From Anoxybacteroides tepidamans (GTDB lineage Bacteria; Bacillota; Bacilli; Bacillales; Anoxybacillaceae), in contig NZ_JACHEP010000001.1 of the NCBI RefSeq assembly GCF_014201465.1, forward strand, positions 166,833-230,832: a stretch of DNA of 64,000 nt, given 5' to 3'. The translations under genes were made by a program, and so were the position numbers. Under the pieces are notes generated by a model, which made no database searches, had not been told where the DNA came from, and worked only from the letters and a program-made list of their open reading frames with translations. Positions 1 through 64,000 of the stretch are shown piece by piece. The stretch's first letter is position 1, and the number at the start of each line of letters is the position of its first letter.

Positions 1-252
1 GAGCACATCGACTCTTCTAAACATGTTGTCAATTTCTCGAAACATGTTCTCAATCTCCGTTGGTACGGTTAAATCACATATGTACGAATGCACATCATAC
101 CCTTCTGTTTGCAGCTGTTTAGCAACAAGCTGCGCTTCATCCGTTTTATCCGTTACGATAATGGTCGCTCCTTGTTCGGCATACGCTTTCGCTAACGCTC
201 GGCCGATTCCCCCAGCTGCCCCTGTAATAACAACAACTTTTCCCTGATACAA
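1..252 (-). CDS. Short-chain dehydrogenase/reductase (SDR), N-terminal part only
   Basis: The reverse strand reads a Rossmann-fold SDR start: the beta1 strand and glycine-rich NAD(P) motif TGAAGGIG lie about residues 9-16, followed by a DKT segment at the end of beta2 and a CDLT segment that matches the usual D-V/L-T motif. The start is a TTG at 250-252, chosen because GGAGGGAGG sits about 5 bases upstream and no ATG fits. The gene runs off the left edge, so the YxxxK catalytic motif is not visible. It follows the acetoacetate-CoA ligase on the same strand, so a role in 3-hydroxybutyrate/acetoacetate interconversion is possible, but that is inference from context only. Confidence 0.85.
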   Translation of the reverse strand, partial: MYQGKVVVITGAAGGIGRALAKAYAEQGATIIVTDKTDEAQLVAKQLQTEGYDVHSYICDLTVPTEIENMFREIDNMFRRVDVL

Positions 253-292
253 CTTTCCTCCCTCCTTCCACTTTATTGTACATCATACATCA

Positions 293-318
293 AGGTTGTT
301 GCCAAACGACAACAACCT
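293..318 (-). terminator. Weak stem-loop between acetoacetate-CoA ligase and SDR gene
   Basis: A 9-bp stem (293-301 with 310-318) has an 8-base loop. There is no clear T-run after it on the minus strand, so it may be an inter-gene processing or partial-termination hairpin rather than a full terminator. Confidence 0.35.
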
Positions 319-327
319 CAAGCTTTG

Positions 328-2313
328 TTATACGTTCGAGATGTGATTTTCCCACTGTTTCGCCAGCTCAATAAAGAAGGAAAGCGATTCAGGGTTCGCC
401 ATCGAGCCAACGTTCACCGCTTTTTCAAGCGGGAAGCCTAATAAAATTTTGCGAATTGGGATTTCCATTTTCTTTCCGTTTAACGTTTTTGGAATTTGTT
501 CGACTTGATAAATGTCGTCTGGAATAAAGCGCGGCGATACTTGCGCTTTAATTGCTTCCTTAATTTGCTTTTTTAATGCGTCGTCTAGTTCTACCCCTGG
601 TTGAAGGACAACAAACAGCGGCATAAATGATTTCCGCCCCATCACTTCTAAGTCAATGATTAAACTATCTAGAATGCCGGCCACCGTTTCGACTGCTCGG
701 TAAATTTCGCTCGTGCCCATACGGACGCCGGCGCGGTTAATCGTCGAATCCGAGCGGCCGTAAATAACACAGCTGCCTTGTTCATCGATTTTAATCCAGT
801 CCCCATGTTTCCACACGCCTGGATACGTATCAAAATAGCTTTCTTTATAGCGGCGATCGTTTTCATCGTTCCAGAAAAAGAGCGGCATCGACGGCATCGG
901 TTCGGTGATGACTAACTCCCCAACCTCGTTAATAAGCGAATTTCCATGTTCATCAAACGCTTGCACATTTGCCCCAAGCGAGCGGCATTGCAGCATGCCA
1001 GCACGAACAGGCAACAGCGGAGATCCGCCGACAAACGCGGTGCACACATCTGTCCCACCGCTGCACGATACGAGCCAAACGTCTTCTTTCACGTGCTCAT
1101 ACACCCAAACAAACCCTTCCGTCGTCAGCGGCGACCCTGTCGAAAGAACGGCTTGCAAACGAGAAAGGTCGTACTTGTCTTTCGGCTGAATCCCTTGTTT
1201 CATACAAACGTTAATAAACGCTGCACTTGTGCCAAAATGCGTGATGTTCGCTTCTTCTGCCAGCTCCCACAATACATGGGCATCCGGAAACGTCGGACTG
1301 CCGTCGTACAGAACAACCGTTGCCCCAACTAACAAACCGCCGATTAAGAAATTCCACATCATCCAACCGGTCGTCGTAAACCAGAAAAACGTGCTATCAT
1401 GTGTAATATTGCATTCAATCGATAAAATTTTTAAATGCTCTAATAAAATACCGCCATGCCCTTGCACGATCGGCTTTGGCAATCCGGTCGTTCCAGAAGA
1501 ATATAAAATCCATAGCGGATGGGCAAACGGCACTTGTTCATACACAAGTTCGCTTTCTGCTTGCAACATGTCCGTCCATAATAAAACAGAATCGTCCCAC
1601 GCACTTACATCGTCACGCAAATACGGAACGACAATCGTCTTTTTTAACGACGGAAGCTTTTCTTGCAGCTCTTTGACAACAGGCACTTTATCAAACGTTT
1701 TTCCGTTATATTGACAACCGTCAACCGCAAACAAAATCGTCGGCTCAATTTGTTGGAAGCGATCGATGACGCTGTTGGCGCCAAAATCCGGAGAGCAGCT
1801 TGACCAAATTGCCCCGATGCTCGCACACGCCAAAAACGCTACGACCGTTTCCGGAATGTTTGGCATGTAAGCGACGACACGATCGCCTTGTTTCACGCCA
1901 AGTTTTTTCAGTGCCGAAGCGACCGCCGCCGTTTGTTGTTTTAACTCTGCCCACGTCACTTCACGTAGCGAAACACGCTCAGAACGGAACAAAAGCGCCG
2001 GCTTCTCCTGCATGTTGCGAAAAATATGTTCTGCATAGTTTAACCGTGCCCCCGGAAACCAGTTTGCCCGCGGCATTTTTCGCTCCTCAAGCACACACGC
2101 ATACGGGGCAGACGACTGAACGTCGCCATATTCCCACACCGTTTCCCAAAATTGCTCAAGTTGTTCAACCGACCATTTCCATAACGCCGCATGCGAGTCA
2201 AATGTAAGTCCTTTTTTCGCTTGTAACCAATCCATATACTTTTTTACGCTTGACTGTTCGATTTGTTCTTTCGTTGGTGTCCATAAAATATCCCCGTCCG
2301 TAACCGCTTTCAT
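328..2313 (-). CDS. Acetoacetate-CoA ligase (acetoacetyl-CoA synthetase)
   Basis: A 661-residue ANL-superfamily adenylating enzyme that makes acetoacetyl-CoA from acetoacetate, ATP and CoA in the cytoplasm. The P-loop-like motif YSSGTTGLPKP is near residue 270, and the C-terminal segment KTLNGKKMEIPIRK carries the expected catalytic lysine. The N-terminal ACAS region (W..S...FW..VW) is intact, and the length matches the family (about 650-670). AGGGAGA lies just before the ATG. Only 75 bases separate it from the SDR gene downstream, so the two may be one unit for ketone-body-like C4 acid use. Propionate/acetate-CoA ligases are close relatives, but the overall pattern favours acetoacetate. Confidence 0.9.
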   Translation of the reverse strand: MKAVTDGDILWTPTKEQIEQSSVKKYMDWLQAKKGLTFDSHAALWKWSVEQLEQFWETVWEYGDVQSSAPYACVLEERKMPRANWFPGARLNYAEHIFRNMQEKPALLFRSERVSLREVTWAELKQQTAAVASALKKLGVKQGDRVVAYMPNIPETVVAFLACASIGAIWSSCSPDFGANSVIDRFQQIEPTILFAVDGCQYNGKTFDKVPVVKELQEKLPSLKKTIVVPYLRDDVSAWDDSVLLWTDMLQAESELVYEQVPFAHPLWILYSSGTTGLPKPIVQGHGGILLEHLKILSIECNITHDSTFFWFTTTGWMMWNFLIGGLLVGATVVLYDGSPTFPDAHVLWELAEEANITHFGTSAAFINVCMKQGIQPKDKYDLSRLQAVLSTGSPLTTEGFVWVYEHVKEDVWLVSCSGGTDVCTAFVGGSPLLPVRAGMLQCRSLGANVQAFDEHGNSLINEVGELVITEPMPSMPLFFWNDENDRRYKESYFDTYPGVWKHGDWIKIDEQGSCVIYGRSDSTINRAGVRMGTSEIYRAVETVAGILDSLIIDLEVMGRKSFMPLFVVLQPGVELDDALKKQIKEAIKAQVSPRFIPDDIYQVEQIPKTLNGKKMEIPIRKILLGFPLEKAVNVGSMANPESLSFFIELAKQWENHISNV

Positions 2314-2468
2314 TTCTCCCTGCGCAAAACGGACATGTTTTGCGCAGACTTCACCACCTTTCCCCTTTGTTTCCGAACAAAAATATAAAAAATTCGGACT
2401 ATTTCTATAATAACATCTTTTTCTAGTATAAGGAATATGCTCTTTTCTCTAAAAAATAAGCAAAATCG

Positions 2469-2497
2469 TTGACAAAATGACATTCGCTGAATAAGAT
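2469..2497 (+). promoter_or_regulatory. Sigma-A promoter of the feo operon
   Basis: A perfect -35 TTGACA is followed by 17 bases and TAAGAT as -10, about 70 bases upstream of feoA. No convincing Fur box was found by eye in this region. Confidence 0.7.
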
Positions 2498-2565
2498 AAG
2501 ATTAAAAGTTGGTTTAAGGAAAAATTATAACCTCTGTACAAATTGTTAACAGGAGGGAAACTGTT

Positions 2566-2826
2566 ATGACTCAAGTAAAACTCGAACGTTTATGTGATGC
2601 TCAGCCAGGAGAACGTTTTCGTATCACAAAGATTAATATAGAAGGAACAATGAAGCGGAGATTGCTTGATTTAGGGTTTGTGCCGGGCTGCGAAGTCACC
2701 GTATTGCAAAAAAGCCCGTTAGGCGACCCGACGGCTTATCGGGTGAGTCATACGACGATCGCTTTAAGAAACGAAGAAAGTTCTAATATTTACGGGGAGA
2801 GGATCCGCGATGACAAACAATCATGA
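2566..2826 (+). CDS. feoA: Ferrous iron transport protein FeoA
   Basis: An 86-residue cytoplasmic SH3-like protein that works with the FeoB iron channel. The FeoA signature is present: a GERFRITKI strand, then RRLLDLGFVPGCEV, then a C-terminal strand TTIALRNEE. The length is usual for the family (75-90). AGGAGGG precedes the ATG. It overlaps the feoB GTPase ORF by 17 bases, which points to translational coupling. It is first in a feoA-feoB operon behind a strong promoter; no feoC is seen. Confidence 0.92.
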   Translation: MTQVKLERLCDAQPGERFRITKINIEGTMKRRLLDLGFVPGCEVTVLQKSPLGDPTAYRVSHTTIALRNEESSNIYGERIRDDKQS

Positions 2827-3547
2827 GTATACAATTGCGCTGGCAGGAAACCCAAATACAGGGAAAAGCACGTTATTTAACGTCTTAACGGGCTTGCGGC
2901 AACATACAGGAAACTGGCCGGGGAAAACAGTCGTTCACGCCGAAGGTTTTTTCACCTATAAAGATGAACAATATCGAATCATCGATCTTCCCGGAACGTA
3001 TTCGTTATACTCGAACTCGGCTGATGAAGAAGTAGCACGTGATTTTATTATTTTTGCTAAACCCGATGTCACGCTCGTTGTACTCGATGCAACCGCGCTT
3101 GAGCGAAATTTGAATTTGGCGCTGCAAGTATTAGAAATGACCGACCGTGTCATCGTCTGCCTCAACTTAATGGACGAAGCGAAAAAGAAAGGAATTATCA
3201 TTGATATCGCTAAGCTTTCTAAAAAATTAGGCGTTCCGGTCGTGCCGATCTCGGCGCGCAATAAAGAAGGAATCGATGAATTGCTCGAAACAATCGCCCG
3301 GATGGTTCATGGTGAAATCCAAACAAAGCCGACCAAGATTTCGTACAGCCGCACGATCGAAGAAAAAATCGCCAAGCTTCTTCCTCTTGTCAAAGAAGTA
3401 ATCGGCGATGAATACCCTGCGCGCTGGATCGCGCTTCGCCTTTTAGATGGAGACACTTCTCTTCTTCATGCGTTACAAAGCCAACCACATCATTTATTAA
3501 AAGGAGGGGCGCACTATGGATGCCACTGTTCCGCCAAATCCATTTGA
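2810..3547 (+). CDS. feoB: FeoB, GTPase (N-terminal) half
   Basis: A 245-residue cytoplasmic G domain of the ferrous iron transporter. G1 is GNPNTGKST near residue 12, the switch region follows with NWPGKTV, G3 is DLPGTYSL, G4 is NLMD near residue 120, and G5 is ISAR. A helical GDI-like domain follows (to about residue 235). The protein then ends in a short non-homologous tail because the frame closes at 3547, whereas family FeoB proteins (about 650-700 residues) continue into the membrane part. The membrane half starts at 3516 in another frame. This is either a genuine two-gene FeoB or a single frameshift in the 3501-3547 stretch. Confidence 0.9.
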   Translation: MTNNHEYTIALAGNPNTGKSTLFNVLTGLRQHTGNWPGKTVVHAEGFFTYKDEQYRIIDLPGTYSLYSNSADEEVARDFIIFAKPDVTLVVLDATALERNLNLALQVLEMTDRVIVCLNLMDEAKKKGIIIDIAKLSKKLGVPVVPISARNKEGIDELLETIARMVHGEIQTKPTKISYSRTIEEKIAKLLPLVKEVIGDEYPARWIALRLLDGDTSLLHALQSQPHHLLKGGAHYGCHCSAKSI

Positions 3548-4910
3548 TGAGCTGTTGAAAGAAGCTCAACACTTATCAGGCGACGATACGCGTGAACAAA
3601 TCGTTTCGGCCATTTTTCAAACATCTCAAGCGATTTGCAAGGAAACGGTTACGTACACGAAACAGGAAAAATTGCATGAAACCGAAAAGCTCGATCGTAT
3701 TTTTACTTCAAAAATCTGGGGATTTCCGATTATGCTGGCGATGCTTGCCGTCGTTATTTATATCACAATTGCTGGCGCAAACGTTCCTTCTTCGCTGCTC
3801 GCTGAATTTTTCGGATGGCTTGAAGGATATATAACGCTTGCTTTTGAGAAAATGCATGCCCCAGAATGGCTATACGGAATTCTCGTGCTAGGATTGTACC
3901 GTGGCACAACATGGGTCGTGAGCGTCATGTTGCCGCCGATGGCGATTTTCTTCCCGATTTTTGCTTTGCTCGAAAACTACGGATATCTTCCGCGCGTCGC
4001 TTTTAATATGGACCGATTGTTTAAAAAGTCAGGGGCGCACGGAAAACAGTCGCTGACGATGGCGATGGGATTCGGCTGCAACGCTGCGGCGATCATGTCG
4101 ACAAGAATTATCGAGTCGCCGCGTGAACGAATGCTAGCGATTTTAACGAACAACTTTGTCCCTTGCAACGGCAGATGGCCGACGTTAATTTTGCTTGCTT
4201 CCCTCTTTATGGCAGCTGGCTATACAGGCGGCTGGAAAACGTTGATGACAGCAAGTGTGGTCGTCGCGATGGTCGTATTTGGCATCGTCGTCACCCTCAC
4301 TGTTTCTTGGGTATTATCCAAAACCGCGTTACGCGGCGTGCCGACCCATTATACGCTCGAGCTTCCGCCATACCGGCGGCCGAAAATATGGGATACGATT
4401 GTTCGCTCCACATTGGATAAATCCGTTTACGTCTTAAAACGGGCCGTAACAGTCGCTGCTCCAGCTGGCGTGCTGACATGGGTGTTAGCTAACATTCATA
4501 TCGGTGATACAACGGTCCTTGCTTATATCGCCCATTTGCTTGATCCGTTTGCCCGCCAGTTAGGACTCGACGGTTACATTTTGATGGCGTTCATTTTAGG
4601 GCTCCCTGCCAATGAAATTGTGCTTCCGATTTTATTGATGGGGTATTTATCGACAGGAGCATTAACCGAAGTCGATGGGCTTCGCTCTCTGAAACAAATT
4701 TTCATTGATCACGGTTGGACGTGGCTGACAGCATTAAATATGATGCTATTTTCATTGCTTCACTATCCGTGTGGAACAACACTCATCAATATTTATAAAG
4801 AAACGAAAAGCAAAAAGTGGACGTTTGTGGCGTTCGCGCTTCCAACCGGTATTGCGATTGCCGTCACCTTTACAACGGCTCATATCGCACAATGGTTAAG
4901 GTTCATTTAA
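3516..4910 (+). CDS. feoB: FeoB, membrane (Gate) half
   Basis: A 464-residue polytopic protein with the two nucleoside-recognition/Gate domains and FeoB C-terminal region that form the Fe2+ path. Typical family blocks are visible: YLPRVAF, MGFGCNAAAIMSTR, NNFVPCNGR and a second gate block LGLPANEIVLPI. It begins at an ATG with AAGGAGGGG about 6 bases upstream, and the frame has a TAA 15 bases before the ATG, so it is laid out as an independently started gene overlapping the GTPase half by 32 bases. The good ribosome site favours a real split gene; a single-base indel fusing the two halves cannot be excluded. Confidence 0.9.
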   Translation: MDATVPPNPFDELLKEAQHLSGDDTREQIVSAIFQTSQAICKETVTYTKQEKLHETEKLDRIFTSKIWGFPIMLAMLAVVIYITIAGANVPSSLLAEFFGWLEGYITLAFEKMHAPEWLYGILVLGLYRGTTWVVSVMLPPMAIFFPIFALLENYGYLPRVAFNMDRLFKKSGAHGKQSLTMAMGFGCNAAAIMSTRIIESPRERMLAILTNNFVPCNGRWPTLILLASLFMAAGYTGGWKTLMTASVVVAMVVFGIVVTLTVSWVLSKTALRGVPTHYTLELPPYRRPKIWDTIVRSTLDKSVYVLKRAVTVAAPAGVLTWVLANIHIGDTTVLAYIAHLLDPFARQLGLDGYILMAFILGLPANEIVLPILLMGYLSTGALTEVDGLRSLKQIFIDHGWTWLTALNMMLFSLLHYPCGTTLINIYKETKSKKWTFVAFALPTGIAIAVTFTTAHIAQWLRFI

Positions 4911-4914
4911 TGCA

Positions 4915-4954
4915 CATCCCGCTCTCCTTTTATACAAGGAAGCGGGATGTTTTG
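4915..4954. terminator. Rho-independent terminator after feoB
   Basis: A 9-bp GC-rich stem, CATCCCGCT (4915-4923) with AGCGGGATG (4941-4949), can extend inward and is followed by TTTTGTT on the plus strand. It also lies at the end of the convergent phosphatase gene and may serve both. Confidence 0.8.
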
Positions 4955-5578
4955 TTACACTTCTTTCACTTCCTCTAAATGCGACACATCTGCTTCTACA
5001 AGCAACTCCAATCTCCCGTCTTTCACTCGAACGGTTGTAAGACTCGCACCGTGCATAAACGGCGGAGCCCAAAGTTCTTCCAGCGGGGCTTGTTTCAAGC
5101 GGGTCGTGATCGTTTTTAATACAACCCCGTGCGTCACAATTAAAACATTCCCTGAAGAATGCTGGTCGATAATGTTCTTCAATGCGGCAAACGCCCGGTT
5201 TTGTACATCAATAAATCGTTCCCCGCGCTTCGGGGCATACAGGTGTGGCTCATTCCAAAAATGGTGAAACGAAATGGGATCGAACCGCTGAATTTCATCA
5301 TGTGTTTTCCCCTCCCAATCCCCAAGATGGATTTCCCTCAATCTTTCCTCTTGATAAATCGGAATCAACCGCTCCTCACGGATGATCTTTGCTGTATCAA
5401 GCGCCCGTCCGCTTGTGCTCGCATAAATTGCTGTCAAATCGACTTCCTCTAACCTTTTCCTAAGCCGGCGCGCATCTTCTCTGCCTTTTTCCGTCAGCGG
5501 CGAATCTTGCCAGCCTTGCATACGTTTTTCTATATTCCATTCTGTTTCCCCGTGTCTTGTCAAATATAATGTAAGCAT
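4955..5578 (-). CDS. Histidine phosphatase family protein (PhoE/YhfR-like)
   Basis: A 207-residue member of the phosphoglycerate-mutase-like phosphatases. The phospho-acceptor motif LTRHGETEWN is at residues 6-15 and the second catalytic histidine is in VTHGVVL near residue 150; GDWEGK and the YASTSGRALDTA arginine block are also present. Such proteins are broad-specificity phosphatases or cofactor-dependent mutase paralogues; the substrate cannot be read from sequence. GAGGGGGAAAGG precedes the ATG. It lies 33 bases downstream of the c-di-GMP gene on the same strand, with a hairpin between. Confidence 0.85.
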   Translation of the reverse strand: MLTLYLTRHGETEWNIEKRMQGWQDSPLTEKGREDARRLRKRLEEVDLTAIYASTSGRALDTAKIIREERLIPIYQEERLREIHLGDWEGKTHDEIQRFDPISFHHFWNEPHLYAPKRGERFIDVQNRAFAALKNIIDQHSSGNVLIVTHGVVLKTITTRLKQAPLEELWAPPFMHGASLTTVRVKDGRLELLVEADVSHLEEVKEV

Positions 5579-5600
5579 TCCCTTTCCCCCTCATAAAATG

Positions 5601-5626
5601 CCCCCTAACAATCACGTGTTAGAGGG
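5601..5626 (-). terminator. Hairpin over the stop codon of the GGDEF/EAL gene
   Basis: A 10-base arm (5601-5610) pairs with 5617-5626 with one mismatch. On the minus strand the hairpin is followed by GCATTTTATG. It probably reduces readthrough into the phosphatase gene; it is weak as a terminator because the T-run is short. Confidence 0.4.
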
Positions 5627-7609
5627 AGTGTTGGATTGATTATATTGTTCAAGCCATTGCTTTAACTTTTCCGCTTCGAGCGATTTGCTGAAATAAAAGC
5701 CTTGGGCGAAATCACAGTGCATTTGTTGAAGGAGCGATAGTTGGTGATTCGTTTCGACCCCTTCTGCAAGTACTTGAATATCAAGGCTTTTCGCTAAATG
5801 AATAATCGTATCGACGATCGTTGCATCTTTTGAATTTTCGACAATGCCTTGAATGAAGCTGCGGTCAATTTTTAACAGTGAGACCGGCAAGTTACGAATG
5901 TATGCAAGCGACGAAAAACCGGTACCGAAGTCATCGATCGCCACTTGCACACCGGTGTTTTTCAACTCTGTTAAAATATGCTTGCCTGTTTCAATATTTT
6001 CCATCAATCCACTTTCTGTCACTTCTAAAATTAAGTGCTCCGGTGCAAAACCGGTTTCATTCAATATGTAAATGACATGACCGACCAGTTCTTTTCGATT
6101 CAACAAAAATGGAGATAAATTTACCGCTAATTTTAACCGCGGAAAATGGACTTGCCACTCCTTTACTTGCCGGCATGATTGCTCTAATACCCACAAAGTA
6201 ATTTCAAAAATAAATCCACTTTGTTCCGCAAACGGGATAAACTCCAGCGGCGGAATTTCTCCAAGTTTCGGATGCCGCCAGCGAAGCAGCGTCTCGACTC
6301 CCATCGCCGCACCACTTTCTAGTTCAATTTTCGGCTGATAACATAAATAAAACTGTTCGCGCATAATTGCAAATGGGAGATCCCGTTTAATCGTCGTCGT
6401 GCGATTTTGAACGGGCTGGTAAAAATAATAGCCATTTTTTCCGCGGTCTTTCACATAGTAAAGTGCTTGATCGGCATATTTCATCAGTTGTTCTTGGTCG
6501 TCCGCATCGCTAGGAAAAAACGCAATGCCGATCGAAAGCGTCGATTGAATCATTTGTTTTTCGTAACGGAACGGCTGGTGAAACGCCTGAATCAACCGCT
6601 CCGCTAACTCGGACACTTTTTCTTTTGTTGCATTCGTCAACAATAGCACAAATTCATCACCGCCAATTCGCGCAAAAAAATCATCGGGACGCAACACGGT
6701 TTGTACTCGTTTGACCGCTTCTTTTAAAAAATAATCTCCCGCCTGATGCGAAAAATGATCGTTAATCCATTTGAATTTATCAAAATCCAAATAGCATAAG
6801 GCAAACGTCGTCTGCTCGTCAACAAGCTGACTTATATATTTTTCAAAATAACTGCGGTTGGCAATGCCGGTTAACGAATCAAAATAAGCGAGCTGATGCA
6901 ATTTTTCTTCATATTTTTTGCGCTCACTAATATTTTTCGCTGTAACAACAATGTAATCAAGCTGATCATCCTTATTTAAAATCGCTTTTCCATGCGCTTC
7001 CATCCATACCCATTCGCCTTGTTGATTGAGTCTACGAAATTCTAAGGTTTGTTGCTCGTTCGTTTCATATAACATTTGTAATTTTTCTTGTAAAAGTAAC
7101 ACATCTTCCGGATGTACGTAACGAAACAAATCGTTCTTCAAACATTCTTCTCGAACAATACCGAACGCGTTCTCAAATGAAGGAGAAACATATGTTACTT
7201 TTCCTTCATTTGAAAGAATTAAAATGTAGTCGGATGAATGTTCAGCGATAATCCGAAACCATTTTTCGCTTTCTTGCAGCGCCGCTTCCATCTGCTTTTG
7301 CTCTGTTCGATCGCGCAATACGCATAAAATAGTGAAAACGTTTTCTTGATGAATCGGGATGAGTGATGCACTGACAGGAACACAGCTTCCATCTGTTTTC
7401 TTTACGTTCCATTCCGCATAGTGTACAGCATGACCGCACTTTACTCGTTCAAAATCGTCTACTGAAAAACCAAGTGTTTCAATATCGCATTCGTCCCATC
7501 CTAACAATGTTTTAAACGCTGGATTGATATGTATGATACGCCCATTCGAATCAATGAACGCAATGGCATCTGCAAAATGTTGAAAAAAAGCAACAAAGTT
7601 GTCCACCAT
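5612..7609 (-). CDS. PAS-PAS-GGDEF-EAL cyclic-di-GMP signalling protein
   Basis: A 665-residue soluble protein with no membrane segments. Two PAS domains (about 1-125 and 126-250), each ending in a PAC-like stretch, precede a GGDEF domain (about 255-405) with an intact RIGGDEFVLL motif and an RPDD inhibitory I-site five residues before it, so diguanylate cyclase activity is plausible. The EAL domain (about 415-655) keeps the usual catalytic blocks: a GVETLLRW variant of EAL, NLSP, EVTES, DDFGTG, KIDRSFI and AEGVET, so phosphodiesterase activity is also plausible. Which activity dominates cannot be told. The ligand of the PAS domains is unknown. Confidence 0.93.
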   Translation of the reverse strand: MVDNFVAFFQHFADAIAFIDSNGRIIHINPAFKTLLGWDECDIETLGFSVDDFERVKCGHAVHYAEWNVKKTDGSCVPVSASLIPIHQENVFTILCVLRDRTEQKQMEAALQESEKWFRIIAEHSSDYILILSNEGKVTYVSPSFENAFGIVREECLKNDLFRYVHPEDVLLLQEKLQMLYETNEQQTLEFRRLNQQGEWVWMEAHGKAILNKDDQLDYIVVTAKNISERKKYEEKLHQLAYFDSLTGIANRSYFEKYISQLVDEQTTFALCYLDFDKFKWINDHFSHQAGDYFLKEAVKRVQTVLRPDDFFARIGGDEFVLLLTNATKEKVSELAERLIQAFHQPFRYEKQMIQSTLSIGIAFFPSDADDQEQLMKYADQALYYVKDRGKNGYYFYQPVQNRTTTIKRDLPFAIMREQFYLCYQPKIELESGAAMGVETLLRWRHPKLGEIPPLEFIPFAEQSGFIFEITLWVLEQSCRQVKEWQVHFPRLKLAVNLSPFLLNRKELVGHVIYILNETGFAPEHLILEVTESGLMENIETGKHILTELKNTGVQVAIDDFGTGFSSLAYIRNLPVSLLKIDRSFIQGIVENSKDATIVDTIIHLAKSLDIQVLAEGVETNHQLSLLQQMHCDFAQGFYFSKSLEAEKLKQWLEQYNQSNTPSNT

Positions 7610-7791
7610 ATCAGTAATTACCTCTCCAGTATATTTTTTACTATCAGCAATAAAAAACTGCTTACTCTTTTATCCTAGTCTTGTACTTTCATTTTTACTA
7701 ATCTAGCGTCAAAAATCAATAAAATGGATAAAATTTTTCAAAAATCGAAGCGAATTGCTTTTCCGCGTTCGCAACACACCTTTTCAAAAAC

Positions 7792-7820
7792 TTGCTGTTT
7801 CTTTTCACTTATGCTAGATT
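7792..7820 (+). promoter_or_regulatory. Probable sigma-A promoter of the PCYCGC lipoprotein gene
   Basis: TTGCTG, 17 bases, then TAGATT preceded by TGC (extended -10 type), about 35 bases before the start codon. Confidence 0.45.
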
Positions 7821-7854
7821 CGAAGTACGTAAAACGATAGGAAGGGGAAAATAA

Positions 7855-8346
7855 ATGAAATGTTCTACAACGGTCGCAGCGTATATGTTATCGCTCAGTT
7901 TGTTGATGAGCGCCTGCTCTGCAAACGAAGCGAAAGAACAGCAAAATCATTCGAATGTCTATACGACAAACTCGGGTGATGTACGGGAGACGACGAAATC
8001 CATTGACCACCTCCCTGCTTTTTTAAGTCAATATGAAGAAAATATGGCCGTTCTTTATCAACAAGTAGCGAAACATCAAAAGCTACTCGAAAACATTCCT
8101 TGCTATTGCGGCTGCGGCGAGTCTGCCGGTCACCAAAACAACTATGACTGTTTTGTGTATGAAAATAAAAAAGATGGCTCAATCGTTTGGGATAATCACG
8201 CCACAAAATGCGGCGTTTGCTTAGAAATTGCCGCCGAATCGATCACCGAATACGAACAAGGTAAATCGATGAAAGAAATTCGACAAACAATCGATGAAAA
8301 ATATAAGGAAGGCTACGCCAAACCGACGCCGACAAAGCCGCTATAA
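7855..8346 (+). CDS. PCYCGC-motif lipoprotein
   Basis: A 163-residue predicted lipoprotein: the signal peptide has a lipobox ending SAC at about residue 21, followed by a charged linker. The core shows IPCYCGCGESAGH and later KCGVCLEIA, the cysteine-rich hallmark of the PCYCGC family (Pfam PF13798) found on the outer membrane face of Bacilli. Function of the family is not established; metal or heme-related roles are guesses. GGAAGGGG precedes the ATG. It forms a single-gene unit with its own promoter and terminator. Confidence 0.85.
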   Translation: MKCSTTVAAYMLSLSLLMSACSANEAKEQQNHSNVYTTNSGDVRETTKSIDHLPAFLSQYEENMAVLYQQVAKHQKLLENIPCYCGCGESAGHQNNYDCFVYENKKDGSIVWDNHATKCGVCLEIAAESITEYEQGKSMKEIRQTIDEKYKEGYAKPTPTKPL

Positions 8347-8351
8347 GACAA

Positions 8352-8386
8352 AAGAGGGTGCCCCAAAGTAATGGGATACCCTTCTT
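8352..8386. terminator. Terminator-like hairpin after the PCYCGC gene
   Basis: An imperfect stem runs from AAGAGGGT (8352) to ACCCTTCTT (8386) with an inner CCCA/TGGG pairing. T-rich sequence follows on both strands, so it may stop transcription from either side. Confidence 0.55.
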
Positions 8387-8474
8387 AGCTACCATAATAT
8401 ACGCACAGAACAATGGTAAGAAACTTGTATATTGTGTCTCATTTGAGATCAAACAACTTTTTGAGTAGCCTCTT

Positions 8475-9221
8475 TTACCTCGGCATCACACTTAACGCCG
8501 TGTATAAATCATACAGTGTTTCGATTTGTTTTTGCTTCAAATCTTCTAATATCCTTTTCCATAATTCTACCATCGCCTGCACATCTCCATCAGCGGTATG
8601 CCGTCTTTCGCACGGAATCTTGTAATGACAAAGCGCCTCATCTAATGTCGGAAATAGCGCGGGGCGATGGATCATTTCCATTACTTGCTGCATTTCTAAA
8701 AAACGCCCTGTCCATTTCGTTCGATAGTTCATCCAAAGAAAATGATTCATAAACGATAAATCATGACTGATATGATAGCCAATAATCAATCCGTCGCTAA
8801 TAAACGATAAAAAATGTTTCATTTCCTCTTTCAAACGCGGGGCCGATTGCACATCTTCCATACGGATTCCGGTTAACCGCGAAATATGCTCCGGAATCTC
8901 TTTTTCCGGACGAATCAAGCGAAAATAAAAATCGTTCAGCTGGCCATTGCGCGTTTTAGCAGCAGCGATCGAAAAAATTTCATCCCCGTGCTGCGGTGAA
9001 AACCCAGTCGTTTCCGTATCAATAATGATAAACGGAATGTGTTCAAGATGCATATTCATATCAATATGCTTCTTTTGCTGCTCTTTTAATAATGTACGAA
9101 CCCATACTTCCTGCTGAAATGTATGGCGTTCATTTTCGGATACCGATGATACTTTTTCAATCGGCACCCCAAGCGACAGCATGCGCAGCGCCCGCTGCCA
9201 AAAACGATGTTGCTCATTCAT
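8475..9221 (-). CDS. DEDDh 3'-5' exonuclease (DnaQ/PolC-epsilon-like)
   Basis: A 248-residue protein with an exonuclease domain from about residue 60: Exo I IIDTETTGF, Exo II GYHISHDLSFM, and Exo III HTADGDV with the catalytic histidine and aspartate. This is the proofreading-exonuclease fold; stand-alone copies act on DNA or RNA ends or have been recruited to other roles. It overlaps the DUF294 gene by 8 bases and is translated after it. The same pairing of a DUF294 nucleotidyltransferase with a DnaQ-like exonuclease occurs in other bacteria, so the two probably work together. Confidence 0.87.
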   Translation of the reverse strand: MNEQHRFWQRALRMLSLGVPIEKVSSVSENERHTFQQEVWVRTLLKEQQKKHIDMNMHLEHIPFIIIDTETTGFSPQHGDEIFSIAAAKTRNGQLNDFYFRLIRPEKEIPEHISRLTGIRMEDVQSAPRLKEEMKHFLSFISDGLIIGYHISHDLSFMNHFLWMNYRTKWTGRFLEMQQVMEMIHRPALFPTLDEALCHYKIPCERRHTADGDVQAMVELWKRILEDLKQKQIETLYDLYTALSVMPR

Positions 9222-10263
9222 CGCGCCATCCCCTCACTTGCCGCATAACCGTACGCTGTAACATTTGGGCAGCTTTCATCGCCTTTTTTAAGCGAGTCCG
9301 TTCGCGCGTATCAAGAACATGTAACGGAACGTAATCACGATCGGCTGCTTCTAGTGAATATTTTAATCGAAAATAGACGCATGTTAAAAACGCTTCATGC
9401 ACGTTTTCAGCAATTGAAACAGGCAATAGCGATCGATCGCGGATGTGCTCTAACCTTTCCCACGTCGTCATGGCGGAAATGTTTCCTACACACGATAAAA
9501 ATTTTAACGAATTTACCAGCTGCACATAACCGCTATGTTTTAAATGAAGACAGCCGCTATAACGGCCCCATCGTTCAATATAAAAATTGCCGAACCAACC
9601 AAGCGGAACACGAGGAAAAATGACGTGCTCCCCTATTCGTTTCAACAACACCGAATGGCGGCTCATCTGTTCAATAAGCGATGTTTTACAGTCTGTAACC
9701 AATTCGCTTACTCCATAAATCGGCCGCATATCCATCGCAATCAACAAAAAGCGAATATCGTCTGGAAAGTGATGGGCGATATACGTTGCCATTTGCTGTT
9801 CCCACGCCCGAACCGATTGGCTCCACCGCCGATTCGTCGCCATGACATTCCCCGTACAATACGGATAGCCGATATCGTGCAAATAGCTCGTTCCAACCTT
9901 CGCTAAATGACGAATGAACGCATAACACTCCTCCTCTTGCTCCGGTGGGCATTCAAACAAAATGCCGTTATCTTGGTCAGTCCATACCGTCGGCTCGCCT
10001 CTCCCCATGCTTCCCATTACATACCAGCACCACTTCTCAGGAAGAATACCGACCCCTGCTTGAATCGTTTCTTCTTCCGCCAACATGACCGCTTTTTTAA
10101 CAAGTGCATCATGAACATCGCTTAGCGCATGGGAAAGGGAAGCAATTACATCTCTTTCGATCACATTTCGTAGCCGATAAGCTAATTCACGATGATAAAC
10201 GCTTAGCTCGTTTATCGTTTTGGCTTGATCAATTTGTTGAATGAGCTCGTATAACGATTCCAT
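9214..10263 (-). CDS. DUF294 putative nucleotidyltransferase (GlnD-like)
   Basis: A 349-residue protein. The nucleotidyltransferase signature GSMGRGE is at residues 84-90, followed by TDQDNG, which supplies the metal-binding aspartates (DUF294, PF03445). The C-terminal half matches the all-alpha DUF294_C region. It has no CBS or cNMP domains, which many family members carry. The fold resembles the GlnD uridylyltransferase head, but the substrate is unknown. It lies directly downstream of amtB, behind a terminator, and is followed by the DnaQ-like exonuclease. AAAAGGAAG precedes the ATG. Confidence 0.8.
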   Translation of the reverse strand: MESLYELIQQIDQAKTINELSVYHRELAYRLRNVIERDVIASLSHALSDVHDALVKKAVMLAEEETIQAGVGILPEKWCWYVMGSMGRGEPTVWTDQDNGILFECPPEQEEECYAFIRHLAKVGTSYLHDIGYPYCTGNVMATNRRWSQSVRAWEQQMATYIAHHFPDDIRFLLIAMDMRPIYGVSELVTDCKTSLIEQMSRHSVLLKRIGEHVIFPRVPLGWFGNFYIERWGRYSGCLHLKHSGYVQLVNSLKFLSCVGNISAMTTWERLEHIRDRSLLPVSIAENVHEAFLTCVYFRLKYSLEAADRDYVPLHVLDTRERTRLKKAMKAAQMLQRTVMRQVRGWRDE

Positions 10264-10280
10264 GTTGATCTTCCTTTTCT

Positions 10281-10316
10281 AAAAAAACCGGATGGACATG
10301 CCAATCCGGTTTTTTT
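10281..10316. terminator. Bidirectional terminator after amtB
   Basis: A7-CCGGAT, a 10-base loop, then ATCCGG-T7. A symmetric intrinsic terminator separates amtB from the DUF294 gene. Confidence 0.88.
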
Positions 10317-10317
10317 C

Positions 10318-11622
10318 TTATTGAACCACTGTTTTTGAATGGTTCACAAGTGCAGGATCCAATTGTTCTGGATAACCGTACGAACCGTGTTCACTAATAT
10401 CCAAGCCAGAAACTTCTTGTTCTGCTGTCACACGGAGTCCGATCGTTTTCTTTAAGACAAACAAGATCACAAAGGACACGATCGCAACATAAGCTGCCGC
10501 TCCTAACACCCCAACCGTTTGCACAATCAACTGTTGGAATCCGCCGCCATATACAAGCCCTGCTTTTCCGATTCCGGTAATCTCTACTAAACGTGGAGAA
10601 GCAAAAAACCCGGTCGAAATTGTGCCAATCGCTCCAGCAATCCCATGAACAGAGAACGCACAAATCGGATCGTCAATGCCTTTTCTTTCAAAGTAAACAG
10701 AAGTCCAGAATGTAAATGAACCGGCTACCGCTCCAATTACAACGGCTGCCCACGGCTCGACGAACGCACACGCAGCCGTAATCGCGACAAGCGCTGCCAA
10801 TACACCGTTGACCGTCGCTGGAATATCCGCTTTTCCAACCATGATTTTCGCGGTCACAATCGCCGCGATCGCTCCCGCTGCTGCTGCCAAGTTCGTCGTT
10901 AGTGCCACATAACCGAAAAATCCATCCCCTACGGCCATCGTACTTCCGGCATTAAATCCAAACCAGCCGACCCATAAAATAAAGCCGCCAATCACTGTAT
11001 AAACTTGGTTATGACCCGGAATCACGTTCGGTGTCTTATCCTTATTAAATTTTCCGATGCGCGGCCCAAGCAAAATCGTTGCCACTAACGCTGCAATTGC
11101 CCCTTGCAAGTGAACGACTGTAGAGCCAGCAAAATCTTGCATCCCCATCGTTCCAAGCCAGCCGCCGCCCCATACCCAGTGGCCGATGACTGGATAAATG
11201 GCGATTGTAAAAATCGTTCCGAATATAAAATAAACAGATAATTTCGCACGTTCTGCAAAACCTCCCCATGCAATCGCCAAGGAAACTCCCGCAAAGCCGA
11301 GCTGGAACAAAAATTTAAGCGACAGCGGTACGTTCGCCCACGAGAGCGAATCAAACGTCCCTTTTCCTTCTTTTAAAAACCATCCTTCCGTGCCGATGAA
11401 ACTGTTTCCTGCGCCAAACGTAATCGCAAAGCCAAACGCCCAAAATGCAAGGGAAGCGATTGCGAAGCTTAAAATTTGTTTTCCCGCGACGTGACCTGAG
11501 TTTTTCATTCGCGTCGATCCAGCTTCCAGCAAAGCAAAGCCCGCTTGCATGCCGATGACCAATACGGCGCTGATCATCACCCATAACGAATCAAGTGCCA
11601 ACGAAATTTCTTTCGGACTCAT
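10318..11622 (-). CDS. amtB: Ammonium transporter AmtB (NrgA)
   Basis: An 11-TM ammonium channel of the Amt/Rh family. The twin pore histidines lie in DFAGSTVVHLQG and FSVHGIAGA; the GFALLEAG motif of TM1 and NAGST are present. I start it at the ATG at 11622, which has AAAGGGAG eight bases upstream, giving 434 residues; an ATG at 11655 in the same frame lacks a ribosome site and lies inside the promoter region. No glnK/glnB gene is linked, unlike in most bacteria, although a GlnD-like nucleotidyltransferase follows. Two TnrA/GlnR boxes upstream imply nitrogen control. Confidence 0.95.
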   Translation of the reverse strand: MSPKEISLALDSLWVMISAVLVIGMQAGFALLEAGSTRMKNSGHVAGKQILSFAIASLAFWAFGFAITFGAGNSFIGTEGWFLKEGKGTFDSLSWANVPLSLKFLFQLGFAGVSLAIAWGGFAERAKLSVYFIFGTIFTIAIYPVIGHWVWGGGWLGTMGMQDFAGSTVVHLQGAIAALVATILLGPRIGKFNKDKTPNVIPGHNQVYTVIGGFILWVGWFGFNAGSTMAVGDGFFGYVALTTNLAAAAGAIAAIVTAKIMVGKADIPATVNGVLAALVAITAACAFVEPWAAVVIGAVAGSFTFWTSVYFERKGIDDPICAFSVHGIAGAIGTISTGFFASPRLVEITGIGKAGLVYGGGFQQLIVQTVGVLGAAAYVAIVSFVILFVLKKTIGLRVTAEQEVSGLDISEHGSYGYPEQLDPALVNHSKTVVQ

Positions 11623-11659
11623 TTCCATCTCCCTTTCCGTCATTTGTTTTAACATCTTT

Positions 11660-11676
11660 TGTTATAATATATTACA
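11660..11676. promoter_or_regulatory. TnrA/GlnR box, proximal, overlapping the amtB -10
   Basis: This 17-bp site fits TGTNA-N7-TNACA exactly and is close to a perfect palindrome. On the minus strand it covers the -10 (TATATT) of the candidate promoter TTGATT-N17-TATATT (11695 to 11667), a position expected for repression by GlnR or TnrA rather than activation. Confidence 0.75.
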
Positions 11677-11695
11677 TAAAAAAGTGTTAATCAAC
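11667..11695 (-). promoter_or_regulatory. Candidate sigma-A promoter of amtB
   Basis: On the minus strand TTGATT and TATATT are separated by 17 bases. The predicted transcript start near 11660 gives a leader of about 40 bases before the chosen ATG. Confidence 0.55.
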
Positions 11696-11735
11696 TCTTT
11701 TTTTCGAAAGTAAACGGTTACAAACGAAAAAAGTT

Positions 11736-11752
11736 TGTTAAAAAATCTTACA
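11736..11752. promoter_or_regulatory. TnrA/GlnR box, distal, upstream of amtB
   Basis: A second exact TGTNA-N7-TNACA match lies with its centre 76 bp upstream of the first, about -84 from the candidate start. TnrA activates B. subtilis nrgA from a site near -49, so this spacing is different. Confidence 0.65.
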
Positions 11753-11827
11753 AATATTTTTGGATAAAAAGCAAAAAAAGCGCCACACTACGTAACGAGC
11801 AATAAATAAAGAAAGGATGAGTACGTA

Positions 11828-11947
11828 ATGAAAAAAACAGACAAGCAAACAGAGGCTAACAACAAACAGTTGCAGAAAGAAACGAACAAACAACCACTAG
11901 GGTATGGGGACAAAAAGTTAGAAGGACCAAATCGTCCAGCGGATTAA
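11828..11947 (+). CDS. Small hydrophilic protein, 39 residues
   Basis: ATG at 11828 with GAAAGGATGA upstream and a terminator straight after the stop, so it has the layout of a real monocistronic gene. The peptide is rich in K, Q, N and E and ends GYGDKKLEGPNRPAD. The composition resembles short spore or stress-related peptides of Bacillaceae, but I do not recognise a named family. No transmembrane segment or cysteine is present. Confidence 0.65.
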   Translation: MKKTDKQTEANNKQLQKETNKQPLGYGDKKLEGPNRPAD

Positions 11948-11950
11948 AAT

Positions 11951-11979
11951 AAAAAGGCTGAGCAAATGTCAGCCTTTTT
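11951..11979. terminator. Terminator after the 39-residue gene
   Basis: AAAAAGGCTGA pairs with TCAGCCTTTTT across a 7-base loop. The symmetric A/T tails allow use in both directions; it also ends the region before telA. Confidence 0.85.
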
Positions 11980-12010
11980 CACATTCTGAATCACTGTCTA
12001 ATTGCTTTTC

Positions 12011-13168
12011 TTATCGCTTCATTGAGGCAAGCGTCTGTTTCAATTGTTCTTCCATGTTGACTAGCTCCCGTTCTACTTGCTGGCGTTTGAGGCGGCCTTC
12101 TTGCTGAATTTTTAGTGTTTCTTCTAATGTAGCCACTAAGTTTTCTTGCGTTTTCTTTAACGTTTCAATATCAATCAGTCCACGCTCGTTTTCTTTTGCC
12201 ACTTCAATGCTATTGATTTTCAACATTTCCGAATTGCGTAGCAGCAAATCGTTCGTCGTTTCGGTTACTTGTTTTTGCGCTTCCACCGCCCTTTGCTGAC
12301 GGAATAACGTCAAAGCGATGACGACTTGATTTTTCCAAAGCGGAATGGCAGTTAAAATCGACGATTGAATGCGCTCCACTAACGTTTGGTTCATATGCTG
12401 AATCATGCGAATTTGCGGCGCTGTTTGAATCGTCACTTGCCGGCTTAATTTTAAATCGTGAATGCGCTTTTCCAAACGGTCTGCAAATTGCAACAAATCA
12501 TTCACTTCCTGCATCTCCATTTGATTTCCTGACTTTTCCGCCTGTGCCCGCTTTTCCGGAATGAGCTTCGTCCGCAATTCTTCGAGTTTTAACTCTGCCG
12601 CGGCAATATAAATATTGAGCGCATCAAAATACTCTTTATTTTTTTCGTACAACGTTTCTAACATCATAATGTCGCGAAACAATAGCTGACGGTGCTTTTC
12701 TAATTGATCGGCAATTTTATCGATTTCGACACCGATTTTTTGATATTTGGCAACCATTCCTTGCAGCGACTTCGATACAGATCCGAATAATCGCGATAAA
12801 AATCCTTTTTTCGCCGGCAATAAATCGTCCGGATTCACTTCTTTAATTTTGCTCATCAATTCGCTAATGACCTCACCAACAGGTCCAGCGTCTTTTGTTT
12901 GAACGTGATTTAAAATCGCGTGCGAAAACTTCGACAGTTCCGCCTGCGCCGCCACCCCGTATTGAATGATCGCCTGCTGATTGCTTGGATCAATTTGTTT
13001 CGAAAGCTGGAGCGCTTTTTCGCGATGTTCTTGCTTTAACGTATCAATCAGCTTCACCGGACGGCGCTCCTCCACCGCCATCTCTTTTTGTTCCGCCGGT
13101 AAAGAAAACGGGTTTTCCAACAGCGAATCAAGCGAGCTTGTCCACTCTTCGTTATCGAACGGTTTCAT
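12011..13168 (-). CDS. TelA/YaaN-like toxic anion resistance family protein
   Basis: A cytoplasmic, largely alpha-helical protein of the TelA family (PF05816), named after tellurite resistance but with unsettled function; Bacillus relatives are YaaN and YceH. Charged helical blocks, KKGFLSRLFG near residue 115, and long coiled-coil stretches fit the family length of about 380-390. I start at the ATG at 13168 because AAAGGAGAGG precedes it; an in-frame ATG 24 bases upstream has none. It overlaps the end of xpaC by 17 bases; the pair is conserved as xpaC-yaaN in B. subtilis. Confidence 0.88.
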   Translation of the reverse strand: MKPFDNEEWTSSLDSLLENPFSLPAEQKEMAVEERRPVKLIDTLKQEHREKALQLSKQIDPSNQQAIIQYGVAAQAELSKFSHAILNHVQTKDAGPVGEVISELMSKIKEVNPDDLLPAKKGFLSRLFGSVSKSLQGMVAKYQKIGVEIDKIADQLEKHRQLLFRDIMMLETLYEKNKEYFDALNIYIAAAELKLEELRTKLIPEKRAQAEKSGNQMEMQEVNDLLQFADRLEKRIHDLKLSRQVTIQTAPQIRMIQHMNQTLVERIQSSILTAIPLWKNQVVIALTLFRQQRAVEAQKQVTETTNDLLLRNSEMLKINSIEVAKENERGLIDIETLKKTQENLVATLEETLKIQQEGRLKRQQVERELVNMEEQLKQTLASMKR

Positions 13169-13817
13169 AGTCCCTCTCCTTTCTCCATTCACTGCTCTCT
13201 AACGGTTTTTGTTGTTCGAGCGATTGCTCAAGCAATTTCGTTTCTACCTGCAAATCAAACACATCATCAGAAAGAATTTCCAACAACCGCTTTTCAGCCG
13301 CGGCAATCAGTTCATCCAGCAATTGTTCCGTTTTGCGCAACACTTCTTTCATTTCTGCGTTTCGAACCGGTTGATGGATCAAATAAACGTATTTTTCAAT
13401 CATCGTTACCGCTGAATCTAATTCGTGAATAAAAAACGATTGGGCAATCCGAAATTTTTGCGGGTGTTGTTCGACGGCACGAATCATTTTTTCGACCGTT
13501 GCACTTATATGTGAGATTTTCTGCCACATCACAAGCGAACGAACTTTCAAGCGCGCCCGCCGCATTCGCTTCCATTTTTTCCATGCTTCGGCAAGCTGCG
13601 TGCGTATATAGTCTTTTTCTTCTTTTAAAAGGCCGTTTGCGACAATGCGACGCGCTTTTCGTTTCATGTAAACAGATGTAGCAAGCATCGCCGCTGTTCC
13701 TGATACAAATGAAAGGAAAAATTGATAATCAAACAAAAAGAAGGCGATGATCGCTGTTACAAAACCGACATTCCATGAAACGAACCACCGCCATAAAGTC
13801 ATAAACAATCGCTTCAT
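13152..13817 (-). CDS. xpaC: XpaC-like 5-bromo-4-chloroindolyl phosphate hydrolysis family protein
   Basis: A membrane-anchored protein of the XpaC family (PF10112). Two adjacent hydrophobic segments (about residues 5-45) are followed by KRKARR and a long helical cytoplasmic part. Its biochemical role is uncertain; the name comes from a phosphatase phenotype. The ATG at 13817 (about 221 residues) is preferred because GGAAGGGATT lies upstream; the longer in-frame version adds 28 residues without a ribosome site. It is the first gene of the xpaC-telA pair. Confidence 0.85.
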   Translation of the reverse strand: MKRLFMTLWRWFVSWNVGFVTAIIAFFLFDYQFFLSFVSGTAAMLATSVYMKRKARRIVANGLLKEEKDYIRTQLAEAWKKWKRMRRARLKVRSLVMWQKISHISATVEKMIRAVEQHPQKFRIAQSFFIHELDSAVTMIEKYVYLIHQPVRNAEMKEVLRKTEQLLDELIAAAEKRLLEILSDDVFDLQVETKLLEQSLEQQKPLESSEWRKERDYETVR

Positions 13818-13966
13818 TGTTAATCCCTTCCTCGCGAAAGATTTACTCACATTATAACATGTCCTATTTTTTATACGAAACAGTCGCTCCTTTTGTTTCA
13901 TTATTACAAAATGAATAAGACAACTTGACAGAAGAATATGTTGATATAAAAAAGGAGATGAAAATC

Positions 13967-14098
13967 GTGAAACAGATCGATTGGCAAATGGTCATATTTG
14001 TCGGGATCACATTATTGCAAGAATATTGGTGCTATTTCGGACTGCCACGCGTCTATTATTGGCGGGCGAGCGAAGATGACCAGCATAAAGCAGCGTAA
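13967..14098 (+). CDS. Small hypothetical protein, 43 residues, GTG start
   Basis: A GTG at 13967 has AAAGGAGATG upstream. The product starts MKQIDWQMVIFVG, has one amphipathic/hydrophobic stretch rich in aromatic residues (YWCYF, YYW), and ends in a charged tail. It lies 19 bases before the SIMPL gene on the same strand, suggesting an operon. An ATG nine bases earlier is possible but too close to the ribosome site. No family recognised. Confidence 0.55.
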   Translation: MKQIDWQMVIFVGITLLQEYWCYFGLPRVYYWRASEDDQHKAA

Positions 14099-14117
14099 GC
14101 GAAAGAAGGTGGTTTTC

Positions 14118-14783
14118 ATGCACGATTTCCGTGTGCATTCTTATTATACACAACCACCGATGGAGCCTTCTACACGAACGATTTCAGTCACCGGCCAAGG
14201 AACGCTCTATGTTAAGCCGGATACTGTTATTATTACAATCGGAATTCGCACCGAGCATGCAAGCGCCTTAGAAGCACTTTCAGAAAACGCAAAACGAGCG
14301 AATGCGATGATTCAAGCGTTGCAAACGATCGGTATCCTCCATGAAGACATTGATACTTCCTCATTTTCGATTTATCCGAAATATACGTACACCAACCATA
14401 CAGCTGTCCTAGCAGGATATGAAGTCGAGCATATGTTTGACATTACCGTCAAAGACGTAAAAATGGTTGGGGCCATTTACGAAACGGCGGTAGCCAACGG
14501 AGCGAACATTGCCCGCCAGCTTCAGTTTAAACTCGCGAACGAGCAACCGCATTATCAACAAGCACTCGCAATGGCGGTAAAAAACGCCCGAGAAAAAGCA
14601 TTCGTTCTCGCCCATACTCTCCAGCTTCCGTTGCATGACGTTCCAATCGAAATCAAAGAACAAAGCAACTCCTTCACCCTTTCCCCGCCGCGGACAATCG
14701 TTCTCGCAGAAGGAGCCGCACCACCGATCCAGACTCAAGAAATCGTCATAACCGCAGTCGTCCATGCAGCATTCGCCTATTAA
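14118..14783 (+). CDS. SIMPL domain (DUF541) protein
   Basis: A 221-residue protein carrying the SIMPL/DUF541 domain: the hallmark ISVTGQGTLYVKPD near residue 20, then IGIRTEHASALEALSENA, YEVEHMFDITVKD and a C-terminal IVITAVV strand. SIMPL proteins are usually exported or periplasmic with poorly known roles; this copy has no signal peptide that I can see. I start at the ATG at 14118 (GAAGGTGG upstream); longer versions have no ribosome site and overlap the small ORF before it. Confidence 0.85.
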   Translation: MHDFRVHSYYTQPPMEPSTRTISVTGQGTLYVKPDTVIITIGIRTEHASALEALSENAKRANAMIQALQTIGILHEDIDTSSFSIYPKYTYTNHTAVLAGYEVEHMFDITVKDVKMVGAIYETAVANGANIARQLQFKLANEQPHYQQALAMAVKNAREKAFVLAHTLQLPLHDVPIEIKEQSNSFTLSPPRTIVLAEGAAPPIQTQEIVITAVVHAAFAY

Positions 14784-14821
14784 ATGATCTGTGCGCATAT
14801 ATACGAACCGAATACAAATTG

Positions 14822-14851
14822 AAGGGTGTCCCGTCATTCGGACACCCTTTT
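14822..14851. terminator. Bidirectional terminator between SIMPL and TcaA-like genes
   Basis: AAGGGTGTCC pairs with GGACACCCTT over an 8-base loop, followed by TTAATT on the plus strand. It lies between two convergent genes. Confidence 0.8.
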
Positions 14852-14853
14852 AA

Positions 14854-15558
14854 TTAAAACGTCACTTCCCTCACCCGCTCCCCGCCGAATAAAACGACGG
14901 TTTTCGTTTTTTGTTTTTGTTTGGTGATTACAGTTACTTCGTACATCCCCGGAAGATACGGGCCGTACTTTTTCACAAGCGGTTCTTTCGTTGCTTCCCC
15001 TTCCACTTTTTCTCCGTTCACAAGAACTGGCGCGTCTTCTTCGATGCGAACGACGAATGAATAAACAGTGGGCTCAAAGACATATTGATTAAACATGAAA
15101 AACTGCGTTTCATACACTTTCATTGTAAAAACCGGCGGAATCGATGTCAGCCCTTTTATGTATACATGTTTTTCTTTCCATTGCTGCTCTAAATCGCGTC
15201 GAAGAGCGGCATACGCCTTCGGATGTTTGTCTAAATACAGCAATAACGGTGCTAACGCTTTTTCGTTGACAGGCACAGTGTCGCTTCGAATATACGTTTT
15301 TAGTACGTCCCAATCTTTCTCTTTTAGCGCCTCCTCTAATTTACGGATAGCAACTTCTTTCCCCATTTCATTTTTCAGCATCCCGTATCCTTTTATGACG
15401 GTAACGGTGAAAACAAAAAGGGCGAGCAACACGAAGACTGTCCATAAAAACAGCCGGATTCTTTGCTGTTGCGCCGCTTGTCTGCGCTGCTCCAAGCGCG
15501 TCGACAGCGCCTTTTCTTCATTTTCGTCATCCGGCATCACCGTTTCATTTTCCTTCAC
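14854..15558 (-). CDS. Single-pass membrane protein with TcaA-like domains
   Basis: A 234-residue protein: a charged cytoplasmic N-terminus with a run of Arg/Gln (about 20-33), one TM helix (about 34-58), then an extracellular part resembling the second and third domains of the TcaA/YvbJ family, including LEEALKEKDWDVLKTYI and a beta-rich end with LVNGEKVEGEAT and LPGMYEVTV. TcaA proteins are linked to cell-wall/glycopeptide responses. The start is GTG with AGGGGAAG upstream. This is a short version without the zinc ribbon often found at the N-terminus. Family assignment is by pattern only. Confidence 0.6.
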   Translation of the reverse strand: MKENETVMPDDENEEKALSTRLEQRRQAAQQQRIRLFLWTVFVLLALFVFTVTVIKGYGMLKNEMGKEVAIRKLEEALKEKDWDVLKTYIRSDTVPVNEKALAPLLLYLDKHPKAYAALRRDLEQQWKEKHVYIKGLTSIPPVFTMKVYETQFFMFNQYVFEPTVYSFVVRIEEDAPVLVNGEKVEGEATKEPLVKKYGPYLPGMYEVTVITKQKQKTKTVVLFGGERVREVTF

Positions 15559-15658
15559 CTATCTTCCCCTCTCCCGTTCTCTCTTTCTCATTCATGTTTA
15601 TGACAGAAGAAGGGAAAATATGTGAACGATCGCATAACCGGGGCATGATGACGTTTTG

Positions 15659-16231
15659 TCAATTCAATGTATACGAACAGGCATGCCAATGTGCCGCGCG
15701 CTTTGCGGAGGTTCGTTTCCACCCTTTTTTCTCCAGCTGCTTTCCGACAAATCGGTGAAACCACCCGTGTCCGACAACCGTTACTGTTCCATATTTGCGG
15801 GCGTATTCAATAAGCAGATCACAAGCTTTTTCCGCACGAATGACGGCTTGCAAATAAGATTCCACACCACGCGCATACCCGAAAAACCAACAGAGCCGTG
15901 CCAAAACGAGCCATAGATGCACCGGCAAACGAAAAAAACGAAGACAGGCAAATGGAACAGGCGTGTCCACTTCACGAAACAGCTCGCTTTGCTCTACCGG
16001 ACAAGACGGCAAAAGCCGTTTGGTCGAATGAATCGCGCGCGGTAACGGGCTCGTGATCAGCACGTTGGCTCGTTTTATTTTTTGCAGCGTCGATGAAGAG
16101 ATCAAATCATGTGCACATATGCCGTGCGCGTCGTACGCTGCGATCCATCCGGCGAGCTCAGCTCGACTTATCCACCCGTTTTCTTGCCATTCAGACTTCC
16201 CGTGCCGAATAAGAATAATTTCCATCTGCAC
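15659..16231 (-). CDS. Histidine phosphatase family protein
   Basis: A 190-residue phosphoglycerate-mutase-like protein. LIRHGKSEWQ at about residues 7-16 holds the nucleophilic histidine; TSPLPRAIHSTKRL carries the phosphate-binding arginine; VVGHGWFHRF holds the second histidine. The middle segment is unusually hydrophobic (LRFFRLPVHLWLVLARLCWFFGYARG), unlike the phosphatase at 5 kb, and may sit at the membrane. The GTG at 16231 has AAGGTG seven bases upstream; an ATG two codons later is the alternative. Substrate unknown. Confidence 0.75.
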   Translation of the reverse strand: MQMEIILIRHGKSEWQENGWISRAELAGWIAAYDAHGICAHDLISSSTLQKIKRANVLITSPLPRAIHSTKRLLPSCPVEQSELFREVDTPVPFACLRFFRLPVHLWLVLARLCWFFGYARGVESYLQAVIRAEKACDLLIEYARKYGTVTVVGHGWFHRFVGKQLEKKGWKRTSAKRAAHWHACSYTLN

Positions 16232-16495
16232 ACCCCGTCACCTTCTCCATTTCCTAACAAAAACAAACGTATTTATGCACTTTTTTGATTATACCATTAT
16301 TTGGACCGTTTTAGTTATAATGTCCATGCTCATTTTCATAAAAATAGGAAACACATACTTCAAGCAGCAGGTGATCAAATAACGTTCAAACGTTTATGAC
16401 GATTTTTTGAACGTTTATAAAAAAAGATACATTTTTTTGAATGTTGTAGTATATTTTGTATGGAATATTCTTATGAAAATCGAGGGAGTGTTAAA

Positions 16496-16798
16496 ATGAT
16501 CGTTCACGAATTGATGAGCATGGAATCCATTTTTACGGAAGAGCTAAAAGAAGGGTATCACGTTTTATTAGGAAAATACAAAACGGTAGACGTTCGTGTG
16601 TTAAGTGCTGATTGCGTTCAAGAAATTGATTGCGGGACAGAAGAAATTGTCGAAGTTGTTTTTGATCCAGGTAAAGAGTACTCGCTCGTTCGTCTCGGTT
16701 TATATACATTTGAAAACGAAGCACCATCGCTTGACGAATTACAGCAAACCATCCTTGAGCAACATTGCGACATTTTTGAAGAAGCGGTCTCAGCTTGA
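16496..16798 (+). CDS. Small acidic protein of unknown function, 100 residues
   Basis: It starts at the ATG at 16496 behind GAGGGAGTG. The product is acidic (about a quarter D/E), with no TM segment and strands such as GYHVLLGKYKTVDVRVLSAD; two cysteines occur in the middle and one near the end. It is followed at once by a terminator whose stem includes its stop codon, so it is a monocistronic gene. I do not recognise the family. Confidence 0.7.
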   Translation: MIVHELMSMESIFTEELKEGYHVLLGKYKTVDVRVLSADCVQEIDCGTEEIVEVVFDPGKEYSLVRLGLYTFENEAPSLDELQQTILEQHCDIFEEAVSA

Positions 16799-16814
16799 GA
16801 CCGCTTCTTTTTTA
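16781..16814 (+). terminator. Terminator overlapping the end of the acidic small gene
   Basis: A 12-bp perfect stem (16781-16792 with 16796-16807) has a tight loop of three or four bases and is followed by TTTTTT. The stop codon TGA is inside the right arm. Confidence 0.9.
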
Positions 16815-16901
16815 AAAGAAAGATGAATCGTTTCCGCTGCATAGTTAATTACATCGAAACTTCCACCTTATTTGTTCACTCCTAGCCATCTCATTAAACT
16901 T

Positions 16902-18320
16902 TCACGAAACAAAATCTGATCGAACGATTTCTCTCAGCTGTCGCACCCCTTCCTTTATCTCATGTTCGCTCATTCCGCCAAATCCTAACAAGATGTAAGG
17001 AGGGGGCGACGTGGTTGGGTCAAACCAATATTTCGCGGCGGAGTAGATGTTGATTCCTTCATTTTTCGCCCTCTCGACGAGACCGCTGACATCGGTCACA
17101 TGTCGGAAGCGAACAAGTAAATGCAATCCCGCTTTTTCACCAATAATCGTGGCATCAGTACCAAAATTTTCGTCAATCGCAGCAATCAGCGCTTGCCGCT
17201 TTTTCGCATACACGTTGCGCATTTTACGGATATGCCGCTCTAAATAGCCTTTTTTCATAAAAAGAGCCAACGCTTTTTGGACGATCGTCGCGACCGGCTG
17301 GTTGTAGTTATAAAACGTGTTTTGAAATACTTCTAATAAACGAACTGGAAGCACCATATAACAAACGCGGATGGCAGGCGTTAATACTTTCGAAAACGTT
17401 CCGACATAAATAACCCGGTCTTGTGTATCGAGTGCTTTTAAAGACGGAATTGACTTTCCTTCATAGCGAAATTCGCTGTCATAGTCGTCTTCGATAATGA
17501 AACCATCTGTTTTTTCAGCCCATTTTAATAACTTTTGCCGTTTCCCAATCGGCAGCACCATCCCGAGCGGAAGCTGGTGCGAAGGGGTGACATATATGAC
17601 AGTTGCTTCGCTTTTCTCGAGTTCTGTTATATTCAGACCATCTTTTTCAAGAGAAATCGGGACAACTCGGTAGCGATGGTTGGCAAATACGGTGCGAATT
17701 CCATCATATGACGGATTTTCCATCGCAATCGTATCTGTTTCTTGCGAGAAAAGCTGACAAAGCAGTCCTGTCATTTGATGAATGCCGGCACCGATCACGA
17801 TTTGTTCATAAGAACAGTGAATGCCGCGCGCTTGAAATAAGTAATGGGCGATTTGCTCCCGCAGTTCGATGTCCCCTTGCCGTTCCCCATACCATAGCAG
17901 TTGTTCCGGCGGTGTGTCCATCGCTTCATTCATGCACGCCCGCCACGCTTTCATCGGAAAATGGGCGATGTCGATGTTGCCGTAGCGAAAATCGTATGCT
18001 TGTTTGACGGTTTCGGCGGGCTTCGGAGTTTCATATGTTTTTTGGAAAAGCGGCTTTGGCAAACACTCTTTATCGAATTCCTTCACGATGAATCCTTGCC
18101 GCGGTTTGCTTTCGACATATCCTTCCGCCACGAGTTGCGCATACGCAGCTTCAACAGTGTTTCGGCTGATGCCCAAGTATTTGGAAAGCGCGCGAACGGA
18201 AGGTAAACGCACGCCTTTTTGGATATGTCCTTGCAACATTTCATTTTTCATATATTCATAGAGCTGTTCATAAAGCGGTGTACGCTTCGTGATGTCTAAA
18301 TTGGGAGTTAACTCGATCAT
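16902..18320 (-). CDS. MocR/PdxR-type GntR regulator with aminotransferase domain
   Basis: About 472 residues from the ATG at 18320 (GGAGGACGAGG upstream). An N-terminal GntR winged helix (about 12-75: PLYEQLYEYMK, LPSVRALSKYLGISRNTVEAAY) is fused to a fold-type-I PLP domain with the Schiff-base lysine in YVGTFSKVLTP and a DDYDSEFRY aspartate block. MocR proteins sense PLP or amino compounds; many control vitamin B6 genes. The divergent neighbour is a pyridoxamine-phosphate-oxidase-like protein, a typical target, so local control is likely. The regulator is complete. Confidence 0.92.
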   Translation of the reverse strand: MIELTPNLDITKRTPLYEQLYEYMKNEMLQGHIQKGVRLPSVRALSKYLGISRNTVEAAYAQLVAEGYVESKPRQGFIVKEFDKECLPKPLFQKTYETPKPAETVKQAYDFRYGNIDIAHFPMKAWRACMNEAMDTPPEQLLWYGERQGDIELREQIAHYLFQARGIHCSYEQIVIGAGIHQMTGLLCQLFSQETDTIAMENPSYDGIRTVFANHRYRVVPISLEKDGLNITELEKSEATVIYVTPSHQLPLGMVLPIGKRQKLLKWAEKTDGFIIEDDYDSEFRYEGKSIPSLKALDTQDRVIYVGTFSKVLTPAIRVCYMVLPVRLLEVFQNTFYNYNQPVATIVQKALALFMKKGYLERHIRKMRNVYAKKRQALIAAIDENFGTDATIIGEKAGLHLLVRFRHVTDVSGLVERAKNEGINIYSAAKYWFDPTTSPPPYILLGFGGMSEHEIKEGVRQLREIVRSDFVS

Positions 18321-18423
18321 CCTCGTCCTCCTGACCCTAAAAAAATGTTCGAAACTGTCACTATGAATCATGCCACAATCTTCCTACAATGATTATAACA
18401 AAAGCGATAAGGAGGAAGAAGCG

Positions 18424-18978
18424 ATGTTTACGATGAGAAGACCGATGCTAGAGTGTCATGACGAAGAAAAAATTTCCGCATTTTTATCGTTGGCGCCAAC
18501 AGGGTTTTTAGGACTTGCCGACGGCCATGAACCATATGTCGTTCCGTTGAATTTCGTTTGGTGGAACGGTGCCATTTATGTTCACGGTGCGGAAGAAGGG
18601 CGAAAAATGGAAATGCTGAAGCGAAATGCGCGCGTTTGTTTTACGGTCAGCGAAAACTTCGGCACGATGGTACACCCGGTGCCGGCCAAAACGGATACCG
18701 GCTATATGAGCGTCATGGTGTTCGGAGAAGCGAGCATCGTATCTGATTTAGAGGAAGCGACAGCAGCTATGCAACAGCTGCTGAATAAATATGTTCCCGG
18801 CTACTTTTCCTTGCCGCTTTCCAAACATCACGTCGAATCATACCGCTCTTCGCTGGGAAGCCGCACCGTCGTCATCAAAATCACTCCGCATGCCATGACG
18901 GCGAAAGAAAAACCGTTGAAAGAAGAGCGCGTTTTTTACAAAGGGAGAAAAGCGGCGGATGATGCAGGGAAAATATAA
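18424..18978 (+). CDS. Pyridoxamine 5'-phosphate oxidase family (FMN split-barrel) protein
   Basis: A 184-residue flavin-binding split-barrel protein. Segments FLGLADGHEPYVVPLNFVWW, IYVHGAEEGRKMEMLKRN and VCFTVSE are typical of the Pyridox_ox_2/NimA-like group rather than true PdxH. The start at 18424 has AAGGAGGAAG upstream. It is divergent from the MocR gene with a 103-base shared control region. Function could be B6 salvage, heme or F420/flavin redox; the regulator neighbour favours B6-related metabolism. Confidence 0.85.
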   Translation: MFTMRRPMLECHDEEKISAFLSLAPTGFLGLADGHEPYVVPLNFVWWNGAIYVHGAEEGRKMEMLKRNARVCFTVSENFGTMVHPVPAKTDTGYMSVMVFGEASIVSDLEEATAAMQQLLNKYVPGYFSLPLSKHHVESYRSSLGSRTVVIKITPHAMTAKEKPLKEERVFYKGRKAADDAGKI

Positions 18979-18997
18979 ACGACCAGTAGAGGGAATC

Positions 18998-19037
18998 AAA
19001 AACGGCTTTTGAGGCGAACGTCAGAAGCTGTTTTTGT
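18998..19037 (+). terminator. Terminator after the PNPOx-like gene
   Basis: AAAAACGGCTT (18998-19008) pairs with AAGCTGTTTTT (19025-19035) with one mismatch. The right arm provides the T-run. Confidence 0.65.
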
Positions 19038-19260
19038 AAATTTATACGTACAGTTGGAATTTGTCCCATCTTATTCATTCGTTTTTACTTTTCATCATAC
19101 TTCTATTCCTCTTTCTCAAATCGTTATAAATAATATAGTCTGTAGATACTCCGGATATCCTAGTTGCCGAATCATCGCGAAAATATTGTCACGATGGTAC
19201 GTTCCGTGGTTGCTATATGATGAATTTTACATAATATCAATTCGAGATGAATTTTCCCCC

Positions 19261-19289
19261 TTGTATCAATTTATATAACTTAGTATATT
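19261..19289 (+). promoter_or_regulatory. Candidate sigma-A promoter of the hyf operon
   Basis: TTGTAT, 17 bases, TATATT, ending about 45 bases before the hyfB start. Confidence 0.5.
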
Positions 19290-19334
19290 TGAATTATTGA
19301 ATATTAAATAATACATTTATTCAGAGGTGATGAT

Positions 19335-21353
19335 ATGGAAGTCTTCGAAATATGGCTGTTTGTGCTATCTTTACTGTTTTTCGTATTGGGCGCATTCGGC
19401 GCTATTTTTTTCAGCCGACGTGCTAAATGGGCAAACTTTCTTGCCCATAGCAGCGCCCTTATCGGCGGACTGCTCGGAGCGGCGGCCGCGTGGCTCGTCT
19501 TATCGACAAAACAATCGATTTCCGTCACCGCATGGACAATCATGTCTGACATTGTTTTGCGGTTTAGAGTGGATATGCTTTCCGCCTTTTTCCTTTTCGT
19601 GATTTCTTTGTTAACGGTTGCCGTGTCGCTCTATTCGATCGGATACGTCACAGAATATTACGAAAAAAAACCGGTCGGCCTACTTGGCAGCGGCTTTAAC
19701 ATTTTTTTGTTGTCGATGGTGGCCGTCGTCACAGTCGATAATAGCGTTTCATTTTTAATTGCTTGGGAATTGATGTCTCTTATTTCCTTTTTCTTAGTAA
19801 TGTTCGAGCATGAAAAGCCGGAAATTCGTAAAGCCGGGTACGTGTATGTAGTGATGACCCATTTTGGAACGGTTTTTATTATTCTTTCTTTTTTAACGCT
19901 CTTTTTCTTTACGAATCGCCTTGATTTTCAGTCATTCACACAAGCCGCGTCCGATTTGCCCACTTCCGTTAAAAACATGATTTTTCTCATGTCGTTGATC
20001 GGGTTTGGGACGAAAGCGGGAATAATTCCGCTTCACGTTTGGCTACCACGGGCTCATCCGGCGGCACCAAGCCATGTATCTGCCTTGATGTCTGCGGTGA
20101 TGATTAAAACCGCGGTCTATGGGTTGCTTCGGGTCAGTTACGACTTTTTAGGAGACGGTACATCGTGGTGGGGAGCTGTCGTCCTTGGCATTGGGGTGAT
20201 TTCCGCAGCGCTTGGAATTTTATTCGGAGTCGCGGAAAATGATATGAAACGTTTCCTTGCGTTTAGCAGTGCGGAAAATATAGGAATCATCTTTATGGGC
20301 TTAGGGGCCTCTCTTTTATTTCGCTCCTACCACGAACCGCTATTAGGAGCATTAGCGCTGACGGCGCTGTTATATCACGTGCTCAATCATGCCATCTTTA
20401 AAGGACTGTTGTTTATGGGAGCTGGTTCCGTCCTCTATGCGACGCATACGAAAAATATTAACGAACTCGGCGGACTTATCCGGCAAATGCCATGGACCGC
20501 ATCGCTCTTTTTGATCGGTGGCATGTCGCTCGCCGCTCTACCGCCGTTCAATGGATTTATAAGCGAATGGGCGACGTTCCAATCGTTGCTTCACCTTTCG
20601 TTTTCGCTCGATCATCCTGTCTGGAAAACAGCGGGAGGGCTCGCAGCGGCCGCGCTCGGATTGACGGGAGCGTTTGTCGCCGGCAGTGTCGTCAAACATT
20701 TCGGAACCGCTTTTCTCGCGTTGCCGCGTACACCGCGCGCTGCGCATGTCAAAGAAGTACCAATCGCCATGCGCCTCGGTATGATGATCCTTGCCTTTGG
20801 AACGCTCATTCTCGGAATGTGGCCGGGCTTTGTTTTGCACATGACAAATCGCATTGTAGAAAGTTATTTTCACAAATCATTGACAGGCCGCGCCATGTTG
20901 TATGTGCCGTTCCAACATTCGTCCGAGTCCATCTCGCTCGGAGGAGTACTGGTGATACTACTCTTTTTATCGACACTCATTCTTATATCGCTTCGTGCTT
21001 CGGTTGGAAAAAGCAACAACCGCTTCGATGAAACGTGGAACTGCGGAACACCGATTCTTCCATCGATGGAATATACCGGCACGTCTTATTCGCACCCTGT
21101 CTTAATGATTTTCAAACGGCTATACGGAATCGAACGGAGCGTGGACGTGCAAGGAGAATACGCCTATTATCCGAAACGGATTCGCCATCGCTTAAAAACA
21201 GAATCGATGATTGAATCAAAATTATACCGTCCGCTCATTCACGGCACCGTGCTTCTCTCGCAACGGTTACGAGCCATTCAAAGCGGAAATTTACAAAGCT
21301 ACTTAGCCTATATGATTATCACGTTGATCGTTTTATTACTTTGGATTCGGTAG
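19335..21353 (+). CDS. hyfB: Hydrogenase-4 component B-like membrane subunit
   Basis: A 672-residue Mrp/NuoL-type antiporter-like subunit with about 15-16 TM helices. Family blocks include LIAWELMSLISFFLV, GFGTKAGIIPLHVWLPRAHPAAPS and FKGLLFMGAGSV, with the conserved glutamate and lysines of proton-pumping subunits. It belongs to the membrane arm of group-4 [NiFe]-hydrogenases (HyfB/HycC). AGAGGTGAT precedes the ATG. It is the first gene of the hyf operon, with no gap before hyfC. Confidence 0.9.
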   Translation: MEVFEIWLFVLSLLFFVLGAFGAIFFSRRAKWANFLAHSSALIGGLLGAAAAWLVLSTKQSISVTAWTIMSDIVLRFRVDMLSAFFLFVISLLTVAVSLYSIGYVTEYYEKKPVGLLGSGFNIFLLSMVAVVTVDNSVSFLIAWELMSLISFFLVMFEHEKPEIRKAGYVYVVMTHFGTVFIILSFLTLFFFTNRLDFQSFTQAASDLPTSVKNMIFLMSLIGFGTKAGIIPLHVWLPRAHPAAPSHVSALMSAVMIKTAVYGLLRVSYDFLGDGTSWWGAVVLGIGVISAALGILFGVAENDMKRFLAFSSAENIGIIFMGLGASLLFRSYHEPLLGALALTALLYHVLNHAIFKGLLFMGAGSVLYATHTKNINELGGLIRQMPWTASLFLIGGMSLAALPPFNGFISEWATFQSLLHLSFSLDHPVWKTAGGLAAAALGLTGAFVAGSVVKHFGTAFLALPRTPRAAHVKEVPIAMRLGMMILAFGTLILGMWPGFVLHMTNRIVESYFHKSLTGRAMLYVPFQHSSESISLGGVLVILLFLSTLILISLRASVGKSNNRFDETWNCGTPILPSMEYTGTSYSHPVLMIFKRLYGIERSVDVQGEYAYYPKRIRHRLKTESMIESKLYRPLIHGTVLLSQRLRAIQSGNLQSYLAYMIITLIVLLLWIR

Positions 21354-21362
21354 GTGAAGCAA

Positions 21363-22304
21363 ATGGGATGGATCATTTTTGTCGCTTTTTTGCAGACGGC
21401 AACAATCATCTGTATAGCCCCTTTCATACAAGGGATCATCAAAAAAACGAAAGCGCGCATGCAAAACCGCATCGGGTCAAGCGTTTTGCAGCCGTACTAT
21501 GACTTGATCAAGTTTATGAAAAAAGATGCCGTCCTTTCGTTGCATTCGTCATGGCTGTCGGTCGCTACCCCGTATATCGTGTTTGTTTCGATTGTGACGG
21601 CCGGCCTTTTCATCCCGACCTATATAACAAACAACGGTTTGAGCTTTATGGGAGATATTATCCTTGTTGTGTATTTGTTTGGCATCGCCCGCTTTTTCAC
21701 AGCATTTAGCGCCCTCGATGCCGGCGGGTCTTTTGGCGGCATGGGATCAAGCCGGGAAATAGCGTTATCCGCAATTGCAGAACCTGCTTTATTGCTGGCG
21801 GTGTTTGCCGTCCTTTTATCAAGCGGGACAACAAAGCTGCCAGATCTCATCGCATCCTTAACAAGCGATGGATGGAGCTGGTTTTCACCGTCTTACGGGC
21901 TTGCTTTTTTCGCCATGCTCATCGTATTAATTGCCGAAACAGGACGCATTCCGGTGGACAACCCGGATACCCACTTAGAATTGACGATGGTTCATGAAGG
22001 AATGTTATTAGAATATTCCGGGCGGTATTTAGGATTGATGATGTGGGCAGCACAAATGAAGCAGCTATTGCTTTTAAGTCTTTTCATCAATTTATTTTTC
22101 CCATGGGGAATTGCTGCTTCCGGTAATGTTTCACAAATCGTTCTGTCGTTTTTGTTATATGTTGCAAAGCTAGTTGCTCTTGGCATGCTTCTTGCTTTCA
22201 TTGAAACAATGTACGCAAAAATTCGGCTGTTTAAAGTCCCGAAACTGCTCGGTTCATCGATGATTTTGTCTTTAATGGCCATTTTACTTCGGGTGTTTGA
22301 ATAA
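21363..22304 (+). CDS. hyfC: Hydrogenase-4 component C-like membrane subunit (NuoH-like)
   Basis: About 313 residues and eight TM helices, homologous to NuoH/HycD. Visible family segments are KARMQNRIGSSVLQPYYDL, AFSALDAGGSFGGMGSSREI and ETGRIPVDNPDTHLELTMVHE, the last being the conserved acidic loop at the quinone/proton interface. The chosen ATG (21363) has TAGGTGA upstream; a GTG directly after the hyfB stop is the alternative. It anchors the hydrogenase catalytic arm to the membrane. Confidence 0.92.
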   Translation: MGWIIFVAFLQTATIICIAPFIQGIIKKTKARMQNRIGSSVLQPYYDLIKFMKKDAVLSLHSSWLSVATPYIVFVSIVTAGLFIPTYITNNGLSFMGDIILVVYLFGIARFFTAFSALDAGGSFGGMGSSREIALSAIAEPALLLAVFAVLLSSGTTKLPDLIASLTSDGWSWFSPSYGLAFFAMLIVLIAETGRIPVDNPDTHLELTMVHEGMLLEYSGRYLGLMMWAAQMKQLLLLSLFINLFFPWGIAASGNVSQIVLSFLLYVAKLVALGMLLAFIETMYAKIRLFKVPKLLGSSMILSLMAILLRVFE

Positions 22305-22317
22305 AGGGGGATCATGA

Positions 22318-22953
22318 ATGGAACAATGGATTGCTATGCTACTACTAGTTAGCGCCATTTGGTTATTGCAAATCCGGAAAATAAGTGATTCTGTGCCAAT
22401 TTTAGCGTTTCAATCGTTTATCCTTGCCCTTACGGCAGGTGCGATGTGGTATCAAACGAAACTTTCACATTTGTTGATTGCCGCGTTGTTGACATTGATT
22501 GTCAAAGCGATCATCATTCCGGCAATTTTGCATTACACCATTAAAAAAATTGACGTCCATCGTCGGGTAGAGCGGGTTACGTCGAAATATACTTCATTAT
22601 TGATCTCCATTATTCTGTCAGTGGCCGGATTTTATGTCACCTCCCGCCTTCATCTTCCGAGCACGAAATTCGGAGCGCCGTATCTTCCGGTATCGATTAC
22701 GCTCGTGTTTCTCGGAACGTTTATTATGATCGACCATAAAAAGGCGCTCATGCAAGGAATCGGGCTCATTACGATTGAAAACGGGCTGTTTTTAGTGGCG
22801 CAGTCGATTAGCTACGGCATGCCGATGATGGTCGAGCTTGGCATTTTCTTCGATATGCTCGTAACGGTCGTGATTATTGGTATTTTATCGCTTCGCATTC
22901 ATTCTACTTTTGAAAGTTTGAATATAGTAAATATGAGAAGTTTGAAGGGATGA
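22318..22953 (+). CDS. hyfE: Hydrogenase-4 component E-like membrane subunit
   Basis: A 211-residue polytopic protein (about six or seven TM) matching HyfE, which is related to the NuoK/MrpC fold with extra helices. LIKAI-like and IGLITIENGLFLVAQSIS segments carry the conserved glutamate of the K-type channel. AAGGGGG precedes the ATG; the stop overlaps a possible ATG of hyfF. HyfE is absent from the simpler Hyc complex, so this operon is Hyf-like rather than Hyc-like. Confidence 0.85.
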   Translation: MEQWIAMLLLVSAIWLLQIRKISDSVPILAFQSFILALTAGAMWYQTKLSHLLIAALLTLIVKAIIIPAILHYTIKKIDVHRRVERVTSKYTSLLISIILSVAGFYVTSRLHLPSTKFGAPYLPVSITLVFLGTFIMIDHKKALMQGIGLITIENGLFLVAQSISYGMPMMVELGIFFDMLVTVVIIGILSLRIHSTFESLNIVNMRSLKG

Positions 22954-22958
22954 TCAAA

Positions 22959-24431
22959 ATGGAAGAAGTTTCGTTGTTGCTTATCGTTCCTTTAATAACA
23001 GCGGTACTATGCTGGCAAATAAAAAATCACCGCATTGGCGAAAAGCTACAAATAATCGGTGCAGTGCTGAACGTCTTCATCGGTCTTTCCATTGCACGAA
23101 ACGTATTTTTTGATGCGCCGGTGACAGGGTGGCATCATTTTATCTATATTGATGCGTTAAGCGCTTTTAATGTGGTGTTGATTGTAATCATCGGTTTTGT
23201 TGCTTCCCTTTATTCGGTCGGATATATGCGGCACGAAGTAGCGGAACGGATTATCAGCGAAGAAAAAGTGCGCCATTATTATTTATGGTTCCACCTCTTT
23301 ATCGGGACGATGCTAGCGGTGAGCGTCGTGAACAATATCGGTCTGCTCTGGGTCGGCATCGAGTTGACGACATTAGTATCCGCTCTTTTAGTCGCTTTTT
23401 ATCGAAAAGGAACGTCATTAGAAGCGGCGTGGAAATATTTAATCATGGGAAGTGTCGGCATTGCGTTTGCCCTGCTCGGCATTATTTTTCTTTATTTATC
23501 CGGCGTCGATTTGTTCGGCGAAAGTGCCGAGTCGTTAAACTGGACGGTGTTAAACCGCGCCGCTGGACAGTTAAATCCGCAATGGACGCTGATCGCCTTT
23601 ATTTTTGTGCTAGTCGGGTTTGGCACAAAAGCCGGATTGGCGCCGATGCATTTTTGGCTGCCGGATGCGCATAGCCAAGCCCCTTCTCCAGTCAGTGCGG
23701 TATTATCAGGAGTATTGTTGAATACAGCGCTTTATGGCATTTTTCGCATATATACGATCGTCAATGCGGCGCTGGATGGGAAAGCGGCACCATATTTGAT
23801 CTTTTTCGGCTTATTTTCGATCGCGATCACCGTTACTTTTATGCTCGTCCAGCACGACGTGAAGCGAATGCTCGCCTACTCGAGCGTCGAGCATATGGGC
23901 ATTATTACGCTTGGCGTCGGCATCGGAGGAGCGCTCGGCCTTTACGGAGCGGTGCTTCATATGTTTAATCATTCGATGGCGAAATCATTATTATTTTTCG
24001 CAGCCGGAAACATCAATCAAAAATACCATTCGAAACGAATGGAACGCATTTCCGGCGTATTAAAAACGATGCCGGTGACAGGAAGCATTTTTTTAATCGC
24101 CGCTTTTGCGATTACCGGAACACCGCCGCTCAGTATATTTGTAAGCGAATTTACGATCATGACCGCCGGCTTTCAAAGCGGGCATCTTGTGGCAATCGTG
24201 TTATTTCTTTTATTCATTGTGCTCATTTTCTCCGGCATGACGTATTATGTCGTCCGGATGGCGTTCGGAGAAGCACCGGCTAAACTAGAAAAGAAAGAGA
24301 TCGATCGTTGGTCAACGGCTGCGCTTTTTATTCCGCTGCTGGCCGTTGTCATTTTCGGCTTATACGTTCCGCCGTTCTTTCAGGAAATCATTAAACAAGT
24401 GGCTTTCGTGTTACAAGGGGGCAAATCGTAA
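22959..24431 (+). CDS. hyfF: Hydrogenase-4 component F-like antiporter subunit
   Basis: A second Mrp/NuoL/M/N-like subunit of about 490 residues and 13-14 TM helices. GVELTTLVSALLVAFYR, GFGTKAGLAPMHFWLPDAHSQAPSP and YSSVEHMGI blocks are clear. I start at the ATG at 22959 (GAAGGGATG six bases upstream); an ATG nine bases earlier overlaps the hyfE stop and is also possible. Its presence with HyfB means two antiporter-like modules, suggesting coupling of hydrogen evolution or uptake to ion translocation. Confidence 0.9.
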   Translation: MEEVSLLLIVPLITAVLCWQIKNHRIGEKLQIIGAVLNVFIGLSIARNVFFDAPVTGWHHFIYIDALSAFNVVLIVIIGFVASLYSVGYMRHEVAERIISEEKVRHYYLWFHLFIGTMLAVSVVNNIGLLWVGIELTTLVSALLVAFYRKGTSLEAAWKYLIMGSVGIAFALLGIIFLYLSGVDLFGESAESLNWTVLNRAAGQLNPQWTLIAFIFVLVGFGTKAGLAPMHFWLPDAHSQAPSPVSAVLSGVLLNTALYGIFRIYTIVNAALDGKAAPYLIFFGLFSIAITVTFMLVQHDVKRMLAYSSVEHMGIITLGVGIGGALGLYGAVLHMFNHSMAKSLLFFAAGNINQKYHSKRMERISGVLKTMPVTGSIFLIAAFAITGTPPLSIFVSEFTIMTAGFQSGHLVAIVLFLLFIVLIFSGMTYYVVRMAFGEAPAKLEKKEIDRWSTAALFIPLLAVVIFGLYVPPFFQEIIKQVAFVLQGGKS

Positions 24432-24685
24432 TGGAGAAAACGGTAAAACAATGGCTTGCTAGAATAAAGCAACAGTTAGGAAGTAAAATTCATTCTATTG
24501 AAGCAAACGGCGAACAAGAAACAGTCATTCTCATTGAAAAAACAGACCTTCCTCACATATGCCAGTTTCTTTGGAATGAAAAAAAGGACGCTTGTTTACG
24601 ATGGTCTGATGCGATGAGCGGGATATTCATGGCTTTTTCGCGCTGTATTATGTGTTTTCATTTGATCGATTCCGCCACTTCTTAA
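24431..24685 (+). CDS. hyfG: Hydrogenase large subunit, N-terminal NuoC-like fragment (frameshifted)
   Basis: The ATG overlaps the hyfF stop (TAATG), as expected for the true start of hyfG. Residues 1 to about 58 look like the start of the NuoC/HycE N-terminal domain ([11 protein letters not shown] compares with LPEVVEFLYYK of HycE), but after about residue 60 the frame leaves homology and stops at 24685. The expected continuation ([15 protein letters not shown]) is in the -1 frame from about 24613. One base is missing around 24607-24612, or two are extra. An A7 run (24579-24585) forms a canonical A-AAA-AAG slip site, but slipping there meets TGA at 24607. Confidence 0.75.
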
Positions 24686-26019
24686 CCGTAAAAACACTGA
24701 TTAATCCGCTCGATCCGACGTTTCCGTCCGTTGCGGTACAATTGCCCGCTGCGAATTGGTATGAGCGGGAAGTTAAAGATTTGTTAGGGCTCAGGCCACA
24801 AGGGCATCCCGACCCGCGCCCGCTCGTTTTGCACGGAGATTGGCCGGAAGATCTGCATCCGTTACGGAAAGATTTTCCGCTCGATCAGCACGCCCCGCGC
24901 GTTCAAAGCCGGGAAGCGTTTATGCGATATGACAGCGAAGACGTGACGGAAATTCCGGTCGGCCCGATTCATGCCGGCATTATTGAGCCGGGACATTTCC
25001 GCTTCGGCGCGGTCGGAGATACAATTTTGCATTTAGATGCGCGGCTATTTTTTACCCATCGCGGTTTAGAAAAAGCAAGTGAAGGAATGCCTGTTCAGAA
25101 AGCGTTGTTTTTAGCGGAGCGAATTTGCGGCGTGTGCGCGCTTTCTCATAGCATTGCCTTTGCACAAGCGATAGAACGTGCCGGCAATGTCACGATTCCG
25201 CCGCGCGCGGACTATTTACGCACGCTATTTTTGGAATTAGAGCGGTTGTATAACCATATCGGCGATGTCGGGAATATTTGTGCAGGATTTGGTTTTGCAG
25301 TCGGCATCAGCCAAGGAGCCCGCTTAAAAGAAGAGTTGCAACAGTTAAACGAACGAATCACTGGACATCGTTATTTGCGTGGAGTTGTCAGCCTCGGCGG
25401 AATGCGGGCCGATGTGACCGAACAAGAGCGTGAAGATATTTATCAAACGCTACAATATGTAAAAAAAGAGTTTAAAGAATTGGTCGATCTGTTGCTTACT
25501 CATGATATTGCGATCAATCGGATGGCTACTACCGGCATCCTTCGCCTTGAGCATGCGAACGATTTAGAAGTAGTCGGTGTAGCTGCAAGAGCTTCTGGGA
25601 GATCGGTCGATATTCGTCGCGATCAACCGTATGCGGCCTATGACCGTGTCCATTTTCACGTTCCGGTTTATAAAGAAGGCGATGTGCTTGCAAGAATACG
25701 CGTGCGAATCGATGAAGTATTCGAGTCGTTTTCGATCATCAAGCAACTATTACAACAGCTTCTAGACGGCGACATTCGCACAAACATTCCTAACTTGACT
25801 CCTTACCGCTCGGCAATGGGATGGTGTGAATCGCCGCGCGGGGAAACGGTGCACTGGGTGATGATCGGACCGAATCAAACCGTCTACCGATACCGCGTCC
25901 GCTCGGCCACTTATAGCAACTGGCCGGCCGTTCCGCTTGCTGTGAAAGGAAATATCGTCCCTGATTTTCCGCTCATTAATAAAAGTTTCGAGCTGTGCTA
26001 CGCTTGTTGCGACCGATAA
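24652..26019 (+). CDS. hyfG: Hydrogenase large catalytic subunit (HyfG/HycE-like), main part
   Basis: The open frame begins inside the NuoC-like domain ([24 protein letters not shown]) and continues into the [NiFe] large subunit. The N-terminal nickel motif is [10 protein letters not shown], followed by LYNHIGD, and the C-terminal motif is CYACCDR. The protein ends exactly at that arginine, so the C-terminal extension normally removed by an endopeptidase is absent. The ATG at 24652 has no ribosome site and lies mid-domain; the real gene almost certainly starts at 24431 and is interrupted by a frameshift. It is catalytically intact apart from this. Confidence 0.88.
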
Positions 26020-26038
26020 AGGCAAGGGAGGGATAGCG

Positions 26039-26401
26039 ATGTTTGATCTTATTCGAAAAATATGGCGAACAAAAACAGTCACGAAAACGGAGCTATTTAC
26101 AGAAGCACCGGAACGCTTCCGCGGAAAACCGGTTTTTACATCGAGTAAGTGCACCGGCTGTGAAGCATGCGCAACGTCATGCCCTGCTGGGGCGATCACG
26201 CTTCAGCAAAACGACGATGCCATCACCCTTTCTTTATCTTATGCCCATTGTATTTTTTGCGGCATTTGTGCGGAAGTATGTGAAACGAACGCCATTCAAC
26301 TAACAAACGAGTATCGGCTAGCGACAAAAAATAAAAACGAGCTAACAGTGAGCCAGCAAGCAACATTAGCGAAACTTTTAACAACGGGAAAGGAAGTATG
26401 A
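26039..26401 (+). CDS. hyfH: Hydrogenase ferredoxin-like subunit (HyfH/NuoI-like)
   Basis: A 120-residue polyferredoxin with two [4Fe-4S] motifs, CTGCEACATSCP near residue 38 and CIFCGICAEVCE near residue 70. It is shorter than E. coli HyfH (about 180) but keeps both clusters. It should pass electrons between the small subunit and an electron donor or acceptor. GGGAGG precedes the ATG, and four bases separate it from hyfI. Confidence 0.88.
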   Translation: MFDLIRKIWRTKTVTKTELFTEAPERFRGKPVFTSSKCTGCEACATSCPAGAITLQQNDDAITLSLSYAHCIFCGICAEVCETNAIQLTNEYRLATKNKNELTVSQQATLAKLLTTGKEV

Positions 26402-26405
26402 TACA

Positions 26406-26900
26406 ATGAAAAGCGGAAAAGAGCAAACAGCTGATTTGCGATGGGCGCTGCAAAAAAGAATGAAAGAAGTGCTCGGACGTTCCCTGCATATCCGCCATGT
26501 CGATTCCGGTTCTTGCAATGGCTGCGATTTTGAAATGAATACGTTAACTAATCCGATTTACGATATTCAACGGTTCGGCGTCGATTTTGTCGCCTCCCCT
26601 CGCCATGCAGATATGCTAATGGTGACTGGCGGTGTAACGAGACATTTAGAAGAGGCGCTTATAAAAACGTACAACGCTGCTTCCGAGCCAAAAATGGTTG
26701 TCGCTATTGGAGCTTGTGCGTGCAGCGGTGGGATTTTCGGACGTACTTATGCTAATTACGGTGGGATTGATCATATCGTTCCTGTCTATGTTTATGTCCC
26801 TGGTTGTCCTCCTCGACCAGAAGCGATTATCGAAGGAATTTTATTGGCGCTCGATCGATATGAAGAGTTATCAAGAAATAAAGGAGAGAATAGGCATTGA
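26406..26900 (+). CDS. hyfI: Hydrogenase small subunit (HyfI/NuoB-like)
   Basis: A 164-residue small subunit binding the proximal [4Fe-4S] cluster. The ligand cysteines are in SCNGCDFE, the CAC of GACACSGG, and PGCPPRP. It has no extra C-terminal clusters, as in group-4 enzymes. GGAAGTATGATACA precedes the ATG. Its stop overlaps the TTG start of the ArsR gene by four bases. Confidence 0.92.
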   Translation: MKSGKEQTADLRWALQKRMKEVLGRSLHIRHVDSGSCNGCDFEMNTLTNPIYDIQRFGVDFVASPRHADMLMVTGGVTRHLEEALIKTYNAASEPKMVVAIGACACSGGIFGRTYANYGGIDHIVPVYVYVPGCPPRPEAIIEGILLALDRYEELSRNKGENRH

Positions 26901-27229
26901 ATTTAGAACTGCAGCAATTTAAAGCGGATTTTTTTAAAGCCCTCGCTCATCCGTTACGAATTCGCATTTTAGAATTATTGTGTGAAGGAGATAAAAACGT
27001 CAACGAACTGCAAACGTTAATTGGCAGTGAAGGATCGGCTGTTTCGCAACAACTGGCGATCTTACGAAGCAAAAACATTGTTTACGGAACGAAAGACGGA
27101 AACCGCGTTGTCTACTCGTTACGCGACCCAATGATTAAAGAGTTATTAGCTATCGCCCGGCAAATTTTTAACAACCATTTGATTGACACCATTTCCATGC
27201 TAGACAAGTTTAATGACGAAGCCGAATAA
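26897..27229 (+). CDS. ArsR-family winged-helix regulator in the hyf operon
   Basis: A 110-residue regulator starting at TTG 26897 (AAGGAGAG seven bases upstream). The HTH has ALAHPLRIRILELL, VNELQTLIGSEGSAVSQQLAILR and a wing GTKDGNRVVYSL. Only one cysteine (residue 29) is present and the ELCVCD-type metal site is missing, so a different signal is likely. Last gene of the hyf operon, overlapping hyfI by four bases, so it probably autoregulates the hydrogenase. Its signal is unknown. Confidence 0.85.
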   Translation: MNLELQQFKADFFKALAHPLRIRILELLCEGDKNVNELQTLIGSEGSAVSQQLAILRSKNIVYGTKDGNRVVYSLRDPMIKELLAIARQIFNNHLIDTISMLDKFNDEAE

Positions 27230-27233
27230 GAAA

Positions 27234-27273
27234 AGCCCTCTCATTCATTTGCCAATGAGGGGGCTCTCTTTTT
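27234..27273 (+). terminator. Terminator of the hyf operon
   Basis: AGCCCTCTCATT (27234-27245) pairs with AATGAGGGGGCT (27254-27265) and is followed by CTCTTTTT. Confidence 0.85.
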
Positions 27274-27327
27274 CTCTTTGCTCTCGTATTTTCTTCTTTT
27301 ATAATAGGGAAAGGGAGGTGAAAGAGA

Positions 27328-27729
27328 GTGGAAAAAGAAACGATTGTAAAAGAAATTGTCAAAGCGCTCGAGTTATTCTCAGACAAAATTCATCACGAAA
27401 TGCGAGAGATGGGACAACAGCTTCGCACAGAAATGCATGAAATGGGGCAGCAACTTCGCACGGAAATGCATGAAATGGGGCAGCAACTTCGCACGGAAAT
27501 GCATGAAATGGGGCAGCAACTTCGCACGGAAATTCGTGACGTGGAAAGCAGACTAGAAACAAAAATTGATACTCTCCGCCAAGAGATGAATGAACGGTTC
27601 GAGCAACTAAACGAAAAAATCGATGAACTACGCGACGAGTTAACCGACACGCAAGAAACCGTTGATTTGCTTTCTTCCAAAACGCTCCAGCATGAACGAA
27701 AACTTCGCAGTCTTTATCGCCAATCGTAG
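27328..27729 (+). CDS. Hendecad-repeat coiled-coil protein, paralogue 1
   Basis: A 133-residue cytoplasmic protein. Its GTG start is preceded by AGGGAGGTGA, and a TATAAT box lies about 25 bases upstream. Domain order: conserved head (KEIVKALELFSDKI), four tandem 11-residue repeats of the MGQQLRTEMHE type (residues 28-71), a heptad stretch (ERFEQLNEKIDELRDEL) and a conserved tail (TQETVDLLSSKTLQHERKL). Hydrophobic residues at positions 1, 5 and 9 of each repeat fit a hendecad (4-4-3) coiled coil. It has no TM helix or enzymatic motif. Family function unknown; three paralogues occur in this window. Confidence 0.85.
   Translation: MEKETIVKEIVKALELFSDKIHHEMREMGQQLRTEMHEMGQQLRTEMHEMGQQLRTEMHEMGQQLRTEIRDVESRLETKIDTLRQEMNERFEQLNEKIDELRDELTDTQETVDLLSSKTLQHERKLRSLYRQS
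27409..27540 (+). repeat. Four 33-bp tandem repeats inside coiled-coil gene 1
   Basis: Four in-frame units (27409, 27442, 27475, 27508) that are nearly identical at nucleotide level. Such identity suggests recent expansion and possible copy-number change by slippage. Confidence 0.9.
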
Positions 27730-27786
27730 TCCCTCACGTTCGCAACGGATCGTTTATCACTATTTTACATGGGGAAGGAGAAAATA

Positions 27787-28122
27787 ATGGAACAAAATGT
27801 ATTGTTACAGGAAATTGTAAAAGCGCTCGAATTATTTTCGGAAAAAATTCACCATGAAATGCAAGAATTGGGCGATCAACTCCGTGCAGAAATGCATGAA
27901 ATGGGCAATCAGCTCCGTGCAGAAATGCATGGAATGGGCGATCAGCTCCGCGCGGAAATGCAAGAATTTCGTGCGGAAGTGAATGAGCGGTTTGATCGAC
28001 TTGACATGAAAATCGCTAGCTTGCGCATTGAGCTAACCGAAACGCAAGAAACGGTTGATTTTCTCTCATCGAAAACGATTCAGCATGAGCGAAAACTCCG
28101 CATTCTCTACGGGCAATCGTAA
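27787..28122 (+). CDS. Hendecad-repeat coiled-coil protein, paralogue 2
   Basis: Starts at the ATG at 27787 (GGAAGGAGAAA upstream; an in-frame ATG at 27769 contains this ribosome site and is unlikely). 111 residues: head QEIVKALELFSEKI, three 11-residue repeats of the GDQLRAEMHE type (nucleotides 27868-27966), then VNERFDRLDMKI and the tail TQETVDFLSSKTIQHERKL. It sits 57 bases after paralogue 1 and is clearly a tandem duplicate. No own promoter is obvious, so the two may be co-transcribed. Confidence 0.85.
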   Translation: MEQNVLLQEIVKALELFSEKIHHEMQELGDQLRAEMHEMGNQLRAEMHGMGDQLRAEMQEFRAEVNERFDRLDMKIASLRIELTETQETVDFLSSKTIQHERKLRILYGQS

Positions 28123-28137
28123 GGATCGCATTAATAG

Positions 28138-28172
28138 AAAAATCGGCAAACTAAATAGGTTCGCCGATTTTT
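28138..28172. terminator. Bidirectional terminator between coiled-coil gene 2 and aroK
   Basis: AAAAATCGGC (28138-28147) pairs with GCCGATTTTT (28163-28172). It ends both convergent transcripts. Confidence 0.85.
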
Positions 28173-28193
28173 CGCTTCATAATGTAAGGATTA

Positions 28194-28757
28194 TTACTCA
28201 TTTGATTCATACACTTCCCATGTCCATTTGATGGATTCAACGATTTGGTTTGCCGCTGTTTCTGGATCAAGATCGTTTGTAAGCAACCGGGAATTATGAA
28301 TCGAATAAGCCTCTCTCCTCTGCAGGAACAATCGTTCTATTTCTTCTAACGTTTTATTTTTTAATACCGGCCGATTATTAACGATTAATGGTAATCGTTC
28401 TTTCCAACAATCCCACGATAAATCTAAAAAAAAGACAATACAATGGGATAAGCAAGCATTTCGTACTTCCTCTTGCAAATAGGCGCCTCCTCCGAGAGAA
28501 ATAACCTTCAATCGCTTATTTGTGCAAAGGTCAACAATTAACTCTCTCTCTACTTTTCGAAAGTAGTCTTCCCCCATCTGCTCGAAAATTGCTGGAATTG
28601 ACATATGATGCCGATTTTCTATTTCTTGGTCTACATCAATAAAATCTCGATATAGCTTTTTGGCCACAAGTTGGCCGATCGTTGTTTTTCCTACTCCCAT
28701 AAAACCGATTAATACAATATTTTTCTCCCGAAGAGGAAGTTCCGAATATTCCTTCAT
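28194..28757 (-). CDS. aroK: Shikimate kinase
   Basis: A 187-residue P-loop kinase that phosphorylates shikimate in the aromatic amino acid pathway. Walker A GFMGVGKTT is at about 18-26, the DVD metal/substrate aspartates follow, FRKVE gives the shikimate-binding arginine, LGGGA the glycine triad, and NNRPVL the lid arginine. All family residues are present. It follows the LacI gene by 16 bases (GGAAGGTGA ribosome site) and appears co-transcribed, an unusual setting for aroK; another sugar-acid kinase role is possible but not supported by motif changes. Confidence 0.88.
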   Translation of the reverse strand: MKEYSELPLREKNIVLIGFMGVGKTTIGQLVAKKLYRDFIDVDQEIENRHHMSIPAIFEQMGEDYFRKVERELIVDLCTNKRLKVISLGGGAYLQEEVRNACLSHCIVFFLDLSWDCWKERLPLIVNNRPVLKNKTLEEIERLFLQRREAYSIHNSRLLTNDLDPETAANQIVESIKWTWEVYESNE

Positions 28758-28773
28758 AACTTAGTCACCTTCC

Positions 28774-29811
28774 CTACGATGAATGAGGAATCCCGCTTGA
28801 ACTTTCTCGCACAACGAGTTCCGGCTGCAAAATCAGGCGCTTTGGTTCACTTGTTTCCCCTGTCATGCGTTTATGTAAAATATGAGCTGCATGAACGCCG
28901 ATCCGTTCCGGAAACGCGGCAATTGTTGTTAAAGGGGGATGGAAGATAGCCGATTCTTGAATGTTGTCAAAACCGACAATCGCTATGTCGCGTCCCGGCA
29001 TCATTCCCACTTCTTTTAATCCAAGCATCGCCCCGAACGCAACGACATCGTTATAACAAAACGCAGCTGTTGGCGGGTTTGGAAGCTCTAAAGCGCGCTT
29101 CATCGCTTCCATTCCACCTTTCCGCGTCGTTAGCGATTGGATCAACAGTGATTCATCAAGCTCAATGCCAGCCTGCTCAAGCGCTTCACAGTACCCTTTT
29201 TTGCGATCCCTCCACACAGATGAGCCAGAAAAACCACCTATAAACGCAATTCGCCGATGCCCTTGTTGAATTAAATGTTTTGTCGCTAATCTTCCGCCGG
29301 CTACGTTATCAATTCCAACATAATCAAACTGCCTCATCGGAAGTTCTTCTCTTGCCACCAAAACAACCGGAATTCCCCATTGCTTAAGCCGTTCAACCAT
29401 GTCTACAGAGCAGCCGGGAACTGGACTCATAATGACTCCGCCGACCCGATATTCAAGCATTGTCGAAAGAAGTTCGTCTTGTTTAGCCGGAGAATCAAAT
29501 GTAGTTCCTAAAATGACTGTATATCCTTCTTGATCTAATGATTCATGAACACCTGCTAGCAAATCAGAAAAAAACGGATTCCCAATTTCTGTTATAATTA
29601 ATCCAACAGTTGAAGAACGATGTGACCGTAAATTCGCAGCAACCCGATCATAAACATATCCTAGTTCCTTCATCGAGTTCAATACTTTTTCTCGCGTTTC
29701 TTTCGAAATATGCGGACTTCCCCGCACAACGAGAGAAGCCGTTGCCCGCGACACGCCAGCGTGATTGGCTACTTGTTGCAGAGTAACTCGAGATCTTCTT
29801 TTTTCTGTCAT
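28774..29811 (-). CDS. LacI-family transcriptional regulator
   Basis: A 345-residue repressor. HTH at residues 9-30 (VTLQQVANHAGVSRATASLV), hinge helix (VAANLRSHRSS), then a periplasmic-binding-protein-like effector domain (TVGLIITEIGNPFFSDLLAG to LVVRES). GGAGGA lies nine bases before the ATG. It sits downstream of the TRAP transporter operon, behind a terminator, and is the best candidate to bind the three identical palindromes upstream of that operon. The effector is unknown; it is probably an intermediate or the substrate of the operon. Confidence 0.9.
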   Translation of the reverse strand: MTEKRRSRVTLQQVANHAGVSRATASLVVRGSPHISKETREKVLNSMKELGYVYDRVAANLRSHRSSTVGLIITEIGNPFFSDLLAGVHESLDQEGYTVILGTTFDSPAKQDELLSTMLEYRVGGVIMSPVPGCSVDMVERLKQWGIPVVLVAREELPMRQFDYVGIDNVAGGRLATKHLIQQGHRRIAFIGGFSGSSVWRDRKKGYCEALEQAGIELDESLLIQSLTTRKGGMEAMKRALELPNPPTAAFCYNDVVAFGAMLGLKEVGMMPGRDIAIVGFDNIQESAIFHPPLTTIAAFPERIGVHAAHILHKRMTGETSEPKRLILQPELVVRESSSGIPHSS

Positions 29812-30011
29812 AATACAAATTCCTCCACCGCTGTTGCATAGCTATACCGTTTATTACATATTGTAAACGAGTACATGAAATGTAGCAACTTAGCAATCTT
29901 CCCCCTCCTACTAAAGACACAATATTTCTAAGTACAGCAGTAAAATCCATTCATTCTACATTAAAACTATGAGCATTCAACTAATTTAGTTTTCTCAAAA
30001 GTTACAAGCAT

Positions 30012-30051
30012 AAAAATTCCCCTTCCTGCAATTCCAAGGCACTAGAAGGGG
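30012..30051 (-). terminator. Terminator of the TRAP/CoA-transferase operon
   Basis: CCCCTTC (30019-30025) pairs with GAAGGGG (30045-30051). On the minus strand it is followed by AATTTTTATG. Confidence 0.65.
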
Positions 30052-30071
30052 CGGGTTCATCATCGCATTTG

Positions 30072-31355
30072 TCACATACCAGTAAACCACTGAAGCGGAA
30101 CAGTAATGATGGATGGAAACAAAATGACTAATACAATAACCACTATTTCTACGAGCAAAAACGGCCATATGCCTTTTAAAATATCTTCAATGCTAATTTT
30201 CGCCACACTACATGAAACATTTAGAACTGTTCCAACAGGAGGCGTTAACAGCCCGATACATCCGGCAAGAATAAAGACAATACCGAAATACACAGGATCA
30301 ATTCCTGACATTTTTATAACCGGCATAAGTACAGGAGTAAGAATTAAAATCATCGGTGTTAAATCGAGCATTGTTCCGATAATTAACACTAAAATAAGAA
30401 TCGCAAACAGAAGAAGCATTTGCTTTCCAATCAACGGCTGAAGGATGTTCATTAAAGTTGTCGGTACGTTCGCAACCGTGATCAGCCATGCAGAAACCAT
30501 CGCCGCCGCCACAAGAAACATAACCACACTTGTCGTTTTGGCTGCGGCGACAAGAACATCGTATAAATCTTTTATTTTGAGTTCACGATAAATGACTAAT
30601 CCGACAAACAATGCATAAAACGCCGCCACTACTGCCGCTTCTGTCGGAGTAAATACCCCTCCGCGAAGCCCGCCAACAATAATGACAGGCAATAAAAGTG
30701 CCCACAACGCTTCTCGTGTTGCCTTCCACTTTTCTTTTGCCGATTTGCGTGGAAGCACTTCCGCACGATCACGGCGTACGACCAGCCACCAAGTGATCAT
30801 CAATCCAATTCCAAGAAGAATACCAGGAACGATGCCACCCATAAATAATTTCGTAATCGATACCCCGCTCGATACACCGAAAATAATCATCGGAATGCTA
30901 GGAGGAATGACTGGCGCAATAATGCCGCCTGCTGCGATCAAGCCGGCTGAACGATTTCGATCATGTCCAGCCTTCACCATCATCGGAATAAGAATAGCAC
31001 CAAGAGCAGCTGCATCCGCTACAGCCGAACCGGACAAACCGGCAAAAAGAACGCTAGCAAGAATCGCAACATATCCTAATCCACCACGAATATGTCCAAA
31101 AAACGCCATCGCAAAGTTCACAATTCGGGTAGAAATACCGCCTGCATTCATCAATTCCCCTGCCAAAATAAAGAAAGGAACAGCCATTAATGGAAAGCTA
31201 TCAGCTCCTTTGACAAGGTTTTGCGCAATAATTTGACTGTCAAACATATCTAAATAAAGCATGAGCCCAACGCTGCTAACGAGCAACGCAAATGCAATTG
31301 GAACACCTAACGCCATCACAGCAATCAACGAACCGACAAAAATAGCAACCGACAC
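30072..31355 (-). CDS. dctM: TRAP transporter large permease (DctM)
   Basis: A 427-residue ion-transporter-superfamily protein with about 12-13 TM helices. LAGLSGSAVADAAALG, GIIAPVIPPSIPMIIFGV, TPTEAAVVAAFYAL and LTPPVGTVLN are classic DctM blocks. It starts at GTG 31355, sharing one base with the dctQ stop, with AGGAGGTGA upstream. It imports an organic acid using the sodium gradient together with DctQ and DctP. Confidence 0.95.
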   Translation of the reverse strand: MSVAIFVGSLIAVMALGVPIAFALLVSSVGLMLYLDMFDSQIIAQNLVKGADSFPLMAVPFFILAGELMNAGGISTRIVNFAMAFFGHIRGGLGYVAILASVLFAGLSGSAVADAAALGAILIPMMVKAGHDRNRSAGLIAAGGIIAPVIPPSIPMIIFGVSSGVSITKLFMGGIVPGILLGIGLMITWWLVVRRDRAEVLPRKSAKEKWKATREALWALLLPVIIVGGLRGGVFTPTEAAVVAAFYALFVGLVIYRELKIKDLYDVLVAAAKTTSVVMFLVAAAMVSAWLITVANVPTTLMNILQPLIGKQMLLLFAILILVLIIGTMLDLTPMILILTPVLMPVIKMSGIDPVYFGIVFILAGCIGLLTPPVGTVLNVSCSVAKISIEDILKGIWPFLLVEIVVIVLVILFPSIITVPLQWFTGM

Positions 31356-31894
31356 TATTGTTCACCTCCTGATGCTCGAACCCGATACTGTTCTTCCTTT
31401 AAATTTTCTAGTTTTTTTATGGGGGAGTTTTTATGTTGAGATATCGTCTTGTACATCTGAGTAAAAGTAATGACAATCATTCCAATACTTAATACGATGC
31501 CAATTCCATAAACAAACGATAAAGGTAAGCCCGTAGCAGGAGCCTTGCTTTCCAAGCTATCCATCGTCATTTTCCAGCTTCCTTGCAACACTAGTCCTAA
31601 AATATATAGAATAATAAGTTGTCCAACGATCAAAACGATGCGGCGAACGCGATCCGGCAACTTCGTCACAACAAGATCCATCCCTAAATGACTTCCGTCT
31701 TTCAATGCAACAATGGATCCTAAAAATACCATCCAAATGAACAAAAAGCGCGACATTTCTTCTGACCACGTAATTCCAGAATGAAAGGCATAACGCAACA
31801 CAACATTGCCGAAGACAAGAATAGCCATAAATGCTAAGCATAATGCCATTAATACTTGCAATAGCTTATCAAACATAAACAAAATCTTTTTCAT
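31355..31894 (-). CDS. dctQ: TRAP transporter small permease (DctQ)
   Basis: A four-TM protein of about 179 residues; start ATG 31894 with AAGGAGGAG upstream (a longer frame has no ribosome site). The WSEEMSRFLFIWMVFLGS block and the helix 1/2 layout are typical of DctQ. It lies between dctP and dctM, translationally coupled to dctM. Confidence 0.9.
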   Translation of the reverse strand: MKKILFMFDKLLQVLMALCLAFMAILVFGNVVLRYAFHSGITWSEEMSRFLFIWMVFLGSIVALKDGSHLGMDLVVTKLPDRVRRIVLIVGQLIILYILGLVLQGSWKMTMDSLESKAPATGLPLSFVYGIGIVLSIGMIVITFTQMYKTISQHKNSPIKKLENLKEEQYRVRASGGEQ

Positions 31895-31925
31895 CCCCAC
31901 TCCTCCTTGCGACCGTGATAGGAAA

Positions 31926-31960
31926 ATAACTCTTAAGAGGGACTTCCTCTTAAGAGTTAT
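31926..31960. other. Perfect 15-bp intra-operon hairpin between dctP and dctQ
   Basis: 31926-31940 and 31946-31960 are exact reverse complements with a 5-base loop. There is no strong T-run (ATTTTCC on the minus strand), so it most likely protects the dctP message from 3' decay or causes partial termination, making binding protein more abundant than permease. Confidence 0.75.
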
Positions 31961-31972
31961 GGGCATAGTGCC

Positions 31973-32992
31973 TTATTTTCCCGCTTCTATCAATTTGTTT
32001 ACAAGATCTTCTCCGAATTTTGCTGCATATTTTTTATAAATCGGTTGTACTTTATCAATAAACTTTTGTTTTTCTGCCGGAGTTAATTCGGTAATCACCA
32101 TTCCTTCCTGTTTTAAATAGTCAAATGATTCTGTGTCTTCTTGCTGGTTTAATTTTCGTTGATAATCTTTTACTTCCTCCGCTGCTTTTGTAATAATTTC
32201 TCGCTCTTTATCAGAGAGTGTATCCCAAAACTTTTTGCTGATCATAAATACGCTAGCGTTGTACACATGCCCTGTTTTTGTTAAGTATTTTTGCACTTCG
32301 TAAAATTTGCTCGCTTTTACGTTTCCAACAGGGTTTTCTTGACCATCCACAACATGTTGTTCCAATGCTGTAAATAACTCGGTAAATGCCATTGGCACAG
32401 GGGTCGCCCCTAGCTCTTTCCATAAATCGATATGAAGCTCGTTTTCTAATGTCCGAACTTTTAATCCTTTAATGTCATCAACACTTTTAACTTCTCTCAC
32501 ATTGTTTGTTAAGTGACGGAACCCGTTTTCCCAATAGTTTAAGCCGATGACGCCGACAGACGGCAAGTCTTTTAATAACTCTTGTCCGATTTCTCCGTCA
32601 AGCACTTTGTAAGCGGTTTCTGAATCTTTGAATAAAAATGGTAAATCTAACACAGCAAAGCGCGGCGCAAACGATGAAATTGGTCCTGTTGACATCGTCG
32701 TCCCTTGAATTGAACCCATTTTCAATCCTTCAAAAACCGCTAAGTCCCCACCTAATTGACCATCGGGATAAACTTCTACTTTAATCGAACCACCTGTTTC
32801 TTTTTCGACAATTTCACCAAACTTATACAATCCTTTCGTAAGCGATCGATCTTTTGATGTCACAACAGCTAGTTTCATAACTTTTGGACTCGTTGTTTTT
32901 CCTGCAGAATCTTTTTCTCCCGACGAAGATTGCGAAGAACATCCAACAAGAGACAACATACAAGCCAACAACAAAACAAACCATTTTTTCAT
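31973..32992 (-). CDS. dctP: TRAP transporter solute-binding protein (DctP), lipoprotein
   Basis: A 339-residue extracytoplasmic receptor. The signal peptide ends in a LVGC lipobox near residue 18. EVYPDGQLGGD, GTTMSTGPISSFAPRFAVLDLPFLF and the LNYWENGFRHLTN/VRTLEN arginine region that clamps the carboxylate are family hallmarks. The length is standard. It probably binds a carboxylate or sugar acid; specificity cannot be read. AAAGGGGTG lies nine bases before the ATG. Confidence 0.93.
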   Translation of the reverse strand: MKKWFVLLLACMLSLVGCSSQSSSGEKDSAGKTTSPKVMKLAVVTSKDRSLTKGLYKFGEIVEKETGGSIKVEVYPDGQLGGDLAVFEGLKMGSIQGTTMSTGPISSFAPRFAVLDLPFLFKDSETAYKVLDGEIGQELLKDLPSVGVIGLNYWENGFRHLTNNVREVKSVDDIKGLKVRTLENELHIDLWKELGATPVPMAFTELFTALEQHVVDGQENPVGNVKASKFYEVQKYLTKTGHVYNASVFMISKKFWDTLSDKEREIITKAAEEVKDYQRKLNQQEDTESFDYLKQEGMVITELTPAEKQKFIDKVQPIYKKYAAKFGEDLVNKLIEAGK

Positions 32993-33060
32993 TTATAAGC
33001 GCACCCCTTTGAAAATGAATTAATAACGATGAAACATCTTAAATACTCTGCTTAGCGTCT

Positions 33061-34260
33061 TTATATAATTTTTTTATTTTGAAGATCTTGTATTTCCGTT
33101 TCCGACAGTCCCAACATATCGTGTAAAATTTCATAATTATGTTCTCCTAAATCAGGAGCGATATGCCGGATCGTTCCCGGTGTTTTTTCAAATTTCGGAA
33201 CAATTCCCGGCACTTTGATTTTCCCTAGGCGAGGATGTTTCACTTCAATAATATTCTCACGTGCTTGATAGTGCGGGTGTTCGAAAATATCTTTAATATT
33301 TAAAATCGGGCTGACCGGAACACCGTATTCATCTAAAAGATGTAAAAGTTCTTCACGCCGCATCGATTGAATCCAATCAGCAACCATTTGATTCATTTCG
33401 TCATTATTTTGCAATCTTCGTTCGTTTGTACAAAATTTCTCATTTGTTAAAAGATCTTCTCTATTCATCGCTTTCGCTAACCGCTCAAACGTAGAATCTG
33501 TGCTTGTCACTAGCACGACCCAATGCCCATCCTTTGTCATAAAAGTTCCTGCTGGGCTTGAGTGGCCTGCTAAACCTGGTGACCGCTCTCTAATTTTTCC
33601 TAGCTGATCATATTCAGCAACTAAAAATTCTAGCATGCGAAACACGGATTCATAAAGAGCGATATCGACCATTTGTCCTTCGCCATTTGGATGAGCATCC
33701 CGATAATAAATGGCCGTCACCGCTGCAAATGCCACATAAATTCCTGTAATATAATCCGTTAAAGAGAACGGAGGGCTGACAGGCGGACGGTCAGGAAATC
33801 CTTGAAGATACGTAAATCCACTAAATGCTGTAGCCGGTGTGCCAAATCCCGCTTTTTCTCGGAACGGGCCGGTCTGACCATAGCCTGATACACGAATCAT
33901 CACTAAATTAGGGTTGATTTTTTTTAGTTCCTCATATCCGCCTCCCCATTTTTCTAATGTGCCAGGCCGAAAATTTTCAATGACGATATCCACTTTGCTT
34001 ACTAGCTTTTTAAAAATGTTCATTCCTTCTTCTTTCCGTAAATCAAGAGTAAGCGACTTTTTATTTCGCGATAGGCCAGGCCACCGTAACGGTTCGTGAT
34101 CAAGGAAAGGGCCGACATGCCGAAGCGTATCTCCTTTCTCTGGCATTTCTACTTTAATGACATCAGCGCCAAAATCTCCGAGCAACACCGCGCCAAATGG
34201 CGCAGCAATCATCGTTGATACATCTAACACTTTAACTCCTTCTAATGGCAGTCTACTCAT
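33061..34260 (-). CDS. CaiB/BaiF-type (class III) CoA transferase
   Basis: About 399 residues from the ATG at 34260 (AGGGAGGAAT upstream). Family features: LPLEGVKVLDVSTMIAAPFG, LGDFGADVIKVE, NKKSLTLDLRKEEG, IENFRPGTLEKWG and GYGQTGPFREKAGF. The residue at the usual catalytic aspartate appears to be Glu (ALYES in VDIALYESVF). It moves CoA between carboxylic acids through acyl-enzyme anhydride chemistry. In this operon it would activate the imported acid before cleavage by the citryl-CoA-lyase-like enzyme (inference). Confidence 0.9.
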   Translation of the reverse strand: MSRLPLEGVKVLDVSTMIAAPFGAVLLGDFGADVIKVEMPEKGDTLRHVGPFLDHEPLRWPGLSRNKKSLTLDLRKEEGMNIFKKLVSKVDIVIENFRPGTLEKWGGGYEELKKINPNLVMIRVSGYGQTGPFREKAGFGTPATAFSGFTYLQGFPDRPPVSPPFSLTDYITGIYVAFAAVTAIYYRDAHPNGEGQMVDIALYESVFRMLEFLVAEYDQLGKIRERSPGLAGHSSPAGTFMTKDGHWVVLVTSTDSTFERLAKAMNREDLLTNEKFCTNERRLQNNDEMNQMVADWIQSMRREELLHLLDEYGVPVSPILNIKDIFEHPHYQARENIIEVKHPRLGKIKVPGIVPKFEKTPGTIRHIAPDLGEHNYEILHDMLGLSETEIQDLQNKKII

Positions 34261-34519
34261 ATTCCTCCCTCTTTCCGTTTGTCGTGTAACATTGCTCAAG
34301 ATGAAGCAATAATGCGACTTTTGTTTTCATATGATTGGGATGCTTCTGAATAATCTCTTTGACTTTTGATTGTAAATGTGTATCTTCTTCTCATAGATTG
34401 ATTAAATGAATTAACCTTTTTATTTCTTGGTCCGAGATATAATTCGGGTCAATTCCAATGAGAACTCGTAAAGCATCATAACCGAGAAAACTAAACATCA
34501 CATCGTTGCCCGGCTTCAT
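34253..34519 (-). pseudogene. Small interrupted ORF (88 codons with one in-frame TGA)
   Basis: Reading from the ATG at 34519 (AGGA upstream) gives 42 codons beginning MKPGNDVMFSFLGYDALRV, then TGA at 34391-34393, then 45 more sense codons (EEDTHLQSKVKEIIQKHP, MKTKVALLLHLEQ) to TAG at 34253. The second half ends seven bases inside the CoA-transferase start, as genes in this operon usually do, so the two halves look like one former gene. I do not recognise the family. Either a nonsense mutation, a base error, or two small coupled peptides. Confidence 0.55.
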
Positions 34520-34566
34520 ACGTTTCCTCGACGATAAATGGAGAGGAAATCCTCCCCTTATCATCG

Positions 34567-34962
34567 TCAATCCTTAGGCAAATATCCTTGCGGGCTATAG
34601 CACCATAATAACCAAAGCGGCTCATTTCCTGTATTAACATGTTGATGATATTCGCCGTCCGGAATGAACATATAATCCCCTTCTTTAAATGTCCGGCGAT
34701 TCCCATGAGCATCGACGACTTCTCCCGAGCCTCGAATCACCACATCCATTTCTTCAGAACCGGGATGATTATGAAGCGAACTAGCTTCTCCAGGAGAAAA
34801 AATAGTAATGCCCGCCATGATATGTTTTGATCCTACCGTTTCCGGCGTAATAAGTTGAAACACCTTCCGAATTTGGTTCAGCTCTGGCTGCTCTAATCCC
34901 AACCATAATGCTTTCGCATCTTTGAACGGATCCAACACTTTAATTTTCATTTCTTCTTTCAT
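34567..34962 (-). CDS. Single-domain cupin protein
   Basis: A 131-residue conserved beta-barrel protein. Cupin motif 1 is HNHPGSEEMDVVIRGSG, with the two histidines and glutamate for metal binding; motif 2 is GDYMFIPDGEYHQHVNTG with the third histidine. Such proteins are isomerases, dioxygenases, lyases or sugar-binding proteins. It could act on a sugar acid or dicarbonyl intermediate of the surrounding operon. GGGGGATG precedes the ATG. Confidence 0.85.
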   Translation of the reverse strand: MKEEMKIKVLDPFKDAKALWLGLEQPELNQIRKVFQLITPETVGSKHIMAGITIFSPGEASSLHNHPGSEEMDVVIRGSGEVVDAHGNRRTFKEGDYMFIPDGEYHQHVNTGNEPLWLLWCYSPQGYLPKD

Positions 34963-35005
34963 GACACATCCCCCTAATTCTGAAATTTATGTCAATATAT
35001 AATTT

Positions 35006-36769
35006 TCAGATATTAACAGACACATGATGCACCTTCTTGCCTGGAGAGTAAATATCCATGATGTTCCAATGTCCTGCTGTTGGGGTTGGAACGTTCAACA
35101 TCTCGACATCAATGACGAACGGCTTGTTTGATTCAATCGCACGCTGCAACGCTGGTTTAAACTCTTCTGCCGATTGAATTTTGACTCCTTCAATACCGTA
35201 TGCTCTTGCAATGCTTGCATAATCCGGCGAATAAGGTTTTCCGTCTCTCTGAAACACTGTTCCATGTGTTGTACCGAAATGTGCTTTTTCCAATCCAGCA
35301 ATCGTGCCAAATGCGTAGTTGTTCATAATAACCCAAACAACCGGAATATTCTCTTCGGCAGCTGTCGCCAACACCGCTGGATTTTGACCAAATCCTCCAT
35401 CCCCCACTAAAGAAACAACGACTTTATCAGGTTGAGCGATTTTTGCTCCAAGGGCCGCTGGAGCACCGAACCCCATCGTTGCATATCCGCCAGGTGTGAG
35501 AATCGTACTAGCTTCATATGCCGGAAACTGTTGTCCAACTCCGTTTTTATTCCAGCCTACGTCCGTTGTAATGTAAGCATCTCGTGGGAGTACTTCACGC
35601 ACTTCCTGAAGAATGCGTTCCGGGCGTATTGGATAGCTATTATTGCGAATATGTTCTTCGTTGCTTTTTCTAAATTCTTGTTTATACTGAGCAATCTGTT
35701 GTTTCAGTTCATCATTTTGTCTACCTCGTGGAACCATTTCTTTGGCAACACGATTTAAAACAGTGAGAGCTTGCTTCAGGTCAGCCACTATCCCGATTTC
35801 CGTCGGATAATTTCTGCCGATTTCGTTCGGATCAATATCAATATGAATCAATTTCGTCGTCGGAATATTAAACGTGTACTCCGACTCCCAAGAACTGCAA
35901 TCCGCTTCTGAGAACCTTGTACCCAATGCTAAAATAACATCGGCATTTCGGCAAGTATCATTCACAAATTTTGTTCCCCAAAATCCAGTCATTCCAAGGG
36001 TCAACGGATGGTCATCGGAAATCGCACCTTTTCCCATTAACGTATACGCAACCGGAATGCTCAAATGATCGACCAATTCTTTTAGCTCTGCCGCAGCATT
36101 CGCTAGCATAATTCCGCCGCCAACATAAAACAACGGACGTTCGGCACGAAGAATCATTCCTATGATTTGTTTCGCTGTTTCGTCGTCAATAGAAGGTTTA
36201 TGAAGTGTTTTTGTATGATAATTTTGCTTTTCAAACAATGATACGTCTATTTCTTTTGAAAAAATATCCATCGGAACAGACACTAATACTGGACCAGGTC
36301 TGCCGTTTTCCGCTAGCTGGAACGCTTTTTCAATAATTTCTGGAAATAACTCTGGACGTTCGACTCGCCAAGCACGCTTCACAAACGGCCGATAAATTTC
36401 GTATTGAGAAGCATCGGCATGAAGATTAATTTCCTGATGTGGATGTTTGCCATAGTAATGGCTTGGCACATCACCGGCAATGACGACCATCGGGATCGAA
36501 TCAAGTGCAGCGTTTGCCACACCGGTAGCAGCATTCGTCAATCCGGGACCAACATGGCACAAAACGACGGATGTTGTTTTTTTCGCCCGCGCATATCCGT
36601 CTGCCATATGTGCGGCAATTTGTTCATGCCTTACGTTGACAAACTTAATTGTGCTTTTTTCCAATGCGGCTAGTACAGCAATGTTCGTATGGCCGCAAAG
36701 ACCGAAAACATGCTCGACACCGCGTCTTTCTAAATATTTCACTAATTGTTGAGCAACTAACTCTTTCAC
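35006..36769 (-). CDS. Thiamine-diphosphate-dependent enzyme (acetolactate synthase-like)
   Basis: A 587-residue ThDP enzyme with the three standard domains. The catalytic glutamate is in VNVRHEQIAAHMADGYAR near residue 50; the central FAD/nucleotide-like domain follows; the ThDP motif is GDGGFGQNP to IMNN near residues 455-485. It resembles acetolactate synthase, benzoylformate decarboxylase and related 2-oxo-acid decarboxylases. It starts with GTG overlapping the ADH stop (GTGA) and AAGGAGGT upstream. Likely role here: decarboxylation or carboligation of a 2-oxo acid released by the lyase (inference). Confidence 0.88.
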   Translation of the reverse strand: MKELVAQQLVKYLERRGVEHVFGLCGHTNIAVLAALEKSTIKFVNVRHEQIAAHMADGYARAKKTTSVVLCHVGPGLTNAATGVANAALDSIPMVVIAGDVPSHYYGKHPHQEINLHADASQYEIYRPFVKRAWRVERPELFPEIIEKAFQLAENGRPGPVLVSVPMDIFSKEIDVSLFEKQNYHTKTLHKPSIDDETAKQIIGMILRAERPLFYVGGGIMLANAAAELKELVDHLSIPVAYTLMGKGAISDDHPLTLGMTGFWGTKFVNDTCRNADVILALGTRFSEADCSSWESEYTFNIPTTKLIHIDIDPNEIGRNYPTEIGIVADLKQALTVLNRVAKEMVPRGRQNDELKQQIAQYKQEFRKSNEEHIRNNSYPIRPERILQEVREVLPRDAYITTDVGWNKNGVGQQFPAYEASTILTPGGYATMGFGAPAALGAKIAQPDKVVVSLVGDGGFGQNPAVLATAAEENIPVVWVIMNNYAFGTIAGLEKAHFGTTHGTVFQRDGKPYSPDYASIARAYGIEGVKIQSAEEFKPALQRAIESNKPFVIDVEMLNVPTPTAGHWNIMDIYSPGKKVHHVSVNI

Positions 36770-37794
36770 TGACGTTCTACCTCCTTGAAACTTAAAATCA
36801 CTTTACCGAAATTGCCGGAAGCGGCCATTTCGTAAGCATATTCGTAATCCGTAACCGGTAAAATTTTTGAAACGATAGGGTCGATTGGAAATGATCGGTC
36901 TCGCAAATATTCCATTGCCTGTAAATAGTCAGCGGGGAACTGATAAATAATTGTTCCTTGTATCGTCAGTTCGTTACGTACAATATGAACAATTGGAAAA
37001 TTCGCTTCCTGCGCTAAGCCGATTAAAACGATCATCCCTCCTGGATTAGCGAGCTGTACCGCTTGTTCTACCGAGCTTTTTGTTCCTGCTGCTTCAAATA
37101 CGACATCGAACGTTTCTGCCTTTAGTTCTTGGGGAGTAATAGCGCGAATATCGCCAATCTTTCTCACTAACTCAAGCTTCTTCGGATTAATATCGACCGC
37201 GGTCACTTTCGCCCCTAAATGATGTGCCAACGCTGCTGCCAACATTCCTTCATTGCCGCAGCCGATAATTGCCACGGTCGTGCCTTTCGTAACGTGTACC
37301 TTTTTGAATGCATGCACAATCACGGCAAACGGTTCAATTAATACTGCGCGTTCATCTTGCAGATCATCTGGAATCGGTAAAACGTATTTAGACGAAATAA
37401 CAAATTGTTGTGAAAATCCTCCGTCCGTATTGATTCCTAATGATTTTTTGTTGCGGCATATATTCGTATAGCCTTTTGTACATAAGTCACACGTTCCGCA
37501 ATACGTATTTGGAAGAACAACGACCCTTGTTCCTATGTCATATGCTGCATGCTCCCCTTTTTCTATTACAATGCCTAACAGTTCGTGACCTGGCCGCACA
37601 GGATACGTTGCATGAGGAAGCTTTCCTTTAAAAACACTTAAATCCGATCCGCAAATTCCTCCATAAATTAGCTGAATTTTTATTTCGTCGTCTTTTGGAG
37701 GAGGCAATGAATTTACTGTTCGCAATTCAAGTTCGTTTGGGTTTTTTAAATATAGTTCTAACACGCTGTCCACCACCATGTTCGTTTCGCTCAT
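36766..37794 (-). CDS. Zinc-dependent alcohol dehydrogenase (MDR family)
   Basis: A 342-residue medium-chain dehydrogenase. Catalytic zinc ligands CGSD and GHE near residues 48-70, structural zinc cysteines in CGTCDLCTKGYTNIC, and an NAD-binding IIGCGNEGMLAA with a VDINPKK acidic residue, so NAD is the likely cofactor. It resembles threonine/sorbitol dehydrogenases. It overlaps both neighbours by four bases, so it is strictly co-translated in the operon. Confidence 0.9.
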   Translation of the reverse strand: MSETNMVVDSVLELYLKNPNELELRTVNSLPPPKDDEIKIQLIYGGICGSDLSVFKGKLPHATYPVRPGHELLGIVIEKGEHAAYDIGTRVVVLPNTYCGTCDLCTKGYTNICRNKKSLGINTDGGFSQQFVISSKYVLPIPDDLQDERAVLIEPFAVIVHAFKKVHVTKGTTVAIIGCGNEGMLAAALAHHLGAKVTAVDINPKKLELVRKIGDIRAITPQELKAETFDVVFEAAGTKSSVEQAVQLANPGGMIVLIGLAQEANFPIVHIVRNELTIQGTIIYQFPADYLQAMEYLRDRSFPIDPIVSKILPVTDYEYAYEMAASGNFGKVILSFKEVERQ

Positions 37795-39227
37795 TCTGGA
37801 ATTTGAAACACAATCATTTTTAATTCTGTCATCTCCTCAATGGCATAACGAGGACCTTCGCGGCCGATTCCGCTGTTTTTCACCCCGCCGTAAGGCCAGT
37901 GGTCAAGCCGGAAATTGGATGTTCCGTTAATAACTACTCCACCTACTTCTAACGAATGTGCCACTTTATATGCTATGTCCATACGATTTGTAAACAGCCC
38001 AGCTTGAAGGCCAAAAGACGAGTCATTCGCTTCGGCAATGGCTTCCTCAATCGTGCGATAAGGAAGAATGTTTACAATCGGTCCGAATACTTCTTCACAC
38101 ACGACCTTGCTTCGTTTCGGTGGATTGAGAAGAACAGTAGGCTCGACCGTAGCACCACGTTGTATTCCTCCGCATATAAGCATGGCCCCGGAGGCTACAG
38201 CTTCTTGAATCCAGCTCATCACTCGCCGTGCGGCCGCTTCATCGACTAAACAGCCAACATCAGTGTCTGGCAATAGAGGATCGCCAACTTTTAGCTTTTC
38301 CACTTCCTTTTTCAAGAGCTGTGTAAATGGCTCCACAACAGATTCATGAACATAAATTCGTTGAACGGAAATGCAACTTTGCCCGGAATTGCTATATCCT
38401 GTTTTCGCGCACAAGGCCGCCGCCCGCTTCAGATCGGCATCCTCATGAACGATCGTCGCCGCGTTTCCTCCAAGTTCTAACAGCACTTTTTTCATGCCAG
38501 CAAGCGCGCATATATTTCGGCTCGCCACCACTCCGCCGGTAAAAGAAATGACGTTTACACGATCATCTTTCACCATTTGCTGCCCGACCTCTACTCCACC
38601 GAGAACCATGTTAATGCCGCGCTCCGGAAATCCTGCTTCAAGCAATAATTTCAGTAATTCCGTGGCAATCAACGGCGTTTGCGGAGCAGGTTTTAAAATG
38701 ATACTATTGCCTGCAGCAAATGCCGGTCCGATTTTATGGCAAATAAGATTTAATGGTGCATTAAATGGGGTAATGGCAGCAACTACTCCCACTGGTACAC
38801 GAAATGTCATGGCGATCGCTTTCGTTCCTCGATGTGAAGCGTCTCCAGGTATCGTTTCTCCCATTAATCGTTTCGCTTCTTCAGCGGATTGTTCTAATGT
38901 TTCAATCGAACGGGACACCTCATCCAACGTATTTTTCAGCGGCTTTCCAAGCTCCTGCGAAATGTACTTCGCAAACGTTTCTTTTTCGTTTTCAAGCAAC
39001 ATCGCTGCTTTTTTTAAAATTTTGGACCGTTCATACGCTGGAATGCTAGCAATCTCTTTTTTCGCTTCATACGCAGATGATAAAGCGCTTTCAACATCTT
39101 CGGTTGTCGCCAACCATTGCTCGCCAATCACTTCACCTGAGTAAGGGCTCTTGACAAGTGCCGTCGGTCGATTTGAATGAATCCATTTTCCGTTAATATA
39201 TGGCTGTGCTTTTCTCAACTGCATCAC
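37791..39227 (-). CDS. Aldehyde dehydrogenase family protein
   Basis: A 478-residue NAD(P)-dependent aldehyde dehydrogenase. Family blocks: ITPFNAPLNLICHKIGPA, the catalytic Glu in LELGGNA, the catalytic Cys in SGQSCISVQR, and EEVFGPIVNILPY. The pattern is closest to the lactaldehyde/GapN/sulfolactaldehyde side of the family rather than methylmalonate-semialdehyde dehydrogenases, but substrate is not certain. A GTG directly follows the TAG of the lyase gene; an ATG one codon later is equally possible. Confidence 0.9.
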   Translation of the reverse strand: MMQLRKAQPYINGKWIHSNRPTALVKSPYSGEVIGEQWLATTEDVESALSSAYEAKKEIASIPAYERSKILKKAAMLLENEKETFAKYISQELGKPLKNTLDEVSRSIETLEQSAEEAKRLMGETIPGDASHRGTKAIAMTFRVPVGVVAAITPFNAPLNLICHKIGPAFAAGNSIILKPAPQTPLIATELLKLLLEAGFPERGINMVLGGVEVGQQMVKDDRVNVISFTGGVVASRNICALAGMKKVLLELGGNAATIVHEDADLKRAAALCAKTGYSNSGQSCISVQRIYVHESVVEPFTQLLKKEVEKLKVGDPLLPDTDVGCLVDEAAARRVMSWIQEAVASGAMLICGGIQRGATVEPTVLLNPPKRSKVVCEEVFGPIVNILPYRTIEEAIAEANDSSFGLQAGLFTNRMDIAYKVAHSLEVGGVVINGTSNFRLDHWPYGGVKNSGIGREGPRYAIEEMTELKMIVFQIPE

Positions 39228-40070
39228 CTACTTTTTTTCAAGATGACGTTTTAAAGGCCCTGAGTAATGAACTAAATCATCTCGATTCGGGCACGGTCCT
39301 TTAATTAACACGCCGTTTTGTAATTCTTCAAAAGCATGCGCAACAATTCCCATTCCTCTTGAGAGCGCGAAAATTCCTTTTGCAGCTTCAGCGGGAATCG
39401 ATAACTCGCATTGAATGGCAGCGGCCACACCGTCGATATTCATCGTAATGTTTTTCTGTTTCCATCGCTCCAATTGTAGCCGATATTCCTCTGCAATCAT
39501 TAAATAGCACCCTTGTATTTCGCCTTCTTTCACTAACTGTTGGGCTAATTCATAAAGCCGTTTGACACGGGGGTCGTGATCATGCAATTGATGGCCAAAC
39601 CCTGGCAGTTTCTTCCCTTCGCGCTGAAAACGTTCAAACTGCTTTTTAACAACCGAAGAAACACTTTGTTCTGGATGTGCATCCAAAAGCGATTCTGTTG
39701 AATAAAACAATCGCATCGCTTGTTCAACGGCTCCTCCATGCACATCGCCAAGGACATTAATGCCTGTAGCCACACACGAATTAAATGATATTCCGCAAGT
39801 AGCAGCCATTCTTGCTGCTGCAATTGAAGGGGCTCGCGGACCGTGATCCGCTCCTGCTACGAGAACACTTTCCAACAATTTCGCTTTTTTTTCACTTAAT
39901 ATTTCTCCGCACAATAAGAGATAAAGCATTTGCGTGTATGAAATGTTTCCAATTAATTCTTCAACCGGATACCCTCTAATAATAATTTCATTTTTTTTAA
40001 TATCGCTGATGGACGTATCCCACCAAGCAGTTCCGTTTGCATACATATCTAAAGCACTTCTTTGTTTCAT
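39228..40070 (-). CDS. Citryl-CoA-lyase-like short citrate synthase homologue
   Basis: 280 residues, much shorter than citrate synthase (about 370-430), missing the N-terminal region. The active-site residues remain: GDVHGGA (His), PGFGHQLH with DPR (second His) and NMNIDGV (Asp/Asn region). Short homologues of this kind are citryl-CoA lyases, cleaving a 3-hydroxy-3-carboxy acyl-CoA into acetyl-CoA and a 2-oxo acid. First gene of the operon, under the three palindromes. The true acyl-CoA is not known. Confidence 0.82.
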   Translation of the reverse strand: MKQRSALDMYANGTAWWDTSISDIKKNEIIIRGYPVEELIGNISYTQMLYLLLCGEILSEKKAKLLESVLVAGADHGPRAPSIAAARMAATCGISFNSCVATGINVLGDVHGGAVEQAMRLFYSTESLLDAHPEQSVSSVVKKQFERFQREGKKLPGFGHQLHDHDPRVKRLYELAQQLVKEGEIQGCYLMIAEEYRLQLERWKQKNITMNIDGVAAAIQCELSIPAEAAKGIFALSRGMGIVAHAFEELQNGVLIKGPCPNRDDLVHYSGPLKRHLEKK

Positions 40071-40114
40071 CGTTGCCCTCTCCTTCTAACCCTTTGCACC
40101 ACTCCAATCGGCGA

Positions 40115-40128
40115 TGTGGACGCTTTCA
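40115..40128 (-). promoter_or_regulatory. cre-like (CcpA) site upstream of the citryl-CoA-lyase operon
   Basis: The minus-strand 14-mer TGAAAGCGTCCACA differs from TGWAANCGNTNWCA at one position. It lies 45-58 bases before the start codon, inside the transcribed leader if the promoter is near 40400, fitting roadblock repression by CcpA. Confidence 0.5.
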
Positions 40129-40241
40129 TTTACTCAGCTATCCTTATGATGAGCAAATATTTCATCAATGCTTATCATTCAATTGGTTCGATTTCGTCTT
40201 CATGATGACTAAAATTACTAGCTGGTAGTAAAAAAGTGTTT

Positions 40242-40255
40242 TTAGATCGATCTAA
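40242..40255. promoter_or_regulatory. Palindromic operator copy 1
   Basis: TTAGATCGATCTAA, a perfect 14-bp palindrome with a central CG, as LacI-family sites have. Confidence 0.75.
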
Positions 40256-40302
40256 TGTATATCAACCTTGTTTAATCACTTATCTACTTGATCTTATTTA
40301 TA

Positions 40303-40316
40303 TTAGATCGATCTAA
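40303..40316. promoter_or_regulatory. Palindromic operator copy 2
   Basis: The same 14 bp, here extended to a perfect 20-bp palindrome (40300-40319). It is centred 61 bp from copy 1. Confidence 0.75.
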
Positions 40317-40383
40317 TATGTGCTATTACGTGTCCCCCCTTTTTTCCACTGAACTATTGCCTACGTTAAAAAATGAAACATAA

Positions 40384-40397
40384 TTAGATCGATCTAA
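40384..40397. promoter_or_regulatory. Palindromic operator copy 3, next to the promoter
   Basis: The same 14 bp, centred 81 bp from copy 2. On the minus strand it follows the candidate -35 by about 23 bases, so bound repressor would block the -10/start region. Confidence 0.75.
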
Positions 40398-40512
40398 TAA
40401 AATGTCTGAATTTAGTGATTTGTCAAAAAAGTGCGCCTATTTAAGCTTCATTATATGTTCCTTTGTAACCGTTGTCAACAACAAAATATTCGGATTATTT
40501 AATTTTTCTCCT

Positions 40513-41877
40513 TTATCCGTTATACAATTGGCTCAGTTTTTCAATAAGAAACGCAACTAAAATTCCTACCGCCATATAACTAACTGCAAATCCGATGTTC
40601 CATCTCCCGATACGATATGGGTTTTCGTTTAATTCCTCCGCTAAAATCGACACCGATATATTATACGGACTATACATAACAGTTGATAAACTGCAACATA
40701 TTAACACAATCGACAATGGCACAGCAGAAGTTGTCGGTAAAATCGGTTGTAATAACGGCACAAGTAACGTTAAACCAACTAAAGGATGAAACCCAAGGAG
40801 AGAAGTAACAAAAAAATAGATCCCAATCATCACGTACAGCAACAACGTTTGTTCTGCTCCAACTTGAAACACTTCCTCCAACATCGTGCTTAGCCGAGAA
40901 CGAGACAACATTTCTACAAAAAGTCCTGCACTCAAAAACATAAAGAAATAATTAGCCATCCCTTTCGTCCGCTCTTTCCAATGCCGCAGCGCAATCATTA
41001 CATACCGTTTTATTCTTCGAATCAACACTGCCCATAATAAAGACACAGGAACGAGCGAAATGACGACGGAAAACAAAAATCCTTTATGAAGTATATGCTG
41101 AACCGATGAAACAACAAAAATAAATACAACTAACATTGCTAACAACTGGATCACTTTTTGATACACTTGATTCGGATGTTCCATTATCTGGTCGGTCGAT
41201 GTAAAAGAAAGAGAACGATATTTATAGGATGCAAGCATCCAATCAATCATCGCTACTATGACTGCTATAAAAAGCAAGATTGGGAAAATCGTATAATAAC
41301 GCACGTTTGTCATATCAATCGTCGTGCTAATCATGACCTCCATCGGACTCCATGTCAAGCATAACGCATATGCCCTCAATAAGTTTTGTGTATAAAATTT
41401 ATTGGCTACGTTGTTTGGAAATTTCTTTAACGCTATACGAAGTGTTTTTACTAACAACGGTACAGTCGCAATATTAAGAAACAAACCTAGCAAATGACAA
41501 ACGCTAAAACTGCGCCTATACAACGTTCTCATATCCGTCATCTTATGTTGCAACCATAAACTAAGGTATTGGTCATAACGGCCGACACGAATTAAGGAGT
41601 TCATAAACGGTAATACGAAAAAAAGAGAAAGCAACCCTAGTACTTGCCTAAAATGCAAAACAAATGTATACCACGGGAGTCTATTGTATAAAAATAAAAT
41701 CGTACCAACGATAAAAAAAATAGCCCCCGATATAAAATAAACTCCCCTAGCATAAAAAACAGAGCTCAATAATGCAATCATTGCCATAATCCCAATACTA
41801 TAGTCGATAATCGGATCAGAAATAAATTGGGATGTGACATACAATGCTATTAGTAGTGTATAAATATAAACACGCAC
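40513..41877 (-). CDS. Polytopic membrane protein, putative ion-transporter-superfamily permease
   Basis: A 454-residue protein with about 11-12 hydrophobic helices. Its two halves have helix-break-helix features seen in the IT superfamily (ArsB/CitMHS/DctM): NIATVPLLVKTLR in the first half and GFHPLVGLTLLVPLLQPILP with a following SLSTVMYSPYNISVSILAEE in the second. I cannot name the family or substrate. It lies upstream of the lyase operon on the same strand but is separated by that operon's control region, so it is a separate unit. Confidence 0.6.
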   Translation of the reverse strand: MRVYIYTLLIALYVTSQFISDPIIDYSIGIMAMIALLSSVFYARGVYFISGAIFFIVGTILFLYNRLPWYTFVLHFRQVLGLLSLFFVLPFMNSLIRVGRYDQYLSLWLQHKMTDMRTLYRRSFSVCHLLGLFLNIATVPLLVKTLRIALKKFPNNVANKFYTQNLLRAYALCLTWSPMEVMISTTIDMTNVRYYTIFPILLFIAVIVAMIDWMLASYKYRSLSFTSTDQIMEHPNQVYQKVIQLLAMLVVFIFVVSSVQHILHKGFLFSVVISLVPVSLLWAVLIRRIKRYVMIALRHWKERTKGMANYFFMFLSAGLFVEMLSRSRLSTMLEEVFQVGAEQTLLLYVMIGIYFFVTSLLGFHPLVGLTLLVPLLQPILPTTSAVPLSIVLICCSLSTVMYSPYNISVSILAEELNENPYRIGRWNIGFAVSYMAVGILVAFLIEKLSQLYNG

Positions 41878-42057
41878 TCTTTACCCCCATCCTTTCGTTT
41901 TATTCATTAACTATAATACAACATCGTGATGATGAGAAGAGCATTTTCTAAAACGATGGACACACAAAACAGCAATAAACATGCTTTCTTATTCCTTTTT
42001 TCACTATGATGTTGTAAAACGGGCATACCCGCTATAAATATGAAAAGGGAGGCGTCC

Positions 42058-42348
42058 ATGTTCGTGAGCAAAATAAAATGGGGACTCATTGTTGTTCTTT
42101 TCATTGCTACGTTTCTAAGCGTTTATTCGATTTGAAATATTCAAAAACGAAATGATGTGTCAGCGACAAAGTTTCAGGCTAGGTTCAACCTTACCAATTT
42201 TATCAATACTCATTCGATTCTTTATAGCGAATCCATACCGTCTCCTTACGAGCTTACAATGGTCATCACTTCGCTGTTGAACGTTGTTTTGTTTACATAT
42301 CTTGTGAAAGCAACGTGGAATATAGTGAAACGATCAATTACATCTTGA
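42058..42348 (+). pseudogene. Small two-TM protein gene interrupted by in-frame TGA
   Basis: An ATG at 42058 with AAAGGGAGGCG upstream encodes 25 residues (an N-terminal TM helix, KWGLIVVLFIATFLSVYSI), then TGA at 42133-42135; the same frame continues without stops for 70 codons to 42348 with a second TM helix (LTMVITSLLNVVLFTYLV). The strong ribosome site and continuous frame suggest one former gene of 96 codons. It could instead be a 25-residue peptide followed by a separate ORF. No family recognised. Confidence 0.45.
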
Positions 42349-42373
42349 CAAAATCGCATTTTCAGTAGATAAT
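42345..42373 (+). promoter_or_regulatory. Sigma-A promoter of proBA
   Basis: TTGACA, 17 bases, GATAAT. The predicted transcript start near 42380 precedes the T-box leader. Confidence 0.8.
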
Positions 42374-42379
42374 TCTGAA

Positions 42380-42627
42380 AAAATCGTTTATATTCGGAAA
42401 CGGTACGGGACTAGTAAATCGATGGAACGTGCAAGAGAGTGGAACTCGCAGGCTGGAAGGTTCCTCACGGAAAGTCGATTGAACCTACCCTATACGGCCG
42501 CTTATGCAAACATAAGCCGTCTCCCCACGTTACGGGGTAAGAGCTGGGCGCTATGCGCCAAAAAAGGTGGTACCGCGGAACGCTTTTTCCGTCCTTTTGA
42601 TGAAAGGCGGAAAAGGTGTTTTTTTAT
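42380..42627 (+). ncRNA. T-box riboswitch, proline type, controlling proBA
   Basis: The T-box AGGTGGTACCGCGG is at 42565-42578. In stem I, AGTA (42413-42416) and GAA (42481-42483) form the specifier-loop E motif, and the next triplet CCT (42484-42486) reads proline. A terminator follows (about 42582-42627: a CTTTTTCC/GGAAAAGG stem, then T7). Uncharged tRNA-Pro should favour the antiterminator and turn on proline synthesis. Confidence 0.92.
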
Positions 42628-42642
42628 TTGAGGGGGGATTAT

Positions 42643-43767
42643 GTGAAAAAACAACGTGTCGTTGTGAAAATTGGAAGTAGTTCACTGACAGACGAAAACG
42701 GAATGCTTTCTGAACAAAAGCTGCGGGATCATGTCGAAGCGCTTTCGTATTTAAAACAACTCGGCCACGAGGTAATTTTGATTTCATCCGGTGCTGTTGC
42801 CGCCGGGTTTGGTGTGCTCGGATATCGTTCGCGGCCGAAAACGACCGCAGGAAAGCAAGCGGCCGCAGCGGTCGGGCAAGGATTGCTGATGCAAAGCTAC
42901 ATTTCAGCATTTCGCGCATTTGGCATCGTGACAGGGCAACTGCTGTTAACGCGAGAAGATTTTTACAATCGCGACCGATTCCGCAATTTATTTTCGACGA
43001 TGACTACACTGCTTGAGCGCGGGGTGCTGCCGATTATTAACGAAAATGACTCCATTTCGGTCGAGGAATTAACGTTTGGCGATAACGATTTATTATCGGC
43101 GCTTGTAAGCGGCTTTTTACATGCCGATGCCCTTATCATATTAACCGATATTAACGGGCTATACGACCAAAACCCGAAACGTCCGGAAGCGAAAAAGTAT
43201 CATTTTCTTCCTGAAATTACTGATGAGCTAATCGAACAAGCAGGCGGCAGCGGTTCATCGGTCGGCACAGGAGGGATGAAATCGAAGCTTCTCGCTGCGC
43301 AAAAGGCGCTCTCATTCGGTGTCAGTGTGTTTGTCGGCACAGGAAAAGGAAAAGAAAAACTGCTGGACATTTTAGAAGGAAAAGGAGACGGCACATATAT
43401 TGGCGCTCCTTTTCAAGGACATATGCAAATGCGGAAACAATGGATTGCGTACCATTCACCGGTAGCTGGAGCAATTGAAATTGATGAAGGAGCCGAAATG
43501 GCGCTTTTACATAAAGGAAAAAGTTTATTGCCCGCTGGGGTCACAAACGTATTCGGCCAATTTCAAGCCCTTGATGTCGTCGAAGTCATCAACCAAAAAG
43601 GCACTGTCATCGGCAGAGGCCAAGTGTATTACACATCTGCTGATTTAGAAAAAGTGAAAGGCTTAGCGAGCGATGAGGCGAAACGTTATTCACTCCACAA
43701 TCGCCCCGAAGTCATTCACCGCGATAACTGGGTATGTTTGAAAAACGGAAATGTGCCTATACGCTAA
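42643..43767 (+). CDS. proB: Glutamate 5-kinase
   Basis: 374 residues from the GTG at 42643 (GAGGGGGG five bases upstream, just after the T-box terminator). N-terminal amino-acid kinase domain: [45 protein letters not shown] and [13 protein letters not shown]-terminal PUA domain (about 275-360). It catalyses the first step of proline synthesis from glutamate. It is followed after 23 bases by proA. Confidence 0.96.
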
Positions 43768-43790
43768 AGACGAAAGGAGAATGTGAAAAA

Positions 43791-45032
43791 ATGAGCGAGT
43801 TAATTACAAAAGCGAAACAATTAAAACAGGCTACAAAACAATTGTCCGTGTTGTCTACGGAAGAAAAAAATGAAGCGTTAGCGATGATCGCTGATGCGCT
43901 CGTTGCGCAACAGTCATACATTTTACAAGAAAATGAAAAAGATATGATCGCAGGCAAAGAAAACGGTCTATCCCCTTCGTTGCTTGACCGGTTGCAATTA
44001 ACAGAAGAACGGATCATGCAAATCGTGGATGGCGTCCGTCAAGTGATTACCCTTCCAGATCCTGTTGGGGAAACGATTGAAGAATGGACGCGACCAAATG
44101 GACTACATCTCAAACAAATTCGCGTGCCGCTTGGCGTTGTCGGCATGGTGTATGAAGCGCGGCCAAACGTCACCGTCGATGCGGCAAGTCTTTGTTTAAA
44201 AACAGGAAATGCCGTATTGTTGCGTGGCAGTTCATCGGCCATCCATTCAAATAAAGCGCTTGTTTCCGTTATGCAAGAGGCGCTAGAACGATCTCCGATT
44301 CCTGCGGACGCCATTCAACTGTTGGAAGATACGAGCCGTGAGACAGCACAACACATGTTTCGTTTAAAAGAATATTTAGACGTTCTCATCCCGCGTGGCG
44401 GCGCTGGCCTTATTCAATCGGTCGTCGAAAACGCCACGATCCCTGTGTTAGAAACAGGCGTCGGCAACTGCCATATTTTTATCGACGAATCTGCGCAAAA
44501 ACAAATGGCGATCGACATTGTTCTGAACGCGAAACTCCAGCGCCCGTCCGTATGCAACGCGGTCGAAACAGTATTGATTCACGAAAAGTGGCCATATACA
44601 AAAGAATTGCTTGAAACGTTGCACGAAAAAGGGGTTGAACTGCGTGCTGATAAACAGTTGGCGACCATCTATCCGTTCATCCGCGAAGCGACGGAAGCTG
44701 ACTGGGCAACCGAATTTTTAGCCCCGATTTTAGCGGTGAAGCCTGTTAAAAACGTCGAGGAAGCGATTGAGCATATCGATCGCTACGGCACGAAACACTC
44801 GGAAGCGATTATTTCCGAATGCAACGAACACGTCCAACAGTTTTTTGCTCGCGTCGATGCCGCTGTTTTGTACCATAACGCCTCCACCCGCTTTACCGAC
44901 GGCGAACAGTTCGGATACGGCGCTGAAATCGGCATTAGCACGCAAAAACTGCACGCCCGCGGACCGATGGGCTTGCGCGCCATCACGACAACAAAAACGC
45001 TCGTGTACGGGAATGGGCAAGTGCGGACATAA
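43791..45032 (+). CDS. proA: Gamma-glutamyl phosphate reductase
   Basis: 413 residues from the ATG at 43791 (AAAGGAGA upstream; longer frames lack a site). ALDH-like fold with [41 protein letters not shown] (catalytic cysteine) and the C-terminal [19 protein letters not shown]. Second step of proline synthesis, NADPH-dependent. Co-transcribed with proB under T-box control. Confidence 0.97.
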
Positions 45033-45034
45033 AA

Positions 45035-45062
45035 AACCAGCCTCCACGTGAGGCTGGTTAAA
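45035..45062 (+). terminator. Hairpin after proA
   Basis: AACCAGCCTC (45035-45044) pairs with GAGGCTGGTT (45050-45059). The T-run is weak, but the position at the convergent end of two genes suggests termination. Confidence 0.6.
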
Positions 45063-45099
45063 ACATGTTTAATAACTTCTTTCACTCACAAGCTGCTTA

Positions 45100-45933
45100 C
45101 TACATAATCGCTTCTAACACTTCCACAAATCGCTTGCGTCTTCCATCCCATTTTGCTTCGTCTAACCGCAAATGAAGCGGAATGTCGCAATGAATAGTCG
45201 CGAGTTTGCGCGATAAATGAAGCAAGTCGAGATGTTCGGTTATTTTTTGTTGCTGTGCTTTTGTTAAGTTCGCTAAGTTTTCCATGATTCCTTCAATGGA
45301 ACCGTATTGTTGAATAAGTTTAAACGCTTGTTTTTCTCCGATGCCGCGCACGCCTGGGTAATTGTCGCTTGCATCGCCCATGAGCGCTTTCACATCGATA
45401 AGTTGCTGTGGCTGAATCCCTTTTTCTTTAATAAAGCGTTCGAGCGTGTACGCCTCATAGTTGCCGATGCCTTTTGCCAACAAATAGACGGTGACATGCT
45501 CTGAAAGAAGCTGAAATAAATCGCGGTCTCCGGTCATAATCGAAATGCGCATCTCATCACGATATTGCTTCACAAGTGAGCCGATGCAATCGTCCGCCTC
45601 CGCACCAAGCACACCGATATTCGGAATACCGAGCATCGCAACCGCTTCTTTTGCTAAATCAAACTGAGGAATTAATTCATGCGGCGGCTCGCCACGATTT
45701 GCCTTATAGTCTGGAAACCATTCGGTGCGAAACGTCGTGCTTCCCATATCCCAGCAACAAACAACATGCGTCGGTTGAAGCACATTTGTCGCTGCTTCGA
45801 TTTGTTTCACTACCCCATATACGGCGTTCGTCGGCACGCCACGGCTATTCATCATCCATCTCGGCGCTGTCGCATAAAACGACCGAAACAATAACGCCAT
45901 CCCGTCGATTAATAACAAATGTTCTCGTCCCAT
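45100..45933 (-). CDS. 5'-3' exonuclease (YpcP-like)
   Basis: 277 residues from the ATG at 45933 (AAAGGACA upstream). It matches the stand-alone Pol I-type 5' nuclease: LLIDGMALLFRSFYAT, DYKANR, GAEADDCIGSL, MTGDRDLFQL and GDASDNYPGVRGIGEKQA (helix-hairpin-helix). It removes RNA primers or flaps. In B. subtilis ypcP fills this role alongside PolA. No polymerase domain is present. Confidence 0.9.
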   Translation of the reverse strand: MGREHLLLIDGMALLFRSFYATAPRWMMNSRGVPTNAVYGVVKQIEAATNVLQPTHVVCCWDMGSTTFRTEWFPDYKANRGEPPHELIPQFDLAKEAVAMLGIPNIGVLGAEADDCIGSLVKQYRDEMRISIMTGDRDLFQLLSEHVTVYLLAKGIGNYEAYTLERFIKEKGIQPQQLIDVKALMGDASDNYPGVRGIGEKQAFKLIQQYGSIEGIMENLANLTKAQQQKITEHLDLLHLSRKLATIHCDIPLHLRLDEAKWDGRRKRFVEVLEAIM

Positions 45934-46011
45934 CGTTCGTTGTCCTTTCTCTATGTATCTATGAAACATAGTATAACAAAAAACCCTGTATCCCATAGAA
46001 AAAAACCACCC

Positions 46012-46212
46012 TTATGACAAAAGGTGGCTTGTATTTGAAAAGCGAATCGTTTGTTTTTTTGTTAATTCCTCATCAATCGTTAGTAACTCTTTTTTCTCCC
46101 AGCTGACGAAGTAGTCTTCCCATAAGACGTGACAACGATCATCCGTCACCTCTAACACAATTCCTCTCGTTCCATCAAGGGCATAGACGACGCAGTCTCC
46201 GATGTGAAACAT
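46012..46212 (-). CDS. Small protein of unknown function, 66 residues
   Basis: From the ATG at 46212 the product starts MFHIGDCVVYALDGTRGIVLEV, a beta-rich SH3/KOW-like look, and continues CHVLWEDYFVSWEKKEL. It follows the fixX gene on the same strand with five bases between, so it is likely the last gene of the etf-fix operon. GGTGATC is a modest ribosome site. No family recognised; a CarD-like or translation-coupled binding fold is a guess. Confidence 0.55.
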   Translation of the reverse strand: MFHIGDCVVYALDGTRGIVLEVTDDRCHVLWEDYFVSWEKKELLTIDEELTKKQTIRFSNTSHLLS

Positions 46213-46217
46213 GGCGA

Positions 46218-46505
46218 TCACCCTAGACGGAAGACGATGCCATAGCCGCCGCGTGGATATTCCCATTGAATGTTTTCATACGGACAGCCGATGCGACAGC
46301 TGCCGCACTCATGACACCCTTCATAGCCGACGTGCATCCGGACTTCTTCCCATTTATAGACAGACGCTGGGCAAAAAATCGTACAAATTTTATCCGGGCA
46401 TTTCGTTAAACAAATATTCGGATCCAGCACGTGAAGATGTGATTTCGTATCGGCATTGAAGCGGACTAAATATTGTTTTTCTTCAATCGTTTGCGCCTTC
46501 ATCAT
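46218..46505 (-). CDS. fixX: Ferredoxin-like protein FixX
   Basis: 95 residues from the ATG at 46505, which overlaps the fixC stop as ATGA. Cysteine motifs: CLTKCPDKICTIFCP and CHECGSCRIGCP; not every position of the two clusters is standard, as is usual in FixX. It passes electrons between EtfAB and the FixC flavoprotein/quinone branch. Part of etfB-etfA-fixC-fixX. Confidence 0.92.
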   Translation of the reverse strand: MMKAQTIEEKQYLVRFNADTKSHLHVLDPNICLTKCPDKICTIFCPASVYKWEEVRMHVGYEGCHECGSCRIGCPYENIQWEYPRGGYGIVFRLG

Positions 46506-47797
46506 TTCATCACCTTCCATGCTTTCATCATATCGCGCGCCAGCTTAAATTTTTGTTTCGTCGAGCCGAGGTCACGCCAAATCTTTTGCTGTTTCTCCCA
46601 TTTTGATGCGCCGTCGACCGTAAACATTTGGCTTGCTGCGCGGTTGAGCATCGGGATGTATTGCTCAAAATATTGCGGGAATCGCTCAAAATGATGCGTC
46701 GCATCTTTGTATTTTTTCAAATCTTGCCCGATAAAGCTTTCCATGAGTTTCATTCGGTATTGGTCGAGCATGCTTTCGGAAAAGTCGTTTTGCGACTTCG
46801 CCATGATGATCGTTTCCGCTGCCAACCGTCCGGATGTCATCGCCATATTCGATCCTTCGCGATGAATCGCGTTGACAAGCTGTGCAGCGTCGCCGACGAC
46901 GAGCACCCCGTTGCCCGCAACTTTCGGAATCGAATGATAACCGCCTTCTGGAATTAAGTGCGCTAAATATTCGACTGGTTCGCTTCCTTGAATATATGGG
47001 CGAATCATTGGATGATTTTTCACATGCTCAAGCAACTCATACGGCTTAATTTTATGTTTAATTAATCCTGATAAAAGCGTTCCGACCCCGACGCTTAACG
47101 TATCTTTATTCGTATATAAAAATCCGGTTCCTAAAATACCTTTTGTTGCATCGCCAAAAATTTCGATCGTACAGCCTTGGTTCGGCTCGAGATTGAACCG
47201 GTCTTCAATGATGTTTTTATCGAGTTTTAAAATTTCCATCGTTGCTAAAGCGACTTCATCCGGTCGCCATTCACGATGGAAGCCAAGCTGTTTTGCTAAA
47301 AGGGAGTTGACGCCGTCCGCTAACACAACGACATCGGCATAAATGTCGCCATCTGGACGGTCTGTACGGACACCGACGACGTGGCCGTTTTCAACAATAC
47401 ATTCGACCGCCACCGTTTCACAAACAAGTAGCACTCCTTGTTCGACGGCTTTTTCCGCAAACCATTGGTCAAATTTCGCACGCAATACGGTAAAGTTGTT
47501 GTACGGTTCACGTCCCCACTCTAACCCTTTATAGCTAAACGTTATGGCCGATTCTTTATCCATCATCATAAACCGCTGTTCGACAATCGGCCGTTCAAGC
47601 GGAGCTTCTTTATAAAATTCCGGAATGATGTCTTCCATCATTTTCCGATACAACACACCGCCCATGACGTTTTTCGCGCCAGGATATTCGCCGCGCTCAA
47701 GCAGCAGTACGTTTACCCCTGCTTTTGCTAGTTCATAGGCACAAGCCGTTCCCGCTGGCCCTGCACCAACGACGATACAATCAAATTTTTCAGGCAT
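46502..47797 (-). CDS. fixC: FixC / ETF-quinone oxidoreductase-like flavoprotein
   Basis: About 431 residues from the ATG at 47797 (GGAGGGGA seven bases upstream; a TTG two codons earlier is less likely). The FAD dinucleotide motif CIVVGAGPAGTACAYELAK is near the N-terminus; GVLYRKMMEDIIPEF, VVLADGVNSLLAKQLG and VVGDAAQLVNAIHREGSNMAM are typical FixC blocks. It hands electrons from EtfAB to menaquinone. It overlaps the etfA end by eight bases. Confidence 0.93.
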   Translation of the reverse strand: MPEKFDCIVVGAGPAGTACAYELAKAGVNVLLLERGEYPGAKNVMGGVLYRKMMEDIIPEFYKEAPLERPIVEQRFMMMDKESAITFSYKGLEWGREPYNNFTVLRAKFDQWFAEKAVEQGVLLVCETVAVECIVENGHVVGVRTDRPDGDIYADVVVLADGVNSLLAKQLGFHREWRPDEVALATMEILKLDKNIIEDRFNLEPNQGCTIEIFGDATKGILGTGFLYTNKDTLSVGVGTLLSGLIKHKIKPYELLEHVKNHPMIRPYIQGSEPVEYLAHLIPEGGYHSIPKVAGNGVLVVGDAAQLVNAIHREGSNMAMTSGRLAAETIIMAKSQNDFSESMLDQYRMKLMESFIGQDLKKYKDATHHFERFPQYFEQYIPMLNRAASQMFTVDGASKWEKQQKIWRDLGSTKQKFKLARDMMKAWKVMK

Positions 47798-48842
47798 TGG
47801 CAATCCCCTCCTTCGCTCCAGCTGCCGCCTTTATTTTAGAAATCTCTTCTTTGAACCGTTCAATCAATAGCGGCACAATTTCAAACGCATCGCCGACAAT
47901 TCCGTAATGGCATGATTGGAAAATGGGCGCGTTTGCGTCTTTATTAATCGCAATAATCAACTCCGAGTTTTGCATGCCGACGACGTGCTGAATCGCTCCC
48001 GAAATACCGATCGCAAAATAAATTTTCGGTGTCACCGTCACACCCGTTTGTCCGACTTGGTGATGATGGTCAATCCATCCTGCCTCCACGACATCGCGGC
48101 TCGCCCCAACCGCACCGCCAAGCACTTCTGCGAGCTGATGAATGAGTTGGAATCCTTCTTTGCTGCCCATCCCTTTTCCGCCAGCAACAATAATATCTGC
48201 TTCATCAATGCGCGCTTTTTTCGTCGTCTCTCTTACAATCTCTAACACTTTCGTCCGCATCTCTTCTTCGCGCAGTTTAATATGTTCTTCTACTATTTTT
48301 CCTGTTCTTGACGGATCTGGTGGTAACGCTTTCATGACTTTCGGGCGAACGGTTGCCATTTGCGGACGATATTTTTTGCATAAAATCGTCGCCATAATGT
48401 TGCCGCCAAACGCCGGTCGGCTCGCTAGCAGTAAACCGGTATCTTCTTCAATATCGAGCATCGTCGTATCAGCCGTCAAACCGGTCGGCAAATCGGTAGC
48501 AATGGCGCTCGCTAAATCTTTTCCCGTCGGCGTCGCACCATATAACAACACTTCCGGCTTATACTTTTCACAGCAATCAAGCAGCGCGCGCATGTATGGC
48601 TCTGTTCGATAATATTCAAAAATTAGGTCATCGTATACGTAAACGATATCTGCACCGTACGTAAACGCTGTGGAGGCACGCGGTTTTACACCGCTTCCAA
48701 TTAATACGCCTGCCAATTCTGTTTTCCGTTTGTCCGCGAGCTGTCTTCCTGCCCCTAATAATTCAAGCGAGACAGGCGCAATATTCCCGTCTTTTACTTC
48801 TAAATACACCCATATTCCCCGGTAATCGTCAAAGTTCATCAT
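47790..48842 (-). CDS. etfA: Electron transfer flavoprotein alpha subunit (FixB-type)
   Basis: About 350 residues from the ATG-ATG at 48842/48839. FAD-binding C-terminal domain: IIVAGGKGMGSKEGF, GGAVGASRDVVEAGW, HHHQVGQTG, YFAIGISGAIQHVVGM, AINKDANAPIF. The usual ribosome site is absent: a mobile element begins exactly at the ATG, and the GGGGGAG that should precede it now lies 406 bp away beside the etfB stop. Translation may now depend on sequence inside the element (weak AGAAGA) or be reduced. Confidence 0.92.
   Translation of the reverse strand: MMNFDDYRGIWVYLEVKDGNIAPVSLELLGAGRQLADKRKTELAGVLIGSGVKPRASTAFTYGADIVYVYDDLIFEYYRTEPYMRALLDCCEKYKPEVLLYGATPTGKDLASAIATDLPTGLTADTTMLDIEEDTGLLLASRPAFGGNIMATILCKKYRPQMATVRPKVMKALPPDPSRTGKIVEEHIKLREEEMRTKVLEIVRETTKKARIDEADIIVAGGKGMGSKEGFQLIHQLAEVLGGAVGASRDVVEAGWIDHHHQVGQTGVTVTPKIYFAIGISGAIQHVVGMQNSELIIAINKDANAPIFQSCHYGIVGDAFEIVPLLIERFKEEISKIKAAAGAKEGIANA
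48835..48839 (+). other. TTCAT target/TAM next to the IS605-type element
   Basis: TTCAT (reverse complement of ATGAA at the start of etfA) abuts the left end of the element. IS200/IS605 elements insert 3' of a short fixed tetra- or pentanucleotide, which also serves as TnpB's TAM. Confidence 0.6.
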
Positions 48843-49245
48843 TCTTCTAGCGCAGGAGACCCCCACTTCAACGAGTGAAAAGGAGTAAGTGGGGGAGGAA
48901 TGCGCCTTCCTCCTTTCTTTTTGTGTATGATATAATAAAGGTATGGAGAAAACCGTTGAATAAAGGCACTCCATCTGTTGCTACTCGATGTAGGGAGTTG
49001 GTTGCAGGAAACGTTGCAACCGTAAACAATAGAGCGTACATCCGTCTGTTGTGCGTGGAAGTCAAGTACTGCCTACAGACATGCCGAGCCACTCGGTAGC
49101 GACATAGGCATGACCTGTGTCGTTGGGTAGTCGTCAACCTGCCCCTGATGCAACCCCAAGCCAAGGAAGGAGGACAACGTCCGCTCGCACTTCTGGGGAG
49201 TTGCAAGCCCCCACTTCGAGCGTTAGCTAAGTGGGGGTAGTTGAC
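48840..49245 (+). mobile_element. Non-autonomous IS200/IS605-type element (no tnpA or tnpB)
   Basis: Both ends carry the same hairpin stem, CCCCCACTT with AAGTGGGGG (48860-48895 at the left, 49208-49237 at the right), and the right end finishes GGGTAGTTGAC, as in Geobacillus-type IS605/IS1341 ends. No transposase or TnpB frame is present. Removing 48840-49245 joins TTCAT to GCCCTTCTCCCCC, which on the coding strand restores GGGGGAG-N7-ATG for etfA; this fixes both boundaries. No target duplication, as expected for this family. Confidence 0.75.
48943..49245 (+). ncRNA. Candidate orphan omega-RNA-like transcript
   Basis: An extended -10 (TGATATAAT, 48928-48936) faces right inside the element and would make an RNA of about 300 nt running to the right-end hairpin. 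Sequence beyond the right end would serve as guide and is the etfB-etfA junction. The transcript is antisense to the operon. The omega-RNA identity is inferred from element type and position. Confidence 0.45.
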
Positions 49246-49257
49246 GCCCTTCTCCCC

Positions 49258-50070
49258 CTATTGAAACAACTCTTTTTTCGCTAAGACGAGCGAAAGCAAT
49301 TGTTCGACTTTTTCTTTCGTACTTCCTTCGAGCAATTTTCCATCTTCTGGTTTTGGCGGTGCCCATACTTTTGCAACAATCGTTGGAGATCCTTTTAGTC
49401 CTAACTGTTTGCGGTCAACGTTTTCTAAATCGTCTGCGGTCCAAATCGTTGGTTGATAACGTGCAGCTTTAATCATATTTGGCAAAGGTGCAAAGGAGAT
49501 GTCGTTAATTTCTTTTTCAACGGTAAACAAGCACGGCAATGTCGATTGGACGATTTCATAGCCGTCTTCTAACTTGCGTTGAACGATCGCATAACCTTTT
49601 TCTTTGTTAATTTCAACAACTTTTTTTACACCTGTGAGAGGAGGAATGTTTAAACGGCGGGCAATTCCCGGTCCGACTTGCCCCGTGTCTCCGTCGATCG
49701 TCATTTTTCCGCAAATAACGAGGTCGATCGGACGTTGCTTCGCGATTTTTTCGAGCGCTTTTGTGAGAGCATAGCTCGTCGCGAGAGTATCTGCGCCGGC
49801 AAACGCGCGGTCGGAAATCATATGCCCTTCATCCGCGCCAAGCTCAATGCATTTTTTAATCGCCTTTACCGCTGGAGGAGGCCCCATCGTCAACACCGAA
49901 ACCGTTCCCCCATACTTCTTTTTCAAGCGAACGGCTTCCTCTACCGCATGAGCATCATACGGATTTAAAATGGCCGGCGCGCTCGCTCGATCCATTGTAT
50001 TCGTTTTTGGATTCATTTTAATGATTTTCGTATCAGGAACTTGCTTAATACAGGCTACAATATGTAGCAT
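49258..50070 (-). CDS. etfB: Electron transfer flavoprotein beta subunit (FixA-type)
   Basis: 270 residues. VACIKQVPDTK at the start, NPYDAHAVEEAVRLK, SVLTMGPP, ADEGHMISD and CGKMTIDGDTGQVGP are EtfB/FixA blocks that bind the second nucleotide (FAD or AMP). GGGGGGAC precedes the ATG. Together with EtfA, FixC and FixX it forms an EtfABCX complex, which in other organisms bifurcates electrons from NADH to ferredoxin and quinone. Bifurcation here is inferred from gene order. Confidence 0.93.
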   Translation of the reverse strand: MLHIVACIKQVPDTKIIKMNPKTNTMDRASAPAILNPYDAHAVEEAVRLKKKYGGTVSVLTMGPPPAVKAIKKCIELGADEGHMISDRAFAGADTLATSYALTKALEKIAKQRPIDLVICGKMTIDGDTGQVGPGIARRLNIPPLTGVKKVVEINKEKGYAIVQRKLEDGYEIVQSTLPCLFTVEKEINDISFAPLPNMIKAARYQPTIWTADDLENVDRKQLGLKGSPTIVAKVWAPPKPEDGKLLEGSTKEKVEQLLSLVLAKKELFQ

Positions 50071-50105
50071 AATGTCCCCCCCAATATAAGTTTTTTGCTC
50101 GTTTG

Positions 50106-50119
50106 TTCACATGAGTGAA
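50106..50119. promoter_or_regulatory. Palindrome upstream of etfB, possible regulator site
   Basis: TTCACATGAGTGAA, a 14-bp near-palindrome (arms TTCAC/GTGAA) 36 bases before the etfB ATG. It could bind a TetR-type fatty-acid or redox regulator; no regulator gene is adjacent. Confidence 0.35.
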
Positions 50120-50223
50120 TGGTGCGACCACCCTACTCTATTGTTATTTGACAGTCTGTATAGATATTCTAACATATACAATAAATTCCCTGTTGCCATT
50201 GAAAGAAAATTTAATATTTCGTT

Positions 50224-50275
50224 CACAAAAAAATGGACCATTTTGCACTGAAAAGCAACAGTGCTACATGGTCCA
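50224..50275 (-). terminator. Terminator after the HAD phosphatase gene
   Basis: TGGACCA and GCACTG arms (50234-50250) pair with CAGTGC and TGGTCCA (50259-50275). On the minus strand T7 follows the hairpin. Confidence 0.88.
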
Positions 50276-50297
50276 ATGAAAAGCTCAATCAAATTTT

Positions 50298-51161
50298 TTA
50301 TCGTTTGGCCAAACAGCCATTTCTCACTAATTCTTCTAATACTCCTGCTACACCATCTTCATCGTTTGTCACAGTGATAAAATCCGCTTGTTTTTTCACT
50401 TCATTTGAGGCATTCCCCATCGCGATACGGTAGCCAGCAACCGCAAACATCGAAAGGTCGTTATGGCTGTCGCCGACGACAATCGTATCAGCAAGATCGA
50501 TTCCATAGTAAGAAGCGAGCTTTTTGACCGCTTTCCCTTTCGTCGCCTGTTGATGGTTCACTTCGATATTGTTTGGATGCGAAGAGGTCACCGTCAACTC
50601 GGAAAACGCTTCAAACTTCACGGAAGCATCTTTTAGTCGAGATGGATTTAAAGAAAATACGAGAACTTTATAGAAAACGAGTGACTCGTTGTTCCATACA
50701 TCGCTCAAATTTTGCACATATGTTACGCGCGCTTGTTGAAACTGTTTTTCGACAATGCGCTTTAAATCTCGATGCTGTTCGCTTACATCATTTGCAAGCG
50801 CTTCTAAATGCTCACGGTTATGCAGTCCTACATAAACCGCTTCGTTTGTATAAATTTCGCAGTACAAATCCGGCTGCTCCCGCACCCATTGCAAAATTGG
50901 AATGAGCGCCTGTTTGTTTAACGGAATGTCACTTATGACCGTCCCATCTATAAGCGTAATCATCGCTCCGTTCAGCCCGATCACTGGGCAGGCAATCCCT
51001 GCTTTCGCTAACAGTTCATACGCATCTTTGTACGCTCTTCCCGTCGCAATCGCCACCACATGGCCCGCCTCTTGCGCTTCAACTATCGCTTCTTTATTTC
51101 TTTGACTAATTTGTCCACTCGAATTCAACAGCGTGCCGTCCATGTCTAACGCAATCAACAT
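50298..51161 (-). CDS. Cof-type HAD-IIB phosphatase
   Basis: A 287-residue soluble haloacid-dehalogenase-like phosphatase. Motif I is LDMDGTLLN, motif II IATGRAY, motif III with lysine KGKAVKKL, and motif IV VVGDSHNDLSMF; the Cof-type C2 cap lies between II and III. Substrates are sugar phosphates or flavin nucleotides in this family. GGGGGAAT precedes the ATG. Single gene with its own terminator. Confidence 0.93.
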   Translation of the reverse strand: MLIALDMDGTLLNSSGQISQRNKEAIVEAQEAGHVVAIATGRAYKDAYELLAKAGIACPVIGLNGAMITLIDGTVISDIPLNKQALIPILQWVREQPDLYCEIYTNEAVYVGLHNREHLEALANDVSEQHRDLKRIVEKQFQQARVTYVQNLSDVWNNESLVFYKVLVFSLNPSRLKDASVKFEAFSELTVTSSHPNNIEVNHQQATKGKAVKKLASYYGIDLADTIVVGDSHNDLSMFAVAGYRIAMGNASNEVKKQADFITVTNDEDGVAGVLEELVRNGCLAKR

Positions 51162-51656
51162 AATTCATTCCCCCGTTTCTTTCATGGGACTTGGCAGTGT
51201 TGTACCACCGCTTAAGCTCTTTCCCATTATAATACAAAAACTAGGGGAGTGGGGAGGGATTTGCATGCAAACTGTTGCTATTTTATAAAGCACTATTACT
51301 GAATTTACATATATATAAATGCAATTTGGAACTTTAACGTTTTCGTCTTTTATGGAGTAATCGGTATGTTTCGACTGTCGGGTGACCGAACAACACCGCT
51401 TCCAGACAAATGCATTTGTCTGTGAAGCGGTTGGTTGTTTGGTCCTCTGTCACGCGAAGGCGTGACGAGGGCAAGTCACAGACTTGCCTCCGACAGTCGA
51501 AAAAATAGGGAGTCTACTTTTTCGCCAGCCATAAGTTAAACCTCCCAGTTGTATTTATATAGATGGTGAGAGGAAGAACGGCTGACGACAAATCTATGCA
51601 ATCTCATAAATGGGGAGGAGAAAATATTTTTATCCGTTACTCAACAACCTAACCTG
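51162..51656. other. 495-base gene-free stretch
   Basis: Apart from the cloverleaf-like palindrome at 51.37-51.50 kb, it contains AT-rich sequence and a 29-codon frame without a ribosome site (51563-51652). I see no gene in it. Confidence 0.6.
51369..51502. repeat. Cloverleaf-like palindromic element (outer stem plus three hairpins)
   Basis: The outer 13-bp stem is perfect (51369-51381 with 51490-51502). Inside are three hairpins: a long one at 51384-51444 (arms with two short bulges and one wobble, loop TGCA), a second at 51449-51466 (GTCACGC/GCGTGAC), and a third at 51470-51488 (GGCAAGTC/GACTTGCC). It has no coding capacity. Either a structured RNA, a MITE-like mobile repeat, or a cruciform DNA site. 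Confidence 0.8.
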
Positions 51657-53594
51657 TTAGCAACTTCCTAACTGAATCGCATCCGTTTCTTCGTCCCATC
51701 GCGCACAAATTCCTTTTCGTGTTTCTAGGAAGGTATAAACTTTTTTGCCGATTTGGATGACCGTTCCTTCCCAAACGTTGTTCATTCGAATTGTTTCCCC
51801 TTTTGGAACTGCTAATATCGTCTTAATGCCAAAGGAAGAGCCGACTTCCTTCACTTGAATGCCTTTTTGGGCGTATACTTCTCCCCCGCGTAAAATGCCG
51901 TCGATCATTAGCTTTCCTCCTGCGTAAATGTTGCAATTATAGCACCCTTTTCCCGACACAATCACATCCCCGCTGCAATGAATGATGCTGTTAAGGGCAT
52001 ACGATAGTTCAACCGAATCCATTGCATCTGTTTGTTCGTATTGGCTCATAAACTCATTGATTTGACGGAGCAAATCCGCAAAGCTTTCAAGATAGTGGAA
52101 ATGATTCGGCTTTTCTGCCATAAAGCACGTCTGCAAACGGTCGCTAATCTCGACCCACGTCTCGTCCAATACATCTTTTTTATTTTGACAAGCTGTTTCA
52201 TATTTTTTCACCGCTTCTGCAAGCGAGTGAAACTTAGTTTCGAGCAGTTTTTTGACGATAATATAAATATCTTTTTCTTCTAGTTTTGAAAACATGATTA
52301 ATTGCTGAAGCGCTAAAATCATTTTTTCGAGCTGTTGCCGAATATCGTTCAATAGTGCCGTCAATTCCGCAATAACGATTTTTTGTTCGCCGGATACGAC
52401 CGTACCACCGATAAGGTTATGATGGATCAAAATCGATTGTTGTGCTTGAATTTTCGCACGGTTAACGTTTTGAAAAACCACGACGCTGCCAACCGCTTCT
52501 ACTTCCATTCCATCTTGGACGTTTCCGGTAATTTCAACATCTCCTTTAAAACGGATATTCCCTGTTGAAAGATCGACATCACCTTGATGGACAAGTTTGG
52601 GAATAATCGAGGCAATGACCGTGCGGCCTTTTTCAACGATTTGCGGCCGTCCGGACTGCGTAGCTACAAGGCTTGTTCCATCAGCTGATATGGTAACTCC
52701 TTTTCCTAGATGAACATGAACGGGAAACGTATCGCGGGTCGGAATGAGTTCACCCGTCACTCTTCTGCCCGGAATGCCTAGCTCAGGGGGATGAATGATG
52801 GCGATCACTTCCCCTTCTTGAACGCTCGAAATGATTTCCGTTTCCCGATAGTCAACCGTTCCATCTTGCCTTACCTTTGGCTTTTTCGACTGATCTGCTC
52901 CTACTTTTAGTTCGACCCAACCATCTCTTCCTTCTTGCGGCGGCGTTCCTTCAGCAATGACAACGCTTACCTTTTCGTTTGCCTGAAGCGCTTCCTTTAT
53001 TTTATCGTCGTTCACCCCATGCACAATGCGCAGTTGTTTCAGTTTGTTTGCCACTTCTTCATAAGTAATCGTGTGCTCGACTTCCGTTTGTAACTGAGCA
53101 TTTAAATGCATATGTTTCGTTGGCGGAAGATCATTCAATACGTATCGTCTTCGAACAGCCGGTTCAACAGTTAAGATTGCTTGCATTTTCTGCGAATCCA
53201 CAGTGATGCTCCATACAGCATCGATTTTTTCTTCTTCCTCAACATAAACTTCAAATTCATCGCCTTCTTCGATCGTAATCGTATCGTTTACTTCTTTCCC
53301 ATTGCGAAATAGCATAATCCCTGTTCCTTTTGTAATCGTAGGGCGCTCTGTAGGAGAACATTCGTAAAATAGTTTCCCATCTTTCAACCATACTTTTGCT
53401 TGCGGCTGTTCCGGCTGCGCGGGACTAATTTTTGTAATTTTTACAACTGCTTCCTGTGAAACTAAGCCGAACATCCGCTTCTTTTCGGCTTGAATTACTT
53501 CGATTAACACTTGTTCGCGCGTCGCCTGCAACTGTTCAAGCCCTAAACGGATCGCCTCGTCGACCGTACTTCCTTTTGAAATGACGCTTTCCAC
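51657..53594 (-). CDS. FapA/DUF342 domain protein with N-terminal Jag_N domain
   Basis: About 645 residues from the GTG at 53594 (AAGGGGG upstream); a GTG at 53621 gives nine more. An N-terminal Jag_N-like domain (about 1-50: AIRLGLEQLQATREQVLIEVI, KKRMFGLVSQEAVV) is followed by the DUF342/FapA right-handed beta-helix core (GIPGRRVTGE, GNIRFKGDVEITGNVQDGMEV, VVFQNVNRA, GGTVVSG), a long helical insert (about 430-545), and a final beta block (GDVIVSGKGCYNCNIYAGGKL). The family has been tied to flagella or polymer export; the role here is unknown. Confidence 0.85.
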   Translation of the reverse strand: MESVISKGSTVDEAIRLGLEQLQATREQVLIEVIQAEKKRMFGLVSQEAVVKITKISPAQPEQPQAKVWLKDGKLFYECSPTERPTITKGTGIMLFRNGKEVNDTITIEEGDEFEVYVEEEEKIDAVWSITVDSQKMQAILTVEPAVRRRYVLNDLPPTKHMHLNAQLQTEVEHTITYEEVANKLKQLRIVHGVNDDKIKEALQANEKVSVVIAEGTPPQEGRDGWVELKVGADQSKKPKVRQDGTVDYRETEIISSVQEGEVIAIIHPPELGIPGRRVTGELIPTRDTFPVHVHLGKGVTISADGTSLVATQSGRPQIVEKGRTVIASIIPKLVHQGDVDLSTGNIRFKGDVEITGNVQDGMEVEAVGSVVVFQNVNRAKIQAQQSILIHHNLIGGTVVSGEQKIVIAELTALLNDIRQQLEKMILALQQLIMFSKLEEKDIYIIVKKLLETKFHSLAEAVKKYETACQNKKDVLDETWVEISDRLQTCFMAEKPNHFHYLESFADLLRQINEFMSQYEQTDAMDSVELSYALNSIIHCSGDVIVSGKGCYNCNIYAGGKLMIDGILRGGEVYAQKGIQVKEVGSSFGIKTILAVPKGETIRMNNVWEGTVIQIGKKVYTFLETRKGICARWDEETDAIQLGSC

Positions 53595-53621
53595 CCTTGC
53601 TTCCCCCTTCTTTCGACGCAC

Positions 53622-53938
53622 GTTAATTACTTACTATTATATACAAATCATTTTTTAGAAATAGTGCCAAAAGTAGGACTAACGCACTATTTTTTTTAAT
53701 TTATATAAAACAACCATAAGTTTCTTATCGCGCAACTTGTGAATGTTTATATTTCTAAATCTAAAATCCATCTAATAAGAACACTTTTTAGCAACATTCA
53801 TGAGTCGTTTTACCATTTACGAAAACAACAACTTCGATCGTTATTATGTTTACATAAAACTATTTAAAAATAGTGGAAAAGGTGAGCAACATTCATCATT
53901 GCCCACCTTTTCCACTGGATTGATAATATATAAAAAGG
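53622..53938. other. Gene-free stretch between the FapA-like gene and ilvD
   Basis: AT-rich sequence that should contain the promoter of the FapA-like gene and, near 53.9 kb, the ilvD terminator. I see no ORF with a ribosome site and no repeat. Confidence 0.6.
53872..53916. terminator. Terminator of ilvD
   Basis: An 18-base arm (53872-53889) pairs with 53899-53916 with one mismatch. On the minus strand it is followed by ATTTTTAAA. Confidence 0.8.
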
Positions 53939-55615
53939 TTAAATTCTCATAATTCCACCTGTGCTTGCGGAAGTGACGAGTTTTGAGTAGCGAGCTAAAT
54001 ACCCGGTTTTTACTTTCGGCTCAAAACCTTTCCAATTTACCTTTCGTTTTTCCCATTCTTCTTCAGAAATTTGCACATCAATCGTTCGCTTTACGATATC
54101 GATGACGATATGATCACCGTCCTCAACAAATGCGATCGGTCCGCCTTCTGCAGCTTCAGGCGATACGTGTCCGATCGATAATCCGCGGGAAGCACCGGAG
54201 AAACGCCCGTCTGTAATAAGCGCCACTTTCGGTCCAAGCCCCATGCCAACGATTTGTGATGTCGGTGCCAACATCTCTGGCATGCCTGGTCCTCCTTTTG
54301 GCCCTTCATAACGGATAATCACGACATGCCCCGGTTTCACTTTTCCGCTTGCAATGCCTTCAAGCGCTTCTTCTTGGGAATCAAAGACGATCGCCGGACC
54401 TTCATGACGGGTAATGCTACCTTGAATACCACCTGTTTTAATAATCGCACCATCCGGCGCCAAATTTCCAAATAACACTGCCAAACCACCTGTTTCCGAG
54501 TACGGATTGTCAATCGGGCGAATCACATCATAGTTTTTCACTTCACAGCCAGCAATGTTTTCACCAAGTGTCTTGCCGGATACCGTCAATGCATCAAGAT
54601 GGAGCGTGCCTTCTTTTTTCGCTAACTCATTCAATACTGCAGATACGCCGCCGGCTTCGTGCAAATCTTCAATATGCATGTCCGAAGCAGGCGCCAGCTT
54701 GGCTAAATGCGGAACGCGGGAGGCAACTTCGTTGATACGCTCTAACGGATAGTCGATACCCGCTTCATTTGCAATAGCCAACGTATGTAACACAGTGTTG
54801 GTTGAGCCGCCGAGCGCCATATCAAGCGCGAACGCGTTGTCGATCGCTTTTTCCGTGACGATGTCGCGCGGTTTAATATCGTGCTCGATTAAGTACATGA
54901 GCTGCTTAGCAGAGCGCTTTACAAACTCTTTCCGTGCCGGATCAATCGCTAAAATCGTTCCGTTTCCAGGCAGCGCTAAGCCAAGCGCTTCAGCCAAACA
55001 GTTCATCGAATTGGCTGTAAACATGCCTGAACACGACCCGCACGTCGGACAGCCGTATTGTTCGAGCTCTTGCAAAGCTTTTTCATCAATTTTACCAGCT
55101 TGATACGCCCCAACCCCTTCAAACACCGATGAAAGTGAAATTTTCCGGCCATCGCTCGTGACCCCCGCTTTCATCGGTCCTCCGCTTACAAAAATGGTCG
55201 GAATGTTCAAGCGCATCGCTGCCATCATCATGCCTGGCGTGATTTTGTCGCAGTTCGGAATACAGACCATACCATCAAACCAATGTGCTGACACGACCGT
55301 TTCCACCGAATCGGCGATAATTTCGCGGCTTGGCAGCGAGTAGCGCATTCCGATATGCCCCATTGCGATGCCATCATCAACGCCGATCGTATTCATTTCA
55401 AACGGCACGCCACCTGCTTCGCGAATCGCTTCTTTCACAATTTTCCCGAATTCCTGCAAATGAACGTGTCCCGGAATAATGTCAATATAAGAGTTGACGA
55501 CGGCAATAAACGGTTTATCAAAATCTTCTTCTTTCACCCCCGCTGCCCGCAGCAAACTTCGATGTGGGGCTCGGTCAAATCCTTTTTTGATCATATTGCT
55601 TCGTAACTGTTTCAA
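53939..55615 (-). CDS. ilvD: Dihydroxy-acid dehydratase
   Basis: A 558-residue Fe-S dehydratase of valine/isoleucine/pantothenate synthesis. Cluster-ligand motifs: [12 protein letters not shown] and [31 protein letters not shown] and [19 protein letters not shown] are family signatures. It starts at TTG 55615 (GGAGGGATG upstream). No other ilv gene is adjacent, so it is a single-gene unit. Confidence 0.97.
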
Positions 55616-55650
55616 CTTTCATCCCTCCATTAGTCCCTTATATTTTTAAT

Positions 55651-55680
55651 ATTGTATCACTTTTACGAATAGATTGACAA
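55651..55680 (-). promoter_or_regulatory. Sigma-A promoter of ilvD
   Basis: On the minus strand TTGTCA, 18 bases, TACAAT with TGA before it (extended -10 style). Confidence 0.6.
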
Positions 55681-55897
55681 TTAAAAAGGTAGAAGCAATT
55701 AGACAAAATGATCATAGCGAAAACGGATGAAAAATGTTGTCGAATGTTGTCGGATATAAAAAGAACCGTTGATATATAAGCTGCAATAAAGAATTTCCGA
55801 TTTTTCGTTTCCATTTTCATCTCAATACAAGTTGACGTGGCGAGTGATCAGTTTGGAAGTAAAACAAAATTTCAACTATAGTGACAATAATGTTTAA

Positions 55898-55931
55898 AAA
55901 TATCGGGATTGATATCTCGATATTCTTTTTT
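55898..55931 (+). terminator. Terminator-like hairpin upstream of coiled-coil gene 3
   Basis: AATATCG (55899-55905) pairs with CGATATT (55918-55924), followed by CTTTTTTG. It lies just upstream of the gene's own -10 (TATAAT near 55956) and may insulate it from readthrough. Confidence 0.45.
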
Positions 55932-55982
55932 GTTTGCGATATTCCGATATTTTTTTATAATAGACAATAGGGAGGTGAAACA

Positions 55983-56450
55983 ATGGAGCAAGAAACAATG
56001 GTGAAAGAAATTTTAAATGCGTTAGATTTTTTTTCGACACAGATTCGTACACAAATTGCCGAAATGAACGACAAATTCGAAGCGCAAATAAAAGAGATGA
56101 ATGAGCGGTTCGAAGCAAAAATGAAAGAAATGAATGATCGATTTGAAACAAGAATGAAAGAGATGAACGACCGATTTGAAACAAGAATGCAGGAGATGAA
56201 CGACCGATTTGAAACAAGAATGCAGGAGATGAACGACCGATTTGAAACGAAAATGCAAGAAATGAACGAACGGCTGGAAGCAAGAATCGATCGGCTAGAA
56301 GACGAAATGAACGAACGATTCAACCGATTAGAAACAAAAATTGACAGCTTGCGCATCGAACTTACAGAAACACAAGAAACCGTTGACTTCCACTCTACTA
56401 AAATCGCCCAACACGAACGAAAACTCCGCAAGCTATATAGACAGCTTTAA
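55983..56450 (+). CDS. Hendecad-repeat coiled-coil protein, paralogue 3
   Basis: A 155-residue protein, the longest of the family. Head MEQETMVKEILNALDFF, then seven 11-residue repeats of the MNDRFETRMQE type (residues 28-104), a short heptad stretch (MNERFNRLETK), and the tail ETQETVDFHSTKIAQHERKLRKL. GGGAGGTGA precedes the ATG; TATAAT lies about 25 bases upstream. Head and tail match paralogues 1, 2 and 4 while repeat number and wording differ. Soluble, no enzymatic motif. Confidence 0.85.
   Translation: MEQETMVKEILNALDFFSTQIRTQIAEMNDKFEAQIKEMNERFEAKMKEMNDRFETRMKEMNDRFETRMQEMNDRFETRMQEMNDRFETKMQEMNERLEARIDRLEDEMNERFNRLETKIDSLRIELTETQETVDFHSTKIAQHERKLRKLYRQL
56064..56294 (+). repeat. Seven 33-bp repeats inside coiled-coil gene 3
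   Basis: Seven contiguous in-frame units encoding MN[DE]R[FL]E-type hendecads. The central units are almost identical in DNA. Confidence 0.88.
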
Positions 56451-56489
56451 CCCCTTTTGATGTACTCTTCCATTTCAATCATCATAATA

Positions 56490-56518
56490 AAGAAGAGCCT
56501 GCGCGCTCTTCTTTTTAT
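56490..56518. terminator. Terminator between coiled-coil gene 3 and the AEC permease
   Basis: AAGAAGAGC (56490-56498) pairs with GCTCTTCTT (56505-56513), then TTTA. It can serve both convergent genes. Confidence 0.8.
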
Positions 56519-56528
56519 GTTTTAGTTG

Positions 56529-57452
56529 CTAAAACAAAAATCGCGACAAATAGGTAACAGCGGTTACTGTGACCGGGCTAAGCAAGGTGGACAAAAAGAC
56601 TGCCTGTGCTGCATAGTCGGGATGATGGCCGTATTCAAGCGCATATAGCGCAGTATTTCTCGAACACGGATACGCACTTGCGATCAACAACGCCTGCGCT
56701 GTCACTCCTTTAAGATGCAAGGTAAAGATAATGACGAGCGCAATGATCGGCGAAAGCAACAAACGGCCAAACACCGTAAGAAATAAAAGCGCCGGCATGC
56801 GCTTTAAGTCGATATACGCCATTTGCGCTCCCAGCGTTAACAAAGCCATCGCCAAAAAAGCGGCAGCGATATGCTCAAGCGGATTCCAAATAAACGACGG
56901 AATCGGAACGTGGAACGAACGAAAAACCAATCCGAACACAAGGGCATAAATGATCGGATTTTTCAAAAATTCAACAGCGATTTTTCCGCCGTTTTCATTT
57001 GCAGATATGAACTTAAACACACCGTATGTATTCGTTAAAAAATTTTGAAAAATCGTCACAACAATTTGAATTGACAGCCCTAACGGCTCATGGCGAAATA
57101 CAAGCTGACTCACCGGAATGCCAAAGTTGCCGGAGTTGTTTAACACGATCGTGTTTTGAAACGTCGCTGCTAAACTTCGGTCAAGTTTCAACCATTTCGC
57201 CATGATTGCACTAATAGCAATGAGCGTACCGTTTTGCAAAATAAGAAATGAAAGGACGCCAAATAATATCCCACTCGCCATGTTGCTTTCATATACATTC
57301 ACAAATCCAACCGCCGGAAGCAAAAAATACGTCGTCACTTTCGACAGCGTATTCATATCAAAATGAAACAACCGATGCAAAAAAGCACCTGTCCCAATTA
57401 ACAAAAACAATGGTAAAATCACTTCAATAACAATCTGTATAAAAATATTCAA
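56529..57452 (-). CDS. AEC family permease (malate/auxin-efflux-carrier type)
   Basis: A 307-residue protein with about ten TM helices in two five-helix halves. Features: VILPLFLLIGTGAFLHR at the start, VLNNSGNFGIPVSQLVF, and the C-terminal ASAYPCSRNTALYALEYG crossover motif. AEC proteins carry malate or other organic acids. TTG start with GGGGGG upstream. It lies directly downstream of the response regulator gene on the same strand, so its expression is probably tied to that two-component system. Confidence 0.87.
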   Translation of the reverse strand: MNIFIQIVIEVILPLFLLIGTGAFLHRLFHFDMNTLSKVTTYFLLPAVGFVNVYESNMASGILFGVLSFLILQNGTLIAISAIMAKWLKLDRSLAATFQNTIVLNNSGNFGIPVSQLVFRHEPLGLSIQIVVTIFQNFLTNTYGVFKFISANENGGKIAVEFLKNPIIYALVFGLVFRSFHVPIPSFIWNPLEHIAAAFLAMALLTLGAQMAYIDLKRMPALLFLTVFGRLLLSPIIALVIIFTLHLKGVTAQALLIASAYPCSRNTALYALEYGHHPDYAAQAVFLSTLLSPVTVTAVTYLSRFLF

Positions 57453-57485
57453 TGGAAGAGCCCCCCTTTTAAATTAAAAGTTACA

Positions 57486-58187
57486 CTAAAATCTTTTCAA
57501 TCGATAAATTCTTTCTGGTCTTCCTACAGATCCATACGAAACATCAGCTGTTACTAATGAAATGGATACTAAATATTCTAAATACCTCCTCGTGGTCGTC
57601 CGGCTGACACCAATCAGCTTGCTAACTTCTTCAGCTGTTACCTCTTCTTGATACTGCTTCATCACAGCCAGCACTTTATCCAATGTCAGCCGGTGAATTC
57701 CTTTTGGAAGTTCTTTGTCCGCATCGCTTAGTGCATAGTCTCGTCGAATAAGTTCGTCAATTTCTTCTTGGGTAATCATCTCTTTTGCATTCATCATCCG
57801 ATGCATTTTATCGTAATATTCTTTATACCTAACTAATGTTTCGGTAAACCGTTCAAGCATGATCGGTTTAATAATATAATCAAACACCCCTCCATGCATT
57901 GCTTGCTTTAGCGCATCAATCTCTCTGGCAGCTGTAATCATAATAATATCAATATTTGAAAAACTCTCGCGAATCCATTTCAAAAAATTAAGACCATGCA
58001 TATCCGGAAAATAAACATCCAGTAAAATCAATTCTGGTTGAAGTATCGTGACAAATTCTTTTGCTTCTTGTTCGTTTGTAGCAATTCCCACGACTTCATA
58101 TCCTGCCACTTTATCGACAAACCGTCTGTTAATTTCTGCAATCCTCTTATCATCTTCAATAATAAGAACTCGAATCGGTTTCGTCAT
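57486..58187 (-). CDS. CitB/DctR/MalR-type response regulator
   Basis: 233 residues. Receiver domain (about 1-125) with IIEDD, the phospho-acceptor aspartate in LLDVYFPDMHG, and the lysine in IIKPI; C-terminal winged helix with EVSKLIGVSRTTTRRYLEYLV. It pairs with the kinase gene three bases upstream. In Bacillus relatives this family switches on citrate or malate transport genes; tctCBA next door is the likely target. Confidence 0.92.
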   Translation of the reverse strand: MTKPIRVLIIEDDKRIAEINRRFVDKVAGYEVVGIATNEQEAKEFVTILQPELILLDVYFPDMHGLNFLKWIRESFSNIDIIMITAAREIDALKQAMHGGVFDYIIKPIMLERFTETLVRYKEYYDKMHRMMNAKEMITQEEIDELIRRDYALSDADKELPKGIHRLTLDKVLAVMKQYQEEVTAEEVSKLIGVSRTTTRRYLEYLVSISLVTADVSYGSVGRPERIYRLKRF

Positions 58188-58190
58188 CTC

Positions 58191-59786
58191 TCATCCTCTC
58201 CCGTCCTCCGTTCGTTTTGGAATGACAACCGTAAAAACCGTGCCTTTTCCTATTTTGGTGTCGTACGTAATATACCCGTGCAATGCCATCAATGATTTTT
58301 TCACTAAATCAAGACCATAGCCGTGATGCATTCCAGATTTTGTCGAAAATCCTTTTTGAAATATTTGAAGCCCCTGTTTTTCTTCAATTCCTATTCCTGT
58401 ATCCTCTACTTCAATAATAAGATCCTCACCAAGATCGGTGAAAAATACAGTTACTCTCTTTTCTTCACGCCCATTCTGCAATACTGCTTCCATGGCATTA
58501 TCAATAATGTTACCAATGATCGTAACAAGGTGGTCTCGATCAATATTTGAAGGAATATCTCGAAAACTACTTTGTCGGTCGATATCAAAATGAACTTTTA
58601 GTTCACTTGCTTTGTTAAATTTACCAATCAATAATCCTCCGATAACAGGATCTGGGATTTCTCTCATCACAAAACGCACAATATCTTGTTGAACGTTCGT
58701 TTCCTTTGTAATTAATTCAAGCGCCTCTTCATAAGATTCGAGCTGAATTAATCCAGAAATAACATAAAGTTTATTTGAAAATTCATGCGTTTGTGCGCGA
58801 AGAGCCTCTGCGTAGCTTTTTACTTGGGACAACTCCTTCGTTAACCGATAAAGCTCGGATTTATTCCGAAACGTCGACACAGCCCCAATGACAGTTTCAT
58901 TCTTGTCAATAATCGGAATGCGATTGGCAATCACTGCTTGTTCCCCTATTACCATTTCAACATCGTACTCTGCTTTTCCCGTTTTGATTACATCTAACAA
59001 TTGGGAATGAGGAATAATGTCTAAAATATGCTTCCCTAACACATTATGCTCTGTTTCACATTCCAACATTGCCGTCGCCGTCTTATTTACCATCGTAACA
59101 AGCCCATCTTGATTAACAGCAATAATCCCCTCACGAATCGCTTCTAATATTGCCTGTTTTTCTTGATAAAGAAGCCCGATTTCTTTCGGTTCTAGCCCAT
59201 GGATTGATTTTTTTACGGTTCTAGCAATCATTACAGAACCGATGACACCAAGCAATAGTGCAATAATAGAAAAAAGAAAAATCTTGATACCATACGACCA
59301 TACAACCTCTTGTATATCTTCGATCATAAACCCGACTGAGACAATCCCGATCACTTGACCTTGTTGATCAAAAATAGGGGCTTTCCCGCGAATCGATGGA
59401 CCGAGCGAGCCAACGGCTTCCGAAATAATTGATTTTCCTCGGACAACTTCTTCGTTATCCCCTCCGACCATTTTTTTCCCGATCCTCTCCGGAAACGGAT
59501 GAGAATAACGAATCCCTTCTTTATTCCCAACCACCACATACTCAGCTCCGGTTTTACGCCGAATCATTTCTGCAAACGGCTGAATTTGTTTATGCGGCTC
59601 TTTTTGCTGAAAAGCGTCCTTTACTAACGGAACAGCCGCCACGCTTTCAGCGACATTTAACGCGCGCATTCCGATTTGCTCCTTTAATGTGACAGCCAAC
59701 ATCCGCTGAAATAAAAACGACAAAAATACAATTACCAAAAGAAGCAACGAACAAATAATGACAATGAGCTTCGTTTGTAATCTCAT
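58191..59786 (-). CDS. CitA/DcuS/MalK-type sensor histidine kinase
   Basis: 531 residues. TM1 (about 8-28), an extracytoplasmic sCache/CitA-like sensor (about 35-165, with VVGNKEGIRYSHPFPERIGK), TM2 (about 170-192), a cytoplasmic PAS domain (about 210-320), a SpoB-type phospho-acceptor box (AQTHEFSNKLYVISGL), and an ATPase domain (IIDNAMEAV, DTGIGI, HGYGLDLV). It likely senses a tricarboxylate or dicarboxylate outside the cell and phosphorylates the downstream regulator. AAAGGTGAT precedes the ATG. Confidence 0.93.
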   Translation of the reverse strand: MRLQTKLIVIICSLLLLVIVFLSFLFQRMLAVTLKEQIGMRALNVAESVAAVPLVKDAFQQKEPHKQIQPFAEMIRRKTGAEYVVVGNKEGIRYSHPFPERIGKKMVGGDNEEVVRGKSIISEAVGSLGPSIRGKAPIFDQQGQVIGIVSVGFMIEDIQEVVWSYGIKIFLFSIIALLLGVIGSVMIARTVKKSIHGLEPKEIGLLYQEKQAILEAIREGIIAVNQDGLVTMVNKTATAMLECETEHNVLGKHILDIIPHSQLLDVIKTGKAEYDVEMVIGEQAVIANRIPIIDKNETVIGAVSTFRNKSELYRLTKELSQVKSYAEALRAQTHEFSNKLYVISGLIQLESYEEALELITKETNVQQDIVRFVMREIPDPVIGGLLIGKFNKASELKVHFDIDRQSSFRDIPSNIDRDHLVTIIGNIIDNAMEAVLQNGREEKRVTVFFTDLGEDLIIEVEDTGIGIEEKQGLQIFQKGFSTKSGMHHGYGLDLVKKSLMALHGYITYDTKIGKGTVFTVVIPKRTEDGRG

Positions 59787-59844
59787 CGTATCACCTTTCT
59801 AAAAAGAGAAAGACTAACTGCTGGACGCAGCAAGTCTTCCTTTT

Positions 59845-61362
59845 TTACATATCTTCGTTTACAACGACCGATTTCCCTTTTAATTTCATCACAAACGGAA
59901 CAACAATCCATAAAATCGCCGCGATCAGCAAGACAAGCGAAATCGGTTTTTCTAAAAATACGAAAAAATCACCGTTCGAAGCAGTAAGAGCTCTTCTCAT
60001 ATTATTTTCAATCATTGGCCCCAGCACAAGTCCTAACACAAGAGGTGCAAGCGGAAAATCGTGCGAAGCGAGCAAATATCCTAACACTCCAAAACCAAGC
60101 AATAAAAAGATGTCAAATGTCGTTACTTGGACGGCATACACACCGAAAATAGAAATAGCAATAATAAGTGGCAGCAAATATTTAGACGGTGTTTCAATAA
60201 TTTTTGCAAACACTTTTACGAGCGGCATATTTAAAATGAGAAGCATCACGTTACCAATAAACATACTAGCAATTAATCCCCACGCTACATCTGGATGTTC
60301 GTCAAAAAGTAATGGACCGGGTTGCACGTTATACATCATTAGAGCCCCCATTAAAATCGCCGTTGTTCCCGAACCTGGGATTCCTAGCGTTAAAAGAGGA
60401 ATCATCGCTCCACCGGAAGCCGCATTATTCGCAGATTCTGGCGCAGCAACCCCAGCGATTGTCCCTTTTCCAAATTTCTCAGGATGTTTACTTATTTTCT
60501 TTTCCAACATGTAAGAAAAAAACGAGGCCAACGTAGCTCCAGCCCCCGGCAATATTCCGACTAAAAAGCCAAGAAGCGAGCCGCGAGCAATCGGACCAGC
60601 ACTTTCTTTTAATTCTTCTTTCGACGGAATAATCCTCCCAATTTTTGCAATGCCGTCATTATTTTGCTCGTTATAAAGAATGGCTTTAAACACTTCTCCA
60701 AGCGCGAAAAGCCCAACCGCAACGGTTAAAAATTCCAATCCTCCATAAAGAAACGAAATATTATACGTAAACCGTGCTACCCCTGATACACTATCAAGGC
60801 CAATCGTTGAAAGCAATAATCCAAAAACCGTCATCATCCAAGCTTTCGTCATCGAATTTCCAGCCAGTCCGCTGACTGCTGCCAACCCGAGAAGCATTAG
60901 CGAGAAATATTCTGCCGGTCCAAACTTTAGTGCTACGTTCGAAAGAGGTTCTGCCAACAACACAAGCGCAATTAGTGAAACAATTCCCGCTACAAACGAA
61001 CCAATCGCTGCAATGGCTAATGCGGAGCCTGCCCTTCCTTGTTTCGCCATTTGGTACCCATCAAGCGCCGTAACAACCGACGACGATTCCCCAGGTGTGT
61101 TCAATAAAATAGAAGTCGTGGAACCGCCATACATAGCCCCATAATATACGCCAGCGAGCAAAATAATGGAACTTGTTGCGGCCTGTGCCGGTTCAAACCC
61201 TGATGTCATGGAGGCTGTAACAGGAATTAATAGCGCCACCCCGCTCATCGGGCCTATTCCTGGCAAAACACCGACAGCCGTTCCAATCAGTACGCCAAGA
61301 AAGGCAAAAAATAAATTATGCAACTGCAACGCCGTTTGAAAACCATCAAGAAGAAATGTCAC
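59845..61362 (-). CDS. tctA: Tripartite tricarboxylate transporter large permease TctA
   Basis: 505 residues, about 11-12 TM. GTAVGVLPGIGPMSGVALL, the GGSTTSILLNTPGE and PGSGTTAILMGALM signature loops, and APESANNAASGG are typical TctA. GTG start with a G7 ribosome site, 13 bases after tctB. Main ion-coupled channel for citrate-type acids. Confidence 0.95.
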   Translation of the reverse strand: MTFLLDGFQTALQLHNLFFAFLGVLIGTAVGVLPGIGPMSGVALLIPVTASMTSGFEPAQAATSSIILLAGVYYGAMYGGSTTSILLNTPGESSSVVTALDGYQMAKQGRAGSALAIAAIGSFVAGIVSLIALVLLAEPLSNVALKFGPAEYFSLMLLGLAAVSGLAGNSMTKAWMMTVFGLLLSTIGLDSVSGVARFTYNISFLYGGLEFLTVAVGLFALGEVFKAILYNEQNNDGIAKIGRIIPSKEELKESAGPIARGSLLGFLVGILPGAGATLASFFSYMLEKKISKHPEKFGKGTIAGVAAPESANNAASGGAMIPLLTLGIPGSGTTAILMGALMMYNVQPGPLLFDEHPDVAWGLIASMFIGNVMLLILNMPLVKVFAKIIETPSKYLLPLIIAISIFGVYAVQVTTFDIFLLLGFGVLGYLLASHDFPLAPLVLGLVLGPMIENNMRRALTASNGDFFVFLEKPISLVLLIAAILWIVVPFVMKLKGKSVVVNEDM

Positions 61363-61375
61363 GCTCGTTCCCCCC

Positions 61376-61831
61376 CTACCTCAACCAAATCGGCCAACTT
61401 GGCAACGTCCCTTGCAGCATCTTAACGTATAGTCCATACACTCCTAACGAAAAACAGGCGGCAATAATGATTGATTTCCGTATCGAACCTTTTTCCATCG
61501 TCTGAAATCCGATGATAAGGAAAAGAAACGTAGTAATTACATATCCAATTGGTTCGAGTAATATAGCGTAAAGAATGGCGGAGATGAATATAATCCAAAA
61601 TTTTTTATATTGTAGCCGTTGTTTTTCCCCACGAATTGATGGATACCGCATCGTTTCGAATAACAACTTAATGCTAAGCAATACAAGAATAAGCCCTAAC
61701 AAAAATGGAAATACGTTTGGACCGACTACACTTCCATAAGCACTCTTTGAAATTCGTAAACTCTCTATCATAAACAGTACTCCTATTGCTAAAAACGTCA
61801 AAGTCGCAATACGGTCAAACGTTTTGTTCAT
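61376..61831 (-). CDS. tctB: Tripartite tricarboxylate transporter small permease TctB
   Basis: About 151 residues, four TM helices; start ATG 61831 with GGAAGGTG five bases upstream. GPNVFPFLLGLILV is the conserved TctB segment. It sits between tctC and tctA. Confidence 0.88.
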   Translation of the reverse strand: MNKTFDRIATLTFLAIGVLFMIESLRISKSAYGSVVGPNVFPFLLGLILVLLSIKLLFETMRYPSIRGEKQRLQYKKFWIIFISAILYAILLEPIGYVITTFLFLIIGFQTMEKGSIRKSIIIAACFSLGVYGLYVKMLQGTLPSWPIWLR

Positions 61832-61885
61832 CGGCACACCTTCCTTTCAGTTAAGAAAAGAGGGAGAGAATTCTCTCCCGTCCAT

Positions 61886-62923
61886 TTATTTATGCATGCC
61901 AAGCGACTTCAACATATCGCTAATCAGCGTTTCTTGCTCTAGTAAAAACTGCGTAAACTCCTTTGAACCTTTGTAATCCGGTTGCCATCCTTGTTTCTCT
62001 AACTCTTCTTTCCATTTTTCATGCTCGGATAGTTTTTGAAATGTTTCTTCCCAAAACTTTTTCGCATCTGCAGACATTTCTTTCGGACCAAACACCCCTC
62101 GCCAAATTGTAAATTCTGCATCGAGGCCAAGTTCTTGCATCGTTGGGACATCTTTTAAATCTCCGTGAAGGCGTCCCGGCGCAGAAACAGCAAGTACTTT
62201 TACTTTTCCAGCTTTCACATACTCACCGACCGAGGAAGCATCTGTCGCAATAACATCTGCGTTTCCACCAAGAAGAGCGGCAATGGCCTCACCGCCACCA
62301 TCGTATGAAACGTATTTGACCACTTTCGGATCAATACCTGATTTATAAATTGGAAGGATCGCCACTAAATGGTCCATCGAACCTGGTGCCGATCCGCCAG
62401 CGATTGTGACAGACTTTGGATCTTTTTTAATTTCATCAAGTAACTGAGATAATGACTGGAATTGGGAATCAGCTTTGACAACGATCGCGCCAAAATCTTT
62501 CGTCAATTGCGCAAGCGGAGTAGTATCTTTATAGCCAAACGGGCTGTTCCCTTCTGCTTTTAAATTATTAATGATGATCGGCGGAGAATTGACAAATAGC
62601 TTATAATCATTTTTTGTATCTTGAGTGGCATACTCTGCCATAAACACTGCTCCACCGCCACCTGGTTTATTTTCCACCGTCATCGTTTGCTCAACAAGAT
62701 TAGTTTCACTTAATACTTTCGTAATCGCCCGTGCCGTTAAATCCCATCCCCCTCCAGCCCCTGAAGGAGCCACAATTACAATCGGTTTCGTCGGATAATC
62801 AGACTGCTTTTCAGATGCCTTCGTTGCCGTATTCGTTCCTTTTGTTGCCGAACTGCTTCCACATGCGCTAATAACTAACACAACCAACCCTATAACCAAC
62901 CAATTAACCCATTTTCTCACCAT
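61886..62923 (-). CDS. tctC: Tricarboxylate-binding lipoprotein TctC
   Basis: A 345-residue Bug-family receptor. The signal peptide has an ISAC lipobox; YPTKPIVIVAPSGAGGGWDLTAR is the family N-terminal signature, GGGGAVFMAEYA and the GSAPGSMDHL carboxylate-binding loop follow. First gene of tctCBA. AAGGGGGAAG precedes the ATG. A cre box lies directly upstream, so it should be catabolite-repressed. Confidence 0.94.
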   Translation of the reverse strand: MVRKWVNWLVIGLVVLVISACGSSSATKGTNTATKASEKQSDYPTKPIVIVAPSGAGGGWDLTARAITKVLSETNLVEQTMTVENKPGGGGAVFMAEYATQDTKNDYKLFVNSPPIIINNLKAEGNSPFGYKDTTPLAQLTKDFGAIVVKADSQFQSLSQLLDEIKKDPKSVTIAGGSAPGSMDHLVAILPIYKSGIDPKVVKYVSYDGGGEAIAALLGGNADVIATDASSVGEYVKAGKVKVLAVSAPGRLHGDLKDVPTMQELGLDAEFTIWRGVFGPKEMSADAKKFWEETFQKLSEHEKWKEELEKQGWQPDYKGSKEFTQFLLEQETLISDMLKSLGMHK

Positions 62924-62942
62924 TTTCTTCCCCCTTGTTTTT

Positions 62943-62956
62943 TGATAGCGTTTACA
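62943..62956 (+). promoter_or_regulatory. cre (CcpA) site before tctC
   Basis: TGATAGCGTTTACA differs from TGWAANCGNTNWCA at one position. It lies 20-33 bases upstream of the tctC start. Confidence 0.6.
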
Positions 62957-63036
62957 TATTCGGAAGTAATTATAGCAATAATTTTCTGAAAAATAAGTTT
63001 TTGAAAATAAAAATAATTTTGTGCATTTTGTGCATG

Positions 63037-63066
63037 AAAAAACACTCCTCTTACTGAAAGGGAGTG
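63037..63066 (-). terminator. Terminator-like hairpin in the tctC leader
   Basis: CACTCC (63043-63048) pairs with GGAGTG (63061-63066) and T6 follows on the minus strand. No minus-strand gene ends here, so it may attenuate tctCBA transcription from a promoter further upstream. Confidence 0.45.
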
Positions 63067-63307
63067 ATGAATATCTGTTTTCGGAAATAAAAATTTTTCC
63101 CTCTCATCACAAAGCGTACTTAACAAACGGTATATTTTACATACTAAAGATTACGTTTGTACAACTTTTCAGAGCGTGAATTAAACGTGGTCTAAAAAGT
63201 CAAGTGTAACTTTCGGTGAAACGCCATTTTGTTGTATATTTTTCTCACCCTTTGTCTTTTCTTGTCCACACAATTCCGTTATACTATGGAAAGAGGAGGT
63301 GAGTGAC

Positions 63308-63673
63308 GTGGAAGAGAAAACGATGCTGAAGGAAATTTTAAAAGCATTGGATTTGTTTGCATCAGACGTTCGTTCACAGATCACAGCGTTAGACAAAAAA
63401 GTGCAAACGTTAAGCGAGCAAATGCAAGAGATGAACGACCGATTCGAAGCAAAATTCGAACAAGTAAATGAGCGTATGCAAGAAATGAATGACCGATTCG
63501 AAAAACGAATCGATCAGCTCGAAGACGAAATGAAAACAAAATTTAGCCGAATAGAAGCGAAACTGGACGGTTGGCGAGTGGAATTGATCGAAACGCAAGA
63601 AACAGTCGACTTCTTTTCACACAAAACGCTTCAGCACGAACAAAAAATCCGCAAATTATCCCAGCAACAATAA
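63308..63673 (+). CDS. Hendecad-repeat coiled-coil protein, paralogue 4
   Basis: 121 residues from the GTG at 63308 (GGAGGTGA five bases upstream; an in-frame GTG at 63299 overlaps this site). The start MEEKTMLKEILKALDLF aligns with the other three paralogues. The middle is more diverged: two MQEMNDRFE units, then heptads (RIDQLEDEM, RIEAKLDG), and the tail ETQETVDFFSHKTLQHEQKIRKL. TATACT lies about 20 bases before the ribosome site. Confidence 0.83.
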   Translation: MEEKTMLKEILKALDLFASDVRSQITALDKKVQTLSEQMQEMNDRFEAKFEQVNERMQEMNDRFEKRIDQLEDEMKTKFSRIEAKLDGWRVELIETQETVDFFSHKTLQHEQKIRKLSQQQ

Positions 63674-63700
63674 CCTCGTCAGCTCATGTTTCTCACCATG

Positions 63701-63737
63701 GAAACCCCGCCTCCTAAACGGAAGCGGGGTTTCTTCA
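63701..63737. terminator. Bidirectional terminator between coiled-coil gene 4 and mtlD
   Basis: GAAACCCCGC (63701-63710) pairs with GCGGGGTTTC (63724-63733), followed by TTC. It lies between convergent genes. Confidence 0.8.
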
Positions 63738-64000
63738 CTTCTTAAGAACATCTACTTGTTCCTTGATTGCCAGCGCAAGCGGATGATCAGCCGACAATTG
63801 TGCGTATTGCAACAACGCTTCCTCGATTCCGCGTTCGTAGATTGTTTTCTGCAACTTGACTGCTTCTATGTCTTCTTTGTAGTCGAACAATAGAAGCGCG
63901 GCAATTCCTTTTACTAACCCTTGTGGAATTTCATCGAACAAATTGTAATATTGGGAAGCTGGGCTAACGAGGCGATCGTTCGCACCGAGCTTACGAATTG
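63735..64000 (-). CDS. mtlD: Mannitol-1-phosphate 5-dehydrogenase, C-terminal part
   Basis: The reverse strand is open from the right edge through [28 protein letters not shown] and a helical C-terminus, matching the end of MtlD (the RKL-DRL segment and the following GIAAA helix). The N-terminal NAD-binding part is outside the window. It oxidises mannitol-1-phosphate to fructose-6-phosphate. The identification rests on about 88 residues. Confidence 0.8.

Follow-up and report, generated by a model that had tools for sequence, protein, structure and literature searches.

Palindrome-associated transposable elements (PATEs) of the IS200/IS605 family, found for example in Halanaerobium hydrogeniformans, have IS605-type hairpin ends and no transposase; according to the accessible part of their description, they are often moved by a trans-acting transposase, and the H. 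hydrogeniformans PATE keeps tnpB-end and right-end sequence (PMC7290912). MITEAba12, named after ISAba12, is likewise a small non-autonomous IS derivative with many copies. In contrast to the element studied here, it apparently does not belong to IS200/IS605, and no ribosome-site role is seen in the accessible part of its description (PMC6382973). In phage T4 genes 38 and 25, as outlined in the accessible text, structure between the Shine-Dalgarno (SD) sequence and AUG shortens the functional spacing, and opening the hairpin by mutation reduces translation (PMC3014915).

Here we describe a 406-bp element in a 64,000-nucleotide stretch of the Anoxybacteroides tepidamans genome (hereafter, the window). 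Like the PATEs in the account above, it has IS605-type ends without a transposase and a region from the tnpB-end side; as far as that account reaches, it differs from them in having an additional conserved RNA domain, in occurring in many copies, and in an antisense SD accompanied by enrichment at start codons. It is small, non-autonomous and multi-copy, as MITEAba12 is described to be. The predicted placement of its hairpin between SD and AUG is the arrangement outlined for T4 genes 38 and 25; whereas those are single genes, the SD and hairpin of the element are mobile and joined to an ATGAA. Rickettsia palindromic elements, which are mobile and tolerated inside expressed genes, add in-frame codons; the present element would instead act at initiation.

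Element Structure and Insertion Site

The element occupies window positions 48840–49245 and carries a hairpin at each end. The arms of the left-end hairpin (48860–48895) lie at 48860–48868 and 48887–48895, those of the right-end hairpin (49208–49237) at 49208–49216 and 49229–49237, and both pairs read CCCCCACTT/AAGTGGGGG. The element begins directly after the host target TTCAT (48835–48839, plus strand), the reverse complement of the ATGAA that starts fixB, and closes with GTTGAC, leaving no scar. Inspection by eye of the listed ORFs within 48840–49245 revealed no tnpA- or tnpB-like ORF, transposase or nuclease. The subterminal imperfect palindromes at both ends, the fixed 5′ target motif without target duplication, the precise empty sites (at fixA-fixB and at pgk), the lack of a transposase gene and the ends held in common with IS of the family firmly assign the 406 bp to the non-autonomous (miniature) IS200/IS605-type elements.

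The struck gene, fixB (47790–48839, minus strand), encodes the electron-transfer flavoprotein (ETF) alpha subunit as an intact ORF of 349 aa. It stands second in a fixABCX-type operon of consecutive minus-strand ORFs, together with fixA (ETF beta subunit, 49258–50070), a FixC-like oxidoreductase (46502–47803) and a FixX-like ferredoxin (46218–46520). ETF domains of fixA and fixB scored above Pfam cut-offs, while all Fix-named NCBIfam models scored below their curated cut-offs at the operon. Given this succession of FixA-, FixB-, FixC- and FixX-like ORFs, the gene called etfA in the original prediction is better named fixB. A second etfA homologue with 44% identity lies elsewhere in the genome (G000:C7:96915-97889), with two stop codons within the match.

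Deletion of 48840–49245 restores the order fixA stop-GGGGGAGAAGGGC-ATGAAC. The original fixB SD, GGGGGAG (49252–49258, minus strand), now lies 406 bp further from the fixB ATG, which begins at 48839, and the element supplies a further ATG (48840–48842, minus strand), immediately upstream of the fixB ATG and in its reading frame. Among 13 loci of relatives, the fixA-fixB junction was readable in 12, none of which contained the element; the script did not locate the junction in the remaining one (L166). The empty junction in G005 and G006 reads TTTCAATAGGGGGAGAGGGGCATGAACTTTGACG. The joined site aligned without gaps to G005 (93.0% over 400 bp), G006 (91.5% over 400 bp), G001 (89.8% over 400 bp) and G002 (91.2% over 398 bp). 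Reading the 406 bp as ordinary spacer is ruled out by these empty sites. The type of element, its exact boundaries and its location between the ribosome site and the start codon, all proposed in the original prediction, were confirmed, and the identity and insertion geometry are settled with near certainty.

Copies and Distribution

Dozens of copies were found in Anoxybacillus/Geobacillus. A second full copy in the same genome (89% identity) adjoins the start of what is presumably a resA-like gene. A search of 101 genomes matched all or part of the element in 38; under stricter filters, a covariance model built on the RNA domain matched 22 of 121 (own genome included in both counts). The two outcomes named beforehand as counting against a mobile element, relatives carrying the 406 bp as spacer and a lack of other copies, were thus both looked for, and neither was found.

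A scripted rule for the TTCAT...GTTGAC boundaries held for 60 of 62 copies examined; L129 and L133 failed it but also have TTCAT by eye, the right end of L133 being altered. TTCAT is constant at the left of copies and right flanks vary. On plasmid pDSM15939_2, a copy lies at the annotated rocF start, its junction coinciding with that start. A collection of 50,697 phage records gave no match to the element at the sensitivity used. One viral-collection contig, IMGVR_UViG_2630968389_000004 from IMG/VR, contains the RNA domain's core pattern.

Several related sequences were observed besides full copies. Two solo elements of ~56 bp in the same genome (L005 and L006, 1501–1538 with left neighbours) appear by eye to join the left-hand half of the left-end hairpin with the right-hand half of the right-end one, preceded by TTCGT in L005 and TTCAT in L006. 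Diverged relatives of the RNA domain (L315 in G084; L316–L319 in G011) include some with additional hairpins and one in another family of the order. Two decayed copies (L326 in G004, L327 in G018) have by eye lost the right part and kept the left end and SD tract. The genes behind these left ends are, we assume, HAD-type and alanine dehydrogenase-like, respectively, and the retention of left end and SD tract before genes is suggestive.

Judging from its family, the element would be mobilized by TnpA in trans. Y1 TnpA gave four matches in the own genome. Two IS200-like tnpA copies there (L022 and L023, on contigs C7 and C9) show TTCAT beside a hairpin end by eye, and their products are possible candidates for trans-acting transposases.

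Relationship to tnpB-Bearing Elements

A search for a full IS with TnpA/TnpB and the same ends had been suggested. The ends are indeed shared by a full IS; the closest one, L055 (1380 bp, target TTCAT), is tnpB-only. We take L055 and its relatives to be IS1341-like. NCBIfam identifies its 375-aa protein as an RNA-guided TnpB, with a score exceeding the cut-off. The left end common to the element and L055 is 83.8% identical over 68 nt. The omegaRNA-like scaffold and right end of the element (49100–49245, plus strand) are 95.9% identical over 146 nt to the part of L055 that runs from its tnpB stop up to the IS terminus. An omegaRNA gene would be expected to show identity of this kind, to sequence that follows a tnpB stop and finishes with the IS.

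The miniature thus shares target, both ends and the omegaRNA-like region with the tnpB-only IS and differs in lacking tnpB. The place of tnpB is taken by an extended −10, TGATATAAT (48928–48936, plus strand, by eye), and a conserved structured RNA of ~155 nt (48945–49097, plus strand) unmatched in the tnpB-bearing parent. A strict sigma-70 promoter scan returned no promoter at 48928–48936. RNAalifold on 22 copies predicted 71 pairs in the RNA domain, 10 of them changed on both sides; this alignment and one of 16 copies used for the left end (A1 and A2) were picked for diversity from 77 sites. The focal RNA including the omegaRNA-like part had a folding z of −4.5. Rfam contained no family for the element RNA at gathering score, the two matches otherwise obtained falling far below it. 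By sequence, then, the element contains both an omegaRNA-like region and a conserved RNA that is uncatalogued and absent from the parent IS, and so is more than an end-only remnant. We also observed that the tract CCTCCTTT (48909–48916), which precedes the −10, is complementary to part of the conserved AAGGAAGGAGG in the omegaRNA-like region (49163–49173).

Origin by simple internal deletion of a tnpB IS is disfavored: the stretch from the left end to the omegaRNA-like region matched only short pieces (E 0.05 or worse), and the RNA-domain model run on tnpB ISs gave only E 0.14–0.58.

TnpB guides are described as recording the insertion flank. By position and by analogy with such guides, host DNA at 49246–49267 (plus strand), antisense to the end of fixA and the original SD, would be the guide segment. 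No cognate TnpB was found in the own genome, a draft of 54 contigs in which a copy may have been missed; the TnpBs present reached ~20–32% identity over part of the protein. With no close TnpB found, any guide function there would be dormant, and where a cognate TnpB exists the guide RNA could protect the site of the element. We would guess that the RNA domain supports guide-RNA production or stability.

An RNA read from the element could also regulate fixBCX, lowering or controlling the host gene as an antisense RNA or as a guide with a TnpB-type protein. In its favor, the extended −10 and conserved RNA lie antisense to the operon, and so does the would-be guide to the original SD. That no cognate TnpB was found in this genome argues against it, as do guides that vary by site and struck genes without evident common function by eye, and we regard regulation of this kind as very unlikely.

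Insertion at Start Codons

The target TTCAT is the complement of ATGAA, so the element often lands between a ribosome site and its start codon. Start codons with an SD accounted for 28 of 77 distinct insertion sites (pooled), pgk among them. A site was called a start when the ORF had at least 49 codons or ran off the locus and an SD lay 4–12 nt upstream in the right flank; under this simple ORF and motif rule, one call (L083, 49 aa) is doubtful. The statistics treat related copies as separate draws, with duplicates removed by exact flanks only.

The first set comprised 62 copies, of which L129 and L133 were dropped and the remaining 60 merged by identical flanks into 58 sites. Start codons made up 24 of these 58, whereas of the background TTCAT motifs only 12 of 318 (window) and 15 of 438 (flanks) were start codons. 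From the 24 loci of the later set, three unparsed ones (L283, L295, L296), a duplicate (L284) and a truncated one (L298) were left out; 4 of the resulting 19 sites were start codons. This small set was not blind, since L286 and L288 had been seen before; leaving them aside, the count is 3 of 17. Outside these counts stand the rocF copy (L068/L325), further loci inspected later and copies listed but unfetched. The start-codon idea arose from about two dozen printed copies, among which were 20 of the 77 sites (11 of 20 at start codons); the other 57 were for this reason counted apart, and 17 of them were start codons (p = 1.7 × 10−8 vs. window).

The excess varied among left ends, start codons making up 11 of 20 for A-type, 15 of 52 for B-type and 2 of 5 for others. 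In G022, all 10 further copies were located away from start codons. The pgk target occurs once in its genome, G034, by a search with the first 70 residues, and its ribosome site is uninterrupted in the congeners G016 and G024. Further start-codon targets are presumably galU-, pyrE-, queA- and resA-like, as named from their N-termini.

Such an excess could arise at an ordinary MITE whose SD-like letters are incidental: the pyrimidine tract CCTCCTTTC would be a terminator or promoter-proximal module of the element’s own RNA gene, and start sites would be over-represented because intragenic hits are purged or because the transposase favors such DNA. Purging agrees with the depletion of intra-ORF sites, which number 10 of 58 in the first set, next to 24 start and 24 intergenic sites (start/intra-ORF/intergenic in background TTCAT: 12/230/75 in the window, 12/221/157 in flanks). 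However, the excess of start codons held against intergenic TTCAT as well, with a start-to-intergenic odds ratio of 6.25 vs. window (p = 1 × 10−5) and 13 vs. flanks (p = 2 × 10−10); a comparison labelled L012 is not independent here, L012 being the window's own first 20 kb. The tnpB ISs with the same target also argue against incidental letters, since only 1 of 19 was at a start codon, like background (p = 0.010 vs. 28 of 77; p = 0.032 vs. 17 of 57 unseen sites). This control is small: among 46 loci with a tnpB match, 24 were skipped because the left end was unrecognized and 3 as duplicates, leaving the 19 (L143 and L291 have no tnpB match). The presence of core genes among the targets is a further point against an ordinary MITE.

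Antisense Left End

On the antisense strand, the left end begins with AAAGGAGG (or AAAGGGGG), which is followed by a covarying hairpin and, after another 6–9 nt, by the host ATG. The antisense strand of the focal copy reads AAAGGAGG-AA-[GGCGCA...UGCGCU]-AGAAGA-AUG-AUG, with the predicted SD for fixB at 48909–48916 (minus strand) and, around the left-end hairpin, a basal stem at 48849–48906 (minus strand; arms GGCGCA at 48901–48906 and TGCGCT at 48849–48854). Other copies have basal stems CGCGCA/UGCGCG, GGCGA/UCGCC or AGCGCA/UGCGCU, also 6–9 nt from the host ATG; by eye, 2–3 nt separate SD and stem and 4–7 nt separate stem and first AUG. As in the T4 arrangement, SD, hairpin and AUG would come to a functional distance once folded. 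The search used did not find the basal stem in three left-end versions (L111, L121, L297).

In the 16 chosen copies, the two helices were 97.3% paired, and three basal pairs changed on both sides. None of 500 shuffles reached the count of both-side-changed cells and 22 of 500 reached the count of such pairs, a control limited by the relatedness of the copies. Since tnpB ISs have the basal stem too, the covariation may reflect a role in transposition. For the SD, 76 of the 77 copies showed a pairing energy of at least −8.0 in strength, whereas 16 of 18 tnpB-IS left ends had almost no SD (−0.4 to −2.4), the exceptions being L145 (−3.9) and L148 (−7.0).

Structure predictions were mixed. In 100-nt leader folds of 27 of the 28 start-codon copies, mean basal pairing was 0.87 at 37 °C and 0.85 at 60 °C; the mean unpaired probability rose from 0.34 to 0.51 for the SD and from 0.33 to 0.51 for the ATG between these temperatures. 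The basal stem of the focal copy is weakly predicted in the longer fold (0.01 at 37 °C, 0.37 at 60 °C) and is part of the MFE structure in a shorter one.

An incidental origin of the SD letters draws further on the terminator-like hairpin with a T-run on the plus strand (48891–48913), upstream of the −10, and on CCTCCTTTC or a close form lying near the −10, away from the left-end hairpin, in distant relatives (L315, L316, L318, L319; G011, G084). Two of the G011 copies (L316, L318) lie by eye at likely start codons without an SD tract beside the left-end hairpin, so the link to start codons may not need the hairpin. Against a terminator, its hairpin is weak in the common B-type copies (mostly −3.7, compared to −10.5 in A-type) and yet the SD is kept there, which disfavors this reading of the letters. 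B-type SDs were also stronger at start-codon copies than elsewhere (p = 0.0098, possibly confounded by subfamily), with no difference in A-type (p = 1.0), and the spacing to ATG across the hairpin is alike in different left-end versions. We consider the ordinary-MITE account rather unlikely on balance, while granting it a real share of the probability.

An in-frame fusion or a short leader ORF coupled to the host ATG was rejected by eye: frames differ among left-end versions, and in the common B type the SD-proximal ATT-started frame meets a stop codon ahead of the ATG.

The reading we favor, at a probability of about 0.6, is that the element brings a portable, split ribosome site that preserves translation of the struck gene. 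In the mRNA, AAAGGAGG would be followed by the covarying hairpin, a few nucleotides and the ATG; folding of the hairpin would bring the SD to ~7–9 nt from the first AUG, and with the distance so shortened fixB would still be translated at some level. The antisense left end would thus be built to make landing before a start codon harmless. We infer this ribosome-site function from sequence and predicted structure, and some of the structure predictions and the distant relatives speak against it.

The original prediction had the insertion separating etfA from its ribosome site by 406 bp. The geometry is as proposed. In functional terms, however, the gene has probably not been cut off from a ribosome site: an SD and a hairpin are present in the antisense left end itself, and other members of the family occupy the same position, one of them at pgk. 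The insertion might still be neutral or damaging, merely lowering fixB and tolerated because the second etfA-like gene described above, whose match shows internal stop codons, is present. This is improbable given that the fixB ORF is intact and that the architecture is repeated at other core genes and at a pgk found once in G034.

Discussion

Taken as a whole, the comparisons would also fit a broader account, to which we give about even odds: a portable hairpin-bridged ribosome site evolved antisense in the element, making start-codon insertion near-silent and the ATGAA starts of even core genes a safe harbor, and the element also has its own guide-RNA gene and can borrow both TnpA and TnpB from relatives. 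Among the titles and abstract beginnings listed, most subscription papers being outside this scope, no IS-borne ribosome site at start codons was found.

The family yields a conserved structured RNA without an Rfam match and guide-RNA-like genes without a nuclease. Transposable elements can bring promoters. If the proposed reading is true, an element with a ribosome site placed for any struck start codon would represent a new way of being harmless. The presence of a 400-bp insertion in front of pgk would then also be accounted for. The co-evolution of the target motif (TTCAT) and end structure with host translation signals would then become testable.
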